From Chloroflexi bacterium 44-23 (GTDB lineage: Bacteria > Chloroflexota > Anaerolineae > Anaerolineales > Anaerolineaceae), in the NCBI GenBank assembly GCA_001899005.1, contig MKUW01000015.1:186001-250000 (forward strand): a DNA stretch of 64,000 bases, given 5' to 3'. The notes beneath the pieces were generated by a model. It ran no database searches and had not been told where the DNA came from. It saw nothing but the letters and a program-made list of their open reading frames with translations. Below, piece after piece: positions 1-64,000 of the stretch; within the stretch, counting starts at the first letter, position 1, and each line of letters begins with the position of its first letter. The translations under genes were made by a program, and so were the position numbers.

Positions 1-552
1 TGCAGGCACATCATACTCAACTTCGAGTAATTCATCTTTTAATTTATACCAGAGTTGTCCATCAGGACCTTCTTCAATGCCGGTGATCCAGTGAGTCGAC
101 TCATAGTAGAGGCGATAAACAGGATCCCAGTATTTATTGGCAACATTACGCATCGTTTGCGTAAAAGGCACCGTTACTTCAGCCAATAATCCTTCAGGCG
201 GAAATACTGAAGTGATCGGGTTGTAACGAACCTGTACTTTTTGTAAGTAGGCGCTGTGCATAAAGCCGCTCCATACGCGATACCAGCGTGGGTTGTAGCC
301 CGGACCATCATCAGATACAACCTCATCATACACATTGACAATTTCATCACGTGTACGTTGGTAAAGTATCTTGCTTTTATCGGAAGGTTCAGAATAGACA
401 CTTACAGATTTCGCGCAAACCCGTGCTAAACTGGTGGTAAATTGTTCATCTCCTGAGCGAAAATAGGGACGAAAAGCTTGCGTGGAAAGAGCGGCTGCTC
501 CTATCAGTGTGCCTTTTAAGAAGTTCCGTCGTGAAATTTCGTTATTGAACAT
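1..552 (-). CDS. Tat-exported protein with SH3-like region, possibly an L,D-transpeptidase (3' end truncated by window edge; not in the ORF track)
   Basis: Reverse complement from 552 reads MFNNEISRRNFLKGTLIGAAALSTQAFRPYFRSGDEQFTTSLARVCAKSVSVYSEPSDKSKILYQRTRDEIVNV..., open to position 1. Twin-arginine motif SRRNFLKG. Confidence 0.75.
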   Translation of the reverse strand, partial: MFNNEISRRNFLKGTLIGAAALSTQAFRPYFRSGDEQFTTSLARVCAKSVSVYSEPSDKSKILYQRTRDEIVNVYDEVVSDDGPGYNPRWYRVWSGFMHSAYLQKVQVRYNPITSVFPPEGLLAEVTVPFTQTMRNVANKYWDPVYRLYYESTHWITGIEEGPDGQLWYKLKDELLEVEYDVPA

Positions 553-671
553 ATAAGCATTATACCAAAGTAGACTTAATGCATCCAATTAAAATACTGA
601 TGTTGAAAAAAAGTTTGATAAAAAAAGTGTGCTTTGTTCTTAACCGTTCAGCCATGCCATTGTGAGTCACC

Positions 672-766
672 GTTCTTGTCTTTGGTGGTGCGGCAATCTC
701 TTTTAAGTAGAATTCTCATAAAACAGAAAATTACTTCGCAATGCCATCATTTTTAGAAAGACTGAG
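672..766. repeat. Imperfect ~95-bp intergenic direct repeat, copy 1
   Basis: gttcttgtctttggtggtgcggcaatctcttttaagtagaattctcataaaacagaaaattacttcgcaatgccatcatttttagaaagac matches 1085-1182. Confidence 0.8.
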
Positions 767-900
767 TAGTCATTATGAACTTCATTCACCCCCAAGGATG
801 AAAATTTGGTACTATTTTCAGGTCAGTTACGAAAGGTCTTTGAATTTCACTTTGGAATTAATGGTATGAATAAACAGTTTTTCAACCCAAGTCCGCCGAT

Positions 901-963
901 GGGCGAAGCATCCGCGATGGGTGGGTTTTTACAAGATAGGACGGTTTTCCGGATGCTTCGCCC
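901..963. repeat. Perfect 14-bp inverted repeat (gggcgaagcatccg / cggatgcttcgccc)
   Basis: Arms 901-914 and 950-963, perfect reverse complements, 35-nt loop. Confidence 0.8.
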
Positions 964-1084
964 TTGCGAAAGATCTCACGCGAAAGAGACATAATGCCAC
1001 TTGAAAGGAGGGTTTTTTACTTTTTTTCTCAAATCAGTTCATAACGGTCCAAACTATTACTGTTTTTTGTTATGAGCAGCCATA

Positions 1085-1182
1085 GTTCTTGTTCTTGGTG
1101 GCGAGGCAATCCCTCTTTAGTAGAATGCTCATAAATCAGAAAATTACTTCTCAATGCCATCATTTTTAGAAAGACAGAGAAG
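1085..1182. repeat. Imperfect ~95-bp intergenic direct repeat, copy 2
   Basis: gttcttgttcttggtggcgaggcaatccctctttagtagaatgctcataaatcagaaaattacttctcaatgccatcatttttagaaagac; see copy 1. Confidence 0.8.
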
Positions 1183-1269
1183 GTACCTTTATTTTTAGGA
1201 AATTTCTTATGTTCTCATCAACCATCAGGTATTAGCCAGAGTTAAATAAAAAAGATTGGCATCTTTTTT

Positions 1270-1350
1270 AAAAATTTGGAGCAAAGTGTTTTGGACTGGC
1301 GATTGCCAGTCCAAAACACTCCTCAACACCGTTTATTGAAAAAATTCAAT
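1270..1350. repeat. Dispersed hairpin repeat, copy 1
   Basis: Perfect 16-bp stem AGTGTTTTGGACTGGC (1285-1300), GATT, GCCAGTCCAAAACACT (1305-1320), with flanks shared with the copies at 11876 and 20800. Confidence 0.85.
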
Positions 1351-1665
1351 GATTGGGATTAATAAATATCTTCAATTTGAAAATCATTTATCTATTGTGG
1401 GAGTGTACACCCATTAAAACCATGTGTACTATGAAAATGATTGATTTGTGACAAGCGTTGATTCAGAGAATGACTTGCATTTCTTTCGCGGGTTTGTGAG
1501 GTCTGAGAAAAAAAGACATCCTACAAAAAATTGTTTTTGTTTTCAAAAAATCAGAGAATCAAGATGTTAATAGGTATAAAAAATCGTTGACAAATGGGAA
1601 ATTATCATTGAGATGATGATTGGGTGAAAACACAAAAAGCTCGATTGCCTGGAAAGGTGAATTAA

Positions 1666-2424
1666 ATGGAATTCGAAAATAGAGTTGTTGTGGTCACTGG
1701 GGCCGGTTCAGGGATTGGCAAAGCCACAGCACTAACATTTGCTAAGGCTGGTGCCAAATTGGTGCTGGGAGATATTGATGGAAATAGCCTGAAAGAATTA
1801 ACCACTTTACTGGCTAAGAATGGTACTCAAGCGGTTGGCGTTCAAGGTGATATATCAAAGGAAGAAGATTGTGAGGCTTTGATTGGTGCAGCCAGATCTA
1901 CGTTTGGCCAGGTTGACATCCTCATTAATAATGCCGGTATTATGGATCGCTTCTTACCAGTTGGTGAACTTGATAATTACACCTGGAAGCATGTGCTGGC
2001 AGTTAATTTGGAGGGTGTCTTTTTTACAATGCGAGCGGTAATACCGATGATGATTGCCCGAAGTTCAGGGACGATTGTTAATATTGGCTCAGTAGCCGGG
2101 ATAGGAGGTGGATATGCGGGGGCTGCTTATACCACTTCGAAACATGCTTTGGTGGGTTTGACGAAAAATACTGCGGTTATGTATGCAAAGCAGGGCTTGC
2201 GTTGCAACATAATTGTTCCTGGTGGTGTGGAAACCGGAATTTCATTGGGGGGAAATCCGTCAGAATTGGGTTATTCCGTGTTGGAAGCTGCCCTTAAAAC
2301 AATGCCCAGATCCGGTAAAGCGGAGGAAGTGGCGAATGTCATTTTGTTTGTAAGTTCAGATAAAGCCAGCTTTATAAATGGGGCTGTAATTGAGGTTGAT
2401 GGCGGATGGCTGGCCCAAGGGTAA
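1666..2424 (+). CDS. SDR family oxidoreductase
   Basis: VVVTGAGSGIGKATA, NNAG, YTTSK motifs and INGAVIEVDGGW C-terminus. Confidence 0.95.
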   Translation: MEFENRVVVVTGAGSGIGKATALTFAKAGAKLVLGDIDGNSLKELTTLLAKNGTQAVGVQGDISKEEDCEALIGAARSTFGQVDILINNAGIMDRFLPVGELDNYTWKHVLAVNLEGVFFTMRAVIPMMIARSSGTIVNIGSVAGIGGGYAGAAYTTSKHALVGLTKNTAVMYAKQGLRCNIIVPGGVETGISLGGNPSELGYSVLEAALKTMPRSGKAEEVANVILFVSSDKASFINGAVIEVDGGWLAQG

Positions 2425-2450
2425 TAAAATTTAGAGGCTTATAAGTAAAT

Positions 2451-2484
2451 AAAAGACTGACCGGATCTCCGGTCAGTCTTTTAT
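2451..2484. terminator. Bidirectional rho-independent terminator
   Basis: AAAAGACTGACCGG-ATCT-CCGGTCAGTCTTTT perfect 14-bp stem between the SDR gene and tRNA-Pro. Confidence 0.9.
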
Positions 2485-2487
2485 TAC

Positions 2488-2564
<77 letters not shown>

Positions 2565-2670
2565 ATTGATGCGTGCTAATTATATGCATAGATGTATGTT
2601 TTGACAACCCCCTTAAATTATCCCTAAACACTTGATTAACATGTTAATTGATAATTATTCACACCGTACA

Positions 2671-3471
2671 TCAGCCAGATTTCTGCGCATAGGCAAAGAA
2701 TGTCGGAATGAATTGGATATGGGATTCAAGATTATCATCGGCCAGGTTTTCAAAGGGTCTGAAAGGGTTGGATTTCTCTTCTGCCAGGAGGTTCAGATCA
2801 TTCTCCAGCACTTTTTGTTCGAGTTCCGCTTCCTGGAGGTTTGAAACCAAGGGGCGATTTGCACCGATGATTCCCCATGTAATATTTGAAAATCCTGCAT
2901 CCTGTAATTGGTGAGCAATTTGGCGCCCACCATCGATTCTGGCCCCTTGAATTTTCATTGATTGGTTCTGCAATAGACCCAGTTTTGAATAATTCTCAGG
3001 ATAATCAATGCGCCCTTGATAATCCGGCTCAGCAAAACAAGCCACCCAGCTTTCTTTTCGAACAACCCGTTTCATTTCTTGCAGCATTTTCACCGGCTCT
3101 TGAATCCAAAGCAAAAGGTAATGGCAGTAAACAAAATCGAAGTAATTTTCGAGAAAAGGTATGCAATAGCCATCAGCGTTGATCAATTCGATTGTGGGCT
3201 TCCCAATTTTATTAAATCGTAGAAATTGAAAATGAAGATCCAATCCAAATAATTGGCCTGATCTGGGTTCAGGATAAGAATCCAGGATGGCACCGGTGCC
3301 GCTGCCAATTTCCAGAATTCTAGCTTGTTGTGGTAATCTGATTCTGTTAAGGATAAAAGAACGCGCTTCGGTTGTCCAACTCGATTGTTGAACAAAACGA
3401 TTGTGCCATTCCTGCGTTTTCAAACTTTTTCTTTGACGTACTGTTTGGCATTTGTCCAGATTGACTCCCAA
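2671..3471 (-). CDS. Class I SAM-dependent methyltransferase
   Basis: ILEIGSGTGAIL (motif I), FVYCHYLLLWI, MLQEMKRVVRKESWVACFAEPD. Overlaps the 3' end of the upstream pseudo-rSAM gene by 52 nt. Confidence 0.85.
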   Translation of the reverse strand: MGVNLDKCQTVRQRKSLKTQEWHNRFVQQSSWTTEARSFILNRIRLPQQARILEIGSGTGAILDSYPEPRSGQLFGLDLHFQFLRFNKIGKPTIELINADGYCIPFLENYFDFVYCHYLLLWIQEPVKMLQEMKRVVRKESWVACFAEPDYQGRIDYPENYSKLGLLQNQSMKIQGARIDGGRQIAHQLQDAGFSNITWGIIGANRPLVSNLQEAELEQKVLENDLNLLAEEKSNPFRPFENLADDNLESHIQFIPTFFAYAQKSG

Positions 3472-4601
3472 CTTTCGGAGAGGATGTTTCCTAAAACCTG
3501 GTTAATTCCCTGGGATGGCAGCACATCGCCATCGGGCTCAACATACAACCAACCGATGCCGGCGCCTTCCGGAATCTCGTTAATTGCTTGCGTTTCAAGG
3601 GTCACCGGGTTGTATTGTGAATAGGGAACAGGAAGATTCCATATGAAATTCAGGCCTAACTCAGCGCAGCGATCACGCAGGGAACTGGTTTTTTCGAGTA
3701 GATGAATTGAGTTACTGGATAAAGAGATATTTTCCAGGCCGGATTCCCTTAATTCGACTAAAACGCTCTCGATTTTATCAGCATTTTCCTCATTAACCGT
3801 CAAGTGCACGGTAACATGAATATCTTCATCTAAAGCATTTTTAAGCGCAACCCATGCCGATTTCAAATTGGGATCCATGGTGATGAGAAGGTGGTCAAGA
3901 CCGGCATCTAATAATTGATCCAGGTAATGAGGATCGACGAATTTCAAGCCATCTGTAATCAATCCAGTCACTTGTCCAAGATCTTGTGAATATTGCAAAA
4001 TTTCGGCCAGATCCGATCTGGTGGTTGCTTCTCCTCCGGTAAATACCAGATGGGGGATACCAGCATTCCAGGCTTTGAGAGCAATTGCCTTCCATTCCTC
4101 GGTTGTTAAGTCGCGATCAACCCTATCATGTGGGGAAAGGTTATCTTCACTGGCATTCGCGAGCGAATATGTCAGAGCACAATCGAGGCGATATGGCGCA
4201 CTCAGTTCGCTGTTAAAAGGCTTTTCACGGTCAAAATCAAGATAAGTTACCGGATCGAGATCGGGAACATTGATTATTGTCTCAATTTTCTCAAGAAACG
4301 AATCATAATCTTGCTGTGCTTCACTGTAAGAAGTCTGATAGCGATCAATGATCGATTGTAGCACTTGCGGGCGAGGTGTTTGCTTTATGAAATGAAAAGC
4401 AAATTCTGTCGCTATTTGATTTAAATGCAAGATCGTGGCAGCGTTGATAATCAAAATTCCCTCGGCATTCGAATCAATACGCAAATATAAGCGAAGGGGA
4501 AGATCACTATCAGGAGGGGCTGTAAATCTATAAAAACCTGGAGATAAGGGCTTAGCTTTGTCGAAGAAAACTGCTTTTATTTTATCTAAAATGGCAGACA
4601 T
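3420..4601 (-). CDS. Pseudo-radical-SAM/SPASM paralogue lacking the CxxxCxxC motif and the SPASM cysteines
   Basis: Aligns along its length with the 4625-5962 protein (SAPYRLDCALTY..., GIPHLVFTGGEATTRSDL, LVEPDGDVLPSQ) but CNNDCTHCY is replaced by LANASEDNL. Confidence 0.85.
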   Translation of the reverse strand: MSAILDKIKAVFFDKAKPLSPGFYRFTAPPDSDLPLRLYLRIDSNAEGILIINAATILHLNQIATEFAFHFIKQTPRPQVLQSIIDRYQTSYSEAQQDYDSFLEKIETIINVPDLDPVTYLDFDREKPFNSELSAPYRLDCALTYSLANASEDNLSPHDRVDRDLTTEEWKAIALKAWNAGIPHLVFTGGEATTRSDLAEILQYSQDLGQVTGLITDGLKFVDPHYLDQLLDAGLDHLLITMDPNLKSAWVALKNALDEDIHVTVHLTVNEENADKIESVLVELRESGLENISLSSNSIHLLEKTSSLRDRCAELGLNFIWNLPVPYSQYNPVTLETQAINEIPEGAGIGWLYVEPDGDVLPSQGINQVLGNILSESWESIWTNAKQYVKEKV

Positions 4602-4624
4602 CCGTTCCTCCTCAAATAAATTGG

Positions 4625-5962
4625 CTAATCAGTATCAATGAAAATCAAAGGACACCCACCCCCGCATTCGCGTGCTAATTCGCAATCCTGGCATTTTCCT
4701 GGCAAGTATTGTCTGTTCCGCAATTGCAAGGAGAGGTCATGATTCCAGATGGTTTCCCATGAATTCTGAAGAATATTACCTAATGGTTGATAGTAAGATT
4801 GACAAGGTAGTACGGCGCCATCCGGTTCTATACACATGTTATATAACGCAGCTGTACAACCCTTAACGCCCAGTTCGTTCGTTATTGGGTTGAATTTGCA
4901 ATATTCTGTGGGGGTATACCAAATTAATTTTTGATTGTTTCGAGTGGTTTTTTCGCGAGCCATATCCAAAATACTTTCCAATGCTTCTTCACGTAACCCG
5001 GTACCGACCTCGCGGCCTTTACCTGAGTGAATTAACGCGTTTAAACCGACCGTTGGCACGTTTAATTCAGCCAAAAAATCCAATGTGGCAGGGATCGTGT
5101 CAACATTAGTTGTCAGCATGGTGGTGTTGGTCATCATATACAATTCTTCAGCAACCGTGTTTTTAATCCCTTCGACCGTCTTCACCCAGGCACCGCGCCG
5201 GTTGACCATAGCATCATGGATGCCGGCATCCACCGATTCGAGTGTAATCTGAATGTGATCCAATCCAGCATCTACCAATTTGCGCAGGTAGTCGCGGTTT
5301 GCCAACTTTCGGCCGTTGGTATTTATACCCGCGATTTGGCCTTTGTTTTGCGCATAGGCGATTAGATCGGGAAGGTCATTTCGCAAAGTAGGTTCGCCAC
5401 CTGTAAAAACAATGTGTGGAATGCCAATGTCCCAGAGCATATCGATGATTCTGAACCAATCCTTGGTTTGCAATTCAGGGTAACTTCGGATGCGGGCGTT
5501 ATAACAATGCGTACAGTCATTGTTACAGCGGTAGGTGAGAGCCAGATCCATACGATAAGGTGCGCTGGGAGTGTGGCTGAAAGGCAGATCCATATCAAGG
5601 TCCAAATCACAGACAACGCACGCTTCTTGCGGATCAGCTATTACAGATATTTGGTTAATGAATTCAGAAATATCTGAGGATGCCTGGCTGCTTGATACTT
5701 GGAAATTCCTTTTAAGAGCATGTGTCATTTGTGGTTCGGTTTGCCCGTTGAGGTACCAAAAGGCCATTGCGCTGGCGCTGGGGTTTAAATGATAAGCGCG
5801 AGCTGCATTGACCATTAACAGCCCATTTCCATCGCTTTCGACTCGCAGATGAATTCGGTTCTTGCTATCTTCCTGTTGGTTTGCGAAATGATAGATTCCT
5901 GAAGCAGGAATTTTCTGAAAGGTTAGATCAGTAAGTTTTTCCAGCCATGTTGGAAGATTCAT
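4625..5962 (-). CDS. PqqD-like N-terminal domain plus radical SAM/SPASM peptide-modifying protein
   Basis: LALTYRCNNDCTHCYNARI, FTGGEPTLRNDL, and SPASM cysteines CIEPDGAVLPC...CQDCELARECGGGC. Start set at MNLPTWLEK (5962); the ORF extension to 6022 reads through the CA-tail DNA. Confidence 0.92.
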   Translation of the reverse strand: MNLPTWLEKLTDLTFQKIPASGIYHFANQQEDSKNRIHLRVESDGNGLLMVNAARAYHLNPSASAMAFWYLNGQTEPQMTHALKRNFQVSSSQASSDISEFINQISVIADPQEACVVCDLDLDMDLPFSHTPSAPYRMDLALTYRCNNDCTHCYNARIRSYPELQTKDWFRIIDMLWDIGIPHIVFTGGEPTLRNDLPDLIAYAQNKGQIAGINTNGRKLANRDYLRKLVDAGLDHIQITLESVDAGIHDAMVNRRGAWVKTVEGIKNTVAEELYMMTNTTMLTTNVDTIPATLDFLAELNVPTVGLNALIHSGKGREVGTGLREEALESILDMAREKTTRNNQKLIWYTPTEYCKFNPITNELGVKGCTAALYNMCIEPDGAVLPCQSYYQPLGNILQNSWETIWNHDLSLQLRNRQYLPGKCQDCELARECGGGCPLIFIDTD

Positions 5963-7668
5963 TAACGACCTCCACCGGCACAAGCACAGGCACAGCCTGC
6001 GCAAGCACAGGCACAGGCACACGAACTGCCACCACCTCCACTGCGCCCGCCGGTAGAACGCCCGGACGTGGTTTGAGGAATGGGATTGGTTTTATTGGTA
6101 ATGGCTCCGGTAAATTTTGAAATGTCACCAACCACCCCGGCCGAGAAAGACTGAACACCATTGGTGATTGAAGCCGCAAAATCAGAACCTGGCAGGTTGG
6201 GTAAATTAATAGTGGTCTTTCCTGAACCGGTCATCGGTGTTACCGAAGGGCGAACTCCGCCAATGGCACCACCACCACTGCTGACCGGCCTTATGGTGGG
6301 ATCATAACGCCACCACCACATCGGCAAAATTACAGGCATGTTTCCAAAAGTGGTACGAGTACGGTCATCATACTTGCGGTCAAGCATGGTCCAATCCATA
6401 TTCTCTTCGTATTTCTCAGATTTCACCTCAGGTGTTTGAGCGGTTTCAACCTGGTTCCAGGCGCGTTCCATTATGTCCTTGTAATATTCGATTGATTCCT
6501 TGCGGCTGAATCCTTTCATTTTCTTTGATACTTCATTCACCAAATCGGTCATCATGGTTTGTAAAGCCGCCGTTTTTGCTTTTGAATCCAGCAGCATCGC
6601 ATCCAGGAATTGTTTTTCATAAAGTTGCAAACCGGCAGGGGCCGGTGATACTGCCTTGATTTCTAAGGGATCCCTGGTGACAACTTCGGCTGCTTCTTTC
6701 TTAAGAGTAGAGAAAAGTATCATGGTCATGACTTTGTCCATCGGCTGCTCCATTAATATGGCTGCTTCTACTGCGGTCAGACCACGCTTGATTCCCTGTC
6801 CCTCAAGTGCAATTTTTGGTGGCAGATATTTTAATTTACGCTTTTTAGCCCCTACCGTTGCCGAATAAATGGTCAGGATAAAGAAACCCAGGAAACCCAG
6901 ACAGATCAATGCTGGACAGATGGCATCCGAGTCAATTTTGATTGCAGGAGCAGTTACAATTTGTGATTCTGGCAAATTACGCGCAGGGAAACTGGCCCCA
7001 AATGTATATTTGCTGTGGACATCTGCATTGGCAGCATGCCAGCGATAATAAACACCGCCAACATTATCATAACCACTATCCGGTTGATCCTGTCCCGGCC
7101 AATTCTTGGGAGTATTATAGCGCGGCTCATCAGAACTCAATCCGGTTGGCAGATAAAGTGTCACCGTCATATCGGTGCTTCCGGTTACATATTGGCTGCC
7201 AAAATAACTTGGGGAGAACTCAAAACTGGCATAGGGCTCGTCCGCTTTCACGTCGGAGGGATACAAGGATTTATTAATAGTGCCAACGTAAACGTGCAAT
7301 TGACCGCGTTTTCCAGGTTGTATGGCGTTAGCTCCCAAGCCGATTGCAACACCGATATCCACATAATCAGAGCGGCTGATGTCTGTGAGCGGTTTTCCGT
7401 CAATTTCAGCACTGATGCTATTCATCACATAATTGTTATTTGGCAAACCAATATCGACATAATCGATTGGTGCACCGTTGGGCTGATTAACGAAATCAAT
7501 CGTATACTCGACGGAGAGTGACCCGTCCTCGTTAACGATTACATCCACCAGTTGTCGCTCAACAGAAAAATAGTAATCTTGGGCAGAAACCGGTGCAGGG
7601 TTTCCCGCAAGCAGCGCCAAAATTAAAAGAACTGAAAGGAATCTTAATTTGTTAATCATCGTATTCAT
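5962..7668 (-). CDS. DUF2207-like membrane protein with C-terminal Cys-Ala repeat tail
   Basis: Signal peptide, extracellular domain, one TM (CPALICLGFLGFFILTIYSATVGA), linker and tail GGGGSSCACACACAGCACACAGGGR. Stop/start overlap TAATG with the rSAM gene. Confidence 0.85.
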   Translation of the reverse strand: MNTMINKLRFLSVLLILALLAGNPAPVSAQDYYFSVERQLVDVIVNEDGSLSVEYTIDFVNQPNGAPIDYVDIGLPNNNYVMNSISAEIDGKPLTDISRSDYVDIGVAIGLGANAIQPGKRGQLHVYVGTINKSLYPSDVKADEPYASFEFSPSYFGSQYVTGSTDMTVTLYLPTGLSSDEPRYNTPKNWPGQDQPDSGYDNVGGVYYRWHAANADVHSKYTFGASFPARNLPESQIVTAPAIKIDSDAICPALICLGFLGFFILTIYSATVGAKKRKLKYLPPKIALEGQGIKRGLTAVEAAILMEQPMDKVMTMILFSTLKKEAAEVVTRDPLEIKAVSPAPAGLQLYEKQFLDAMLLDSKAKTAALQTMMTDLVNEVSKKMKGFSRKESIEYYKDIMERAWNQVETAQTPEVKSEKYEENMDWTMLDRKYDDRTRTTFGNMPVILPMWWWRYDPTIRPVSSGGGAIGGVRPSVTPMTGSGKTTINLPNLPGSDFAASITNGVQSFSAGVVGDISKFTGAITNKTNPIPQTTSGRSTGGRSGGGGSSCACACACAGCACACAGGGR

Positions 7669-7682
7669 TTCCTTTTATGAAG

Positions 7683-8042
7683 TTACCATTTTGGTTCTTC
7701 AGTAATTTGGTAGGTTGTGTGACAGTAGGGACAGGTAACCATGGGAGCTCCGTTCACCATTGTAATGTCCTTTGAGGTGAGCACACCTCCACATGATTGA
7801 CATTTAAGTGCATCAAGCGCCACATTTCCCGGTAAATCGATGTTGAGGGTGACATTATTGGTTTGCTTTTGGGCTTCTTTCGCCTTCTTAGTCACAAAAT
7901 AAATAATGACAAAACCAATGGCAGCCAAAATTACTCCAACAATGATGCTACTGACCTGACCTTGAGGGCTGAATGCGCTTAAAATGAACAAAACGCCAAA
8001 CCCAATTAATATTGCTGCTGCAATGTAACTGATGGTTTTCAT
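7683..8042 (-). CDS. Small two-TM protein with C-terminal zinc ribbon (CQSCGG...CPYCHTTY)
   Basis: Two N-terminal hydrophobic helices and CxxC...CxxC; 14-nt gap to the DUF2207-like gene. Confidence 0.8.
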   Translation of the reverse strand: MKTISYIAAAILIGFGVLFILSAFSPQGQVSSIIVGVILAAIGFVIIYFVTKKAKEAQKQTNNVTLNIDLPGNVALDALKCQSCGGVLTSKDITMVNGAPMVTCPYCHTTYQITEEPKW

Positions 8043-8063
8043 TCTTTTCTCCGAATTAAGTAA

Positions 8064-11383
<3,320 letters not shown>

Positions 11384-11413
11384 AAAAACGGTTGATTAAT
11401 CATCAACCGTTTT
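11384..11413. terminator. Bidirectional terminator between the RlmI-like gene and tmRNA
   Basis: AAAACGGTTGAT-TAATC-ATCAACCGTTTT. Confidence 0.85.
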
Positions 11414-11414
11414 G

Positions 11415-11810
11415 TGGAGATGGCGGGAATTGAACCCGCGTCCGAAAGATTAGATCATCGAACATCTACAAGTTTAGTTGGTTCATCGTTTCCTAACCAG
11501 ATCAGCGAACCGACAAAACTGAAAAGGCACTATCAGCTTGAGCCCGAGAGCTCTCTTTCGATCAGAACGCTGAATGCTGACCGGCACCCTAATCTTGTGA
11601 CGCCCACTTTACCACCGATTAGGGGACGGGGTAGGCGGACGTGGATCCCGTAAGATCCATTTAGCTACTACTTACTCACTAAGCAGCGAGGGGCATAGCA
11701 GCATATGTGTTTGTGCGATTGGCACTTGTTTTGTGTACTGAGTTTACGATGTCGGTACCTCTCGACTTGCAGTCCGGGATCAGCTTCCTCCGTCGAAGCC
11801 TGTCATCCCC
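11415..11810 (-). ncRNA. ssrA: Transfer-messenger RNA (tmRNA)
   Basis: Reverse complement 5' GGGGATGACAGGCTTCGACGGAGGAAGC... and 3' GGACGCGGGTTCAATTCCCGCCATCTCCA. Acceptor stem GGGGATG/CATCTCC pairs. Tag frame (11679-11723) GCC AAT CGC ACA AAC ACA TAT GCT GCT ATG CCC CTC GCT GCT TAG = ANRTNTYAAMPLAA. Confidence 0.95.
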
Positions 11811-11875
11811 GATAGTGATATTATATCATGTATGCAGGTTATAAATAATTAAATTTAATTAAAATTTCGGCGCCA

Positions 11876-11960
11876 TTTCAAAAATTAGTGGCAGAGTGTT
11901 CTTAGGAGGGCAAATGGACGCCTAAGAGCACTCCTCAGCCTTGTTTTATCGAAATGATTT
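11876..11960. repeat. Dispersed hairpin repeat, copy 2
   Basis: GAGTGTTCTTAGG...CCTAAGAGCACTC stem; flanks aaaaattagtggca and CTCAGCCTTGTTTTATCGAAA. Confidence 0.85.
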
Positions 11961-12065
11961 AAAATTCGTATAGATGAAAAATCTTGGTACGAATTTGAAA
12001 AAGATTATACAATTATTATACGTACTATTGCTGATAGTTGAGCTTGAAGTTTAGAATTCGACCAT

Positions 12066-12770
12066 ATGAAAACAAAAAAAATATTCCTGGAATTTAAATC
12101 GTTATCCAAGTCTTACCTGGACGGCTCGCGCCAACAAAGGTTAGTCTTAGATGATATCTCCGAGCAGTTTTTCGAGAGAGAAATAATCGGCATCGTTGGT
12201 AAAAGCGGCAGTGGAAAAAGTACTTTACTTAATCTTATTTCAGGCATTGATCAGGTATCGAGTGGAGAGATTGAACTTTATGGTGACAATATCGCCAGCC
12301 TGAATGAACGACAACTGACCAAACTTCGAAGAAACCAAATTGGATTTATTTTTCAGTTCTTCAACCTTTTGCCTACATTAACTGTGTGGGAAAATGTCTG
12401 TTTGCCGCTGGAGCTGAAGAATTTGATAAGCCCTCAGGATTACCAAAGGGCGGAATCCTTTTTAGACGAGGTCGGGATGGTTGATCGAAAAGATGAATTT
12501 CCGGATAAATTGTCCGGCGGGGAACAACAGCGGGTTGCGATTGCACGTGCGCTGGTTCACAAACCCAGCTTGATATTAGCGGATGAACCAACCGGCAATC
12601 TGGACGAACAAAACGCTTCCATTATTATGGAGCTTCTCATACGCCTGACCAGGGAGAGCGGGAATAACATGATCTTTGTTACTCATAACAAAGATGCAAC
12701 TATCTATGCTGATAGAGTATTTAGCATTCATCACGGAAAATTGGTTCAACAGAAAAAATTGACGGCATGA
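12066..12770 (+). CDS. ABC transporter ATP-binding protein (LolD/MacB-like)
   Basis: Walker A GKSGSGKST, signature LSGGEQQRVAIARAL, Walker B LILADEPTGNLD. Confidence 0.96.
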   Translation: MKTKKIFLEFKSLSKSYLDGSRQQRLVLDDISEQFFEREIIGIVGKSGSGKSTLLNLISGIDQVSSGEIELYGDNIASLNERQLTKLRRNQIGFIFQFFNLLPTLTVWENVCLPLELKNLISPQDYQRAESFLDEVGMVDRKDEFPDKLSGGEQQRVAIARALVHKPSLILADEPTGNLDEQNASIIMELLIRLTRESGNNMIFVTHNKDATIYADRVFSIHHGKLVQQKKLTA

Positions 12771-15307
12771 AATTATGGCGTTTTAGTCTCAGATACTTAT
12801 CAAGAAATCTCTGGCAAACAATTTTACTAATCGTCGGGATAATGTTGGGTGTAGCAGTGGTTGTGGCAATTGATTTCTCTAATGCCAGTGCAAAAATTGC
12901 TCTCGATCTCAGTACCCAAAGTTTGATTGGGAAAAGTACACACCAGATCATTGCAGCTAATGGCGGTCTTGATGAAAAATTATTCGTGGATCTAAAAAAT
13001 TCAGGAAAACTGAAAATTTCATCACCAATCGTCGAAGGATATATCAGCATCCCGAGCTGGCAAAATCAAGCGGTACATTTATTGGGTGTTGATCCGTTGC
13101 TTGATTATCAAATGCGAGATATCTACGGGCAGAATACAACAGTGTTGCCACAATTGTTGAGTACCTTTGCAAAACCCATGCAAGCAATCCTGTCTAAAGG
13201 GTTGGCTGAAAGCCATAATCTTTCAATTGGCCAATCGCTTCCAATCGAATTTGAAGGTAAGAATTTTATCCTCAAGATTGCAGGGATTATTGACAGCCAG
13301 GACCCGCTGGTGCGTCGATCATTAGAGGGGTTGATCATAATGGATATTAGCTCAGCCCAGGAAATATTGGGGCAAATTGGATTACTCGATCGAGTCGATA
13401 TTCGTTTGGTGAATGATCTGGAAAAAACCGAGTTGGAAGCTGTATTACCGGAAGGAACCTATTTGGTTCCCAGCAACCAACAAAACATCCAGGTCAACCA
13501 AATGGTTTCTGCGTTTCAAATTAATTTAACTGCTTTGAGTCTTTTGGCTCTTGTTGTCGGGATGTTCTTGATTTATAACACGATGACTTTTTCTGTTGTT
13601 CATCGCCGCGAGTTGATTGGTTATTACCGAAGTTTTGGTTTTTATCGGCGCGAAATTTTTATGATGATAATTTTCGAAGCCTTGATCATAGCAATTCTCG
13701 GTACTGTAAGCGGAGTGGTTCTCGGAATATTACTTGGCCGGCAAACAATAGGATTGATCTTACAAACGATTAATGATCTTTATTTTGTTACCACGGTTAG
13801 CGAAGTAGGTTTACCTATTTCAAGCTTGATAAAAGGTTTGATTCTGGGTATCATCGCAACGGTGGCGGTTTCTTTGCCGCCAGCTTGGGAGGCCACCCGA
13901 GTCACCCCTCACAATGCAAGTATTCGCTCGGGCCTTGAACAGAAAACGAGCACTTCCCTCAACCGTTTGTTAATCCTGGCTGTATTTTTGCTGATTGTAG
14001 CCGGTATCTTGCTGGCAGTTCCAATTTTTTCTAGTCTGTGGTGGGCATTTGCAGCCACATTTTTTATCGTTGTTGCATTTTCTTTATTAACCTCTGTACT
14101 TTTAAAGTTTGCTCTTCCGGCGGTCGCACTGGTTGTTAAGCATTATTTTGGTTTAATTGCAGGTATGGCCGTGCGCGAATTACACCGTTCGCTCAGTCGA
14201 ACAGCAATAGCCATTTCATCTTTGATGGTTGCCATCTCGGTCACAATGGGGATGACGATTATGATTGAAAGTTTCCGAAATACAGTTGATATCTGGTTGA
14301 AAGAAACTCTGGTCGGTAATATTTATCTTTCTGTGCCAAATCAGTTCAGCAATCAATCGAATGCAGTTATAGAACCGGAAGTGTCGAGCCAAATTTTAGA
14401 AAATCCCGCAATAGCAAGTTGGACCTCCCTATCCACAATCTATCAAAATACTTCTGCAGGCGAAATTCAAATAAATGTAATTAGCAATGATAAGATCGCC
14501 TACGAACGATTGTTCGTCAGTACTGTGATTCCAGAAGAAAAAATCTGGACTGCCATGCAAAACGGGTCAGTATTGTTATCAGAACCTCTTGCACGCCGTT
14601 TGGATTTATCAGCCGGAGATATTTTAGAATTGGATTCTAGCAAAGGCCCAGTCTCACTTTCGATTGCTGCTGTTTTTTATGATTATGCTTCCAATCAGGG
14701 TCATCTGTTAATAGCCAAAGATTTTTATGAAAGCCATTGGAAGGCAGCCGGAATTACCGCTCTCTCACTCAATGTGCACGATGGTATTGATGTGCCAACG
14801 GTAGTCAATGATTTGATCAAATTGAATCAAACGCAGTCCCAGAAACTTGTTATTCGTGATAATAAAACGCTGCAACGCGATGCGTTAGGTGTGTTTGATC
14901 GAACTTTTCGGGTAACAGATGCTCTCAGGTTTATTGCCACGATAATATCCATCATCGGTATTGTCAGTGCTGTCCTTTTAATTCTTTATGACCGAAAGCG
15001 TGAATTTGGTATTCTTAAAGCGATAGGTTTGAGTTCTTCAGAATTGTGGCGCTTAATTCTGACAGAAACTGGGTTAATGGGCTTCTTTGCTGGAATCTTC
15101 GCCATCCCGACCGGCTACGTTGTATCATTGATACTCGTCTATATCATTAATTTACGTTCCTTTGGCTGGACGATTCAATTCCAATTTAGTTGGATTTATA
15201 TATTGCAAACCTTATTGATCGCTTGGGTGGCCTCGTTGGTGGCTGGTATATTTCCAATCTTGGCCATAAATAAAATGGAGATTATTGAGGTAATCCGCAA
15301 TGAGTAA
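12767..15307 (+). CDS. ABC transporter permease, FtsX-like, two permease halves
   Basis: 846 aa, TM clusters at N-terminus, middle and C-terminus; FtsX-like C-terminal segment YDRKREFGILKAIGLSSSELWRLILTE. Confidence 0.93.
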   Translation: MKLWRFSLRYLSRNLWQTILLIVGIMLGVAVVVAIDFSNASAKIALDLSTQSLIGKSTHQIIAANGGLDEKLFVDLKNSGKLKISSPIVEGYISIPSWQNQAVHLLGVDPLLDYQMRDIYGQNTTVLPQLLSTFAKPMQAILSKGLAESHNLSIGQSLPIEFEGKNFILKIAGIIDSQDPLVRRSLEGLIIMDISSAQEILGQIGLLDRVDIRLVNDLEKTELEAVLPEGTYLVPSNQQNIQVNQMVSAFQINLTALSLLALVVGMFLIYNTMTFSVVHRRELIGYYRSFGFYRREIFMMIIFEALIIAILGTVSGVVLGILLGRQTIGLILQTINDLYFVTTVSEVGLPISSLIKGLILGIIATVAVSLPPAWEATRVTPHNASIRSGLEQKTSTSLNRLLILAVFLLIVAGILLAVPIFSSLWWAFAATFFIVVAFSLLTSVLLKFALPAVALVVKHYFGLIAGMAVRELHRSLSRTAIAISSLMVAISVTMGMTIMIESFRNTVDIWLKETLVGNIYLSVPNQFSNQSNAVIEPEVSSQILENPAIASWTSLSTIYQNTSAGEIQINVISNDKIAYERLFVSTVIPEEKIWTAMQNGSVLLSEPLARRLDLSAGDILELDSSKGPVSLSIAAVFYDYASNQGHLLIAKDFYESHWKAAGITALSLNVHDGIDVPTVVNDLIKLNQTQSQKLVIRDNKTLQRDALGVFDRTFRVTDALRFIATIISIIGIVSAVLLILYDRKREFGILKAIGLSSSELWRLILTETGLMGFFAGIFAIPTGYVVSLILVYIINLRSFGWTIQFQFSWIYILQTLLIAWVASLVAGIFPILAINKMEIIEVIRNE

Positions 15308-16460
15308 GAAAACCATGCTGCTTGTCGTTGCATTTGCCATTTTGGTCATTTTCGGTATGTTCGCTCTGGTACAAAAAAACCCTGATGGTTCTCCATCAAA
15401 TAGCGGGATCACTTTGCTGCCTTCGAGGCCAGAAAGGAATTTTGCACTCGCAGATGAAAAATGGAATTTTAAATTTCCACGTGATCTTGGTGCTCATCCA
15501 CAATTCCAGACAGAATGGTGGTACTACACCGGCAATCTTTTCGATCAAAATGGTCGCCAATTTGGCTATCAACTAACATTCTTCCGTCGCGCAATAAACC
15601 CTGAGCCATTGACTGAACGGACATCTAATTGGGCTACAAATCAGGTTTATCTGGCCCACTTTACGATAACAGATGTATTGCAAAAGCAGCATTATCAAAA
15701 AGAAATCATATCAAGGGGAGCTTTAGGACTGGCCGGGGTTCAATTAAATCCGGATTTCCAAGTAAATTTGTTCGATTGGACCATCCGGCAAATCGGCGAA
15801 TATCAGTATGAACTCAAGGCTGAGAGTGAGGGTTTTTCTATTCAACTCATGCTAACAGACCAAAAGGGAATTATTCTGAATGGAGATCAAGGGTTAAGCA
15901 AAAAAGGTCCAGAAATTGGGAATGCTTCATACTATTTTAGCCAAACCCGATTGGATTCGACCGGCATAGTGACAATCGCTGACCAGGCTTATTCCGTGAC
16001 CGGAAACAGTTGGATGGATCATGAATTTGGGAGCAGTACACTCGGTCCTTCTCAAATAGGCTGGGATTGGTTTTCTCTCCAAATGGATAATAATTTTGAG
16101 TTGATGCTTTTTCAGCTCAGAGAAAATGACGGAAGTATCAGTTCTACCTCAAGCGGCACCCTCGTAGATAGTGACAGTTCAACCATCCGGCTTGGAAACG
16201 AAGATTTCGAAATTCAAGTTTTAGAGACGTGGAAAACAGATGACGGTTTCACTTACCCCAGTCAATGGCGAATAAGTTCTAAAACGGAGAAGTTTGACCT
16301 GACAGTGACACCTGTATTAGCTGATCAAGAAAACCGTTTTTTCTTTCGATATTGGGAAGGCTCCGTGAGATTTGAAGGCCTGTATCAAGGACAACATGTA
16401 ACCGGATATGGTTATGTTGAATTGACTGGATATGCCCAGAGCATGCAGGGTGTATTCTGA
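15300..16460 (+). CDS. Lipocalin-like/CrtC (AttH-type) secreted protein
   Basis: FPRDLGAHPQFQTEWWYYTGNL, GNSWMDHEFGSS, IGWDWFSLQMDNNFELMLFQLR. Confidence 0.9.
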   Translation: MSKKTMLLVVAFAILVIFGMFALVQKNPDGSPSNSGITLLPSRPERNFALADEKWNFKFPRDLGAHPQFQTEWWYYTGNLFDQNGRQFGYQLTFFRRAINPEPLTERTSNWATNQVYLAHFTITDVLQKQHYQKEIISRGALGLAGVQLNPDFQVNLFDWTIRQIGEYQYELKAESEGFSIQLMLTDQKGIILNGDQGLSKKGPEIGNASYYFSQTRLDSTGIVTIADQAYSVTGNSWMDHEFGSSTLGPSQIGWDWFSLQMDNNFELMLFQLRENDGSISSTSSGTLVDSDSSTIRLGNEDFEIQVLETWKTDDGFTYPSQWRISSKTEKFDLTVTPVLADQENRFFFRYWEGSVRFEGLYQGQHVTGYGYVELTGYAQSMQGVF

Positions 16461-16594
16461 TCGGATGGAATTCATGGGTTTTCCGTAAATCAATGGTATT
16501 GATCTCAAGAGTATTAATTGAAGGGACGAAAAAACAGTTTAGAAATCTTAAATCTTTGGCAGACATGTGTTCATTAACTATCTTTTTCCTCAGG

Positions 16595-16638
16595 ACATTA
16601 GATATCTTAAATTTTAAAACATTAGATAGCTTAAATTT
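16595..16638. repeat. Two-copy ~24-nt tandem repeat (acattagata[t/g]cttaaattt)
   Basis: acattagatatcttaaattttaaa then acattagatagcttaaattt. Confidence 0.6.
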
Positions 16639-16731
16639 CCTGAAGACATGTGCTCTTTTACAATATCCAGCAATTTACCCCACCCCATATGTGGCGAAAA
16701 AAACCGTTTTCCATCATTTAACCCCTACATG

Positions 16732-16805
16732 TGGGCGGGACAGGGCTCGAACCTGCGACCTCATGTGTGTAAAACATGTGCTCTAACCAACTGAGCTACC
16801 CGCCC
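16732..16805 (-). tRNA. tRNA-Val (UAC)
   Basis: GGGCGGGTAGCTCAGTTGGTTAGAGCACATGTTTTACACACATGAGGTCGCAGGTTCGAGCCCTGTCCCGCCCA; anticodon TAC. Confidence 0.96.
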
Positions 16806-16897
16806 AAAATAACAAGAGAATTATACTGCCAGCCTTGCCAATCGGCAACCTTTATTGTCTAATTGGTTATATCTACGTTGGAATGGAGTGAAAACCT

Positions 16898-17659
16898 ATG
16901 AAAATTTTGCGCTATTGGTCAGCGAATAAATTACAGACAGGTTGGTACAATGACGGTTTGGTAGGACCAATCGAGGGTGATATATTTACAGAGTTTCGAC
17001 GGTTGGAAGCAAAACTACCGCTTGATAAAGTTAAACTGGCTGCTCCCGTAAATCCGGGAAAAATTATTTGTATTGGCCGCAACTATGGAGCTCATGCAGC
17101 TGAACACGAGGTTGAAGTACCCCAAATTCCGCTGCTTTTCTTAAAACCGCCCAGCTCCGTGATTGGTACTGAAGAAAACATCATCCTGCCTCCTCAATCC
17201 CGGCAGGTTGAACATGAAGCTGAATTGGCTGTTATTATTGGCAAAGCAGGCCGCTGGATTGACACTGAAGATGTATCTGATTATATATTGGGATACACGA
17301 TTGCCAACGACGTTACTGCCCGAGATCTGCAAAGAATGGATGGGCAGTGGACGCGCGCCAAAGGGTTTGATACCTTTTGTCCTCTTGGACCCTGGATAGA
17401 TACTGAACTGAACCCTGTTGACAGTTTAATCACATGCAAGGTAAACGGCGAAGTGCGTCAAATGGGAACGACTCGCGACATGATTTTCCCGGTGTCACAC
17501 TTAATCACGTTTATCTCCAGTGTCATGACTCTCTTGCCGGGAGATGTTGTGTTAACAGGAACTCCAGCTGGTGTGGGGGTTATCAACAGCGGCGATACAA
17601 TTGAAATCGAGATTGAGGGACTTGGCGTGCTAAAAAACTTGGTTACAGTGGATCGGTAA
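16898..17659 (+). CDS. Fumarylacetoacetate hydrolase family protein
   Basis: IICIGRNYGAHAAEHEVEVP, FLKPPSSVIG, RAKGFDTFCPLGPWI, VVLTGTPAGVGVI. Confidence 0.94.
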   Translation: MKILRYWSANKLQTGWYNDGLVGPIEGDIFTEFRRLEAKLPLDKVKLAAPVNPGKIICIGRNYGAHAAEHEVEVPQIPLLFLKPPSSVIGTEENIILPPQSRQVEHEAELAVIIGKAGRWIDTEDVSDYILGYTIANDVTARDLQRMDGQWTRAKGFDTFCPLGPWIDTELNPVDSLITCKVNGEVRQMGTTRDMIFPVSHLITFISSVMTLLPGDVVLTGTPAGVGVINSGDTIEIEIEGLGVLKNLVTVDR

Positions 17660-17774
17660 AAAAATCCTTATACAAGATATTCCATTTGTTAGGAAATTAG
17701 TTAGAATTTGGTTAGATTTATAAAAAAAGTAATTTTAACAATATTTTTCGATTTTGTTAGTAGGAAGCAATGAC

Positions 17775-17867
17775 ACGAATGTGATATTGGTCGCTTTTCT
17801 GGAATTCCAGAAGCATTCGTCGAGCTAAGTAGCGAAACCGGCCTAATTTTTAGGCCGATTTTTATTT
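17775..17867 (+). promoter_or_regulatory. Structured 5' leader with terminal terminator hairpin (candidate attenuator) before the response regulator
   Basis: ACGAATG/CATTCGT stem enclosing TTCTGGAATTCCAGAA, then CGGCCTAatttttTAGGCCG-ATTTTTATTT ending about 15 nt before the start codon. Confidence 0.5.
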
Positions 17868-17882
17868 AAGGATGAGGCGGCT

Positions 17883-18629
17883 TTGCTTTCATACAATGCA
17901 CAGACCCAGAATTTAGGAATAGACTTGGACACGCGCCATATATCAAATAAGCGGGTGTTGGTTGTTGATGATGATGTAGACACGATAGATCTCATCAAAC
18001 AGATCCTAATTTTAGCAGATTTTGATGTGGCAAGTGCACAGAGCGGTACCGAAACAATGAAGATTCTTAACCGTGTTAAACCAGATGCGATTTTGCTCGA
18101 TTTAATGATGCCCGAGATGGATGGCAAAACTACATTAGAACAGATTCGCGGAGTTACCAATACTCCTGTTTTGGTGGTTTCTGCCATCACTAATAAAGAA
18201 GCGATTGTAGATTTACTAAATTCCGGCAGCGATGATTACATTACCAAACCCTTTGATCGGGCGGAAATGATCGCTCGAATAAATGCTCAAATTAGAAGGG
18301 CTCATTCAAATCAATTTTTTGATGGAGTATCCATACCGGAATTAAACTTAGTTCTTGATTTTTCCCGTTCTGAAATATTTCTCGATGGAATTCCGGTACA
18401 ACTTTCACCGAAAGAATTGGCAATTATGCAATGTTTAACACAAAATATTCCAAACGTGGTTCCATATCAACAGATCAGTCAGCATGTATGGGGGAGTTAC
18501 CAATCAAAAAGCAAAAATCGTATCAAGTATCTTATTTATAGTATTCGCAAGAAATTCTCAGCCATTGATCCTAAAACAGAGATCATTACAACTGTAGGTC
18601 GCAATGGCTATCGTATTCGTACCGTTTAG
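17883..18629 (+). CDS. OmpR-family response regulator (TTG start)
   Basis: Receiver VLVVDDDVDTIDLIKQIL, DAILLDLMMPEMDGKT, DDYITKPFD; winged-helix C-terminus. Confidence 0.94.
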   Translation: MLSYNAQTQNLGIDLDTRHISNKRVLVVDDDVDTIDLIKQILILADFDVASAQSGTETMKILNRVKPDAILLDLMMPEMDGKTTLEQIRGVTNTPVLVVSAITNKEAIVDLLNSGSDDYITKPFDRAEMIARINAQIRRAHSNQFFDGVSIPELNLVLDFSRSEIFLDGIPVQLSPKELAIMQCLTQNIPNVVPYQQISQHVWGSYQSKSKNRIKYLIYSIRKKFSAIDPKTEIITTVGRNGYRIRTV

Positions 18630-18646
18630 CATTAATGGAGGCAAGA

Positions 18647-19831
18647 ATGAACAAAAATTACCAACCCGTTTTAAGATTAATTAATCGTATCTTTTATTTA
18701 GTGGGAATATCGCTGATTGCATTTGCAGTTTTGTTGTCATCTATTAATTTTCCGGTAAGCGCAGTCGATGGTGGATCCCCGGTTCTTTCGTTCATATCAG
18801 GCTGCACAGGAAACTGTCGCGTTATAAGAGCAAAAATTATCAACAACAGTTCCTATGCGATGGTGACTGATGGCATATTCGAAGTGTATTATTCAGCTGA
18901 CGGAGATCCTCGTACCGGTACGTTGGTCTTCACAGGATCTTACTCGGCGTTAGACGCTGGTGGGCACGCGCTGCTCGAGTTCTATCCTAATTTTGTAAGT
19001 GGCAATTACATCTTCAAATCGTACCAGACAACTGGAAACCCGGGCAATCCTCCCATATGGAGTAATTCTTGCCATTTAGAATGTGCAGTTCCAACAACAA
19101 CGAATACACCCACCGTTACTGCTACCGCTACGTCAAAGTTCACAGAAACCAGCACGCCAACTTTTACAAAGACATACACCCCAACGAATACGGCCACTTT
19201 TACAGAAACGGCTACTGTTACGTTGACTCCAACGAATACAGCGACGTTTACACCAACCCCCACATCAACATTTACACCCACCTTTACATCTACCTTCACC
19301 CCTACCAACACAGCAGTGGTCACCATTACCCCTCAAGATCCTACCCCGACGCCAATTACCCCAACGCCCACTTTCACAAATACACCTGAGGGTCCAACCG
19401 CAACCAACACCCCTGAGCTACCGACAGCTACGAACACACCTGAGCAACCGACGGCTACGAACACACCTGAGCAGCCAACCGCAACCAACACCCCTGAGCT
19501 ACCGACAGCTACGAACACACCTGAGCAACCGACGGCTACCAACACACCTGAGCAGCCAACTTCAACACCACAGGAATTTACAGCAACACCTCAAGACCCA
19601 ACACCTACACCTCAAAGTCCCACTCCTACTGGTGAGACATCAACCCCTGTGGCAACAGTACCTCCGCCCCCAGTAATCGATACACCCAGTGTTCTAATCC
19701 CGGTTACCGGAGCAGACATGAGCCCGGTCGCAAAAGTAAATCTTGTTCAGGATACCATGCTCAATTTAGGTCTAGGCTTCTTAGGATTTGCATTTGTCTT
19801 CACCGGAATTCGCAGAAAATTTGGCCTATAA
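18647..19831 (+). CDS. Cell-surface protein with Thr/Pro-rich repeat stalk and sortase sorting signal
   Basis: Signal peptide, TNTPE/PT repeats, C-terminal IPVTGAD, hydrophobic segment, IRRKFGL. Confidence 0.85.
   Translation: MNKNYQPVLRLINRIFYLVGISLIAFAVLLSSINFPVSAVDGGSPVLSFISGCTGNCRVIRAKIINNSSYAMVTDGIFEVYYSADGDPRTGTLVFTGSYSALDAGGHALLEFYPNFVSGNYIFKSYQTTGNPGNPPIWSNSCHLECAVPTTTNTPTVTATATSKFTETSTPTFTKTYTPTNTATFTETATVTLTPTNTATFTPTPTSTFTPTFTSTFTPTNTAVVTITPQDPTPTPITPTPTFTNTPEGPTATNTPELPTATNTPEQPTATNTPEQPTATNTPELPTATNTPEQPTATNTPEQPTSTPQEFTATPQDPTPTPQSPTPTGETSTPVATVPPPPVIDTPSVLIPVTGADMSPVAKVNLVQDTMLNLGLGFLGFAFVFTGIRRKFGL
19394..19555 (+). repeat. Minisatellite: 27-bp units in an 81-bp higher-order tandem duplication
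   Basis: PTATNTPE[L/Q] units; 19394-19474 and 19475-19555 nearly identical. Confidence 0.9.
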
Positions 19832-19843
19832 AAAATAATATTA

Positions 19844-19884
19844 AAAGGATGGTTCGGGTTTGAATTATCTCTGAACCATCCTTT
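19844..19884 (+). terminator. Rho-independent terminator
   Basis: AAAGGATGGTTC...GAACCATCCTTT. Confidence 0.75.
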
Positions 19885-19977
19885 AATTCTTTGGATAACC
19901 GCTAATGATAAGGAGAATTAGGCCTTCGTAAAAAATAATTTGGTAAATTAAAACTTGGACATGAAAGAATTTGCTAC

Positions 19978-20784
19978 ATGAAAAATATATTTTATTTTGG
20001 AATTGGATTATTACTCCTGGTATTAGCTGTTGGCAATGCTTTAATGAGTAATGTTGATATTAGCCAATTCCTGATGAAAATTAATGAAGATACACCTGCT
20101 CTTATGTCTAGCGCACCGGATTTAACTGATATCACCCAATCTGCCCGCAATCAGTTGAACTCGCTTTATTTAAGCAACGAACCTACTAAAGAATCATTCA
20201 CACAAATACCGAAAGTAGATGAAACTGAGACAGAAAAAGGTTTTGTGCCCATTCAAATTGAGAAAAATACACGGCATCAGGAATTGAAAAGTGATCTTCA
20301 ACAAATAGACCCGGCGCGGTTAATTATTAAATCAATCGAATTGGATGCACTGATAATCCCGGCTCTGAAAAAAGAAATTAAATTACAAAAAAAAACCTAT
20401 GACCAGTGGTCTGCCCCAAATTTATATGCGGTTGGTTGGCAATATGACAGCGTAGGACTCGGCGCAAAAGGGAATACTGTTTTAAATGGGCATCACAATG
20501 TCTTCGGAAAAGTTTTTGAGAATCTAAACCTGGTAAAAGTTGGAGATCGAATTCAGATTGATGGTGTGGATGGAAGTTCTTTCTTTTACGTTGTAAACAA
20601 CGTGATGATATTACCAGAAAGAGATGTGGACCTGGATCAAAGATTGAATAATGCTAAATGGATTTTACCTTCGGCTGATGAAAGAATTACGCTGGTTACC
20701 TGTTGGCCATATTATTCAAATACGCATCGGTTGATTGTTGTGGCCATTCCAATTATTGAAAAAAACCTGGAACTAATTCAATAA
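19978..20784 (+). CDS. Sortase
   Basis: NTVLNGHHNVFGKVF (catalytic His region) and TLVTCWPYYSNTHRLIVVA (catalytic Cys and Arg). Confidence 0.92.
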   Translation: MKNIFYFGIGLLLLVLAVGNALMSNVDISQFLMKINEDTPALMSSAPDLTDITQSARNQLNSLYLSNEPTKESFTQIPKVDETETEKGFVPIQIEKNTRHQELKSDLQQIDPARLIIKSIELDALIIPALKKEIKLQKKTYDQWSAPNLYAVGWQYDSVGLGAKGNTVLNGHHNVFGKVFENLNLVKVGDRIQIDGVDGSSFFYVVNNVMILPERDVDLDQRLNNAKWILPSADERITLVTCWPYYSNTHRLIVVAIPIIEKNLELIQ

Positions 20785-20799
20785 ATGATTTGTAGCATT

Positions 20800-20880
20800 T
20801 AAAAAATTAGGGACAGAGTGTTTTTAAGCGCGCGATCGCCCGTCTAGAAACACTCCTCAACCCTATTTTATTGAAAAGAT
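20800..20880. repeat. Dispersed hairpin repeat, copy 3
   Basis: GAGTGTTTTTA...TAGAAACACTC stem; flanks aaaaaattagggaca and CTCAACCCTATTTTATTGAAA. Confidence 0.85.
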
Positions 20881-21012
20881 ACAAAAAAAATCTATAAATT
20901 TGATTTTGAGATTACCAAAATTAATCCTTTGAATGGGTAGTAGCCACTCAAATGATAATGGTATAATTTTTTTAATTCCAAATGGGTAAATTTTGTTAAG
21001 GAGAATAATTCT

Positions 21013-21759
21013 ATGTCTGGGCATTCTAAATGGTCAACGATTAAACGTAAAAAAGGCGCCGCTGATGCAAAGAGAGGGAAAGTTTTCACCAGAGTAGCTC
21101 GTGAAATTGCTATGGCAACAAAAGAGGGTGGTAGTGATATTAACTCAAATGTGCGCTTAAGGTTGGCTATTGATAAAGCAAAAGACGTAAACATGCCCAA
21201 GGAAAACATTGAACGTGCAATAAAACGCGGATCGGGAGAATCAAAAGAAGGTAGCTATGAAGAAGCGACCTATGAAGGCTATGGTCCGCATGGAATCGCA
21301 TTAATCATCGAATGTGTGACTGAAAATCGGAACCGAACTGTTGCTGATGTTCGCCATATTCTTAATCGGGCAAATGGAACGATGGGGGAGCAAGGTTCAG
21401 TTTCCTGGCAATTTCACCGTGCATCTTATTTTTCATTCTCTTCTGAAGATATCGACTTTGATAAAGTTTTCGAGTTAGCCTTAGAAGCCGGTGCAGATGA
21501 TATTTCAGATGAAGATGATTTTATTGAAGTAATTGGACCGGTCGAAAATTATAAGCTCTTGAATGATGCCTTTCGAAATGCCGGAATTCACCTGGAAGAT
21601 AACGAGTTACGTATGCTTCCAAACCAGGAAATTGATTTGGGAGTTGAAGAGACAATCCAGGTATTACGTGTCATTGAAGCGTTGGAAGAATTGGATGACG
21701 TGGTCAACGTTTTTTCCAACTTAAAAATTTCAGATGAAGCCATGGAGGCGATGGAGTAA
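21013..21759 (+). CDS. yebC: YebC/PmpR family transcriptional regulator
   Basis: MSGHSKWSTIKRKKGAADAKRGKVFTRVAREI. Confidence 0.97.
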   Translation: MSGHSKWSTIKRKKGAADAKRGKVFTRVAREIAMATKEGGSDINSNVRLRLAIDKAKDVNMPKENIERAIKRGSGESKEGSYEEATYEGYGPHGIALIIECVTENRNRTVADVRHILNRANGTMGEQGSVSWQFHRASYFSFSSEDIDFDKVFELALEAGADDISDEDDFIEVIGPVENYKLLNDAFRNAGIHLEDNELRMLPNQEIDLGVEETIQVLRVIEALEELDDVVNVFSNLKISDEAMEAME

Positions 21760-21772
21760 TTTATCCAACAAT

Positions 21773-22261
21773 ATGTGCATCTTGGGGATTGATCCTGGAA
21801 CTGCATCAACCGGTTATGGCATTATTGAAGAAAACCAATCCGGAATTAAAGCTATAAAATATGGTGTTATTTCAACAGCCGCCAATTTACCAATGGGCGA
21901 ACGGATAATTGCTATTTATGATCGAATGATCGAAATTATCGAAGAGTTTTCACCCGTATCATGTGCAGTTGAAAAACTTTTTTTCCGGCGAAATGTAACC
22001 ACAGCAATTTCTGTCGGCCAGGCACGCGGTGTAGTGCTTTTGGCTTTGGCTCAAAAAGGAGTTGCAATAGCTGAATATACACCTATGCAAGTGAAATTAG
22101 CTGTAGCTGGCTATGGGGGAGCTGAGAAAAAACAAGTGCAATTCATGGTGCAATCAATTTTGAATCTTGTTGACATACCAAAGCCTGATGATGCTGCAGA
22201 CGCGTTGGCAATCGCCATTACCCATGCCCACAGTAAAAAAATTATGGATTTGTATGAGTGA
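21773..22261 (+). CDS. ruvC: Holliday junction resolvase RuvC
   Basis: MCILGIDPGTASTGYGIIE, AVEKLFFRRNVTTAISVGQARG, DDAADALAIAITH. Confidence 0.96.
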   Translation: MCILGIDPGTASTGYGIIEENQSGIKAIKYGVISTAANLPMGERIIAIYDRMIEIIEEFSPVSCAVEKLFFRRNVTTAISVGQARGVVLLALAQKGVAIAEYTPMQVKLAVAGYGGAEKKQVQFMVQSILNLVDIPKPDDAADALAIAITHAHSKKIMDLYE

Positions 22262-23063
22262 AATAATCTCAAGTACTTCCAATGCCCGCATCAAAAGTAT
22301 CCGAAAACTTCGCGGCCGAAAGCAGCGAGATGAGCAACAAGTATTTTTTGTGGAGGGTGTCCGTATTGTCGGTGAAGCATTGGCGGAAGGCTGGCCGATT
22401 GTGGAGCTGATAATTTCTCCCGAACTGGTAGGTGATGGGTATGGCAGGCACCTTATTTCGGAGATGTCTCATAAAAAGATTAATCAATTGGTTGTTGATT
22501 CGAATGTATTCCGTTCTATATCCACTAAGGATGGTCCCAAAGGACTCGCGGCAGTCATCTGTCAACGCTGGTACCCTGTTGACTTTATTCTCACACAACC
22601 TGGTTTATGGATCTGTTTGGATCGCATTCAAGACCCGGGTAACCTGGGTACGATAATGCGAACTGCAGATGCAGTGGGTGCCAAAGGCTTAATCTTGATC
22701 GATGAATGCACTGATCCATATGATTCTGGTTCAGTTCGGAGCAGCATGGGTGCCATTTTTTCGATTCCATTGATCAAGACAACTAACCAAGATTTCCAGG
22801 CCTTTGTTTTAAGAAATCATTTACCGGTAATAGGAGCCAGTGATTCTGCCCCGTTAGATTTTCGCCTGGTTAATTATGCCGCAAATATGATTTTAATGAT
22901 GGGCAGCGAGCGACAGGGGCTTTCCGAACCGTTGGTACAACTCAGTACCCATTTGGTATCAATCCCAATGGCAGGCAAGAGTGATTCACTTAATTTGGCT
23001 GTTGCCACAGGAATCATTCTGTATGAAATTTATAATCAAAATCACCCTGCAAGGGAGGGCTAA
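22254..23063 (+). CDS. TrmH/SpoU family RNA methyltransferase
   Basis: LDRIQDPGNLGTIMRTADAVG, MMGSERQGLS, IPMAGKSDSLNLAVATGI. Start reassigned to MSEIISSTSN. Confidence 0.94.
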   Translation: MSEIISSTSNARIKSIRKLRGRKQRDEQQVFFVEGVRIVGEALAEGWPIVELIISPELVGDGYGRHLISEMSHKKINQLVVDSNVFRSISTKDGPKGLAAVICQRWYPVDFILTQPGLWICLDRIQDPGNLGTIMRTADAVGAKGLILIDECTDPYDSGSVRSSMGAIFSIPLIKTTNQDFQAFVLRNHLPVIGASDSAPLDFRLVNYAANMILMMGSERQGLSEPLVQLSTHLVSIPMAGKSDSLNLAVATGIILYEIYNQNHPAREG

Positions 23064-23641
23064 TGATTGCATCAATTCAGGGAAAGGTGATCCAAAAAGG
23101 AAATGACTTTCTTATCATTTCAGTTGCTGGGATTGGATTCCAAGTTTTTGCAACTCACGAAGTTGTTGATCAAGCACAAGTGGGAGATAATATTTCTTTG
23201 TTTTCGCAGTTGATCGTCCGAGAAGATTCACTGTCATTATATGGATTTGCTGATTATCAGGAAAAGGTTTATTTCAACTTACTTTTGGGGGTTAGCGGTG
23301 TAGGGCCACGCCTGGCTATTTCAATCCTGAGTACGCTTTCAATTGACACCATAAATCGCTCTGTGATTTCAGAACAAGCAGAAATATTTAACCGCGTGGT
23401 TGGAGTGGGTCGAAAAACAGCCCAAAAAATCATCATTCAACTCCAAGGAAAAATCCAAGTAACTGAAGATGAAAAGGCGCCTGTTGGTGGCTTAAAGGAA
23501 ACTGATATTGAAGTGTTGGATGCTCTGACTGCCTTAGGATACAGTATTGTTGAAGCTCAGGCAGCGATCCAAACCATCCCTCGTGATACTGCGGAGAGCG
23601 TTGAGGATCGGCTTTTGGCAGCCCTTAGATATTTCTCATAA
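23063..23641 (+). CDS. ruvA: Holliday junction branch migration protein RuvA
   Basis: MIASIQGKVIQKG, YGFADYQEKVYFNLLLGVSGVGPRLAISILS. Confidence 0.96.
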   Translation: MIASIQGKVIQKGNDFLIISVAGIGFQVFATHEVVDQAQVGDNISLFSQLIVREDSLSLYGFADYQEKVYFNLLLGVSGVGPRLAISILSTLSIDTINRSVISEQAEIFNRVVGVGRKTAQKIIIQLQGKIQVTEDEKAPVGGLKETDIEVLDALTALGYSIVEAQAAIQTIPRDTAESVEDRLLAALRYFS

Positions 23642-23762
23642 AGAACCTTCCTGGCGATTTTTCACAACCAGCACGGCTAGACATTTTTACGCCTTTCAGG
23701 TATGATTTTAGTATTATTTTTCACATCCAATATGAAAAGCATTACAAATGAGAGGGTGAATT

Positions 23763-24833
23763 GTGGAAGATTCGATTCAATTGTTAAAGTCATTAACAGA
23801 AGCTCAGGGGGTTTCGGGATACGAAAAACCCGTACGTGAAATTATTGAAAATCATTTTAACGACCTGGGAATAATTCATCGTGACCAAATTGGCAGTATT
23901 ATTGTTGAAAAGAAAGGCAACGCTACCAATCCCAGAGTAATGTTAGCCGGCCACATGGATGAAATTGGGTTTATGGTGAAGTACATTTCCAAGGAGGGGT
24001 ATATCCGCTTTATTCCGCTTGGAGGGTGGTTTGACCAGGTTTTGCTAGGTCAACGTGTAGTTATCAGCACAATTAAGGGCGACATCAAAGGGGTAATTGG
24101 TGTAAAACCCCCCCATTTATTATCTGCAGAGGAGCGGAAAAAAGTCGTTGAAAAAAGTGAAATGTATATTGATATTGGAGCTGTTTCACGCCAGGAAGTT
24201 GATGATGCGGGAGTGCGTGTAGGCGATCCAATTACCCCGGATGCAAAATTTGAAGTTCTTAACAATGGAAAAAGCCTTTTGAGCAAGGCGTTTGATGATC
24301 GTGTTGGAGTCGCCGTCATGATTGAGGTACTTCGTGAATTCCAAAATATTGAACACCCCAATACAATTTTCGCGGCTGCCACTGTTATGGAAGAAATTGG
24401 CCTTCGAGGAGCGACAACCACAGTTGATTTGGTAAAACCAGATATTGCCATTATTTTGGAAGCTGATATTGCCGGGGATGTACCCGGGGTAAAACCAGAA
24501 GAAACTGAAATAAAACTTGGCAGTGGCCCAGGCATTCTCTTTTATGATGCGCGCATGATACCAAACTTGAAGCTGCGAGATTTTGTTTTAGAAGTGGCTG
24601 ATGAATGCAATATTCCCACCCAGGTGTCAATGATTACAGGTGGGGCTACTGATGGTGGTGCCATTCATCTCTATAGAACAGGTGTACCAACAATCGTAAT
24701 AACAGTTCCTGCCCGGCACATTCATTCGCATAGTTCAATTATTCATTATGATGACTATGTTCATGCTCGACAGCTTGTTCTTGCACTGGTTTCACGATTT
24801 GATAAAACACTCGTCTCAGAAATTCGATATTAA
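23763..24833 (+). CDS. M42 family metallopeptidase
   Basis: [48 protein letters not shown]. Confidence 0.95.
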
Positions 24834-24847
24834 ATCACGGAGGCTTG

Positions 24848-26509
24848 ATGGTTCACCAAATAAATTCATTCACCAAAGATTTCATTAAGAAAATCGATCA
24901 ATTTGAACCTGGATTTGAACTTCGCAGTGTGGGAGAGGTGACCGAAGCTGGCGATGGAATTGCACAGGCAGATGGTTTATCAGAAATCCGATCTCAGGAG
25001 CTCGTCCAGTTTGAAAATGGAGTCATGGGAGTCGCCTTTAACCTTGAAAAAGATCGAGTAGGAATTATTATATTAGGCGATTATTCAAAGGTTTCTGAGG
25101 GGATGAAGGTTTATTCCACCGGGAGAATCTCTTCAGTTCCGGTTGGAGATGGCTTATTGGGGCGGGTTATTAATGCATTAGGCGAGCCATTGGATGGAAA
25201 AGGCCCGCTTGCATTTTCTGAATTTCGGCCAATTGAGAGGATAGCTCCGGGTGTTATTGACCGCCAGGATGTGGATTCACCGGTTCAAACCGGAATAATT
25301 GCCATTGATGCGCCAATTCCTATCGGCCGAGGACAACGTCAGCTAATTATCGGCGACCGCCAAACTGGAAAAACTGCGATTGCAATTGATACAATTATCA
25401 ACCAAAAAGACAAAAATCTGATTTGCATTTATGTCTCAATCGGACAAAAGAAATCTGCTTTGGCTCGTACCATCGCATTGCTCGAGAGTCACGGAGCAAT
25501 GGATAATACTATTGTTGTAATGGCTTCCGCAGACGAATCCGCTGCATTGCAATACATTGCTCCTTATTCAGGCTGCACAATTGGCGAATATTTTATGGAA
25601 TCTGGGCGTGATGCGTTGGTGGTCTATGATGACTTAAGCAAACATGCCTGGGCTTACCGTCAAGTCTCTCTTTTACTGCGCAGACCTCCTGGTCGGGAGG
25701 CATATCCAGGCGATTTATTTTATTTGCATTCACGCTTGTTAGAACGTTCAGCTCGACTTGCAGCTGATTATGTTATTCTTCCCAAAAAAGATGCTGGTGA
25801 AAATTTTATTTTACCGGAATCTTATGAAGGCCAGGTATACAGTGGCCCACAATCATACGAGTTAGCCGAAAAGGCTTTGAAAAACCAAGCGGAAATGGAT
25901 CAATTTAAGATAGTAAAAGTAAAAGGAACCGGGGGATCATTAACGGCTTTACCCATTATTGAGACTCTGCTGGGTGATGTTTCAGCTTATGTCCCCACCA
26001 ATGTCATTTCAATTACAGATGGCCAAATTTACCTTGAATCGTCACTTTTTAATGCAGGCATTCGCCCTGCCATTAATGTCGGTGTGTCTGTTTCTCGCGT
26101 TGGAGGTGCTGCTCAAACCAAAGCTATGAAGCAAGTAGCCAATCGATTGCGCTTAGATTTGGCTGGATTCCGTGACCTGGCTGCTTTTGCCCAATTTGGT
26201 GCCGACCTCGATAAAGCCACCCAGGATCAACTTAATCGTGGTTTGCGCCTACAGGAAATTCTTAAGCAGCCCCAATATGAGCCAATGGAACTCAAAGATC
26301 AAGTAATGATTTTGTTTGCCGGTGTCAATGGCTACACAGATACGATTGCTGTTGAGCGAATCAAAGAGTATCAAAACAATTTAATACGTTATTTAGACTC
26401 ATCTCATCCCGAAATAGGGCGTGCTATTCAAAACGAAAAAAGGATTTCCCCCGAAACTGAAAGTCAATTGAGGCATGCAATTCAGATCTTCAATAATACG
26501 TGGAAATGA
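24848..26509 (+). CDS. atpA: F1 ATP synthase subunit alpha (with an insertion)
   Basis: [30 protein letters not shown]; insertion before [12 protein letters not shown]. Confidence 0.96.
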
Positions 26510-26525
26510 TGAGAGATAACTAATT

Positions 26526-27422
26526 ATGACATCCGCTCTGGAAATGCGCGTCAGGATAAAAAGCATTAAAAGCCTTTCCCAGGTAACCCGTGCATTGCAA
26601 ACTGTAAGTGCAAGTAAGGTACGCAAGTCATTACAGGCAGTCAATGCAACCGCACCATACGCTGAAAAAGCGTGGAAAGTTGTCGTTCATCTAGGCAGAC
26701 AATCAGAAAATTTACCATTACACCCATTATTAGCACCCCGAAATGAGATCAAGAATACTCTCGTTATCCTAATTACGAGTGATCGCGGCCTGGCTGGGTC
26801 ATACAACGTAAATATCGTTCGCAAAACATTGCTCAAGTTTATAGAATTTCCTAATCCGGTTGCTTATGTTGCGGTTGGAAAAAAAGGCCGTGATTTACTT
26901 TTGCGCAGGAAACAACGTATTCTGGCGGATTTTGACAAAGTGCCTACTTCACCACGCTTCAGTGATGTTTCAGCTATCGGTTGGCTGGCTGTGGATGAAT
27001 TCCTGGATGGAAATTACGATGAGGTCTTTATTGCCTACACACGATTTGAATCAATGTTACAGCAGGTACCCGAGGTTCGTCAGATTTTGCCTCTAAAAGT
27101 AAAGTATGCTGACCCCTCCGAAGAGGGCTACAATGTTACCCACCACAAAACGAATTCTATCTTTTCATATGAACCAGGCCAGTCAGAAGTGTTGGATACA
27201 ATTGTGCCGCGATTTACTGCTTTACAAATTTATCAATCAATACTATCTGCACAAGCTAGCGAGAATGCGGCTCGAATGATCGCAATGCAAAATGCTACTG
27301 AGAATGCTACTGAATTAATCTCAATTTTGCAAATGCAATACAATAAAGCTCGACAGCAAAGCATAACAAATGAAATGTTGGATATAGCTGGTGGTGCTGA
27401 AGCATTAAGTACAAAACTATAA
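26526..27422 (+). CDS. atpG: F1 ATP synthase subunit gamma
   Basis: RVRIKSIKSLSQVTRALQTVSASKVR, LVILITSDRGLAGSYN, C-terminal RQQSITNEMLDIAGGAEAL. Confidence 0.95.
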   Translation: MTSALEMRVRIKSIKSLSQVTRALQTVSASKVRKSLQAVNATAPYAEKAWKVVVHLGRQSENLPLHPLLAPRNEIKNTLVILITSDRGLAGSYNVNIVRKTLLKFIEFPNPVAYVAVGKKGRDLLLRRKQRILADFDKVPTSPRFSDVSAIGWLAVDEFLDGNYDEVFIAYTRFESMLQQVPEVRQILPLKVKYADPSEEGYNVTHHKTNSIFSYEPGQSEVLDTIVPRFTALQIYQSILSAQASENAARMIAMQNATENATELISILQMQYNKARQQSITNEMLDIAGGAEALSTKL

Positions 27423-27431
27423 GAATTTTGA

Positions 27432-28871
<1,440 letters not shown>

Positions 28872-28875
28872 ACAG

Positions 28876-29313
28876 ATGCCAATCCGATGTGAAATAGTAT
28901 CCCAAGATCGAATGGTATTCAGCGGTGAAGTGTCCATGGTAGTCGTTCCGGGTGCTGATGGAGTAATGGGTATTCTTCCAAACCATGCACCGTTATTATC
29001 GACGCTTGCCTTTGGAGTTGTAACCGTTGTTGTAAATAATGAAAGAGAATATTTCACAGTAGCTGGTGGTATTGTGGAAGTACAACCGGATCAGGTTACA
29101 ATTCTGGCAGATGCTGCTGAAAATGTAGAAGAAATTGATGTGGCCCGTGCTGAAACCGCAAAATCAAAAGCAGAAAACATGCTTGAAGAGCAGTATTTGC
29201 TCAATCTCGAAGAAATCGAAACTTTACGGACAAGCTTAAGAAAATCCTCTTTACGGTTGGATGCGATTAGGAAATATCGAAAAGGTAAGGATATGCAACG
29301 GTTCCGTGGGTAG
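28876..29313 (+). CDS. atpC: F1 ATP synthase subunit epsilon
   Basis: CEIVSQDRMVFSGEVSMVVVPGADGVMGILPNHAPLLS. Confidence 0.95.
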   Translation: MPIRCEIVSQDRMVFSGEVSMVVVPGADGVMGILPNHAPLLSTLAFGVVTVVVNNEREYFTVAGGIVEVQPDQVTILADAAENVEEIDVARAETAKSKAENMLEEQYLLNLEEIETLRTSLRKSSLRLDAIRKYRKGKDMQRFRG

Positions 29314-29355
29314 TGCTTCGTGTTTTTAATTTATGTGAAAGGTTGATACAAACGA

Positions 29356-30360
29356 ATGGCAGTCTTTTCTAGAGAGCTTGGAATCGACCTCGGAACAATG
29401 AATACAGTGATTGTGGAAGGTAATCAGGTTGTCTTAATGGAACCTACAGTTGCTGCTGTGGTCGTTAATGAACGCAAAATGGTTGAGTGGGGTCAATCTG
29501 CACGTGATATGATGGGGCGTGTTTCTGAATCGATTGAGGTCCTGCGCCCACTACAAAATGGAGTTATCGCAGAATATAGTGTAACGGAACTACTCATGTC
29601 TGAGATGATTCGCAAGGTAGGCGGCTCGCGTTTTTTGAGTTCTCGCAAAATTGCGGTTACAACGCCATACGGTGTTACTTCTGTCGAACGCCGGGCTGTG
29701 GAAGCAGTGGCTCTCATCTCTTCAAGGGAGGTCTATATCGTTTCTCAACCGATTGCAGCTGCTTTAGGCGTGGATTTACCGATTGGCACCCCGACCGGCA
29801 ATATGATCATAAGTATGGGTGGAGGAACTCACCAGGCAGCTGTCATGGCCATGTGGGATATTGTTACGGGTGAAACCGCGAAAACCGGAGGCTTGGCACT
29901 CGATGAGGCAATCTCGACCTACATCCGCAAGAAATTTGGTGTCATTATCGGTCAGCCTACAGCGGAAAAATTAAAAATATCAATCGGTTCTGCTATACAA
30001 AACGATGATCAACGCAGTATGGAAATTCAAGGGCAGGACCAGGTAACAGGATTACCAAAACCAGTGAATATTACCCGCGATGATATTGTTGATGCGCTTG
30101 CTCCTCCCCTTACAGATCTGGTTAACATGATCCGCCATGTTCTGGAAAAAACCCCTCCGGAGCTAATATCCGATATTATCGATCGCGGAGTTGCCTTATG
30201 CGGAGGGGGTGCCATGCTGGCTGGTATCGATAAGTATCTGACCAAAGCGTTAGGTATACCTGCCTATCTGGTAGATAACCCGATGACCTGTACCGCCGAA
30301 GGGGCAGCCAAGGCATTAGCAATGAAAAATGTGTTGAAAAGATCGCTGATACGCGTTTAA
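29356..30360 (+). CDS. mreB: Rod shape-determining protein MreB
   Basis: LGIDLGTMNTVI, MIISMGGGTHQAAVMA, GVALCGGGAMLAGIDKYL. Confidence 0.93.
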   Translation: MAVFSRELGIDLGTMNTVIVEGNQVVLMEPTVAAVVVNERKMVEWGQSARDMMGRVSESIEVLRPLQNGVIAEYSVTELLMSEMIRKVGGSRFLSSRKIAVTTPYGVTSVERRAVEAVALISSREVYIVSQPIAAALGVDLPIGTPTGNMIISMGGGTHQAAVMAMWDIVTGETAKTGGLALDEAISTYIRKKFGVIIGQPTAEKLKISIGSAIQNDDQRSMEIQGQDQVTGLPKPVNITRDDIVDALAPPLTDLVNMIRHVLEKTPPELISDIIDRGVALCGGGAMLAGIDKYLTKALGIPAYLVDNPMTCTAEGAAKALAMKNVLKRSLIRV

Positions 30361-30410
30361 TTCCAATAATGGCAATACTTACGAAATTACGAACTGATTC
30401 TGGAAGTAAC

Positions 30411-31040
30411 CTATTTTAAATAATAGGTCATGTGCTGTAATTTGATAATTGGATTTATGTATTGTATTTGAATACCAGAAGGTACTTTGATGATCACTGG
30501 CGCATAATTTAGAATGGATTTAATGCCGGCTCGGACAAGTTTATCTGCCACATCCTGGGCATTGTCAGCGTCTACAGTAATCATCGCAACTTGAATATTA
30601 AGTTTTCGGATTACTTTCTCCAATTCGGAAATATCTAAAATAATATGCCCTGCTACAAATTGGCCAATTTTGGATGGGTCAACATCAAAAATACATTTTA
30701 TTTGGAAGCCATGATGGTTGAATCCTTGAAAATTTGCAATAGCGTGTCCTAAAAACCCGACTCCAACCAAAGCCATATCCCACACTTTATTGACATGTAA
30801 GATATCCTCGAGGCACTCAATTAAGTAATTAATCGAGTAGCCGGTTCCTTGTTTTCCAAATTCACCGAAGTGTGAGAGATCTTTACGGATTTGGGCAGCC
30901 GATATCTCAAGTTTGAGGCCTAATTCTTTTGATGAAGTGTTTGTTTCTCCGGCCGTTTTTAGCCTCTTCAACATTTGTAAATAAGAGGGCAAACGGCCTA
31001 CAACAATGTCGGGTATTTGCTTGTTCTGCATATTCTGCAT
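30411..31040 (-). CDS. rex: Redox-sensing transcriptional repressor Rex
   Basis: VVGRLPSYLQMLKRL, LEISAAQIRKDLSHFGEFGKQGTGY, GVGFLGHAIANF. Confidence 0.95.
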   Translation of the reverse strand: MQNMQNKQIPDIVVGRLPSYLQMLKRLKTAGETNTSSKELGLKLEISAAQIRKDLSHFGEFGKQGTGYSINYLIECLEDILHVNKVWDMALVGVGFLGHAIANFQGFNHHGFQIKCIFDVDPSKIGQFVAGHIILDISELEKVIRKLNIQVAMITVDADNAQDVADKLVRAGIKSILNYAPVIIKVPSGIQIQYINPIIKLQHMTYYLK

Positions 31041-31075
31041 ATTTTGATTCCGTTCGAAATAAAGATTTTTAAGTA

Positions 31076-31093
31076 TGTGTTAAATTTATCACA
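31076..31093. promoter_or_regulatory. Candidate Rex operator
   Basis: TGTGTTAAATTTATCACA, near-perfect 18-bp palindrome (one mismatched pair) 36 nt upstream of the rex start. Confidence 0.55.
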
Positions 31094-31514
31094 AAAGTAA
31101 CTTATATCAAGTGATTGTACCCTCATTTTACGTCATCTAATCACAATTAATGTCTTATTTAGCCAAGATTAATGAAAGTTAAGTATTTCTTCTCACTTAG
31201 TGAGTAAAAAATGATAAGACAATGGAGGATATGCTAATTTTTTTTTACAAAACACTTTATCCCTACCTTTTTCTATTAAGAAAACCTTTCCATATTTACC
31301 AAATCTTTCAAGTGAGGTTTCGTTTACGGTAAAATTATCCCGGGAGGCCATCGGGCTCTCTCATTTAGTTTTGCAAAACCCAGGCGTCATGCGTCATCAT
31401 TTTTTGTTATGTTTAGAATTTTTCAGAAAAAATTTTATCTACTAGTGTAAATTATCAAGATTATATGATAACGAAGGATCTGGCAACAACCCCTATCTGG
31501 TCAATGGAGGAAAT

Positions 31515-33047
31515 ATGACTATCAAAAGAGATCAACCACGATTTCTAAAACAACCTCTAAGAATGTTTGGCGTCCTTATTTTAATTTTGGGAATTCTTGG
31601 CCTAACCTTGACGATTATTGTTACTCCAACTTTTGCTTCCAACTATCTCTCTCAAGACCATAATATTTCTGACAGTAGAATTGTGGAACTATTAAATTAT
31701 CGGTTAATTTCAGGATTTGTTGGGGGACTCTTGATTGTATGTGGTTTGTTATTATTGACATTAAAGAATTTGGAAAGGGTTGAAAAACTTCTTAAGAATG
31801 CTTTAAATACCTCTCCCGTAACCTGGGTTATTCTTGGGTTTTCAATTTCATATTTACTTTTTTTTGTATTTCCAATATTCATGTCTGCTCAAGTTATGCA
31901 ATTCCCGATGTATTTGCCTGCAATTGATCCAATCGGTATTGATTTAGATCAGATGCTGTTTTACAGCGAATCGTTGTTTATTAGGAAACAAACCCCTTAT
32001 GTCGGAAGTAATTTATACCCACCGCTTGCGAGCATATTGTTTGGACCTCTACTGACCATATCAATTAGCATGGCGTATAGAATAATCACCCTAATTAATG
32101 TATTTTGCTTTGCAATAATTACATATTTGTTCCCATTAAAAACAAGCAAGAATAAAAAAGCCTCATCTTTACTAATATTGTTTTTTATTACCGGAATTCT
32201 TTCTTACGGGTTTCAGTTTGAACTTGAAAGGGGCCAATTTAATGTGATTGCGATTTCCTTATGTTTTCTAGCAATTCGGATTTTCCATTTTCACTTTAGA
32301 TATCGTTACTTGGCATATTTTCTATTCACTTTGTCAGTCCAATTAAAAGTGTTCCCTCTTATTTTTATTGTTATGTTAATTAGCAACTGGCAAGATTGGA
32401 TAAATAACATCAAAAGGTTGTTGATGCTGGGCGTTGTTAATATTTCACTTTTATTTGTTTTAGGCCCACATATATTCGTTGATTTCATAAATGCGATCGC
32501 TTATCAAATTTCAACACCATATATCTGGATTGGTAACCACTCTATCCGCTCTTTCATCATATTATTATTTGGACCAGATTATAAATATTCGGGTTTAATC
32601 CAAATTATGCTGCTTGCTATTGTTGCTTTTTGTATATTATTGGTAATCTATCAAGCATATCGGAACAAACAGAAGGGAATAAACTTCGTTTTGCTTCTTG
32701 CTTGCACTTTGGGAGCGTTGTTGATTCCTTCTGTAAGTCACGATTACACATTGTCAATTCTTGTGGCACCAGTCACCATGGTATTCATGGAATATGAATT
32801 TTTAGGAAAAATCGGTAATCCTCGTCTGAATAAATTATTTATAGTTTTACTGCTCATTTTTTCTATTACTTATTCCTCTACTCTATTTTCATATACTTAT
32901 GCACAACTTTTTCCATTCAGCTATGAATCCATACTGACAAATAAATTTCCTGCATTGTTTATCATGCTTTTGGCAACAACACTTCTTTCATTAATGTTAA
33001 ATCCAATCCGCAAAGGGCCAACAGGCAGTTTAAATCTTTCCGATTGA
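31515..33047 (+). CDS. GT87-like polytopic glycosyltransferase
   Basis: Many TM segments; YPPLASILFGPLLTI, ELERGQFNVIAISLCFLAI, SVQLKVFPLIFIV, SVSHDYTLSIL. Confidence 0.75.
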   Translation: MTIKRDQPRFLKQPLRMFGVLILILGILGLTLTIIVTPTFASNYLSQDHNISDSRIVELLNYRLISGFVGGLLIVCGLLLLTLKNLERVEKLLKNALNTSPVTWVILGFSISYLLFFVFPIFMSAQVMQFPMYLPAIDPIGIDLDQMLFYSESLFIRKQTPYVGSNLYPPLASILFGPLLTISISMAYRIITLINVFCFAIITYLFPLKTSKNKKASSLLILFFITGILSYGFQFELERGQFNVIAISLCFLAIRIFHFHFRYRYLAYFLFTLSVQLKVFPLIFIVMLISNWQDWINNIKRLLMLGVVNISLLFVLGPHIFVDFINAIAYQISTPYIWIGNHSIRSFIILLFGPDYKYSGLIQIMLLAIVAFCILLVIYQAYRNKQKGINFVLLLACTLGALLIPSVSHDYTLSILVAPVTMVFMEYEFLGKIGNPRLNKLFIVLLLIFSITYSSTLFSYTYAQLFPFSYESILTNKFPALFIMLLATTLLSLMLNPIRKGPTGSLNLSD

Positions 33048-33155
33048 TGGATCATCATGCTTGAACTAACAAAATTGACTTTCGATTAGACCAACCTTTT
33101 TGCCATTTTCATACATTTATTCACTTAACATAGATAATCTAAATTGGCTCTTGTT

Positions 33156-33200
33156 AAATACAAAAAACACCACTTGGATTTTGGTGGTGTTTTTGTATTT
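33156..33200. terminator. Bidirectional terminator
   Basis: AAATACAAAAAACACCAC...GGTGGTGTTTTTGTATTT between convergent genes. Confidence 0.85.
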
Positions 33201-33213
33201 CTGTAATGAAATT

Positions 33214-33909
33214 CTAGCGTCTTCGCGAACCGGTTAACAAAAATACGTAGTAGAGTAAAGTGGAAATTGCTTGAATGGCTGCCGCAACGTAAGTAAGGGC
33301 AGCTGCATCCAGTACACTTTTTATTCCTTTTGATTCTTCAAGGTAAATCATTCCCGAATTAGACAGCCAGGCTTTAGCGCGGTTGCTTGCATTAAATTCG
33401 ACAGGCAACGTTACTAAAGCAAATAAGGCAGTTGCTGCAAATAGAATAACGCCTGCCCAAGCCAGGTTTTGAAAATTTAATAAAAGACCGGCAATGAAGA
33501 TTATCGGCCCCAGCCAACTTCCCAACTGAACACTTGGAACCATCGCAGATCGTATCTTCAACGCAAAATAATTTTCACTATCTTGTAATGCATGTCCTGC
33601 TTCGTGGGCAGCAACGCCTGCAGAAGCGATACTATTGCCCTGGTAAATTTCCGGGCTTAAACGCAATGTTTTCGAACGTGGATCGTAATTATCCGTTAAG
33701 AATCCCCGTGTTTGTTCAATGTTGACGTCATTCAAGCCATTCGAATCCAACATTTTGCGAGCGACTTGAGCACCGGTATAGCCAGTGGTTGTCCGTATTT
33801 GCGAATATTTTTTTAAAGCTCCCTTAACTTTTATTTGAGCCCAAAATCCCAGTAAAAGAGCTGGTAGACTGAATAGCAGATATAAGCCATAGCCGCCAAA
33901 CCCGATCAT
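33214..33909 (-). CDS. YugP-like zinc metallopeptidase, membrane protein
   Basis: GVAAHEAGHALQDSENY, GSWLGPIIFIAG, LPVEFNASNRA. Confidence 0.9.
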   Translation of the reverse strand: MIGFGGYGLYLLFSLPALLLGFWAQIKVKGALKKYSQIRTTTGYTGAQVARKMLDSNGLNDVNIEQTRGFLTDNYDPRSKTLRLSPEIYQGNSIASAGVAAHEAGHALQDSENYFALKIRSAMVPSVQLGSWLGPIIFIAGLLLNFQNLAWAGVILFAATALFALVTLPVEFNASNRAKAWLSNSGMIYLEESKGIKSVLDAAALTYVAAAIQAISTLLYYVFLLTGSRRR

Positions 33910-34008
33910 GTATATTACCTCTTTCTTAATGAAAATAACCTTTATAGAAGTATATTGAATAATTATTAAGATTGTTTAATAGATTTATCAGTTTTTTATA
34001 TACTTTTG

Positions 34009-34080
34009 TGCGCCTGCCGAGACTCGAACTCGGACTTCTGCCTTCGGAGGGCAACGTGATGTCCATTTCACTACAGGCGC
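34009..34080 (-). tRNA. tRNA-Arg (CCG)
   Basis: GCGCCTGTAGTGAAATGGACATCACGTTGCCCTCCGAAGGCAGAAGTCCGAGTTCGAGTCTCGGCAGGCGCA; loop CTCCGAA. Confidence 0.93.
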
Positions 34081-34205
34081 AAATTCTAATAAATTGTTGC
34101 AGAATTGTGTGGTTTATTTTACCATGACCGCCCGATAATAAAATTTTTCTAACGGTATTTTGTGTAACTAATAGCAGATTGGGGATACAGAAAATGTGTA
34201 ATTAT

Positions 34206-35255
34206 CTAGGAAAAAACAGTACCAATCGCATCCCGATCTGGTCGTCTGAGAACTTTTTTCCCCTCCGAAGAAAGAAAATAGACCTGGCTACCCGGATCCT
34301 CAACCTTGCCAATAATGCTGGCCAGGATTCCCTTCTCATTTAAAAAATTAACCAATCCCAGGCTCTTTAGTGGGTCAACAGCAGCAACTAAAGCGCCGGA
34401 TGAAATTGTATTTAAGGGGTTAATGTCGAAATGCTTACATATTTTTTTGGAAAGCTCCGATATTAAAATATTTTGTGGGATAAATTGTATTAATTTATTA
34501 GTTGCAATTGATAGTTCCCATAAGGTGGCTGCCAGACCGCCTTCAGTCGGATCGTGCATGGCTCGAACCCCGCCAAAAGATAATGCGCTTCTGGCAGCAG
34601 AGTAAATACCAATACCTGGATTATATAAATAATCCTTAGCTTCTTCCAATTCTTCCCGGTTGATTATTCCTGACAGTTCTGACTCAAACTCCAGGGCTAA
34701 AATGGCGGTTGTTTCAATTGCCAATTCTTTTATTAGAACGATGTCATCGCCCGATTGGATCATTGCTGGGGAGATAAAATCTTCTTTGGCAACCTCACCT
34801 AATAAAGTAGCAGAAATGATTGGCCGGTCAAAATTGTGTGTAATTTCAGTGTGCCCGCCAATGAAAGAAATTCCCATTTCCTGGCAGGCCGTAAATAATT
34901 GCGTAACAATATTATTAACCAGGTGCTCATCAGTCTTATTCTCGGGAAGAAGAATACTGGCTGAAAGCCATTTCGGGGAAGCACCGGTCGTGACAATATC
35001 ATTTACATTAACCTGGACAGCGTACCAACCAATATTCTTCGTTGCAAATGTGATTGGATCTGTTTTTACTATCAGATATTTATCACCGAAATCAATAACA
35101 GCACAATCTAAACCAATTCCAGGGCCCACAATAACACGTGAGTCTAAGATAGGCGCTAATTTGACTATCCGGTCAGCAATTTCAGGTGGTAATTTCCCTA
35201 CTGGCAACGCATTCATTAATTTCTCCGCTGGGTGCACCCACATGGACCCACCCAT
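34206..35255 (-). CDS. AIR synthase-related (HypE/ThiL-like fold) protein
   Basis: LIVKTDPITFATKNIGWYAVQVNVNDIVTTGASPKWLSASILLP, MHDPTEGGLAATLWELSIA. Confidence 0.88.
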   Translation of the reverse strand: MGGSMWVHPAEKLMNALPVGKLPPEIADRIVKLAPILDSRVIVGPGIGLDCAVIDFGDKYLIVKTDPITFATKNIGWYAVQVNVNDIVTTGASPKWLSASILLPENKTDEHLVNNIVTQLFTACQEMGISFIGGHTEITHNFDRPIISATLLGEVAKEDFISPAMIQSGDDIVLIKELAIETTAILALEFESELSGIINREELEEAKDYLYNPGIGIYSAARSALSFGGVRAMHDPTEGGLAATLWELSIATNKLIQFIPQNILISELSKKICKHFDINPLNTISSGALVAAVDPLKSLGLVNFLNEKGILASIIGKVEDPGSQVYFLSSEGKKVLRRPDRDAIGTVFS

Positions 35256-35823
35256 AAATTAAATTATCTTCTAAATAAAAAAGTTGAATTTCAGGAGGAG
35301 ACAATACGAAATTTTTTAATCTTTGCCCACATTACAACAAACTAAACGGTGGAGGGCTTTAAAATTTTGGCGCAAATCAACAGATTATTTATAATTTCTT
35401 CAATGCCCAAATCTGGGTTGATGACCAAATGAATTGTATCGTGTTTCTATTATTTTTCAAATTTTTAAGGCCCAACACCAAAAAGAATAGATTTCTGAAG
35501 TAATTTCAGTAAACTTCAAAGAACAGGCATTTGCGAGAAAATTCTAAATTCGTAACCGGATCATTCACATTTATTTTTTTGTCGTTTTAGAGATGAAGAG
35601 TATGCACCTGCCGGGTTATTCTTTTTTGAATTAGCGTAAATGAAGCGGGAAAGTTAACCAAAATTAAATACATTTAGTATCAGCAGAAAATGTGGTCGCA
35701 ATAGCACAGGCTGGACGGTTTGTCACTAATTGTGAAAACCTGTCTTATAATTGGTTCGGAACACAATTAAAGATGTGCTTGTGTTCTAAATAATTTATTT
35801 TTTACAATAATGAAGAATTAAGG

Positions 35824-36579
35824 GTGACAATGCAAATATACTTTATTCGTCATGCACAATCAGAAAATAACCACCTTTATGATATAGGTGGGCCTGTGGA
35901 TGGACGTAGTGAAGATCCGGACTTAACTCCAAAAGGAGAAAAACAACTGGAAGCGCTTCGGAAATTCTTTTCCCCATCCGTGGATCTGCCTATTAACAAA
36001 TTGGATACCGAAAAGGATCCGCAAAATCGGTTAGGTTTCCGTTTTTCACACCTTTATGCCAGCCCGATGATCCGTGCAGTCAAGACCGGTTGGGCGGTAG
36101 CTTCACTTTTTAATTTACCTTTACAATTGTGGATCGATATACATGAGACTGGGGGAATTTTCTTGGACAATAAAGATGAAGATCCAATAATCTTGCCCGG
36201 AAAGAATTCCAATTATTTTACGAAGACCTTTCCAGGAATCTTGCTGGACGAAGGGATTACCTATCAAGGTTGGTGGAACAAGCCTATTGAGACAAGGGAA
36301 GAACGCCCTACTCGCGCAAAACGAGTTTGGGACCGTATTTTATCTACCCATATGCCAGATGACTCAATCGCACTTTTCAGCCATGGTGGATTTTACAACC
36401 ACTTACTGACGGCCGTTCTTGGTCTCTATCCTCTGGAAACTGATTATGTGAAAGAAAAGTTTTTCTTTGAGTTAAATAACACTGGAATTACGCGTATAGA
36501 TGTGGACTTTGAAAAGGAGAAAGTCAGAATTTTATACAACAATAAAGTCGATTTTTTGCCCAATGATTTGATCACTTAA
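35824..36579 (+). CDS. Histidine phosphatase family protein
   Basis: MQIYFIRHAQSENN, YASPMIRAVKTGWAVA, IALFSHGGFYNHLL. Confidence 0.92.
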   Translation: MTMQIYFIRHAQSENNHLYDIGGPVDGRSEDPDLTPKGEKQLEALRKFFSPSVDLPINKLDTEKDPQNRLGFRFSHLYASPMIRAVKTGWAVASLFNLPLQLWIDIHETGGIFLDNKDEDPIILPGKNSNYFTKTFPGILLDEGITYQGWWNKPIETREERPTRAKRVWDRILSTHMPDDSIALFSHGGFYNHLLTAVLGLYPLETDYVKEKFFFELNNTGITRIDVDFEKEKVRILYNNKVDFLPNDLIT

Positions 36580-36889
36580 CGCCTGATATCAGGATTGTAC
36601 AGATAAATGGGTATTTTAATGTGCTTAAAGGCTACTTCAAATACTTATTGAATGAGAAAATTAAGTTTCCCGTGATTGATTAAATTGTCTATTTGAAATA
36701 ACGTACCCAACTATGCTTACTAAAGCAACTTTGTTTGAAAGACAAATATCCATATTAGATAGGCTTAAATAAAGTACCGTAATCATTTAACTATCCACAT
36801 CAGAATATACTCGTTATAATACTGAAATTACCGTAGCATTTTAATCATTTTTGGAGGTGATCCCGAAAAATTGTACTTTACAAAAGGTT

Positions 36890-37040
36890 AGGAAAGCGCA
36901 TGGACCATTGCCGAATGGTTGACGAGGAAGAAGGTTCCCCAAAGCGATTTGGGGTTAACCGTAAATTGAGTGTTTAGATTATTTTACGGGAAAATCGAAA
37001 GGTCAGCGGATGCCTTCCAGGTGCGAGTCACCTGTACCTA
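36890..37040 (+). ncRNA. Probable glmS ribozyme (GlcN6P-activated), variant with extra hairpins
   Basis: GGAAA|GCGC..TGGACCATT-GCCG-AATGGTTGACGAGG...AATCGAAAGGTCAGCGGATGCCTTCC, directly upstream of glmS. P1 ACCATT/AATGGT and the GUUGACGAGG and GCGGAUGCC core strings match the ribozyme consensus. Confidence 0.85.
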
Positions 37041-37095
37041 CACCTTAAATTAAAATAAATTTTAGATAACTTTGCTATTTAATTGGAGTAGGCAT

Positions 37096-38937
37096 ATGTG
37101 TGGAATTGTTGGCTATATCGGAGATCGCGATGCGACTCCGATCATTATCAACGGATTAAAAAAACTGGAATACCGCGGGTATGATTCTGCGGGGATTGCA
37201 GTTTTGCAAAATGGGAAAATTGAGGTCCGACGTGACGCCGGAAAACTAAGAAAATTAACCGCAATTGTTGATATGCAACCATTAGCTGGCAATTTGGGCA
37301 TAGGTCATACCCGCTGGGCAACGCATGGCATGCCAACGGCAAATAATGCGCATCCTCACATTGGCAGTACCGGTGAAGTCGTTGTGGTTCATAATGGTAT
37401 CGTTGAAAATTATCTGGAACTTAAAGAAGAATTAAGGTCAGAGGGGGTGGAATTTAAAACTGATACGGATACGGAAACAATTGTCCATTTGATTGAATTA
37501 AATTTATCCTCTGGCCTCAACTTTGAAAATGCGACACTGGCAGCTCTGAAACGATTAAAAGGCGCACACGGAATTGTTACTTTTTCAACTCGTGAACCGG
37601 ATAAGATCATCGCTGCCCGAATTGGAAACGCTGGCGGAGTAGTTATAGGCTTGGGAGAAAATGAGAATTTTATTGCTTCGGATATCCCGGCGATCCTTGA
37701 GCACACCCGACGTGTAATCTTTTTAGAATCGGAACAAATTGTCCTGCTCGGTCGTGATCAGATAACAATTAAGGATTTTGATGGGGCGGTTCTTCATCCT
37801 GAAATACAAATTATCTCCTGGGATCCTGTTTCAGCGGAAAAAGGGGAATACCGTCATTTTATGTACAAGGAAATTCATGAGCAGGTACGATCCTTGACGG
37901 ATACTCTGGCTGGCAGAGTAGATTTCGAAAACGGATTCATTCAATTGCCGGAACTCAATCTGACAGCTGAAAATGCAAAATCTTTTCAACGAATAATTAT
38001 CACAGCTTGCGGTACTGCAGCATATGCAGGAATGGTCGGAAAATTATTAATTGAACAAATTGCCCGGATACCGGTGGAAGTGGATATTGCTTCAGAATTT
38101 CGATACAGGGACCCGATTATTGATGAAACCACGTTGGTGATTGCAATCAGCCAATCAGGTGAAACAGCAGATACTCTGGCAGCAATGGAGCTCGCGAAAC
38201 GAAAAAGGGCTACTTTATGGTCAATTGTAAATGTATTGGGTTCGCAAGCGACGCGCCTCTCTGATGGGTTTATTTCGATGCAAACTGGGCCGGAGATTGG
38301 AGTAGCTTCAACAAAAGCATTTACAGCCCCATTGGTGGATTTATACATGATCGCGCTCCTGTTAGCAGACATGCGAGGCACCATTTCAAAAGAGAAACGA
38401 AAACAATTGGTTAGCGATTTACGGCTCGTACCTGCGCTTGTAGGACAGGTTCTCGAGCTCGATAAAGATATCATGAATATTGCAAAAGAATTTAAGTACA
38501 TGCGTAATACTTTTTATCTCGGTAGAGGGATTAATATGCCCATTGCTTATGAAGGTGCGCTTAAGTTGAAAGAAATTTCTTATATTCACGCTGAAGCGTA
38601 CCCGGCCGGCGAAATGAAACATGGTCCAATAGCATTGGTGGATCGAGATTTTCCAGTTCTGGCTATTGTTCCAAAGGATCCCTGGTATGAAAAAATGATT
38701 AGTCAAATCGAGCAAGTAAATGCTCGTGGTGGTTCTGTTTTGGCAGTGGCCACGAAAGGTGATGAACGCATCAAAGAGTTAGCGGATCACATTTTCTGGA
38801 TACCTGAGACACCCTGGCTGCTCAGTCCTGTGATTGCTGTTATCCCACTACAACTATTTGCATACCATATTGCCTCATTACGAGGCTTGGATGTTGATCA
38901 ACCACGCAATTTAGCCAAATCGGTTACCGTGGAATAA
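37096..38937 (+). CDS. glmS: Glutamine--fructose-6-phosphate aminotransferase (isomerizing)
   Basis: MCGIVGYIGDRDATPIIINGLKKLEYRGYDSAGIAV; SIS domains; C-terminus DVDQPRNLAKSVTVE. Confidence 0.98.
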   Translation: MCGIVGYIGDRDATPIIINGLKKLEYRGYDSAGIAVLQNGKIEVRRDAGKLRKLTAIVDMQPLAGNLGIGHTRWATHGMPTANNAHPHIGSTGEVVVVHNGIVENYLELKEELRSEGVEFKTDTDTETIVHLIELNLSSGLNFENATLAALKRLKGAHGIVTFSTREPDKIIAARIGNAGGVVIGLGENENFIASDIPAILEHTRRVIFLESEQIVLLGRDQITIKDFDGAVLHPEIQIISWDPVSAEKGEYRHFMYKEIHEQVRSLTDTLAGRVDFENGFIQLPELNLTAENAKSFQRIIITACGTAAYAGMVGKLLIEQIARIPVEVDIASEFRYRDPIIDETTLVIAISQSGETADTLAAMELAKRKRATLWSIVNVLGSQATRLSDGFISMQTGPEIGVASTKAFTAPLVDLYMIALLLADMRGTISKEKRKQLVSDLRLVPALVGQVLELDKDIMNIAKEFKYMRNTFYLGRGINMPIAYEGALKLKEISYIHAEAYPAGEMKHGPIALVDRDFPVLAIVPKDPWYEKMISQIEQVNARGGSVLAVATKGDERIKELADHIFWIPETPWLLSPVIAVIPLQLFAYHIASLRGLDVDQPRNLAKSVTVE

Positions 38938-38944
38938 TGAATAC

Positions 38945-39544
38945 TTATTGGTTACGAGAAATCCAGCTCTCCAAATTAGCCGGTTGTTGAAAAGTCTGTA
39001 AACTGCTCAGTAGCAACGCGGGCTCTTTTTCGATTACCATCAACACTTTGTGTTGATCGTAAATAAAATTCTCTGCGAGTGCATGATTGACGAGCGCAAT
39101 TAATGGGTCGTAATAATTGCTTGTGTTTAAAAGACCGATAGGTTTATGATGGATCCCGATTTGAGCCCATGTTAATGTTTCGAACAACTCATCAAAGGTT
39201 CCAAAACCGCCAGGTAATGCAATAAACGCATCTGCCATTTCGCTCATTCGTGCTTTTCTCGTTTGGATATGATTCACAACTTCCAGGCGTGAAAGGTGGC
39301 TATGAATAAGTTGGCCTTGATTTAGATTATCCGGAACAATTCCAATTACCACCCCGCCAGCTTCCAGAGCGCCATCTGCCAATGCGCCCATCAGCCCCGT
39401 TTTCCCTGCGCCATAAACAATTTCGATTGCATTTTCTGCGAGCAATTTGCCGGTTTGGTAGGCAGCCTGATAGAAATCAGATTTCACCCCATCTGCTGAG
39501 CCACAATAAACACAAATTCTTCTAATGTTATTTTTAGCAACCAC
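38945..39544 (-). CDS. LOG family protein (TIGR00730)
   Basis: ICVYCGSADG, ALPGGFGTFDELFETLTWAQIGIHHKPIGLLN. Confidence 0.94.
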   Translation of the reverse strand: MVAKNNIRRICVYCGSADGVKSDFYQAAYQTGKLLAENAIEIVYGAGKTGLMGALADGALEAGGVVIGIVPDNLNQGQLIHSHLSRLEVVNHIQTRKARMSEMADAFIALPGGFGTFDELFETLTWAQIGIHHKPIGLLNTSNYYDPLIALVNHALAENFIYDQHKVLMVIEKEPALLLSSLQTFQQPANLESWISRNQ

Positions 39545-39565
39545 TATTTAATCTCATATTCTTTC

Positions 39566-40906
39566 TCAGTATTTTAGAGAACTGCCACCAATAAATTCAC
39601 GAATGACAGAATCGCTTGGGATTAATGATTCATCAATAAGTGCGGGAATATCTTCCAGTGCAGCCCGGTTTCTTTTAGCGCGGATGTAAGCATCTGTTTT
39701 GAGAGGGTCGCCTTCCAATTCGGTGGTCCATTTTTGAAATTCATTCATTAATTTCGGCTTATAGTAGCAAAGCTCATACGGCATAGCTGAATTGACGATG
39801 TAATCTGCGTGAGAAACAAATGGAATAATGTTACGCATTTCACTGGTCCTTACGTAATGCCAATGCATCAACGTTTTGGTCGGGTCATAGGATCGGTGGG
39901 ATGCATCCCGCAGCATTCTGCGAAGCAGACGAATATCTGTCCAACGAATATATTCGCCATAAGAAGTTTTCAATTGCAATAATGGTTCAAGATAAAGTTT
40001 AAATTTATGCTCATCGCCGACACTATCAGTCATTGGTGGATAAAGTCCATGGAGACTATCGATAAGGATGATTTCATTTTCTGCCAAATGCATTGGTGTC
40101 AAATCACTGGAGCGCATGCCGGTCTTGAAATCATAATATGGCACATAAATTTCTTCTCCGGCAACTAATTTTGATAAGTGTTGGTTAATTAATTCCAAAT
40201 CCAGAGCTTGGGGAGTTTCGAAATCATAATCGCCAAACTCATCTTTTGGATGCATATCCAGATTAAAAAAATAATTGTCGACATTTAATGTGGTCAGTTT
40301 AAGGCCAAGATGTTCCAGTCTTTGCCCAAGCTTGATTGTACTGGTCGTTTTGCCTGATGACGAAGGTCCTGTGATAATCACAATTTTGAGGCTATCTTTA
40401 TTTAGTGCAACCATTTCGGTTACATTTTCTATATCTTCTTCATATTTCTGTTCACTGGCAGTAATTATTTCAGCAATTTCACCTTTGGCAATTCTTCGCG
40501 CAAGTCCGGCAGTCGTATTTAAATCCTGATCAATGGCCCAGTCCAGAACATGCCAAATTTTTGCCCATGGGATGTTGACGGATGGGCGTGAGGCCAGTTC
40601 TGCACGTTCCTGTCGTTTTTTTGCACGGTCATCACGATAGAGAATATAAGCTTTTGCAACTTTAACATCCCCATTTTCAATTAAGACTTTTTCAACTGTA
40701 TCTTGAATATCTTCAATGGTTGGAATCTTATTCACGCCATAATGCTTTTCCAAATCTGCAACCACAAGATCACTAATTTGCCGCGATCTTTGCAAATTAC
40801 GCTCACCAACTGCAACAGAAGCACGGTAGATTGCATTCGTAATACGCTCTGGAGTAAAGGAGACAACTGCGCCGCTTCGTTTTAGTACATGTGTGATTGT
40901 ACTCAT
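39566..40906 (-). CDS. ATP-cone domain fused to uridine kinase/phosphoribulokinase-like domain
   Basis: N-terminal ATP-cone (VLKRSGAVVSFTPERITNAIYRA...), Walker A IITGPSSSGKTTSTIKL, LIDSLHGLYPPM. Confidence 0.88.
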   Translation of the reverse strand: MSTITHVLKRSGAVVSFTPERITNAIYRASVAVGERNLQRSRQISDLVVADLEKHYGVNKIPTIEDIQDTVEKVLIENGDVKVAKAYILYRDDRAKKRQERAELASRPSVNIPWAKIWHVLDWAIDQDLNTTAGLARRIAKGEIAEIITASEQKYEEDIENVTEMVALNKDSLKIVIITGPSSSGKTTSTIKLGQRLEHLGLKLTTLNVDNYFFNLDMHPKDEFGDYDFETPQALDLELINQHLSKLVAGEEIYVPYYDFKTGMRSSDLTPMHLAENEIILIDSLHGLYPPMTDSVGDEHKFKLYLEPLLQLKTSYGEYIRWTDIRLLRRMLRDASHRSYDPTKTLMHWHYVRTSEMRNIIPFVSHADYIVNSAMPYELCYYKPKLMNEFQKWTTELEGDPLKTDAYIRAKRNRAALEDIPALIDESLIPSDSVIREFIGGSSLKY

Positions 40907-40954
40907 TTCATCACCTTTTTACTTATTTTATCTTACTCGCAACAAAATAAATAA

Positions 40955-41572
40955 TCAATTTGAATGAGGAATTAATTTGCCCACTGGGGTAAGGGGTAAA
41001 TGGAACTTGCAATTTTGGTGACCGATCACGGGATGTAAATGAACACAATTTTGCTTCGTGATTTTTGAGATAAATCTTGAATCAATTTCGCAAAACTCCT
41101 GATGTTTCTCTATTAATTGTCGGTAAGGGCAATTTGTGATAATTATTTCAGGTCCTTGGGCATGGGATTCCCAACGTGCCTGGTAATTGCGCTCATTTAA
41201 CGCCTTAATTAGCCGGTTTAAGCGTTGTATCAATGGTAAATGTGGATCAATATCAACTTTCTTGTATAAAGCGTTATTGAGCAAATTTATCAATGTTTCA
41301 TGATCTTCAAAATATTGGAAAAGCATATCAATCATTTCAAAATAATTGTCTGGTTGATGTGTGGGATTAATTGTAAATCGCTTTGCAGGTCTACCGCGCG
41401 AAATTCTTGTTGTATGACCTGCATCAATTATTTTTCCATGTTCAATTAATACCTTTAAATGATGGCGTATGTTGGCTTTGGTCACGTTAATATGTAAGCT
41501 CAGTTCTAAGACCGTCGAAGGATTATGATTGGATAAAAATGCGAGTATTTCTTCACTGGTAGTTTTTGCCAT
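40955..41572 (-). CDS. SufR-like winged-helix regulator with C-terminal four-cysteine motif
   Basis: N-terminal HTH; CPYRQLIEKHQEFCEIDSRFISKITKQNCVHLHPVIGHQNC = C-x12-C-x14-C-x11-C. Confidence 0.8.
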   Translation of the reverse strand: MAKTTSEEILAFLSNHNPSTVLELSLHINVTKANIRHHLKVLIEHGKIIDAGHTTRISRGRPAKRFTINPTHQPDNYFEMIDMLFQYFEDHETLINLLNNALYKKVDIDPHLPLIQRLNRLIKALNERNYQARWESHAQGPEIIITNCPYRQLIEKHQEFCEIDSRFISKITKQNCVHLHPVIGHQNCKFHLPLTPVGKLIPHSN

Positions 41573-41590
41573 GTCATTATTTTACATCAA

Positions 41591-41614
41591 TTAAGCAAAT
41601 AAAATTTTGCTTAA
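41591..41614. promoter_or_regulatory. Perfect inverted repeat, candidate operator
   Basis: TTAAGCAAA-TAAAAT-TTTGCTTAA between the regulator and nuoB. Confidence 0.65.
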
Positions 41615-41621
41615 TTGCATA

Positions 41622-41649
41622 TTGACACCTGTGCCTGAAAGGTTACAAT
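41622..41649 (+). promoter_or_regulatory. Sigma70-like promoter for nuoB operon
   Basis: TTGACA - 16 nt - TACAAT. Confidence 0.65.
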
Positions 41650-41691
41650 CAGATTGGTATCAAGACTAAATCCATTTATGGAGGATTTCTC

Positions 41692-42357
41692 ATGGTAAAT
41701 GAAGGATTGAACAAACCTGGCGTAGATATACCAGAGGAGATGCAAAATCAGGTCGCCATAACCACCCTTGATCGAATTTACAATTGGAGCCGTTCCAAGT
41801 CGTTGTGGCCGATGATGTTTGGGTTGGCTTGCTGTGCAATTGAAATGATGATCACTGCTTCAAGCCGTTTTGACTTTTCGCGCTTTGGGATGGAGGTCAT
41901 GAGACCAAGTCCACGGCAAGCTGATGTCATGCTTGTTTCAGGGACCGTTACAAAAAAGATGATCCCTCAAATCGTTCGTTTATATAATCAGATGCCAGAA
42001 CCAAGGTATGTGCTGGCCATGGGTGCTTGCGCTTCAGGGGGAGGACCATTCAAAGAAGGTTACAATGTTGTTTCTGGAGTGGACAAATTTATACCGGTAG
42101 ATATTTACGTGCCTGGCTGCCCACCTACACCTCAAGCGCTTTTGCATGGCTTGATTACATTGACGAAGAAAATTGAAACTGAGAAATTGAGTGAAGCTGA
42201 ATGGTATAGGAAGGACTTTGAAGAAGAAATTCCTGTTCCGATTTTAGGACCAGATTTAATTGACCCACGTAATTTTGAAAGAATCAAACAGGTTTCGCGT
42301 GAGCAATTAGAGGCGAAAGTTTTAGATGAATCGATTTCAACGGAAGATACGCTATGA
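41692..42357 (+). CDS. nuoB: NADH-quinone oxidoreductase subunit B
   Basis: [39 protein letters not shown]. Confidence 0.96.
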
Positions 42358-44087
42358 GTGACCCTATTCTTGTTTCAACAATTCCTGATTTCCACATTCT
42401 CTATCCCGAGAATGTGCATCAAGACGAGCGCCCTGGATACACGGGTTTTATTGTGCAAAGCCCCTTCCTACTTGAATTTGCAAAAGCTATTCGTGATGAT
42501 TGGGGTTATGATTTTCTCACTTCTGTAACAGCAGTTGATTTTTTCCCTGAAACATTTGAAGTTGTTTATCATTTGTTCCGCTCCTTGGGAGGAGGAGTGC
42601 TTACGTTCAAAGTTGTATTACCGAGAGAGAATCCTAAAATCGATTCCCTTTACAATATTTTTCCCGGCAGTGAGTTACAAGAACGTGAAGTCTATGATAT
42701 GTATGGAATTGTTTTTGTAAATCATCCTGATTTGCGCCGAATATTATTATGGGAGGGTTTTGCAGGCTGGCCATTGCGCAAAGATTGGAAAGAAGCATAT
42801 TTTGAGGAAGAAAGCAAACCATTTTCTTCACGCTGGCCAAATGGTGAAGCTGTGCGTTCCGAGAGTGCTAATCCTTTTCATGCAAACCTTAAATATCCAC
42901 CAGGGTTTGATCCCGAAAAATGGATTCCTGATGGCGAAGATGCACTCTACATGGGTTTGAAACAACCCGAAAACTCGGACGGGATGAACACCGATTATAT
43001 GATTGTTAATTTAGGTCCACAGCACCCATCAACACATGGTGTCTTTCGCATGGCAGCACTTGTGGATGGTGAAACGGTTGTGGATTTGAAACCGGTAGTC
43101 GGCTATTTGCATCGTAACCATGAAAAAATTGGAGAACGAAATACTTATTTGCAAAATATGCCCTTCACCGATCGAATTGATTACATCAACGCCATGAGTA
43201 ACAATTTTGGATATGCGCTGGCAGTTGAGAAACTGATGGGAATTAAGCCACCAGAACGAGCTGAATATATTCGCGTCATTATGGCCGAACTTTCACGTAT
43301 TCAAAGCCATTTCATGGTGACAGGTTTCCTGCTTAATGACCTTGGTGCTTTTTTCACACCGGCACTCTACGCGCTGAAGGAACGTGAATTAATCCTGGAT
43401 ATTTTCGAAGAGGTTTCTGGGTCGCGCATGATGTGTAACTATTTTCGTTTTGGAGGGTTGGCACGTGATCTACCTGAAGGCGTTTTAAAGAAGATTCACG
43501 ACCTGGCATTTAATCGCCTACCTCGAAAAATTGACGAAATGGATGAGCTGTTAACTGAGAATGAAATTGTAACTGCCCGCTGCAAAGGGATTGGAATTTT
43601 GAGTGCTGAGAGAGCTATCGCGCTTTCTGCGGTTGGCCCTATCTTGCGCGCTTCCGGGGTGCCTTACGATATCCGCAGAGCTGACCCCTATAGTATCTAC
43701 GATCGCTTCGATTTCGATGTAATCGTTCGCTATCATGGCGATATCTATGATCGCTATCTGGTTCGGATTGAAGAAATGCGCGAGAGTGCTCGCATTTTGC
43801 AGCAGGCAATTAAACAGATTCCTGAAGGTCCAATCTTTGAAGGAAAATCTCAATACCAGGTTAAGGTGCCACCTGGAGAAAGTTATGGGAGAGTGGAAGG
43901 CCCACGTGGAGAGCTTGGTTTTTATGTTGTTTCGAATGGACAGCCAAATCCGGTTCGATACCATATTAGAGCACCATCGTTTATAAATTTAACCGGTTTA
44001 CAAGAAATGTGTCGAAATGAAAAGATTGCTGATGCTGTTGCGATCCTTGGTTCTATTGATATTGTCTTAGGCGAAGTAGATCGCTGA
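42354..44087 (+). CDS. nuoCD: NADH-quinone oxidoreductase subunit C/D fusion
   Basis: Nuo[26 protein letters not shown]; Nuo[35 protein letters not shown]-terminus [12 protein letters not shown]. Confidence 0.95.
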
Positions 44088-44101
44088 AACCAGGAGGTAA
44101 T

Positions 44102-44716
44102 GTGGGTATTCGAGGAATTATAAAAGGCTTGGGGATTACCTTTAAACACTTATTTGAAACGTATAGTGAAGATTTAAAGCAGGGACCTGATCGTTATAAA
44201 ACAGCAGAAGGCATTCAAGATCGCCTTTCGGCTGATACAAAGGGAATATTTACTGTTCAATATCCCGAAGAGAAAATTCCAGTTCCGGAAGCTTTTCGCT
44301 ATATACCTTTCCTAATTTATGATGAGTTGGAAGGCGGTGAGCGTGACATACGTTGCACATCGTGTGGAATTTGTGCCAAGGTTTGTCCACCACAATGTAT
44401 TTGGATTACCCGTTCTGTCAACCCTGAGACAGGAAGACCTATTCCGAAACCTGAAAAGTTTTTTATTGACATAGATATCTGTATGAACTGCGGATATTGT
44501 GCCGAATATTGCCCATTTGAAGCGATTCGTATGGATCACGATTATGAAATCGCCGGGTTTGACCGAATGAATCACCACATTTACGATATGGAAAAATTAC
44601 TTAAGCCGGCTTCGTATTATGCAAAAACCCACCCGGTTCAGTATGCAGAGGAAGAGACTGCCCGATTAGAAAAAGAGGCTAAAAAAGCTGCTGCCCAGGC
44701 AGCCAAAGCTGCTTAA
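44102..44716 (+). CDS. nuoI: NuoI-like 2x[4Fe-4S] ferredoxin subunit
   Basis: CTSCGICAKVCPPQCI and CMNCGYCAEYCPFEAI. Confidence 0.92.
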   Translation: MGIRGIIKGLGITFKHLFETYSEDLKQGPDRYKTAEGIQDRLSADTKGIFTVQYPEEKIPVPEAFRYIPFLIYDELEGGERDIRCTSCGICAKVCPPQCIWITRSVNPETGRPIPKPEKFFIDIDICMNCGYCAEYCPFEAIRMDHDYEIAGFDRMNHHIYDMEKLLKPASYYAKTHPVQYAEEETARLEKEAKKAAAQAAKAA

Positions 44717-44736
44717 ATGAAAGTTGTGGATAATTA

Positions 44737-45057
44737 ATGTATAATTCGGATACGGAAGTCATATTTCCTTTGCGTTCAGTACCTTTTTTAAGAGGATTAC
44801 GTGGTCCCCAATGGGATCAGTTGATAGATTATATTTTGAGTGATCTAGCGAGCCAACAAGAACAAATAGCTTTTATATTAATGATTGTGCGTTTGGTAGG
44901 TTGTTCAGGATGTAATGCCGATTCATTCCGTGCGATGCGAGGTTGTACCAAATGTGCTCAACAATCCATAAAACGCTATCGAGGAGAAGATCAGGATTTA
45001 ATCAATTTATATGAAAAAACAAAACAAGAAATTCAAAACAACCCTCGTATTGGGTAA
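44737..45057 (+). CDS. Small protein with paired CxxC motifs, unknown function
   Basis: LVGCSGCNADSFRAMRGCTKCAQQSIKRYRG; between nuoI and mrp on the same strand. Confidence 0.75.
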   Translation: MYNSDTEVIFPLRSVPFLRGLRGPQWDQLIDYILSDLASQQEQIAFILMIVRLVGCSGCNADSFRAMRGCTKCAQQSIKRYRGEDQDLINLYEKTKQEIQNNPRIG

Positions 45058-45093
45058 TTGAATTCTTCTGAGTTGAAAGGATTTTATTAAATT

Positions 45094-46173
45094 ATGGCTG
45101 CAAAGATAAATGAAAAAGATGTCCTAAAGGCCTTGTCTACTGTTCAAGAACCGGAACTACATAAAGATCTGGTCACTCTCAATATGATTCGAGAACTTAC
45201 TATAGAAGGAAGTCTCGTAAAATTTAAAATTATGTTAACCACACCAGCTTGCCCATTAAGATCACGAATTGAAAAAGAGGCTCGCTCGGCTGTTATGGAA
45301 ATTAATGGTGTTGAGAATGTTGAAATTGCTTTTGACGCCAATATACCTTCAGATGGACGCCCGCGTGGAAATACATCTATGAATGTGAAAAATGTTATCG
45401 CTGTCGCCTCAGGGAAAGGCGGGGTAGGTAAATCTACGGTAGCTGTTAATATTGCGGTATCGTTGGCGCATCACGGCGCCAAGGTCGGTCTTTTGGACGC
45501 CGATATTTACGGCCCAAATATTCCGACGATGATGGGAGTGAAACAATTGCCGCCTTTTCAACGTGAAAAAATAATTCCGGCCGAGACTTATGGCGTGAAA
45601 ATGATGAGCATCGGCTTCATGGTCAAACCAGGTCAGCCATTAATTTGGCGGGGTCCAATGCTTCACTCGGCCATCCGCCAATTTCTATCGGATGTATTAT
45701 GGGGGGACTTGGATTACCTGGTGATTGATCTTCCGCCTGGAACAGGTGATGCCCAGCTAAGTTTGGCTCAATCAATCCCGATCTCTGGTGGAGTCATCGT
45801 TACGTTACCTCAAGATGTTTCAATCGAAGATGCTGCCCGTGGATTATATATGTTTAAGCAACTTGATATTCCGATCCTGGGCGTAATAGAAAATATGAGT
45901 TATCTGGATTTACCGGATGGCACTCGTATGGAGATTTTTGGTTCAGGTGGTGGAGAAAGATTAGCGGAAGAGGCAAAAACAGATTTCCTTGGCATGATCC
46001 CAATGGATGCTGATGTGCGTGTCGGGGGCGATTCGGGTATACCCATTGTTGTTTCTTCTCCTGATTCAAAGCCGGCGGTCGCGATGCGTGAAATAGCAGA
46101 AAAAATTGCTGCGAAATTAAGCGTGTCTGCACTGGAAAATCAAGCAGGCATTCAATTAGAGATTGTGGAATAG
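45094..46173 (+). CDS. Mrp/NBP35 family Fe-S carrier P-loop ATPase with N-terminal DUF59/MIP18 domain
   Basis: [60 protein letters not shown]. Confidence 0.95.
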
Positions 46174-46176
46174 TCT

Positions 46177-47226
46177 ATGGAAAGTACTGCTGTCAATGTA
46201 GTTAGTGTTCGTTTTAGCAAAGTTGGTAAACTTTATAACTTTGATGCCGGTCATTTAGAAGATATTAAGGTCGGAAACAAGATAGTTGTCGAAACATCCC
46301 GAGGTTGGCAACTGGGACAGGTTGCTCAAATCCTCGGAGATGTCTCCAACAACGAAAATGTCTCCTGGAAGAAGGTAGACCGGTTAGCTACTGAGGAAGA
46401 TTTATCCACCAGAGAGTCGCTAGAAAGCAAAGAAAAAGAACTGGTCGAACTGGCCCGACGCTCAATCAGCGAGCATAAACTGGAAGGTGTAAAGGCCATT
46501 TCATCAGAAATCAGCCTTGATTCTTCGCGTGTCACTATTCTTTATAGTTATGAAGGTGATAATAAAATAGACTTACGTTTTGTCAAATATGACGTTAACC
46601 GAACCATGCACAATGCGCAAATTGAATTGCGCCAGATTGGCCCAAGGGATGTCGCGAAAATCTTAGGAGGAATGGGTGCTTGTGGATTACCTACCCGCTG
46701 CTGTTCAATGTTTCTAACTGATTTCAGCTCAATTTCAATCCGCATGGCCAAGGAACAAGGCATTTCTCTGACGCCGGCGGAAATCACTGGAATGTGTGGG
46801 CGGCTGCGATGTTGTTTAATTTATGAATATGAAATGTATGCCGATAATCGCCGCCAGTTGCCAAAGCGAAATAAACGAGTAATGACACCAATCGGCGAAG
46901 GAAAAGTGGTTGACGTGCTCCCCTTAAAAATGGCGGTGGTTGTTGAAATTCCACAAGTTGGCAGACGGGAATTTAACAACGCAGATATAGAAATATATGA
47001 TCCAGCCATTCATGATAGTTTGAATACTACGGTCAAGGCAGCAAAATCGGAAATTGTTGGTGAACCTATCGTCATGCGATCTGCTCCGGAAAGCAAAAAT
47101 GATGAAACTCCGCATTCGCGTGAACCTCAGAAAAAGATGGATGCGAGTGAAAAACCAAATACACGTTCAAGAAATCAACGCCCGAAGCACCGCAAACGAA
47201 GATCCGGACCGCGAGAAAGTGAATAA
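46177..47226 (+). CDS. PSP1/RicT family protein
   Basis: VVSVRFSKVGKLYNFDAG, ELRQIGPRDVAKILGGMGACGLPTRCC, MCGRLRCCLIYE. Confidence 0.93.
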   Translation: MESTAVNVVSVRFSKVGKLYNFDAGHLEDIKVGNKIVVETSRGWQLGQVAQILGDVSNNENVSWKKVDRLATEEDLSTRESLESKEKELVELARRSISEHKLEGVKAISSEISLDSSRVTILYSYEGDNKIDLRFVKYDVNRTMHNAQIELRQIGPRDVAKILGGMGACGLPTRCCSMFLTDFSSISIRMAKEQGISLTPAEITGMCGRLRCCLIYEYEMYADNRRQLPKRNKRVMTPIGEGKVVDVLPLKMAVVVEIPQVGRREFNNADIEIYDPAIHDSLNTTVKAAKSEIVGEPIVMRSAPESKNDETPHSREPQKKMDASEKPNTRSRNQRPKHRKRRSGPRESE

Positions 47227-48415
47227 TAAAATTGCGAGAAATCGCGATCAGGTTAAATTACGAGAATATCTTGTAAATAAAAGACGTCTATTTCATCAGT
47301 ACCCTGAATTAGGTTTTCAAGAATATAAAACTGCGCAGGTGATCAAACTCGAGCTTGAATCACTTGGATATGAAGTAAAGAGTGGTCTGGCTAAAACTGG
47401 TCTTGCAGCTACCCATTATGCAAGTGAAGACGACCCAGTAATCTTGCTCCGATTTGATATGGATGCATTACCGATCACTGAGGAGAACGAACTTGATTTT
47501 GTGTCTAAAAATCCAGGGGTTATGCATGCCTGCGGCCATGATGCCCACATCAGTATTGGTTTGGGAGTAGCCAGAGAATTTATGAGTTTGGAGAACAAAC
47601 CCCCTGCCACTCTTAAACTCGTTTTCCAGCCTGCTGAGGAAGGACTTGGTGGGGCTGAGGCCATGATTGCTGATGGTGTTCTCAATAATCCTGCTCCTGA
47701 CTATACACTGGCCATTCATGTTTGGAATGAAATGGATGTGGGGTGGGCTGCCATCACCCCTGGCGAATTTATGGCTGGTGCGGATAGCTTTACGATACAG
47801 ATTGTAGGGAAAGGCGGTCATGGCGCCTTGCCTCAAAATGTAAACGACCCTATTTTGGCTGCAGCTCAAGTTATTCAAAGCATTCAATCAATTGTCAGCC
47901 GCAACATTTCTCCATTGGATAATGGTGTAGTTAGTGTTTGTGGTATTCATGGTGGAGGGACATTTAATGTTATTCCACAAACAGTGGAATTAACAGGCAC
48001 GATCCGATCTTTTCATAGTGAAACTCGCCAAAAAATAATTGCCAGGCTTAAAGATATTGCGGAAGGTGTTGCGCTTGCTTTTGGTTGCGAAGCCAGGGTT
48101 GAGATTACGGAAGTTACACCACCGGTTATTAATAATGCCTCAGTAGCCAAAATTATATTGAGCAAGACAGTTGCTCATTTTCCGGAGCTTAAAATAAATA
48201 CACAATATCGCTCTCTGGTTTCGGAAGATTATTCCCTATTTTTGAATCAAATTCCGGGCTGTTTTATGTTTTTTGGATCTGGGATTAAGAATGAGAGTTT
48301 TCGATATGGGCACCATCATCCTAAATTTAATATCGATGAAGCCGTAATGCCTTTGGCTGTGTCTTTTCTGCTTCAGGCCATCCGCGATCTCAGTGAAAAT
48401 TTCCACTTACAATAA
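47219..48415 (+). CDS. M20 family amidohydrolase (probable GTG start)
   Basis: RRLFHQYPELGFQEYKTA, MHACGHDAHISIGLG, GKGGHGALPQNVNDP. GTG at 47219 gives VNNKIARNRD. Confidence 0.9.
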   Translation: MNNKIARNRDQVKLREYLVNKRRLFHQYPELGFQEYKTAQVIKLELESLGYEVKSGLAKTGLAATHYASEDDPVILLRFDMDALPITEENELDFVSKNPGVMHACGHDAHISIGLGVAREFMSLENKPPATLKLVFQPAEEGLGGAEAMIADGVLNNPAPDYTLAIHVWNEMDVGWAAITPGEFMAGADSFTIQIVGKGGHGALPQNVNDPILAAAQVIQSIQSIVSRNISPLDNGVVSVCGIHGGGTFNVIPQTVELTGTIRSFHSETRQKIIARLKDIAEGVALAFGCEARVEITEVTPPVINNASVAKIILSKTVAHFPELKINTQYRSLVSEDYSLFLNQIPGCFMFFGSGIKNESFRYGHHHPKFNIDEAVMPLAVSFLLQAIRDLSENFHLQ

Positions 48416-48466
48416 TTTGCCGAAATTAATCTGACATTCAATTCAATTTATGATTACACATTGCTC

Positions 48467-48521
48467 TTGACTAATCAATTTCAGGGATGTTATACTCGCC
48501 ATAACGGTAATCATCTGATTA
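48467..48521 (+). promoter_or_regulatory. Promoter plus candidate operator for the GntR-type regulator
   Basis: TTGACT (48467-48472), 18 nt, TATACT (48491-48496); palindrome TAATCA-TC-TGATTA at 48508-48521. Confidence 0.5.
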
Positions 48522-48555
48522 ATAAGATAAATAAATCAAGGTTAGAATTGATTTT

Positions 48556-49257
48556 ATGGGCATACAACAAAATTCGTCCAGTGTTTTATCCGAATTTTTA
48601 CAATATCTTTCAAAAAGGGCTGCGAATGGAGAAGATCGCCTTCCTCCCCTAACAGTTTTAAGCAAAGAATTAAAAATATCTGTCGCCAGCTTACGCGAAC
48701 AATTAGAAATTGCGCGTGTGCTTGGTTTTGTCGATATTAAGCCTAAGACTGGCATTCGCTGGCTGCCCTATCAATTTGCACCTTCTGTTTTGGTATCTTG
48801 TGCCTATGCAATTGAACTTTCCAGTGAATATTTAGTCCAGTTTCGCGATATGCGCAACCACCTTGAGGCTGCCTATTTTCTTGAAGCCGTTAAACAACTA
48901 ACCGAAAACGAAGTGGAAGAGTTATTTGGAATTATTGAGTCTGCAGAAAATAAGATTGAGGGTTACCCTCCATTATTACCGCATGCAGAACACCGTGATC
49001 TGCACTTATTACTATTTTCACACATTGAAAACATTTTTTTGAAAGGAATTTTGGATGTTTACTGGGAAATTTATGAATACCTGGGTTATTCAGTAGTAAG
49101 CGATTATAAATATCTAAAAAATGTTTGGGGCTATCATCGCAAAATATGTGAAGCAATTGCAGAAGAGGATTTAGACCGGGCCTTTCAACTCTTCATGGAT
49201 CATAAGGAATTAATTCGTTGGAGCCCAAAAGTTGTAAATGCTTATCAATTTGAATAA
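48556..49257 (+). CDS. GntR/FadR (FCD-domain) family regulator
   Basis: Winged helix LPPLTVLSKELKISVASLREQLEIARVLGFVDIKPKTGIRW; FCD-like helical C-terminus. Confidence 0.82.
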   Translation: MGIQQNSSSVLSEFLQYLSKRAANGEDRLPPLTVLSKELKISVASLREQLEIARVLGFVDIKPKTGIRWLPYQFAPSVLVSCAYAIELSSEYLVQFRDMRNHLEAAYFLEAVKQLTENEVEELFGIIESAENKIEGYPPLLPHAEHRDLHLLLFSHIENIFLKGILDVYWEIYEYLGYSVVSDYKYLKNVWGYHRKICEAIAEEDLDRAFQLFMDHKELIRWSPKVVNAYQFE

Positions 49258-49277
49258 ATATAAATTGAAATTTAGGA

Positions 49278-51143
49278 GTGCTTATGACACAGGAAGCCAG
49301 GCAAGAAATGGTTAAAGAAATTGCAACACCTGATCGCATCGTAAACAACTTTGTAATAACGTTTGGAACAGTTAATGGGTCGGGCAGTGCCACCGCCAAT
49401 ACCATGATTATGCGGGCTCTTTTTGATATGGGAATCCCGGTTTCAGGAAAAAACATATTTCCTTCGAATATTCAAGGATTGCCCACCTGGTACACATTGC
49501 GCTTAAGCAAAGATGGGTATTTAGCACGCGTGGAAGAAGATGACATTGTTATCGCCATGAATCCTGCCACGATCCGTAAAGAGCTGGATTCATTAATCCC
49601 AGGAGGAGTACTCTTCTACCCGGATGATCTTAAATTTGAAATAACACGCGATGATGTCGTCTTGTATCCCATGCCGATCAAGAAAATTACAAAAGAAGCG
49701 GATGTCTCTCCTTCTTTGCGCGATTACGTAGCGAACATGGTTTATGTTGGTGTGCTGACTGAGATGATTGGCATCGAAATGGATTCGATTCGAAAGGCGC
49801 TGAGATTTCACTTTAAGGGGAAAGAAAAGTCGATCCAGATTAATTTCCATATTATCGAACAAGCTGCACAATGGGCAAAAGAGAATCTTACAAAGGTTGA
49901 TCGCTATTATGTTGAGCGAATGGATGCGACCCACGGTTATATCATGACTGACGGAAATACCGCCGCTGCCTTGGGATCGCTGTATGGGGGTATTGAATTT
50001 GCTGCATGGTATCCAATTACTCCTGCATCAAGTTTGGCAGAATCTATTCATGAATATGCTCCCATGCTCCGTCAGGAAAAAGAAACAGGTAAAGACACGG
50101 TTGTTGTAGTTCAAGCAGAGGACGAATTGGCAGCAATAGGAATGGCAATTGGTGCTGGGTGGTCTGGTTTGCGTGCATTGACTTCGACGTCTGGACCTGG
50201 CTTAAGCTTGATGACAGAATTTCTGGGTCTGGCCTATTATTCCGAAATACCAGTTGTTGTCTGGGATGTACAACGTGTCGGTCCCAGCACCGGCCTCCCA
50301 ACCCGCACCGCTCAGGGTGATTTAACCTTTGTCTATTTTCTTGGCCATGGTGACACCAATTTTGTTATACTACTGCCTGGCTCGGTTAATGAGTGCTTCG
50401 AGTTTGGATGGAAATCATTTGATATTGCAGAACGATTGCAGACTCCGGTAATTGTGCTTTCTGACCTTGATTTAGGCATGAATGAGTGGATGGCGCCGCA
50501 GTTTGAGTATCCTGATCTGCCTATGGACCGTGGAAAGATCTTGTGGGAAGAAGACTTACAAAATTTCGAAGATCTACATGGTGTAGCATACGGACGTTAT
50601 AAAGATGTTGATAACGATACAATACCTTATCGAACTTTGGTTGGAAACCAGCATCCAAAAGCACCGTATTTTACTCGGGGCACGGGACATGATGAAAATG
50701 CGAATTACTCAGAAGATAGCGATGTTTGGCTAAAAAGCATGGACCGGCTGAAAAGAAAGTTCCAGAATGCTGTCCAATACACCCCAAAACCTGAAATTGT
50801 GGACAATGGATCTCATATTGGAATAATTACGATTGGTTCCGCAGGTTTTCCGGTTTTGGAAGCCCAGGACATGCTAGCCGCGCAAGGAATAAAGACTGAT
50901 CTCATGCGTATTCGATCGTTGCCGATGCATCAGGAAGTCAGGGATTTTATCAAAAAGCATGAATATTGTTATATTGTCGAGTTAAACCGGGATGGGCAGT
51001 TACATCAAATTATTTCGATGAAAATGTTTGACAGCCATCTTGATTTACGTAAAGTGGCCAAAGCGGATGGATTACCGCTTTCGGCAAAATGGATTGTAAA
51101 TGAGATCCTCAAAATCGAGGAGGTGAAAAATGGCGTTAGCTGA
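49278..51143 (+). CDS. korA: 2-oxoacid:acceptor (2-oxoglutarate ferredoxin) oxidoreductase, gamma-alpha fused subunit
   Basis: FGTVNGSGSATANTMIMRALFDMGIPVSGKNIFPSNIQGLPTWY; GGIEFAAWYPITPASSLAE; ALTSTSGPGLSLMTE. Confidence 0.93.
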   Translation: MLMTQEARQEMVKEIATPDRIVNNFVITFGTVNGSGSATANTMIMRALFDMGIPVSGKNIFPSNIQGLPTWYTLRLSKDGYLARVEEDDIVIAMNPATIRKELDSLIPGGVLFYPDDLKFEITRDDVVLYPMPIKKITKEADVSPSLRDYVANMVYVGVLTEMIGIEMDSIRKALRFHFKGKEKSIQINFHIIEQAAQWAKENLTKVDRYYVERMDATHGYIMTDGNTAAALGSLYGGIEFAAWYPITPASSLAESIHEYAPMLRQEKETGKDTVVVVQAEDELAAIGMAIGAGWSGLRALTSTSGPGLSLMTEFLGLAYYSEIPVVVWDVQRVGPSTGLPTRTAQGDLTFVYFLGHGDTNFVILLPGSVNECFEFGWKSFDIAERLQTPVIVLSDLDLGMNEWMAPQFEYPDLPMDRGKILWEEDLQNFEDLHGVAYGRYKDVDNDTIPYRTLVGNQHPKAPYFTRGTGHDENANYSEDSDVWLKSMDRLKRKFQNAVQYTPKPEIVDNGSHIGIITIGSAGFPVLEAQDMLAAQGIKTDLMRIRSLPMHQEVRDFIKKHEYCYIVELNRDGQLHQIISMKMFDSHLDLRKVAKADGLPLSAKWIVNEILKIEEVKNGVS

Positions 51144-52179
51144 TAGTCGCGTTAATGTTAACCTTGCTGGCCTATCCCGAAATGATTATAAGGGCTCGCC
51201 CAGCACATTGTGCCAGGGATGCGGTCATAATTCAATTTCCAGCCAGATCGTAGCTGCTTGCTTTGAATTGAATATCCGCCCTGAGAAAATTGTTAAATTT
51301 AGTGGGATTGGTTGTTCTTCCAAAAGCCCCACATATTTTTTGAACCGGTCATTTGGATTCAATGGCTTGCATGGGCGCATGCCAACACTGGCATTGGGTG
51401 CTATGTTTGGTGATACGTCTGTACGCGGCTTGGGAGTTAGTGGGGATGGTGATACAGCCTCAATTGGGATGGGTCACTTTAAACACCTTGCCCGCAGAAA
51501 TACTCCTATGGTTTACATCGTGGAGAACAATGGTGTCTATGGGCTCACCAAAGGACAATTTTCAGCAACCGCCGAGGAAGGCCTTGAATTAAAGAGGCAG
51601 GGAATCAATACCTATCTTCCAGTTGATATTTGCATGGAAGCACTGGTTACGAATGCATCATTTGTAGCTCGCGGTTTTGCCGGTGATCCTAAACAGCTCA
51701 AGACTTTGTTAAAGGCGGCTCTGGTACATGATGGTCTGGCAGTCATCGATATCATCAGCCCCTGTGTAACTTTTCATAACAAGGAAAATTCATTTCACTC
51801 CTACCAGTGGGGAAAAGATAATGAAGCTCCGTTGCATGACATTACTTTCGTGCCTTCGCGGGATGAAATTACTTTAGAAGATTTTGAACCTGGCTCAACC
51901 ACTGAAGTGACCTTGCACGATGGTTCACTCATTATTTTAAAAAAGCTGGATAAAGATTACGATCCGACCAACCGGTTTGAAGCGTTACGGGTCTTAGAGG
52001 AAGCGGATCAAAATAATTCTTTGTTAACTGGTTTGTTGTTTGTTGAGCCTGGTGCCAAAACTTTGTTTGATCGATACAATTTGCCCGAGACTCCTTTAAA
52101 TCGGTTAACTCCTGAGCAAATTCGGCCAACGCGGGAGTCCTTGCAAGAGGTTAATAAAATGATGTTTTTACAAGATTAA
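51130..52179 (+). CDS. korB: 2-oxoacid:ferredoxin oxidoreductase subunit beta
   Basis: LCQGCGHNSISSQIV, FSGIGCSSKSPTYF, GDGDTASIGMGHF. Confidence 0.94.
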   Translation: MALADSRVNVNLAGLSRNDYKGSPSTLCQGCGHNSISSQIVAACFELNIRPEKIVKFSGIGCSSKSPTYFLNRSFGFNGLHGRMPTLALGAMFGDTSVRGLGVSGDGDTASIGMGHFKHLARRNTPMVYIVENNGVYGLTKGQFSATAEEGLELKRQGINTYLPVDICMEALVTNASFVARGFAGDPKQLKTLLKAALVHDGLAVIDIISPCVTFHNKENSFHSYQWGKDNEAPLHDITFVPSRDEITLEDFEPGSTTEVTLHDGSLIILKKLDKDYDPTNRFEALRVLEEADQNNSLLTGLLFVEPGAKTLFDRYNLPETPLNRLTPEQIRPTRESLQEVNKMMFLQD

Positions 52180-52196
52180 GAGAGTAAGCTAATTGG

Positions 52197-53051
52197 TCAT
52201 GGGGTGATTTTTGGACGCTTTGGATCGCGGATCCATTCACTCCAGGAGCCAGCATATAGTCTTGCATTTTCAATTCCAATTTGCGCCAGTGCTACCAGAT
52301 CGAGGCAGGAAGTTACCCCAGAACCACAGTACAGGATGATATTTTCGCCTTTAATAGTCTTCGAAGAGAACTGATAAAGTCTCTTCAACTGTTTCTCAGG
52401 CAGAAAATAGCCCTCAGCATCGAGGTTGGCTTGATGGAACACATTTTTAGCGCCAGGAATATGCCCTGCGATGGTATCGATCGGTTCTTCAATGCCGATA
52501 TAGCGATTGGCAGCTCTGGCGTCAATTAAAACAAAATCCGGATTCATAAGGGTTGCTTCAAGCTCTTTTGCTTTTACTAGAAATTTATTAGAAAATTGGC
52601 CTTGGAAAACAGCAGGTTTGTTTGTACATTGTCCACTTTCCAAAGGAAAATTTTCTTTCTTCCAAGCTGAAAAACCACCATTTAAGAGTAAAACGTCTTC
52701 GTGACCATAAGAGCGTAATAACCACCATAAGCGCGCTGCAAAAGCGCCAAAAGCAGTATCGTACACCACAACTGTTTTACTTGAATCTATTCCGGCCTTC
52801 GATAAAAATGAGACAAAACTATCAGGGTTGGGCAAAGGATGCCGACCAGAAGTTGCAGTAATAGGGCTTGAGAGATCATGATCAAGATGCGCATAAACGG
52901 CACCTGGAATGTGTTCACGTAAGTAATCAGCATGTCCCCAATCCGGATCAGCCAGATCAAAGCGGCAATCCACTATAATTATGTTTGGGTCTGTAATTCG
53001 CTGATGTAATTCTTTCGCTTCAATCAAATGGTTTGCCATAAATTGCTCCAT
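52197..53051 (-). CDS. Sulfurtransferase (two rhodanese domains)
   Basis: IIVDCRFDLADPDWGHADYLREHIPGAVYAHLDHDLS, ILYCGSGVTSCLDLVAL. Confidence 0.95.
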   Translation of the reverse strand: MEQFMANHLIEAKELHQRITDPNIIIVDCRFDLADPDWGHADYLREHIPGAVYAHLDHDLSSPITATSGRHPLPNPDSFVSFLSKAGIDSSKTVVVYDTAFGAFAARLWWLLRSYGHEDVLLLNGGFSAWKKENFPLESGQCTNKPAVFQGQFSNKFLVKAKELEATLMNPDFVLIDARAANRYIGIEEPIDTIAGHIPGAKNVFHQANLDAEGYFLPEKQLKRLYQFSSKTIKGENIILYCGSGVTSCLDLVALAQIGIENARLYAGSWSEWIRDPKRPKITP

Positions 53052-53208
53052 TATTGCTCTTAAATTTATGAAGATTTGTTAATTCTAAATAGAAGAAGGG
53101 AATGAATTTTATAAACAACATTCAAAGATTATAACTTCAAGAATAATTTAAAAATATAATAGCTTCAGGCCTTTTAGATCATGGGGGAAAACTATTTATT
53201 CATTTTCT

Positions 53209-54663
53209 TCAGAAACCTTTAATCTTATGAAGAAGTAAGAAGTTGGGCGGTAGCATTTCTCCAATTGGAAGATAGGAAACAAATATAATTTGTTCACCAC
53301 TCTTGATTGTCGTCGTTGCAATAATGGCTTCTTCTACGAGTGCCAACATGTCTTCTATCGTTGTTGCGTGCGGAACCATGTAAGGGATGACACCCCAGTA
53401 AAGGGAGAGACTGCGATAGGTTGTCAATTCAGGCGTGAATGCCAGGATTGGCACGCTGGGGTGGATTTTTGACATAAGATGAGCGGTCTTTCCCGAGCGG
53501 GTAAGTACTGCAATGAAACGTACATTCCTTTCAGCCGCCAATTCACCGGCTGCCCGTGTCAAAGCTACAGCATCAAACTCAGTTGATTCACGCCGATTTC
53601 GCCCCTGATATCCCCATCGTTGGTAATTTGCTTCTGCTTCCTTGACGATTGAATCCATCATTTTTACTGTTTCCAACGGATATTTACCGATGGCTGTCTC
53701 TCCGGATAACATGACAGCGTCGGTTCCGTCAAGTATGGCATTGGCTACATCAGACGCTTCTGCCCGTGTGGGGCGGGGGTTATTTATCATTGAATCGAGC
53801 ATCTGAGTGGCTGTAATGACTAACTTCGCTTTGTGATAGGCAGCATCGATAATCTTTTTCTGGATAATTGGCACCGTAGATGGGGAAGTCTCTACACCCA
53901 AATCACCTCGTGCAACCATAACTCCATCAGCTGCATCTAGAATTTCATCTAGATTCTCTATTGCTTGGGGTCGTTCAAGTTTTGCGATAACCGGAGGAGG
54001 AATGCGATCAACACAAATTTTTGAAATTGCATCTTTGACTTCAATAACATCGTTGGCATTATTGACAAATGAAACAGCAATAGCGTCTACACCATTTTGC
54101 AAACCAAATTCCAAATCTCCACGGTCTTTTTCAGTAAAACCTGGGATTTTTAAATCTATCCCGGGAAGATTTACTCCTTTATATGAAGATATTCTTCCGC
54201 CGAGTACCACTTTGGTAATTACAGTTGAATTCTTTACCTCAATTACTTCCAGCTCCAGATTGCCGTCATCCATTAATATGCGGCTACCATTTTTGACAGC
54301 GCGTGCCAGATTAGGTACAGCCACAGGCAAGATTTGCAGAGAGGAATGGGCATCGAGCAACTCCTCAGAATCTTCTACCGGCTGTAAAGCGACTAACTGA
54401 TCTTTACTCAGCAAAAAGCCTTCAGAAGGGAGCATCCCGACACGTAATTTAGGTCCTTGAAGATCTTGTAAAATGGTGACCGGCTTGTTGACTTCGGATG
54501 AGATTTCACGGATTAATTCGATCCTTTTTTTATGTTCATCAAAAGAACCATGCGAAAAATTCAAGCGCGCGACGTCCATACCTGCCAAAATTAATTGTTT
54601 GAGAATGATCCGATCGTCGGTACTGGGTCCCAATGTTGCTACAATTTTGGCTTGTCTCTCCAT
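53209..54663 (-). CDS. pyk: Pyruvate kinase
   Basis: KIVATLGPSTDDR, GMDVARLNFSHGS, MVARGDLGVE, TATQMLDSMINNPRPTRAEASDVANAI. Confidence 0.97.
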   Translation of the reverse strand: MERQAKIVATLGPSTDDRIILKQLILAGMDVARLNFSHGSFDEHKKRIELIREISSEVNKPVTILQDLQGPKLRVGMLPSEGFLLSKDQLVALQPVEDSEELLDAHSSLQILPVAVPNLARAVKNGSRILMDDGNLELEVIEVKNSTVITKVVLGGRISSYKGVNLPGIDLKIPGFTEKDRGDLEFGLQNGVDAIAVSFVNNANDVIEVKDAISKICVDRIPPPVIAKLERPQAIENLDEILDAADGVMVARGDLGVETSPSTVPIIQKKIIDAAYHKAKLVITATQMLDSMINNPRPTRAEASDVANAILDGTDAVMLSGETAIGKYPLETVKMMDSIVKEAEANYQRWGYQGRNRRESTEFDAVALTRAAGELAAERNVRFIAVLTRSGKTAHLMSKIHPSVPILAFTPELTTYRSLSLYWGVIPYMVPHATTIEDMLALVEEAIIATTTIKSGEQIIFVSYLPIGEMLPPNFLLLHKIKGF

Positions 54664-54703
54664 TATTTCACCCTTTTATGCTCCCAATCGTATTTTTGAA
54701 GAA

Positions 54704-54729
54704 AATACCGGTTCTTAAGAACCGGTATT
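54704..54729 (-). terminator. Perfect 26-bp palindrome / terminator after rocD
   Basis: AATACCGGTTCTTAAGAACCGGTATT followed on the minus strand by TTCTTC. Confidence 0.75.
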
Positions 54730-54734
54730 AAAAT

Positions 54735-55937
54735 TTATGGCATCATCAATGTTTCAGCAATAATTGGCAACGCCCAATCGATCGTCTTTTGGTCAATAAT
54801 TAACGGGGGTGCAAAACGAATGACATTCTCATGCGTTTCTTTTGCCAAAATTCCTTTTTCTTTCATTGCTTCGCAAAATCTGCGAGCGCCACGAGCTTCG
54901 GGTTTAAGTTCCACGCCAATGAAAAGCCCTTTCCCGCGGATCTCTTTGATATGTGAACTGGGAATTTCTTCGAGATGCTCTTTGAAATAGGTTCCCATTT
55001 TCTCGGAATTCTCTACTAACTTTTCATCACGAATTACCCTTAAAGCAGCACGAGCGACGGCTGCACCCAATGGGTTTCCCCCAAATGTTGACCCATGCTC
55101 CCCTGGAAGAAAAAGACTCATAATATCCCTATCAGCCAGAACGGCGGAAACTGGATAAAAACCTCCAGACAATGCTTTGCCGATAATTACGATATCCGGA
55201 CGGACATCTTCATGCTGGCTGGCGAATAACTTACCGGTCCTCCCTAAGCCTGTTTGAATTTCATCGGCAACAAAAAGAATATTGTTTTGATCGCAAATAT
55301 CTTTTACTTGTCTGAGATAGCCCTCAGGTGGTAAAACAACTCCTGCTTCCCCTTGGATGGGCTCTAACATTACGGCAGCAGTGTTAGGCGTCACAGCTGC
55401 TTGCAAAGAAGAAATATCACCGTATTTAACATTAATAAATCCGGGTGTAAAAGGTCCAAATTCGTTTTTATAAAAAGTGTCACTGGAGAAAGAGACAATA
55501 GAAATTGTGCGGCCATGAAAATTACCGTCAGCGACAATGATCTCACATTGATAATGGGGAATGTGCTTAACAGTGTACGCCCACTTACGCACCAGTTTCA
55601 AAGCTGTTTCGACCGCTTCGGCACCGCTATTCATTGGCAATGACATTTCGTATCCGGTCATATCAGATAATTCTTTATAAAATAAAGGCAGCTGTGCATT
55701 ACGGAAAGCCCGTGAAGTAATTGTAACTTTTTTGGCTTGCTCTATTAAGGCGGAAAGAATCGCTGGGTGAACGTGGCCCTGGTTGAGGGCTGAATAAGCA
55801 CTCAGGCAATCAAGATAGCGATTTCCTTCAATATCATAAACCCATACTCCTTCTCCGCGTTCAATGACGACATCCAGGGGATGATAATTATGAGCGCCAT
55901 ATTCATCTTCGATAGCAATATAATCAGTTGATTTCAT
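54735..55937 (-). CDS. rocD: Ornithine--oxo-acid transaminase
   Basis: NYHPLDVVIERGEGVWVYDIEGNRYLDCLSAYSALNQGH, MNSGAEAVETALKL, ADEIQTGLGRTGK. Confidence 0.94.
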   Translation of the reverse strand: MKSTDYIAIEDEYGAHNYHPLDVVIERGEGVWVYDIEGNRYLDCLSAYSALNQGHVHPAILSALIEQAKKVTITSRAFRNAQLPLFYKELSDMTGYEMSLPMNSGAEAVETALKLVRKWAYTVKHIPHYQCEIIVADGNFHGRTISIVSFSSDTFYKNEFGPFTPGFINVKYGDISSLQAAVTPNTAAVMLEPIQGEAGVVLPPEGYLRQVKDICDQNNILFVADEIQTGLGRTGKLFASQHEDVRPDIVIIGKALSGGFYPVSAVLADRDIMSLFLPGEHGSTFGGNPLGAAVARAALRVIRDEKLVENSEKMGTYFKEHLEEIPSSHIKEIRGKGLFIGVELKPEARGARRFCEAMKEKGILAKETHENVIRFAPPLIIDQKTIDWALPIIAETLMMP

Positions 55938-55942
55938 GGTAT

Positions 55943-56866
55943 TTACTCCTCAAAAAGTTTAACAATAATTGCCTTTTGTGCGTGTAGACGGTTATGGGCT
56001 TGTGGAAATAAACGAGAATGTTTTCCATCAGCAACTTCATCTGTAATTTCCTGACCACGATGCGCAGGCAAGCAATGTAAGACGATCACTTCGCTCTTAG
56101 CTCGCTCAACGAGCTTTTCGTTAACTTGATATGGGGGAAAAACCGCTTCTCGTTTTTTCGCTTCTTCTTCCTGACCCATCGATGTCCATGTATCAGTATA
56201 AATAACGTCAGCATTTTCAACGGCTTGTTGTGGATCGGGAAAATATGCTATTTTTGTACCAGTTTTTTCGGCTATTTGTTTTCCAATCTTCATGGCTATA
56301 GGTGAGATTTGATAGTCTTGTGGTCCGCTGTGAATGAAATCAGCACCTAATTTCGCACATATATGCATCAGGGAGACAGCAACATTGTTACCATCCCCGA
56401 TGTAAACAACTTTAAGAGCTCTCATGCTTCCAAATTCTTCGATAATAGTTAATGCATCCGCCATTGCCTGGCAGGGATGGTTATAATCACTGAGGCCATT
56501 AATTACAGGAATATCGGCCCACTGTGCAAGTTGGAGGATGTGATCATGTTCAAAAACACGTGCCATAATGATGTCAACAAATCCAGATAAGACCCGGGAT
56601 ACATCAGCAATCGATTCCCGTTTTCCTAATCCTATTTCTGCCGGAGAAAGATAGAGGGCATCACCTCCTAAATGTCGCATAGCCATATCAAAACTGACTC
56701 TGGTACGTAGACTCGGTTTTTGAAAGATCATTGCCATTGCTTTATTTTTTAAAATGGGGGCGTTACCGGACGACTTCCATTCTTTCTTCAAATGAATTGC
56801 CAAAGATAACATATCTTGCAATTCCTCGGACGAATAATCCGCAAGTGCAATAAAATCCTTTTTCAT
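55943..56866 (-). CDS. argF: Ornithine carbamoyltransferase
   Basis: FQKPSLRTRVSFDMAMRHLGGDALYL, HPCQAMADALTI, VLHCLPAHRGQEI. Confidence 0.95.
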   Translation of the reverse strand: MKKDFIALADYSSEELQDMLSLAIHLKKEWKSSGNAPILKNKAMAMIFQKPSLRTRVSFDMAMRHLGGDALYLSPAEIGLGKRESIADVSRVLSGFVDIIMARVFEHDHILQLAQWADIPVINGLSDYNHPCQAMADALTIIEEFGSMRALKVVYIGDGNNVAVSLMHICAKLGADFIHSGPQDYQISPIAMKIGKQIAEKTGTKIAYFPDPQQAVENADVIYTDTWTSMGQEEEAKKREAVFPPYQVNEKLVERAKSEVIVLHCLPAHRGQEITDEVADGKHSRLFPQAHNRLHAQKAIIVKLFEE

Positions 56867-57038
56867 AAAATCTCCTGAAATATTGGAATAAATTAATGAG
56901 TTATAGCGAGTATAACATAAGCGCCTTGTTGAATTAAGTAAATGTAGCGCTGTTTGTTACAGGTCAATACAACCGGCTTCTTACCTGGGATAAATCAAGT
57001 AAAATCACCTTATTGATTTGTAAGTGGAGAATAACTGA

Positions 57039-58034
57039 ATGCAAAAAAAGCTGGCGCGTTTTAGTTTATTTGTTCTTATCTATAATATTTTTGTAATCTT
57101 GTTTGGTGCATATGTACGGGCATCTCAATCGGGAGCTGGCTGTGGAGCACACTGGCCTTCTTGTCAGGGAGAGATTATCCCCATAAATCCGATTGTCGAA
57201 ACAGTGATTGAATTTACACATAGAATCACCAGCGGGCTTGCATTGATTTTTATAACACTTCTGGTTGTATTCGTCTTTCGTTGGGTTAAAGGAAAAAGCA
57301 AGATTAAAAATGCAGCCATTTTGGCATTGGTATTCACCGTTCTTGAAGCACTTATTGGGGCGGGTCTGGTACTATTTGAACTGGTTGGGGATAACGATTC
57401 GATAGCCCGGGCTGTGATTATTGCTTTGCACCTTATCAACACATTTATGTTATTGGCCAGTCTAATTTTGGTGTTTGAGTGGACCCGTTTCTCAGAGCCG
57501 GATAAATTTGTTTTTCCAAAAGGCACCGTCTTTTGGTCAATATTGTTAACTGTCAGTGTGTTTTTACTGGCAGCCAGTGGTGCTATCACGGCCCTGGGTG
57601 ATACGCTCTTTCCTTCTGCTAGTTTTTTGGAGGGCATGCGACAGGACGCAACCCCCGGTGTTCATTTTCTAATTCAATTGCGCGTTTATCACCCTCTGAT
57701 CGCAATATTAGTCGGGATTTCCATCTTCTTTTCATTGCGTTATTTGGCTAAAATTACGAGCAACCCAAAGTTGTATCAGTACAGTGTCTTTCTTCAAATT
57801 CTTTTTCTCATTCAAATTTTCTTGGGCGGTCTAAACGTCCTCTTGCTGGCCCCGATTTGGATGCAAATCATCCATCTTTTGTTTGCGGATTTGATCTGGC
57901 TGACGTACGTCCTGGTCTTGAACCAGGTGGCTGCTATTCCAGGGGATTCTTTTGCTTCTTCACCGCTCCGGAAATCATCCAATCAACCAGATTATATACG
58001 CGCCGGCCAAGTAGATTCGATGCCAAATAAATAA
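57039..58034 (+). CDS. COX15/CtaA-like heme A synthase family membrane protein
   Basis: YVRASQSGAGCGAHWPSCQGEIIP, EFTHRITSGLALI, LGGLNVLLLAPIWMQIIHLLFADLIWL. Confidence 0.9.
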   Translation: MQKKLARFSLFVLIYNIFVILFGAYVRASQSGAGCGAHWPSCQGEIIPINPIVETVIEFTHRITSGLALIFITLLVVFVFRWVKGKSKIKNAAILALVFTVLEALIGAGLVLFELVGDNDSIARAVIIALHLINTFMLLASLILVFEWTRFSEPDKFVFPKGTVFWSILLTVSVFLLAASGAITALGDTLFPSASFLEGMRQDATPGVHFLIQLRVYHPLIAILVGISIFFSLRYLAKITSNPKLYQYSVFLQILFLIQIFLGGLNVLLLAPIWMQIIHLLFADLIWLTYVLVLNQVAAIPGDSFASSPLRKSSNQPDYIRAGQVDSMPNK

Positions 58035-58752
58035 GCTTGCTTTCTATGCCTGGAATGATAATGTATTTATGGCGTTCAATTCCGTAAATAATCTCATGGG
58101 CTACTTTATCAGCACTCATCACCCCGGTTGTTGATGACAGTTCTTTCGTGATTTTTGGCTTAAAGCGGTTATCATAATCTAATTGAGGGGTTTTCGTATC
58201 CGGCGGGAAAACAATTGAAACAAAGATACCTGCCAATTTTAGTTCACTTCGTAAGGCATCTGTGAATCCGCGGACGGCGTATTTTGAAGCTCCATAGGCG
58301 GTGTAGCCGTATACCCCTAAAATAGCTGCCATGCTGGAAATATTTACAATGGTCGAATCTTTTTGTAGAAGTGGTAATAAAGCCTTTATTGCATTTACCG
58401 TCCCAAAATAGTTGATATCCATCATCCAGTGGAATAAATCCATCTCCATGAATTCAAATTCTCCTGGTTGGGTCACGCCTGCTGAATTGATCAATACATC
58501 AAGATGCAAATTACGGGAGGAGAAATACTGAAGGACATCAGCAAACTCTGAAAAATTGGAAACATCTGTAATAAAATAATTTTGATCTTGATCAAGCCCT
58601 AAACTTTCGCTTGATGCAATGAGTTTGTTTTCATCCCTGGCTAGAATCCAAACATGCGCACCTGACGTTTTGAACCGCTGGGCTAGCGCGAACCCAATTC
58701 CACTTGAACCACCGGTTATCAGGACATTCATTCCTGCAAAAGAATTTTTCAT
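57934..58752 (-). CDS. SDR family oxidoreductase (KDSR-like)
   Basis: VLITGGSSGIGFALA, NSAG, YGASKYAVRGFTDALR. Start set at MKNSFAGM. Confidence 0.92.
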   Translation of the reverse strand: MKNSFAGMNVLITGGSSGIGFALAQRFKTSGAHVWILARDENKLIASSESLGLDQDQNYFITDVSNFSEFADVLQYFSSRNLHLDVLINSAGVTQPGEFEFMEMDLFHWMMDINYFGTVNAIKALLPLLQKDSTIVNISSMAAILGVYGYTAYGASKYAVRGFTDALRSELKLAGIFVSIVFPPDTKTPQLDYDNRFKPKITKELSSTTGVMSADKVAHEIIYGIERHKYIIIPGIESKLIYLASNLLGRRVYNLVDWMISGAVKKQKNPLE

Positions 58753-58765
58753 ATATTCTCCTATT

Positions 58766-58993
58766 TTAATGATTGCAATTGCCACAATTCCCTGAGGTGC
58801 ATGACCTGCAGCCTCCGGCGGAGCTTGAATGACTGCTGCTGGAAGCAGTGTGCATATTTACCCGCGATAGTGCTCTTCTTGTGTCGGTCGAACCGCATTT
58901 TATACAAGCAATTTTAAAATCTGCCTGAGAGAAAGGACGCATTTTATCAAATTTATTATTACATTCTTCACAGATATACTCATAGACCGGCAT
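58766..58993 (-). CDS. FmdB family zinc-ribbon protein
   Basis: MPVYEYICEECNNKFDKM...ACIKCGSTDTRRALS; Cys-rich C-terminus CRSCTSGNCGNCNH. Confidence 0.9.
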   Translation of the reverse strand: MPVYEYICEECNNKFDKMRPFSQADFKIACIKCGSTDTRRALSRVNMHTASSSSHSSSAGGCRSCTSGNCGNCNH

Positions 58994-59015
58994 GATCTAA
59001 GATCCTTTTGCTTGA

Positions 59016-59669
59016 TCAATCAATGTCCAATAGATTATAAACCGCAATCCCAAAGGCAACAGCGACATTTAAGGAGCCTTTTATGCCGGTCATTGGAATA
59101 TGCAGGTGTAATTCACTTAAGGTCAGAACTTCGGGATCAATTCCGACGATTTCATTTCCGACGATTAACACTGTGTCTTGATCTTCAGGTTTTATCTTTA
59201 TACCCTGCAAATTATGCGAAATATCGGTCTTCTCGAGGGCCCAGATCCGTTTTCCGTTTTGTTTAAGTCTTTTCACTAGCTGGATACAATTATTGTGAAC
59301 TTCATAGGGCATTGAATCTTGTGCACCAAGCGCAGTTTTATGCACTTTTAAATTGGTTGGAGGTGGAGTAATGCCGCAAAGATGAATCTTGGCAATACCT
59401 GCACCATCAGCAGTCCGGAAAATAGCACCAACATTAAAAGTTGACCTGACATTATCGAGCACAACTTCTAATGAGCCAGAAGGTGTCTGTTCAAGATTTT
59501 TTGAATGAATATCATGATTTAATGTAATTTCTTTGGCGATCTTTGTGATCGTTTTGCATTTCGGACAATTTACGCCAATGCCTGAATCTTGTGGAGCGGG
59601 AAAGCGTAAATCGCAATTTGGATTAGGACAATGCCTGATGTAATAGGTTTCTGCTACTATTTTTTTCAT
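59016..59669 (-). CDS. TrmH family RNA methyltransferase with N-terminal zinc ribbon
   Basis: RHCPNPNCDLRF...VNCPKCKTI; then VVLDNVRSTFNVGAIFRTADGAG, VGNEIVGID, IPMTGIKGSLNVAVAFGI. Confidence 0.9.
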   Translation of the reverse strand: MKKIVAETYYIRHCPNPNCDLRFPAPQDSGIGVNCPKCKTITKIAKEITLNHDIHSKNLEQTPSGSLEVVLDNVRSTFNVGAIFRTADGAGIAKIHLCGITPPPTNLKVHKTALGAQDSMPYEVHNNCIQLVKRLKQNGKRIWALEKTDISHNLQGIKIKPEDQDTVLIVGNEIVGIDPEVLTLSELHLHIPMTGIKGSLNVAVAFGIAVYNLLDID

Positions 59670-59672
59670 ATG

Positions 59673-60320
59673 TTATGCAGCGATGTTTGAGTCCAGAATT
59701 GTTTTTTCACGAGTAATACGGGTTTTGTTTAGTGGGATATCTAATTCATCCAGCATTTCCTCTGGTCTGCCGGTAGCTCCCGGTCGTGCGCTGAGAATCA
59801 TCTTTAAAATAATGGCATCACCTTCCCTGGAAAGCACAAGCATTTCAATCAAGCGACGCAAATCGTATTTCTTTCCACGCCGTTCGCGCTCAATGGAAAG
59901 CGAATTTAAGATGTTTCGACATCGTGCTTGCAGCAAATCGAATGATTGCGGCTCAAGAAATTCAATTCGATATTGACTTGCAATTGTTTGCACTTGCAGT
60001 GAAGGTTGCTTTATAAGTACAGCTTCAATATTCAGAATTTCGAATCCAGGTGGTGTTTTTGGCTTTAAAAGATCGCAAATCTCGTTCGTTTGCAGATTTT
60101 CTGTCAGCTCGAAGTCAAGAATTTCATTTTCACTTAAAAATCCCAGTGGTAAAGGATTAGCAAGCTGGATTTTTGGTTGGGGATGGAATCCCTGGCTATA
60201 GGCAATGGGTAACTTCGCCCGTCGAAAAGTTCTCTCCCAGGATTTGTGGACGTCCAAATTGCTAGTGTAACGCATTAATTCATTTTTCATATACGTCAAT
60301 CGAAACAGGTATCTCATCAA
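59673..60320 (-). CDS. TIGR03936-type radical SAM-associated protein (DUF2344)
   Basis: YLFRLTYMKNELMRYTSNLDVHKSWERTFRRAKLPIAYSQGFHPQPKIQLANPLPLGF. Confidence 0.92.
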   Translation of the reverse strand: MMRYLFRLTYMKNELMRYTSNLDVHKSWERTFRRAKLPIAYSQGFHPQPKIQLANPLPLGFLSENEILDFELTENLQTNEICDLLKPKTPPGFEILNIEAVLIKQPSLQVQTIASQYRIEFLEPQSFDLLQARCRNILNSLSIERERRGKKYDLRRLIEMLVLSREGDAIILKMILSARPGATGRPEEMLDELDIPLNKTRITREKTILDSNIAA

Positions 60321-62206
60321 GCCCTCGCCCGAATTTTCACCTCAGGGCATTTCCAGGAGCTACCTGGATTTTCCTGGCGAACATCTTTAAATGTTTGGAT
60401 AATTCCGCAGGCATAACATTGTTCTCGGCAATCATTGGTGAATTTTTGCTCCAAACTGTTTTGATATTCACCAAAAAGATACCTTTTATTAACGCCGGGA
60501 TTGATGTGTTCCCAAGGGAAAATTTCATCGTTAAAGCGGGTTCTCTGTGTATAAAAATCTGGTATTAATCCAGCGGATTCAAAGGCAGCCATCCATAGAT
60601 CGTAGTTTTGATGATCCTGCCAGGCATCGAATTTTGCCCCCTCCTGCCAGGCATGTTCAATTACAGCGGAAAGACGGCGATCACCTCGTGATAGCCACGC
60701 TTCCAGCATGGTTTCGCGAGGATCTGTCCAGTTGAGCTTGAGCCCTGGCCCACGAAGTTCCTTTCGCAAGAGATCTTGTTTCTCGCGAATTGTTTGTTGA
60801 TCATCACAAGCGACCCATTGAAATGGAGTGTGGGGTTTGGGAACAAATGTTGAAACGCCAGCGTTTACTTTTGCTCTTTTCCCAATTGCTTTGTGACCTT
60901 CTGCTAAAACTTTCTTGCAGAGTTGGGCGATCGCCGCGACATCTTCAAAGGTTTCACTGGGGTGCCCGATCATGAAATAGAGTTTGATAGTGAGCCAGCC
61001 ACGTTTGTAGATTTCACGGGCTGTTGAGAGCAGTTGTTCTTCAGATATGTGTTTATTGATGATCTTTCGCATCCGGTCTGTCGCCGCTTCCGGAGCCAGG
61101 GTAAAGCCTCCCTGGCGTGATTCTTTTAATTTCTCCATCAAATCAATGGAAAACGTCTCGATACGGAGCGAAGGCAATGAAATAGTCAAATTTTTTCCGG
61201 CAAAGTGGCTGCCAATGCGGTCGACCAGCTCGACTATATTCGTGTAGTCACTGGATGAAAGAGAAAGAAGCGCAATTTCTTCAAAACCAGTGTTATCCAG
61301 AGCTTCTTCAATGCCCGCAATGATTTCCTCGACACTTCTTTCACGAACTGGCCTGTTAATCATGCCGGCATGGCAAAATCGACAGCCACGGGTGCATCCA
61401 CGCATAATTTCAATTGCGACCCGATTATGGACTACATCAATCGATGGAACAATAAATTTCTTGGGGATATAAGCCAGATTCCCGAGTATTCGTTTGGTTA
61501 CCTGGCGGGGTACCTGGGAGTTTGCATATTCCATTCCCATAATCGTTCCATCATCCTGATAGATTGGGGAGTATAGAGAGGGTACATAAACCCCACTGAT
61601 TTTTGAAAGACACTCTAACAAGTCATCCTTACCAGTTTGAGATTTGCGCCACTGTTGAAATTCAGCAATCACATCCAGAATGATTTCTTCCCCTTCACCT
61701 AATAAAAAGGCATCAAAGAATTTTGCTATTGGTTCCGGGTTGTAGGTCGCATGCCCGCCGGCCACTATCAATGGATAATCTAGCCCGCGTTCTTTAGCGT
61801 GTAATGGGATTTGTGCAAGATTAAGAATGTTGAGAACATTTGTGTAGAGAGTTTCATACGGTAAAGTGAAACCGAGTATATCGAAATCGATCAGTGCTTT
61901 CTTGGATTCAAGAGAAAAAAGAGGAATATTATTGCCACGTAACTGTTCTTCCATATCTGCCCAGGGCGAATATGCACGTTCAGCAAGAATGTCCCTTTGG
62001 GCGTTAATTCGCTCATAAAGAATTTGAATTCCGAGATTTGAAAGACCTAAATCATAAATATCCGGGAAAATCAATGCAATTTTCGTTTGAATTTCGTCCC
62101 AATTTTTTTTGATTGAATTATATTCACCGCCGACATAGCGCCCGGGTTTTTCGACTAACGGCAAGATTTGCTCAAGCCGCCTCTCAAGTTCGCTGCTTAA
62201 TTCCAA
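60317..62206 (-). CDS. TIGR03960-type B12-binding radical SAM protein
   Basis: MRGCTRGCRFCHAGMINRPVRERS, LALIFPDIYDLGLSNLGIQILYERIN, STFVPKPHTPFQW. Confidence 0.95.
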   Translation of the reverse strand: MELSSELERRLEQILPLVEKPGRYVGGEYNSIKKNWDEIQTKIALIFPDIYDLGLSNLGIQILYERINAQRDILAERAYSPWADMEEQLRGNNIPLFSLESKKALIDFDILGFTLPYETLYTNVLNILNLAQIPLHAKERGLDYPLIVAGGHATYNPEPIAKFFDAFLLGEGEEIILDVIAEFQQWRKSQTGKDDLLECLSKISGVYVPSLYSPIYQDDGTIMGMEYANSQVPRQVTKRILGNLAYIPKKFIVPSIDVVHNRVAIEIMRGCTRGCRFCHAGMINRPVRERSVEEIIAGIEEALDNTGFEEIALLSLSSSDYTNIVELVDRIGSHFAGKNLTISLPSLRIETFSIDLMEKLKESRQGGFTLAPEAATDRMRKIINKHISEEQLLSTAREIYKRGWLTIKLYFMIGHPSETFEDVAAIAQLCKKVLAEGHKAIGKRAKVNAGVSTFVPKPHTPFQWVACDDQQTIREKQDLLRKELRGPGLKLNWTDPRETMLEAWLSRGDRRLSAVIEHAWQEGAKFDAWQDHQNYDLWMAAFESAGLIPDFYTQRTRFNDEIFPWEHINPGVNKRYLFGEYQNSLEQKFTNDCREQCYACGIIQTFKDVRQENPGSSWKCPEVKIRARA

Positions 62207-62365
62207 ATTTTCTCCTTAAACCATTAAATGACTAACGTTGAACAAATCCTTCTTTGCAGCCCAATTTTACTTTATTTTGATTTTTTTGATTGCACTGGTC
62301 AGGAAGGGATTGAATGAAAATTTATTATTTTCCGGAAATTATTCAGAAAGGCACGGCATAGCTAG

Positions 62366-63157
62366 TTAATAAACACCTTTTACAGCTCCGCCATCTACGC
62401 TCAACATTACCCCGGTCAGATAGGATGCTGCCGGTGATGCCAGAAATACTGCTGCTCGTGCAAATTCCGCGGGTTTTGCAATTCTACCCAGTGCTATGGC
62501 TTTTTCCTGTTTTTCGCGCTCAGCCTCTGGGGTTGTATTATTTAATTTGGCATTATTTTCAAAAAGGGCGGTTATTCGTTCTGTGTTGGTCGAGCCCGGC
62601 AATATGGAATTGACCCTAATATTTTCTTTACCCAATTCCAATGCCAAAGTTTTGGTTAAACCAACAGTGGCTGAGCGAATAGAATTTGATAAAATAAGAT
62701 TTTCAATGGGCTGCTTGACTGAATATGAAGTAATCGTGAGTATAGAAGGGCATTCGGATTTGCGTAAAAGCGGTAAAGCCGCTCGTATCAGGCGCATATG
62801 GCACAGAAAGGATAGTTCTATCGCATCCTGCCATTGCTGGTCAGTTAAGGTCTCAATTGTGCCTGGTGGAGGCCCTCCGGAATTGGTAATTAGCAAATCC
62901 AGTTTCCCGAATTTGGATTCGATAAACGCAGTCGATTCGCCAGCGAAATTTTGGGCAGTAACATCACCTGCAAATAAATCCGCCATTTGATGTGTGCTAT
63001 TCAATAGTTTTTCTTTAGCGGATTGCAGATTTTGCAGTGATCTTGAGTTTATGATTGTTTTTGCCTGTTCAAGCAATAGTACCTCGGCGCATGCATAACC
63101 CAAGCCACGGCTTGAACCAGTAACAAATGCAATTTTATCGGTTAATCCAAGATCCAT
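62366..63157 (-). CDS. SDR family oxidoreductase
   Basis: IAFVTGSSRGLGYACAEVLL, NSGGPPPG, YLTGVMLSVDGGAVKGVY. Confidence 0.93.
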   Translation of the reverse strand: MDLGLTDKIAFVTGSSRGLGYACAEVLLLEQAKTIINSRSLQNLQSAKEKLLNSTHQMADLFAGDVTAQNFAGESTAFIESKFGKLDLLITNSGGPPPGTIETLTDQQWQDAIELSFLCHMRLIRAALPLLRKSECPSILTITSYSVKQPIENLILSNSIRSATVGLTKTLALELGKENIRVNSILPGSTNTERITALFENNAKLNNTTPEAEREKQEKAIALGRIAKPAEFARAAVFLASPAASYLTGVMLSVDGGAVKGVY

Positions 63158-63165
63158 ATTTCCTC

Positions 63166-63450
63166 CTAAAGTATTTCCAATACTTCTTCCTCAAGCTCGA
63201 GTTGAGGATATTCTATGCTAATAAATTTTCTGATTTCTTCCAGTTGCTGTTGGCCGAGTTTATTGTTTTGGGAAAGCCAAACCAGGCTTACCAACGATGA
63301 TTTCCAGACGTCTTGAAAATCAGCTTCTACAATCGAAATATTAAATTTTTGTCCAGTGCGCTTAACCATTGATTTTAACACACCCCTTTTTTCTTTTAAA
63401 GAGTTGGCATTTTGGAGGTGTAATTTTAATTGTAGATAAAAAATATTCAT
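63166..63450 (-). CDS. DUF503 family protein
   Basis: LKLHLQNANSLKEKRGVLKSMVKRTGQKFNISIVEAD...SLVWLSQN. Confidence 0.9.
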   Translation of the reverse strand: MNIFYLQLKLHLQNANSLKEKRGVLKSMVKRTGQKFNISIVEADFQDVWKSSLVSLVWLSQNNKLGQQQLEEIRKFISIEYPQLELEEEVLEIL

Positions 63451-63586
63451 AATGTAAAACTTTCAATCTTAATTAATAATTACCGGATATTTTTTTGAAT
63501 CAAAATTTAAGCTTTTATAACTTCGTCTTGCAGAAATTATATCCATTCGGTACAATCTTTGATTAACTTAAAACCAAGGAATAAAA

Positions 63587-64000
63587 ATGGATGTTGAACT
63601 TCGCTACCAACAAGAATTAGATTACTTGTACAGCTTCATAGATCATAGCATGACCAGAAACTTGAGAAATGCACCTGAAAATTTTAATTTAGAACGCATA
63701 GCTCAATTTTTGGCTCTTTTAGGTAATCCACAATCTTCTTATAAGGTAGTTCATGTGGCCGGGACAAAGGGGAAAGGTTCTACCGCGGCATTAATTGCCA
63801 ATGCGCTTTTTGAAGGCGGATACAATGTCGGGTTCTATACATCTCCGCATCTTAGTGACTATTGTGAGCGTATTCAGATTAATCACATAATACTTTCGCA
63901 CACCGATTTTATAAAGCTTATAGAATCGATGAAACCTTATATTTCAAAGGTTGCAGGGATAACTACATTTGAGTTGACCACCGCCCTGGCTTTTCTTTAT
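63587..64000 (+). CDS. folC: Folylpolyglutamate synthase/dihydrofolate synthase, N-terminal part (truncated by window end; not in ORF track)
   Basis: MDVELRYQQELDYLYSFIDHS...NLERIAQFLALLGNPQSSYKVVHVAGTKGKGSTAALIANAL...GFYTSPHLSDYCERIQIN. Confidence 0.93.
   Translation, partial: MDVELRYQQELDYLYSFIDHSMTRNLRNAPENFNLERIAQFLALLGNPQSSYKVVHVAGTKGKGSTAALIANALFEGGYNVGFYTSPHLSDYCERIQINHIILSHTDFIKLIESMKPYISKVAGITTFELTTALAFLY

Follow-up and report, generated by a model that had tools for sequence, protein, structure and literature searches.

What does a radical SAM enzyme with the domain order of a peptide maturase act on when the adjoining gene encodes a membrane protein that ends in a repeat of cysteine and alanine? 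The question is raised by a five-gene cassette in a 64,000-nucleotide stretch of DNA from the anaerobe Chloroflexi bacterium 44-23 (the window; contig MKUW01000015.1). We consider it likely that these genes form a RiPP-like protein-maturation cassette, the substrate of which would be the C-terminal tail of the membrane protein.

Organization of the cassette

All five genes lie on the minus strand, and the ORF check of the window reproduced the coordinates and gaps that an earlier note on this DNA had reported. Their order is zinc-ribbon membrane protein, tail protein, RRE-radical SAM-SPASM enzyme, pseudo-rSAM paralogue and methyltransferase. The tail-protein gene (5962-7668) and the radical SAM gene (4625-5962) share one nucleotide in a TAATG junction, and 23 nt lie between the latter and the pseudo-rSAM gene (3420-4601). 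The methyltransferase ORF spans 2671-3423 or 2671-3471, depending on which TTG is taken as start. The 52-nt overlap with the pseudo-rSAM gene described earlier arises from the upstream TTG (3471). The TTG at 3423 is probably the true start since the homologous N-terminus fits there, and the overlap with the pseudo-rSAM stop would then be 4 nt (TTGA). The features are:

7683..8042, minus strand: small membrane protein of 119 aa, the first gene of the cassette, with two hydrophobic stretches and, at its C-terminus, a zinc ribbon (CxxC...CxxC)
5962..7668, minus strand: tail protein of 568 aa, remotely DUF2207-like, with signal peptide, ectodomain, one TM, cytosolic domain and disordered C-terminus
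6076..6114, minus strand: semi-conserved segment FTGAITNKTNPIP (residues 519-531), ahead of a variable Gly/Ser linker, recognized by conservation
5965..6021, minus strand: C-terminal tail CACACACAGCACACAGGGR, 19 residues with 7 Cys, the proposed substrate, from comparative sequence analysis
4625..5962, minus strand: radical SAM enzyme of 445 aa, with an RRE/PqqD-like domain (about residues 20-105), a radical SAM core and a C-terminal SPASM
5504..5527, minus strand: CX3CX2C motif (C146, C150, C153) for the SAM-binding [4Fe-4S] cluster, from motif conservation
3420..4601, minus strand: pseudo-rSAM paralogue of 393 aa that shares about 37% identity with the enzyme, lacks CX3CX2C and has a shortened SPASM region
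2671..3423, minus strand: Class I SAM-dependent methyltransferase (PF08241, 56 bits; cut-off 21.2)

Comparison of the cassette loci across relatives indicates that the conserved core is the tail protein, the enzyme and the methyltransferase, with no peptidase or exporter in it. Some relatives carry intervening genes among enzyme, pseudo-enzyme and methyltransferase; as read from their sequences, these vary by locus and are not part of the core. In Asgard archaea and in most bacteria the methyltransferase gene lies on the downstream side of the enzyme gene, and in most loci compared the zinc-ribbon gene is upstream of the tail-protein gene. The four ribbon cysteines are invariant in 17 homologues, and every match of the zinc-ribbon protein to family profiles fell under its cut-off. 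The RNA elements nearby are just one ordinary tRNA and a tmRNA, and a promoter and terminator scan gave a result at chance level. A defence system was also considered and rejected, the PADLOC matches being weak and generic (viperin-like, methyltransferase-like).

The paralogue downstream of the enzyme, previously called cysteine-less, has two cysteines and does lack CX3CX2C; its relatives have between 0 and 4 cysteines, none of them with the motif. Against TIGR04347 it scores 41.3 bits, below the cut-off of 525. No pseudo-enzyme was seen outside Chloroflexota among the cross-phylum loci compared, and one genome keeps the pseudo-enzyme alone; the idea of an essential rSAM/pseudo-rSAM pair is thus not supported.

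The cysteine–alanine tail and its carrier

The membrane protein ends, as first noticed, in an alternating Cys-Ala tail, CACACACAGCACACAGGGR. Its last 17 residues are identical in 62 copies collected by protein homology, among which 60% of codons differ synonymously and the terminal Arg is encoded by all six of its codons. The Ala between the cysteines is almost invariant. The tail pattern occurs in 28 of 400 genomes of the phylum versus none of the 400 for a reversed control pattern. A search with the pattern returned 80 loci, 79 with a homologous protein ending in the tail and one cut by a contig edge, from Chloroflexota, Asgard archaea, Fermentibacterota, Aminicenantes, Acidobacteriota, Zixibacteria, Coatesbacteria and Edwardsbacteria. 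The tail is identical in distant bacteria and Asgard archaea. A sister branch of the enzyme pairs with a different cysteine tail, ACHSACHSAC... (CHSA). When Asgard genomes were searched in a way not biased by the tail, a tail-protein homologue was present in 65 of 196; in each of the 47 intact C-termini that were read, the tail is a Cys repeat with GG[GFY]R at its end, and this end is conserved in both the CA and the CHSA type.

The tail protein has a β-sandwich ectodomain (residues 34-228), a TM (250-280) and a cytosolic helical domain (299-441). Mean K+R content in 20 residues is 0.66 before the TM and 6.21 after it, consistent with the positive-inside rule, and the Cys-Ala tail is predicted to be cytosolic, on the same side as the enzyme. 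The earlier description of this protein as DUF2207-like survives in the sense of a remote, sub-threshold resemblance seen in relatives. The window protein itself has no match to Pfam DUF2207 at E <= 0.1, and its relatives match DUF2207_C at E = 0.018 and the N-terminal domain at E = 0.015-0.097, all under the gathering cut-off. Signal peptide, ectodomain, TM, cytosolic domain and low-complexity tail are shared with DUF2207 proteins (PF09972/PF20990), whereas the Cys tail, the enzyme partner and the scores below cut-off set the cassette protein apart. Foldseek returned M1 aminopeptidase N-domains and oligosaccharyltransferase β domains at query TM-scores of only ~0.25, from which nothing was concluded about function, and no sequence relative with a solved structure was found.

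Ahead of the tail, the segment FTGAITNKTNPIP has F519, T520, T527, N528, P529 and P531 invariant or nearly so within the order, and its consensus across phyla is FxxxVTxxTNPxP. We infer that it is a candidate RRE recognition sequence.

Pairing of the enzyme with the tail

The proposed PqqD-like, radical SAM and SPASM architecture of the enzyme was borne out. SPASM scores 39.2 bits (cut-off 21.5). The RRE/PqqD-like domain is sub-threshold against PF05402 (21.1 bits, E = 0.00039; cut-off 23.4), with a predicted fold of strands followed by three helices, and is backed by the AlphaFold model, the best structural matches of which, aligned over nearly its full length, are SkfB, SuiB and CteB; the epimerase EpeE is also among them. 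CX3CX2C is invariant in 29 homologues and in 22 of 22 enzymes of the cross-phylum set. The best sequence matches include PqqE and SkfB. Profile searches, suggested earlier as a route to an NCBIfam rSAM family, yielded no equivalog that covers the enzyme, the best match reaching 148 bits against a cut-off of 500.

The RRE-rSAM-SPASM architecture is the one usually seen in sactipeptide and ranthipeptide maturases, and RRE-SPASM maturases act on short released peptides with variable cores. The cassette enzyme shares its domain order with SkfB, AlbA, CteB and SuiB, which are its best structural and among its best sequence matches. Unlike the substrates of these enzymes, the putative substrate here is a tail of fixed sequence carried by a membrane protein of ~570 aa rather than a short precursor with leader and variable core.

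Tail and enzyme occur together. Among 41 related genomes, 33 have both the tail protein and a strong enzyme match and 8 have neither. Across the 400 genomes of the phylum, the tail pattern, the tail-protein profile and the enzyme profile all select the same 28. The earlier note had named, as what would refute its idea, enzyme homologues that regularly lack a neighbouring Cys-tail protein; in these sets every enzyme homologue was accompanied by a Cys-tail protein. Three further enzyme genes in the phylum set belong to the CHSA branch, each adjoining a different Cys-tail protein. A genome-wide check of 15 tail genomes, among them those in which no enzyme gene adjoins the tail gene, found the enzyme in 14. 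Moreover, tail type (CA or CHSA) separates both the tail-protein tree and the enzyme tree at one branch with 100% support. Distances in the two proteins correlate at 0.89, the best of 1000 permutations giving 0.19, a congruence that is also raised by shared inheritance of neighbouring genes.

Some observations count against the tail as substrate. The terminal SPASM Cys, present in other phyla, is missing from most Anaerolineales enzymes. Type-B relatives of the enzyme have a Cys-rich extension of their own and are located close to cytosolic paralogues of the tail protein that have no tail. One type-B locus, L072, takes different positions in the two trees. Taken as comparative genomics, which is its basis, the earlier proposal that the Cys-Ala tail is the substrate of the RRE-rSAM-SPASM enzyme is nevertheless strongly supported, by co-occurrence, which falls short of proof, and by a tail type that follows the enzyme clade.

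Proposed maturation and its alternatives

In the mechanism we propose, the RRE domain would bind the cytosolic C-terminal region, perhaps by way of the GGGR end, the FTxxVTxxTNPxP segment or both. The radical SAM/SPASM enzyme would then modify the Cys-Ala repeat via a 5'-deoxyadenosyl radical, most likely introducing thioether cross-links of the sactionine or ranthionine type, and the methyltransferase would finish or cap the modified tail. In Chloroflexota the catalytically dead paralogue probably helps as an accessory subunit. The product, probably a membrane-anchored, RiPP-like modified tail that is thioether-linked and/or metal-binding, would remain membrane-bound and form a rigid multi-cysteine site on the inner face.

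The same cassette may carry out other chemistry, a somewhat unlikely variant of maturation in which the enzyme's reaction on the tail is epimerisation, desaturation, C-methylation or C-C cross-linking, and that of the methyltransferase is S- or O-methylation, for instance at the C-terminal Arg carboxylate. The conserved GG[GFY]R end of both Asgard tail types, the conserved adjacent methyltransferase and the presence of SuiB and EpeE among the structural matches suit this variant; the abundance of Cys speaks against it, in favour of an S-linked reaction. A tail that stays unmodified and binds metal like a metallothionein, or nucleates Fe-S clusters, is improbable. Enzyme and methyltransferase would then act on another molecule, and the membrane protein would serve them as an anchor, as a sensor or as a source of metal. 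Metal binding does suit the CxC repeats of CA tails and the Cys/His repeats of CHSA tails, a zinc-ribbon membrane protein adjoins the tail protein, and the enzyme's sequence neighbours PqqE, AhbD and NirJ include some that act on small molecules. However, the enzyme carries a domain of the RRE type and is closest in fold to peptide maturases, the tail type changes with the enzyme clade, and Ser, Gly or Lys would be expected to be tolerated between the cysteines of such a tail, where Ala is almost invariant.

Still less probable, at long odds, is release of the modified tail from the membrane protein for export as a signal or bacteriocin: the architecture is that of sactipeptide and ranthipeptide maturases, but the conserved core is without peptidase or exporter, the tail is predicted to be cytosolic and, unlike secreted RiPP cores, it is constant between domains of life. 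Drift of a DUF2207-type Gly-rich tail to Cys-Ala repeats by DNA slippage can be dismissed, for although one more distant homologue has a Cys-free Gly/Ser/Phe tail and no enzyme match in its genome, codon analysis of the tail copies rules out such an artefact (invariant amino acids despite extensive synonymous change); the exact C-terminal position and the absence of the control pattern from all 400 genomes also speak against it.

Maturation of the tail also has to be set against known systems. TIGR04222 proteins are integral membrane proteins that combine a large domain outside the cytoplasm with a Cys-containing low-complexity C-tail; they are genetically linked to MNIO (DUF692) enzymes and proposed as their membrane-anchored substrates (PMC12452194). 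The cassette is similar in placing a membrane protein with ectodomain and Cys-containing C-tail beside a RiPP-type enzyme, and differs in that this enzyme is a radical SAM protein rather than an MNIO. The TIGR04222 tail is Ser/Gly-rich with scattered Cys and predicted to face the periplasm; in more than a quarter of the members it has no Cys, and about a third of genomes with a TIGR04222 protein have no MNIO enzyme (PMC12452194). Neither the window tail protein nor six divergent homologues match TIGR04222, and no MNIO enzyme is among the five cassette genes. The ACGX-repeat system (TIGR04340 enzyme) is similar, by its name, to the four-residue ACxx repeat of CHSA tails, whereas the CA tail repeats every two residues; the CHSA-type enzyme is distantly similar to TIGR04340, at 91.3 bits and thus far below the cut-off of 400. 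In the literature searched, the tail sequences were not found as peptides, DUF2207 or ACGX was not paired with a radical SAM enzyme, and the term pseudo-rSAM was absent.

Because the tail is invariant across bacteria and Asgard archaea and its gene is accompanied by that of a type of enzyme that modifies cysteine peptides, the cassette suggests a very ancient protein modification that has so far gone unrecognised. The same invariance makes a metal- or redox-binding device more likely than a diversifying antibiotic. More tentatively, the matured tail may be an ancient prosthetic group made from protein, a fixed multi-cysteine structure built by a radical SAM enzyme at the inner membrane face, common to Asgard archaea and several bacterial phyla and binding a metal or redox centre in anaerobes, with the CHSA tail as a second edition made by the sister enzyme.

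RiPP-type enzymes are usually thought to act on short, fast-evolving secreted peptides; here a resident membrane protein would supply the substrate, with its tail. Equal in sequence in two domains of life, this tail therefore behaves like a cofactor, not an antibiotic. Since the tail is fixed, the operon small and cultured Anaerolineaceae such as Ornatilinea apprima, Bellilinea caldifistulae and Levilinea saccharolytica carry it, the chemistry is directly testable by mass spectrometry. If true, the proposal would extend what is known of Asgard cell biology, still a little-studied field, by a modification of a membrane protein.

The cassette and its invariant tail

The five-gene cassette proposed in the earlier note is present in the window, as read from its sequence:

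2671-8042, minus strand, compact cassette of five genes

Most genomes in the family, and in the order, have these genes in the same arrangement (zinc-ribbon protein, tail protein, radical SAM enzyme, pseudo-rSAM and methyltransferase); in some relatives additional genes interrupt it. Ordinary tRNA and tmRNA genes lie either side of the region on the minus strand (window 2490-2564 and 11412-11810).

The tail protein is predicted to comprise a signal peptide, a beta-sandwich ectodomain, one transmembrane segment and a cytosolic part, its charge distribution placing the C terminus inside. Of the DUF2207-like character claimed for it, a remote likeness stands and nothing closer. The window's protein ends in CACACACAGCACACAGGGR. 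Relatives retrieved by homology to the whole protein differ freely in the linker upstream of the tail but share the tail itself, apart from differences in repeat number and a single Gly-to-Ser change. The final 17 residues are identical in 62 homology-found copies with the central Gly, a figure that excludes loci found by the tail pattern itself, which are biased towards identical tails. Synonymous codon differences average 60% across these copies, and all six codons are in use for the terminal Arg. Identical residues encoded by differing codons show that selection on the tail acts on the protein, not the DNA. A semi-conserved FTxxVTxxTNPxP segment upstream of the variable linker could be a recognition site. 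In one related locus (L184:5442-8078), an 878-residue ORF joins the ectodomain to unrelated sequence that by eye resembles a formylglycine-generating-enzyme/sulfatase-type domain, with no Cys tail.

The enzyme and its paralogue

Both the CX3CX2C motif and the SPASM cysteines are present in the enzyme; the pseudo-rSAM has no radical SAM cluster motif. Because SkfB, SuiB and CteB match the enzyme's AlphaFold model (pTM 0.82) across nearly its full length, the model supports an N-terminal RRE domain. The PqqD-like domain claimed earlier thus holds at the level of predicted fold, its Pfam PqqD match being sub-threshold. In the NCBIfam profile comparison the enzyme matched no equivalog. Most Anaerolineales enzymes lack the terminal SPASM Cys, which is present in other phyla, and many carry an additional CPxC between the RRE and the radical SAM core, the opposite of the pattern elsewhere; a rewired auxiliary cluster is possible.

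Co-occurrence and co-evolution across phyla

Of 41 relatives, 33 have both the tail protein and the enzyme subfamily, and the remaining 8 have neither. In a sample of 400 genomes from Chloroflexota, the phylum in which the earlier note suggested looking for co-occurrence, tail pattern, tail-protein profile and enzyme profile mark the same 28 genomes. The sample's three other enzyme genes fall in a sister branch, beside tail proteins whose Cys repeat is of another kind. A genome-wide check of 15 CA-tail genomes, mostly picked because no enzyme was seen beside the tail, found one encoded in 14; in the fragmented fifteenth, the pseudo-enzyme alone was detected. One genome (G405) is a natural negative control: its distant tail-protein homologue (L150:1447-3336) has an ordinary Gly/Ser/Phe-rich tail without Cys, and the genome has no enzyme match. 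Another (G135), rated 97% complete, retains the pseudo-rSAM (L186:2598-3743) beside apparent leucine biosynthesis genes, without tail protein or enzyme.

The exact DNA pattern of the tail gave at least 119 matches in 85,462 species genomes. The 80 readable ones include Asgard archaea, Fermentibacterota, Aminicenantes, Acidobacteriota, Zixibacteria, Coatesbacteria and Edwardsbacteria. At 79 a homologous protein ends in the pattern; the 80th is cut by a contig end, with a type-B enzyme (one of a group of relatives) and a pseudo-enzyme alongside. An unbiased profile search found tail-protein homologues in 65 of 196 Asgard-phylum genomes. The 47 intact C termini read comprise 28 CA and 19 CHSA tails (CVSHDACHSAC...VSGG[FY]R), and one further copy is frameshifted. 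Both Asgard tail types end in GG, one residue and Arg, an ending from which Chloroflexota CHSA tails differ.

The sister system pairs a homologous membrane protein, bearing an ACHSACHSAC-type tail of about a dozen Cys, with a related RRE-rSAM enzyme. A protein of ~400 residues and a membrane zinc-ribbon protein come next in Chloroflexota copies, and the enzyme gene is divergent in most Asgard loci. Some type-B enzymes have their own Cys-rich C-terminal extension (GGGCSGCSGSCGTG), and cytosolic tail-protein paralogues (~280-335 residues, no Cys tail) lie near type-B enzymes. The loci, with coordinates within each, are:

L181:4804-8117, sister system
L182:8666-11808, sister system
L183:2646-5794, sister system
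L352-L369 and L371, sister system, Asgard
L067:5066-8195, type B
L201, L208, L253, L283, L310 and L313, type B

The CA-CHSA split is fully supported in the enzyme tree and in the tail-protein tree, the latter built with the tail removed, and the two agree on the Asgard clades and most bacterial clades. The pairwise distances of the two proteins show a correlation of 0.89 (permutation maximum 0.19), or of 0.68 (permutation maximum 0.34) for bacterial CA members alone; common descent of the linked genes adds to this agreement.

Nearest precedent and interpretation

The closest precedent comes from TIGR04222 membrane proteins, whose tails have been proposed as MNIO substrates (PMC12452194). The CA-tail cassette differs from that system in the class of enzyme, the type of tail, the predicted topology and the extent of conservation. 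The layout of the cassette, the constancy of the tail, and the co-occurrence and co-evolution of tail protein and enzyme are established here; what follows is inference. We consider it quite likely that the tail is modified by the enzyme. A thioether-linked product is a tentative proposal, and a role for the modified tail as a metal or redox device, slightly more doubtful still, is one it may have.
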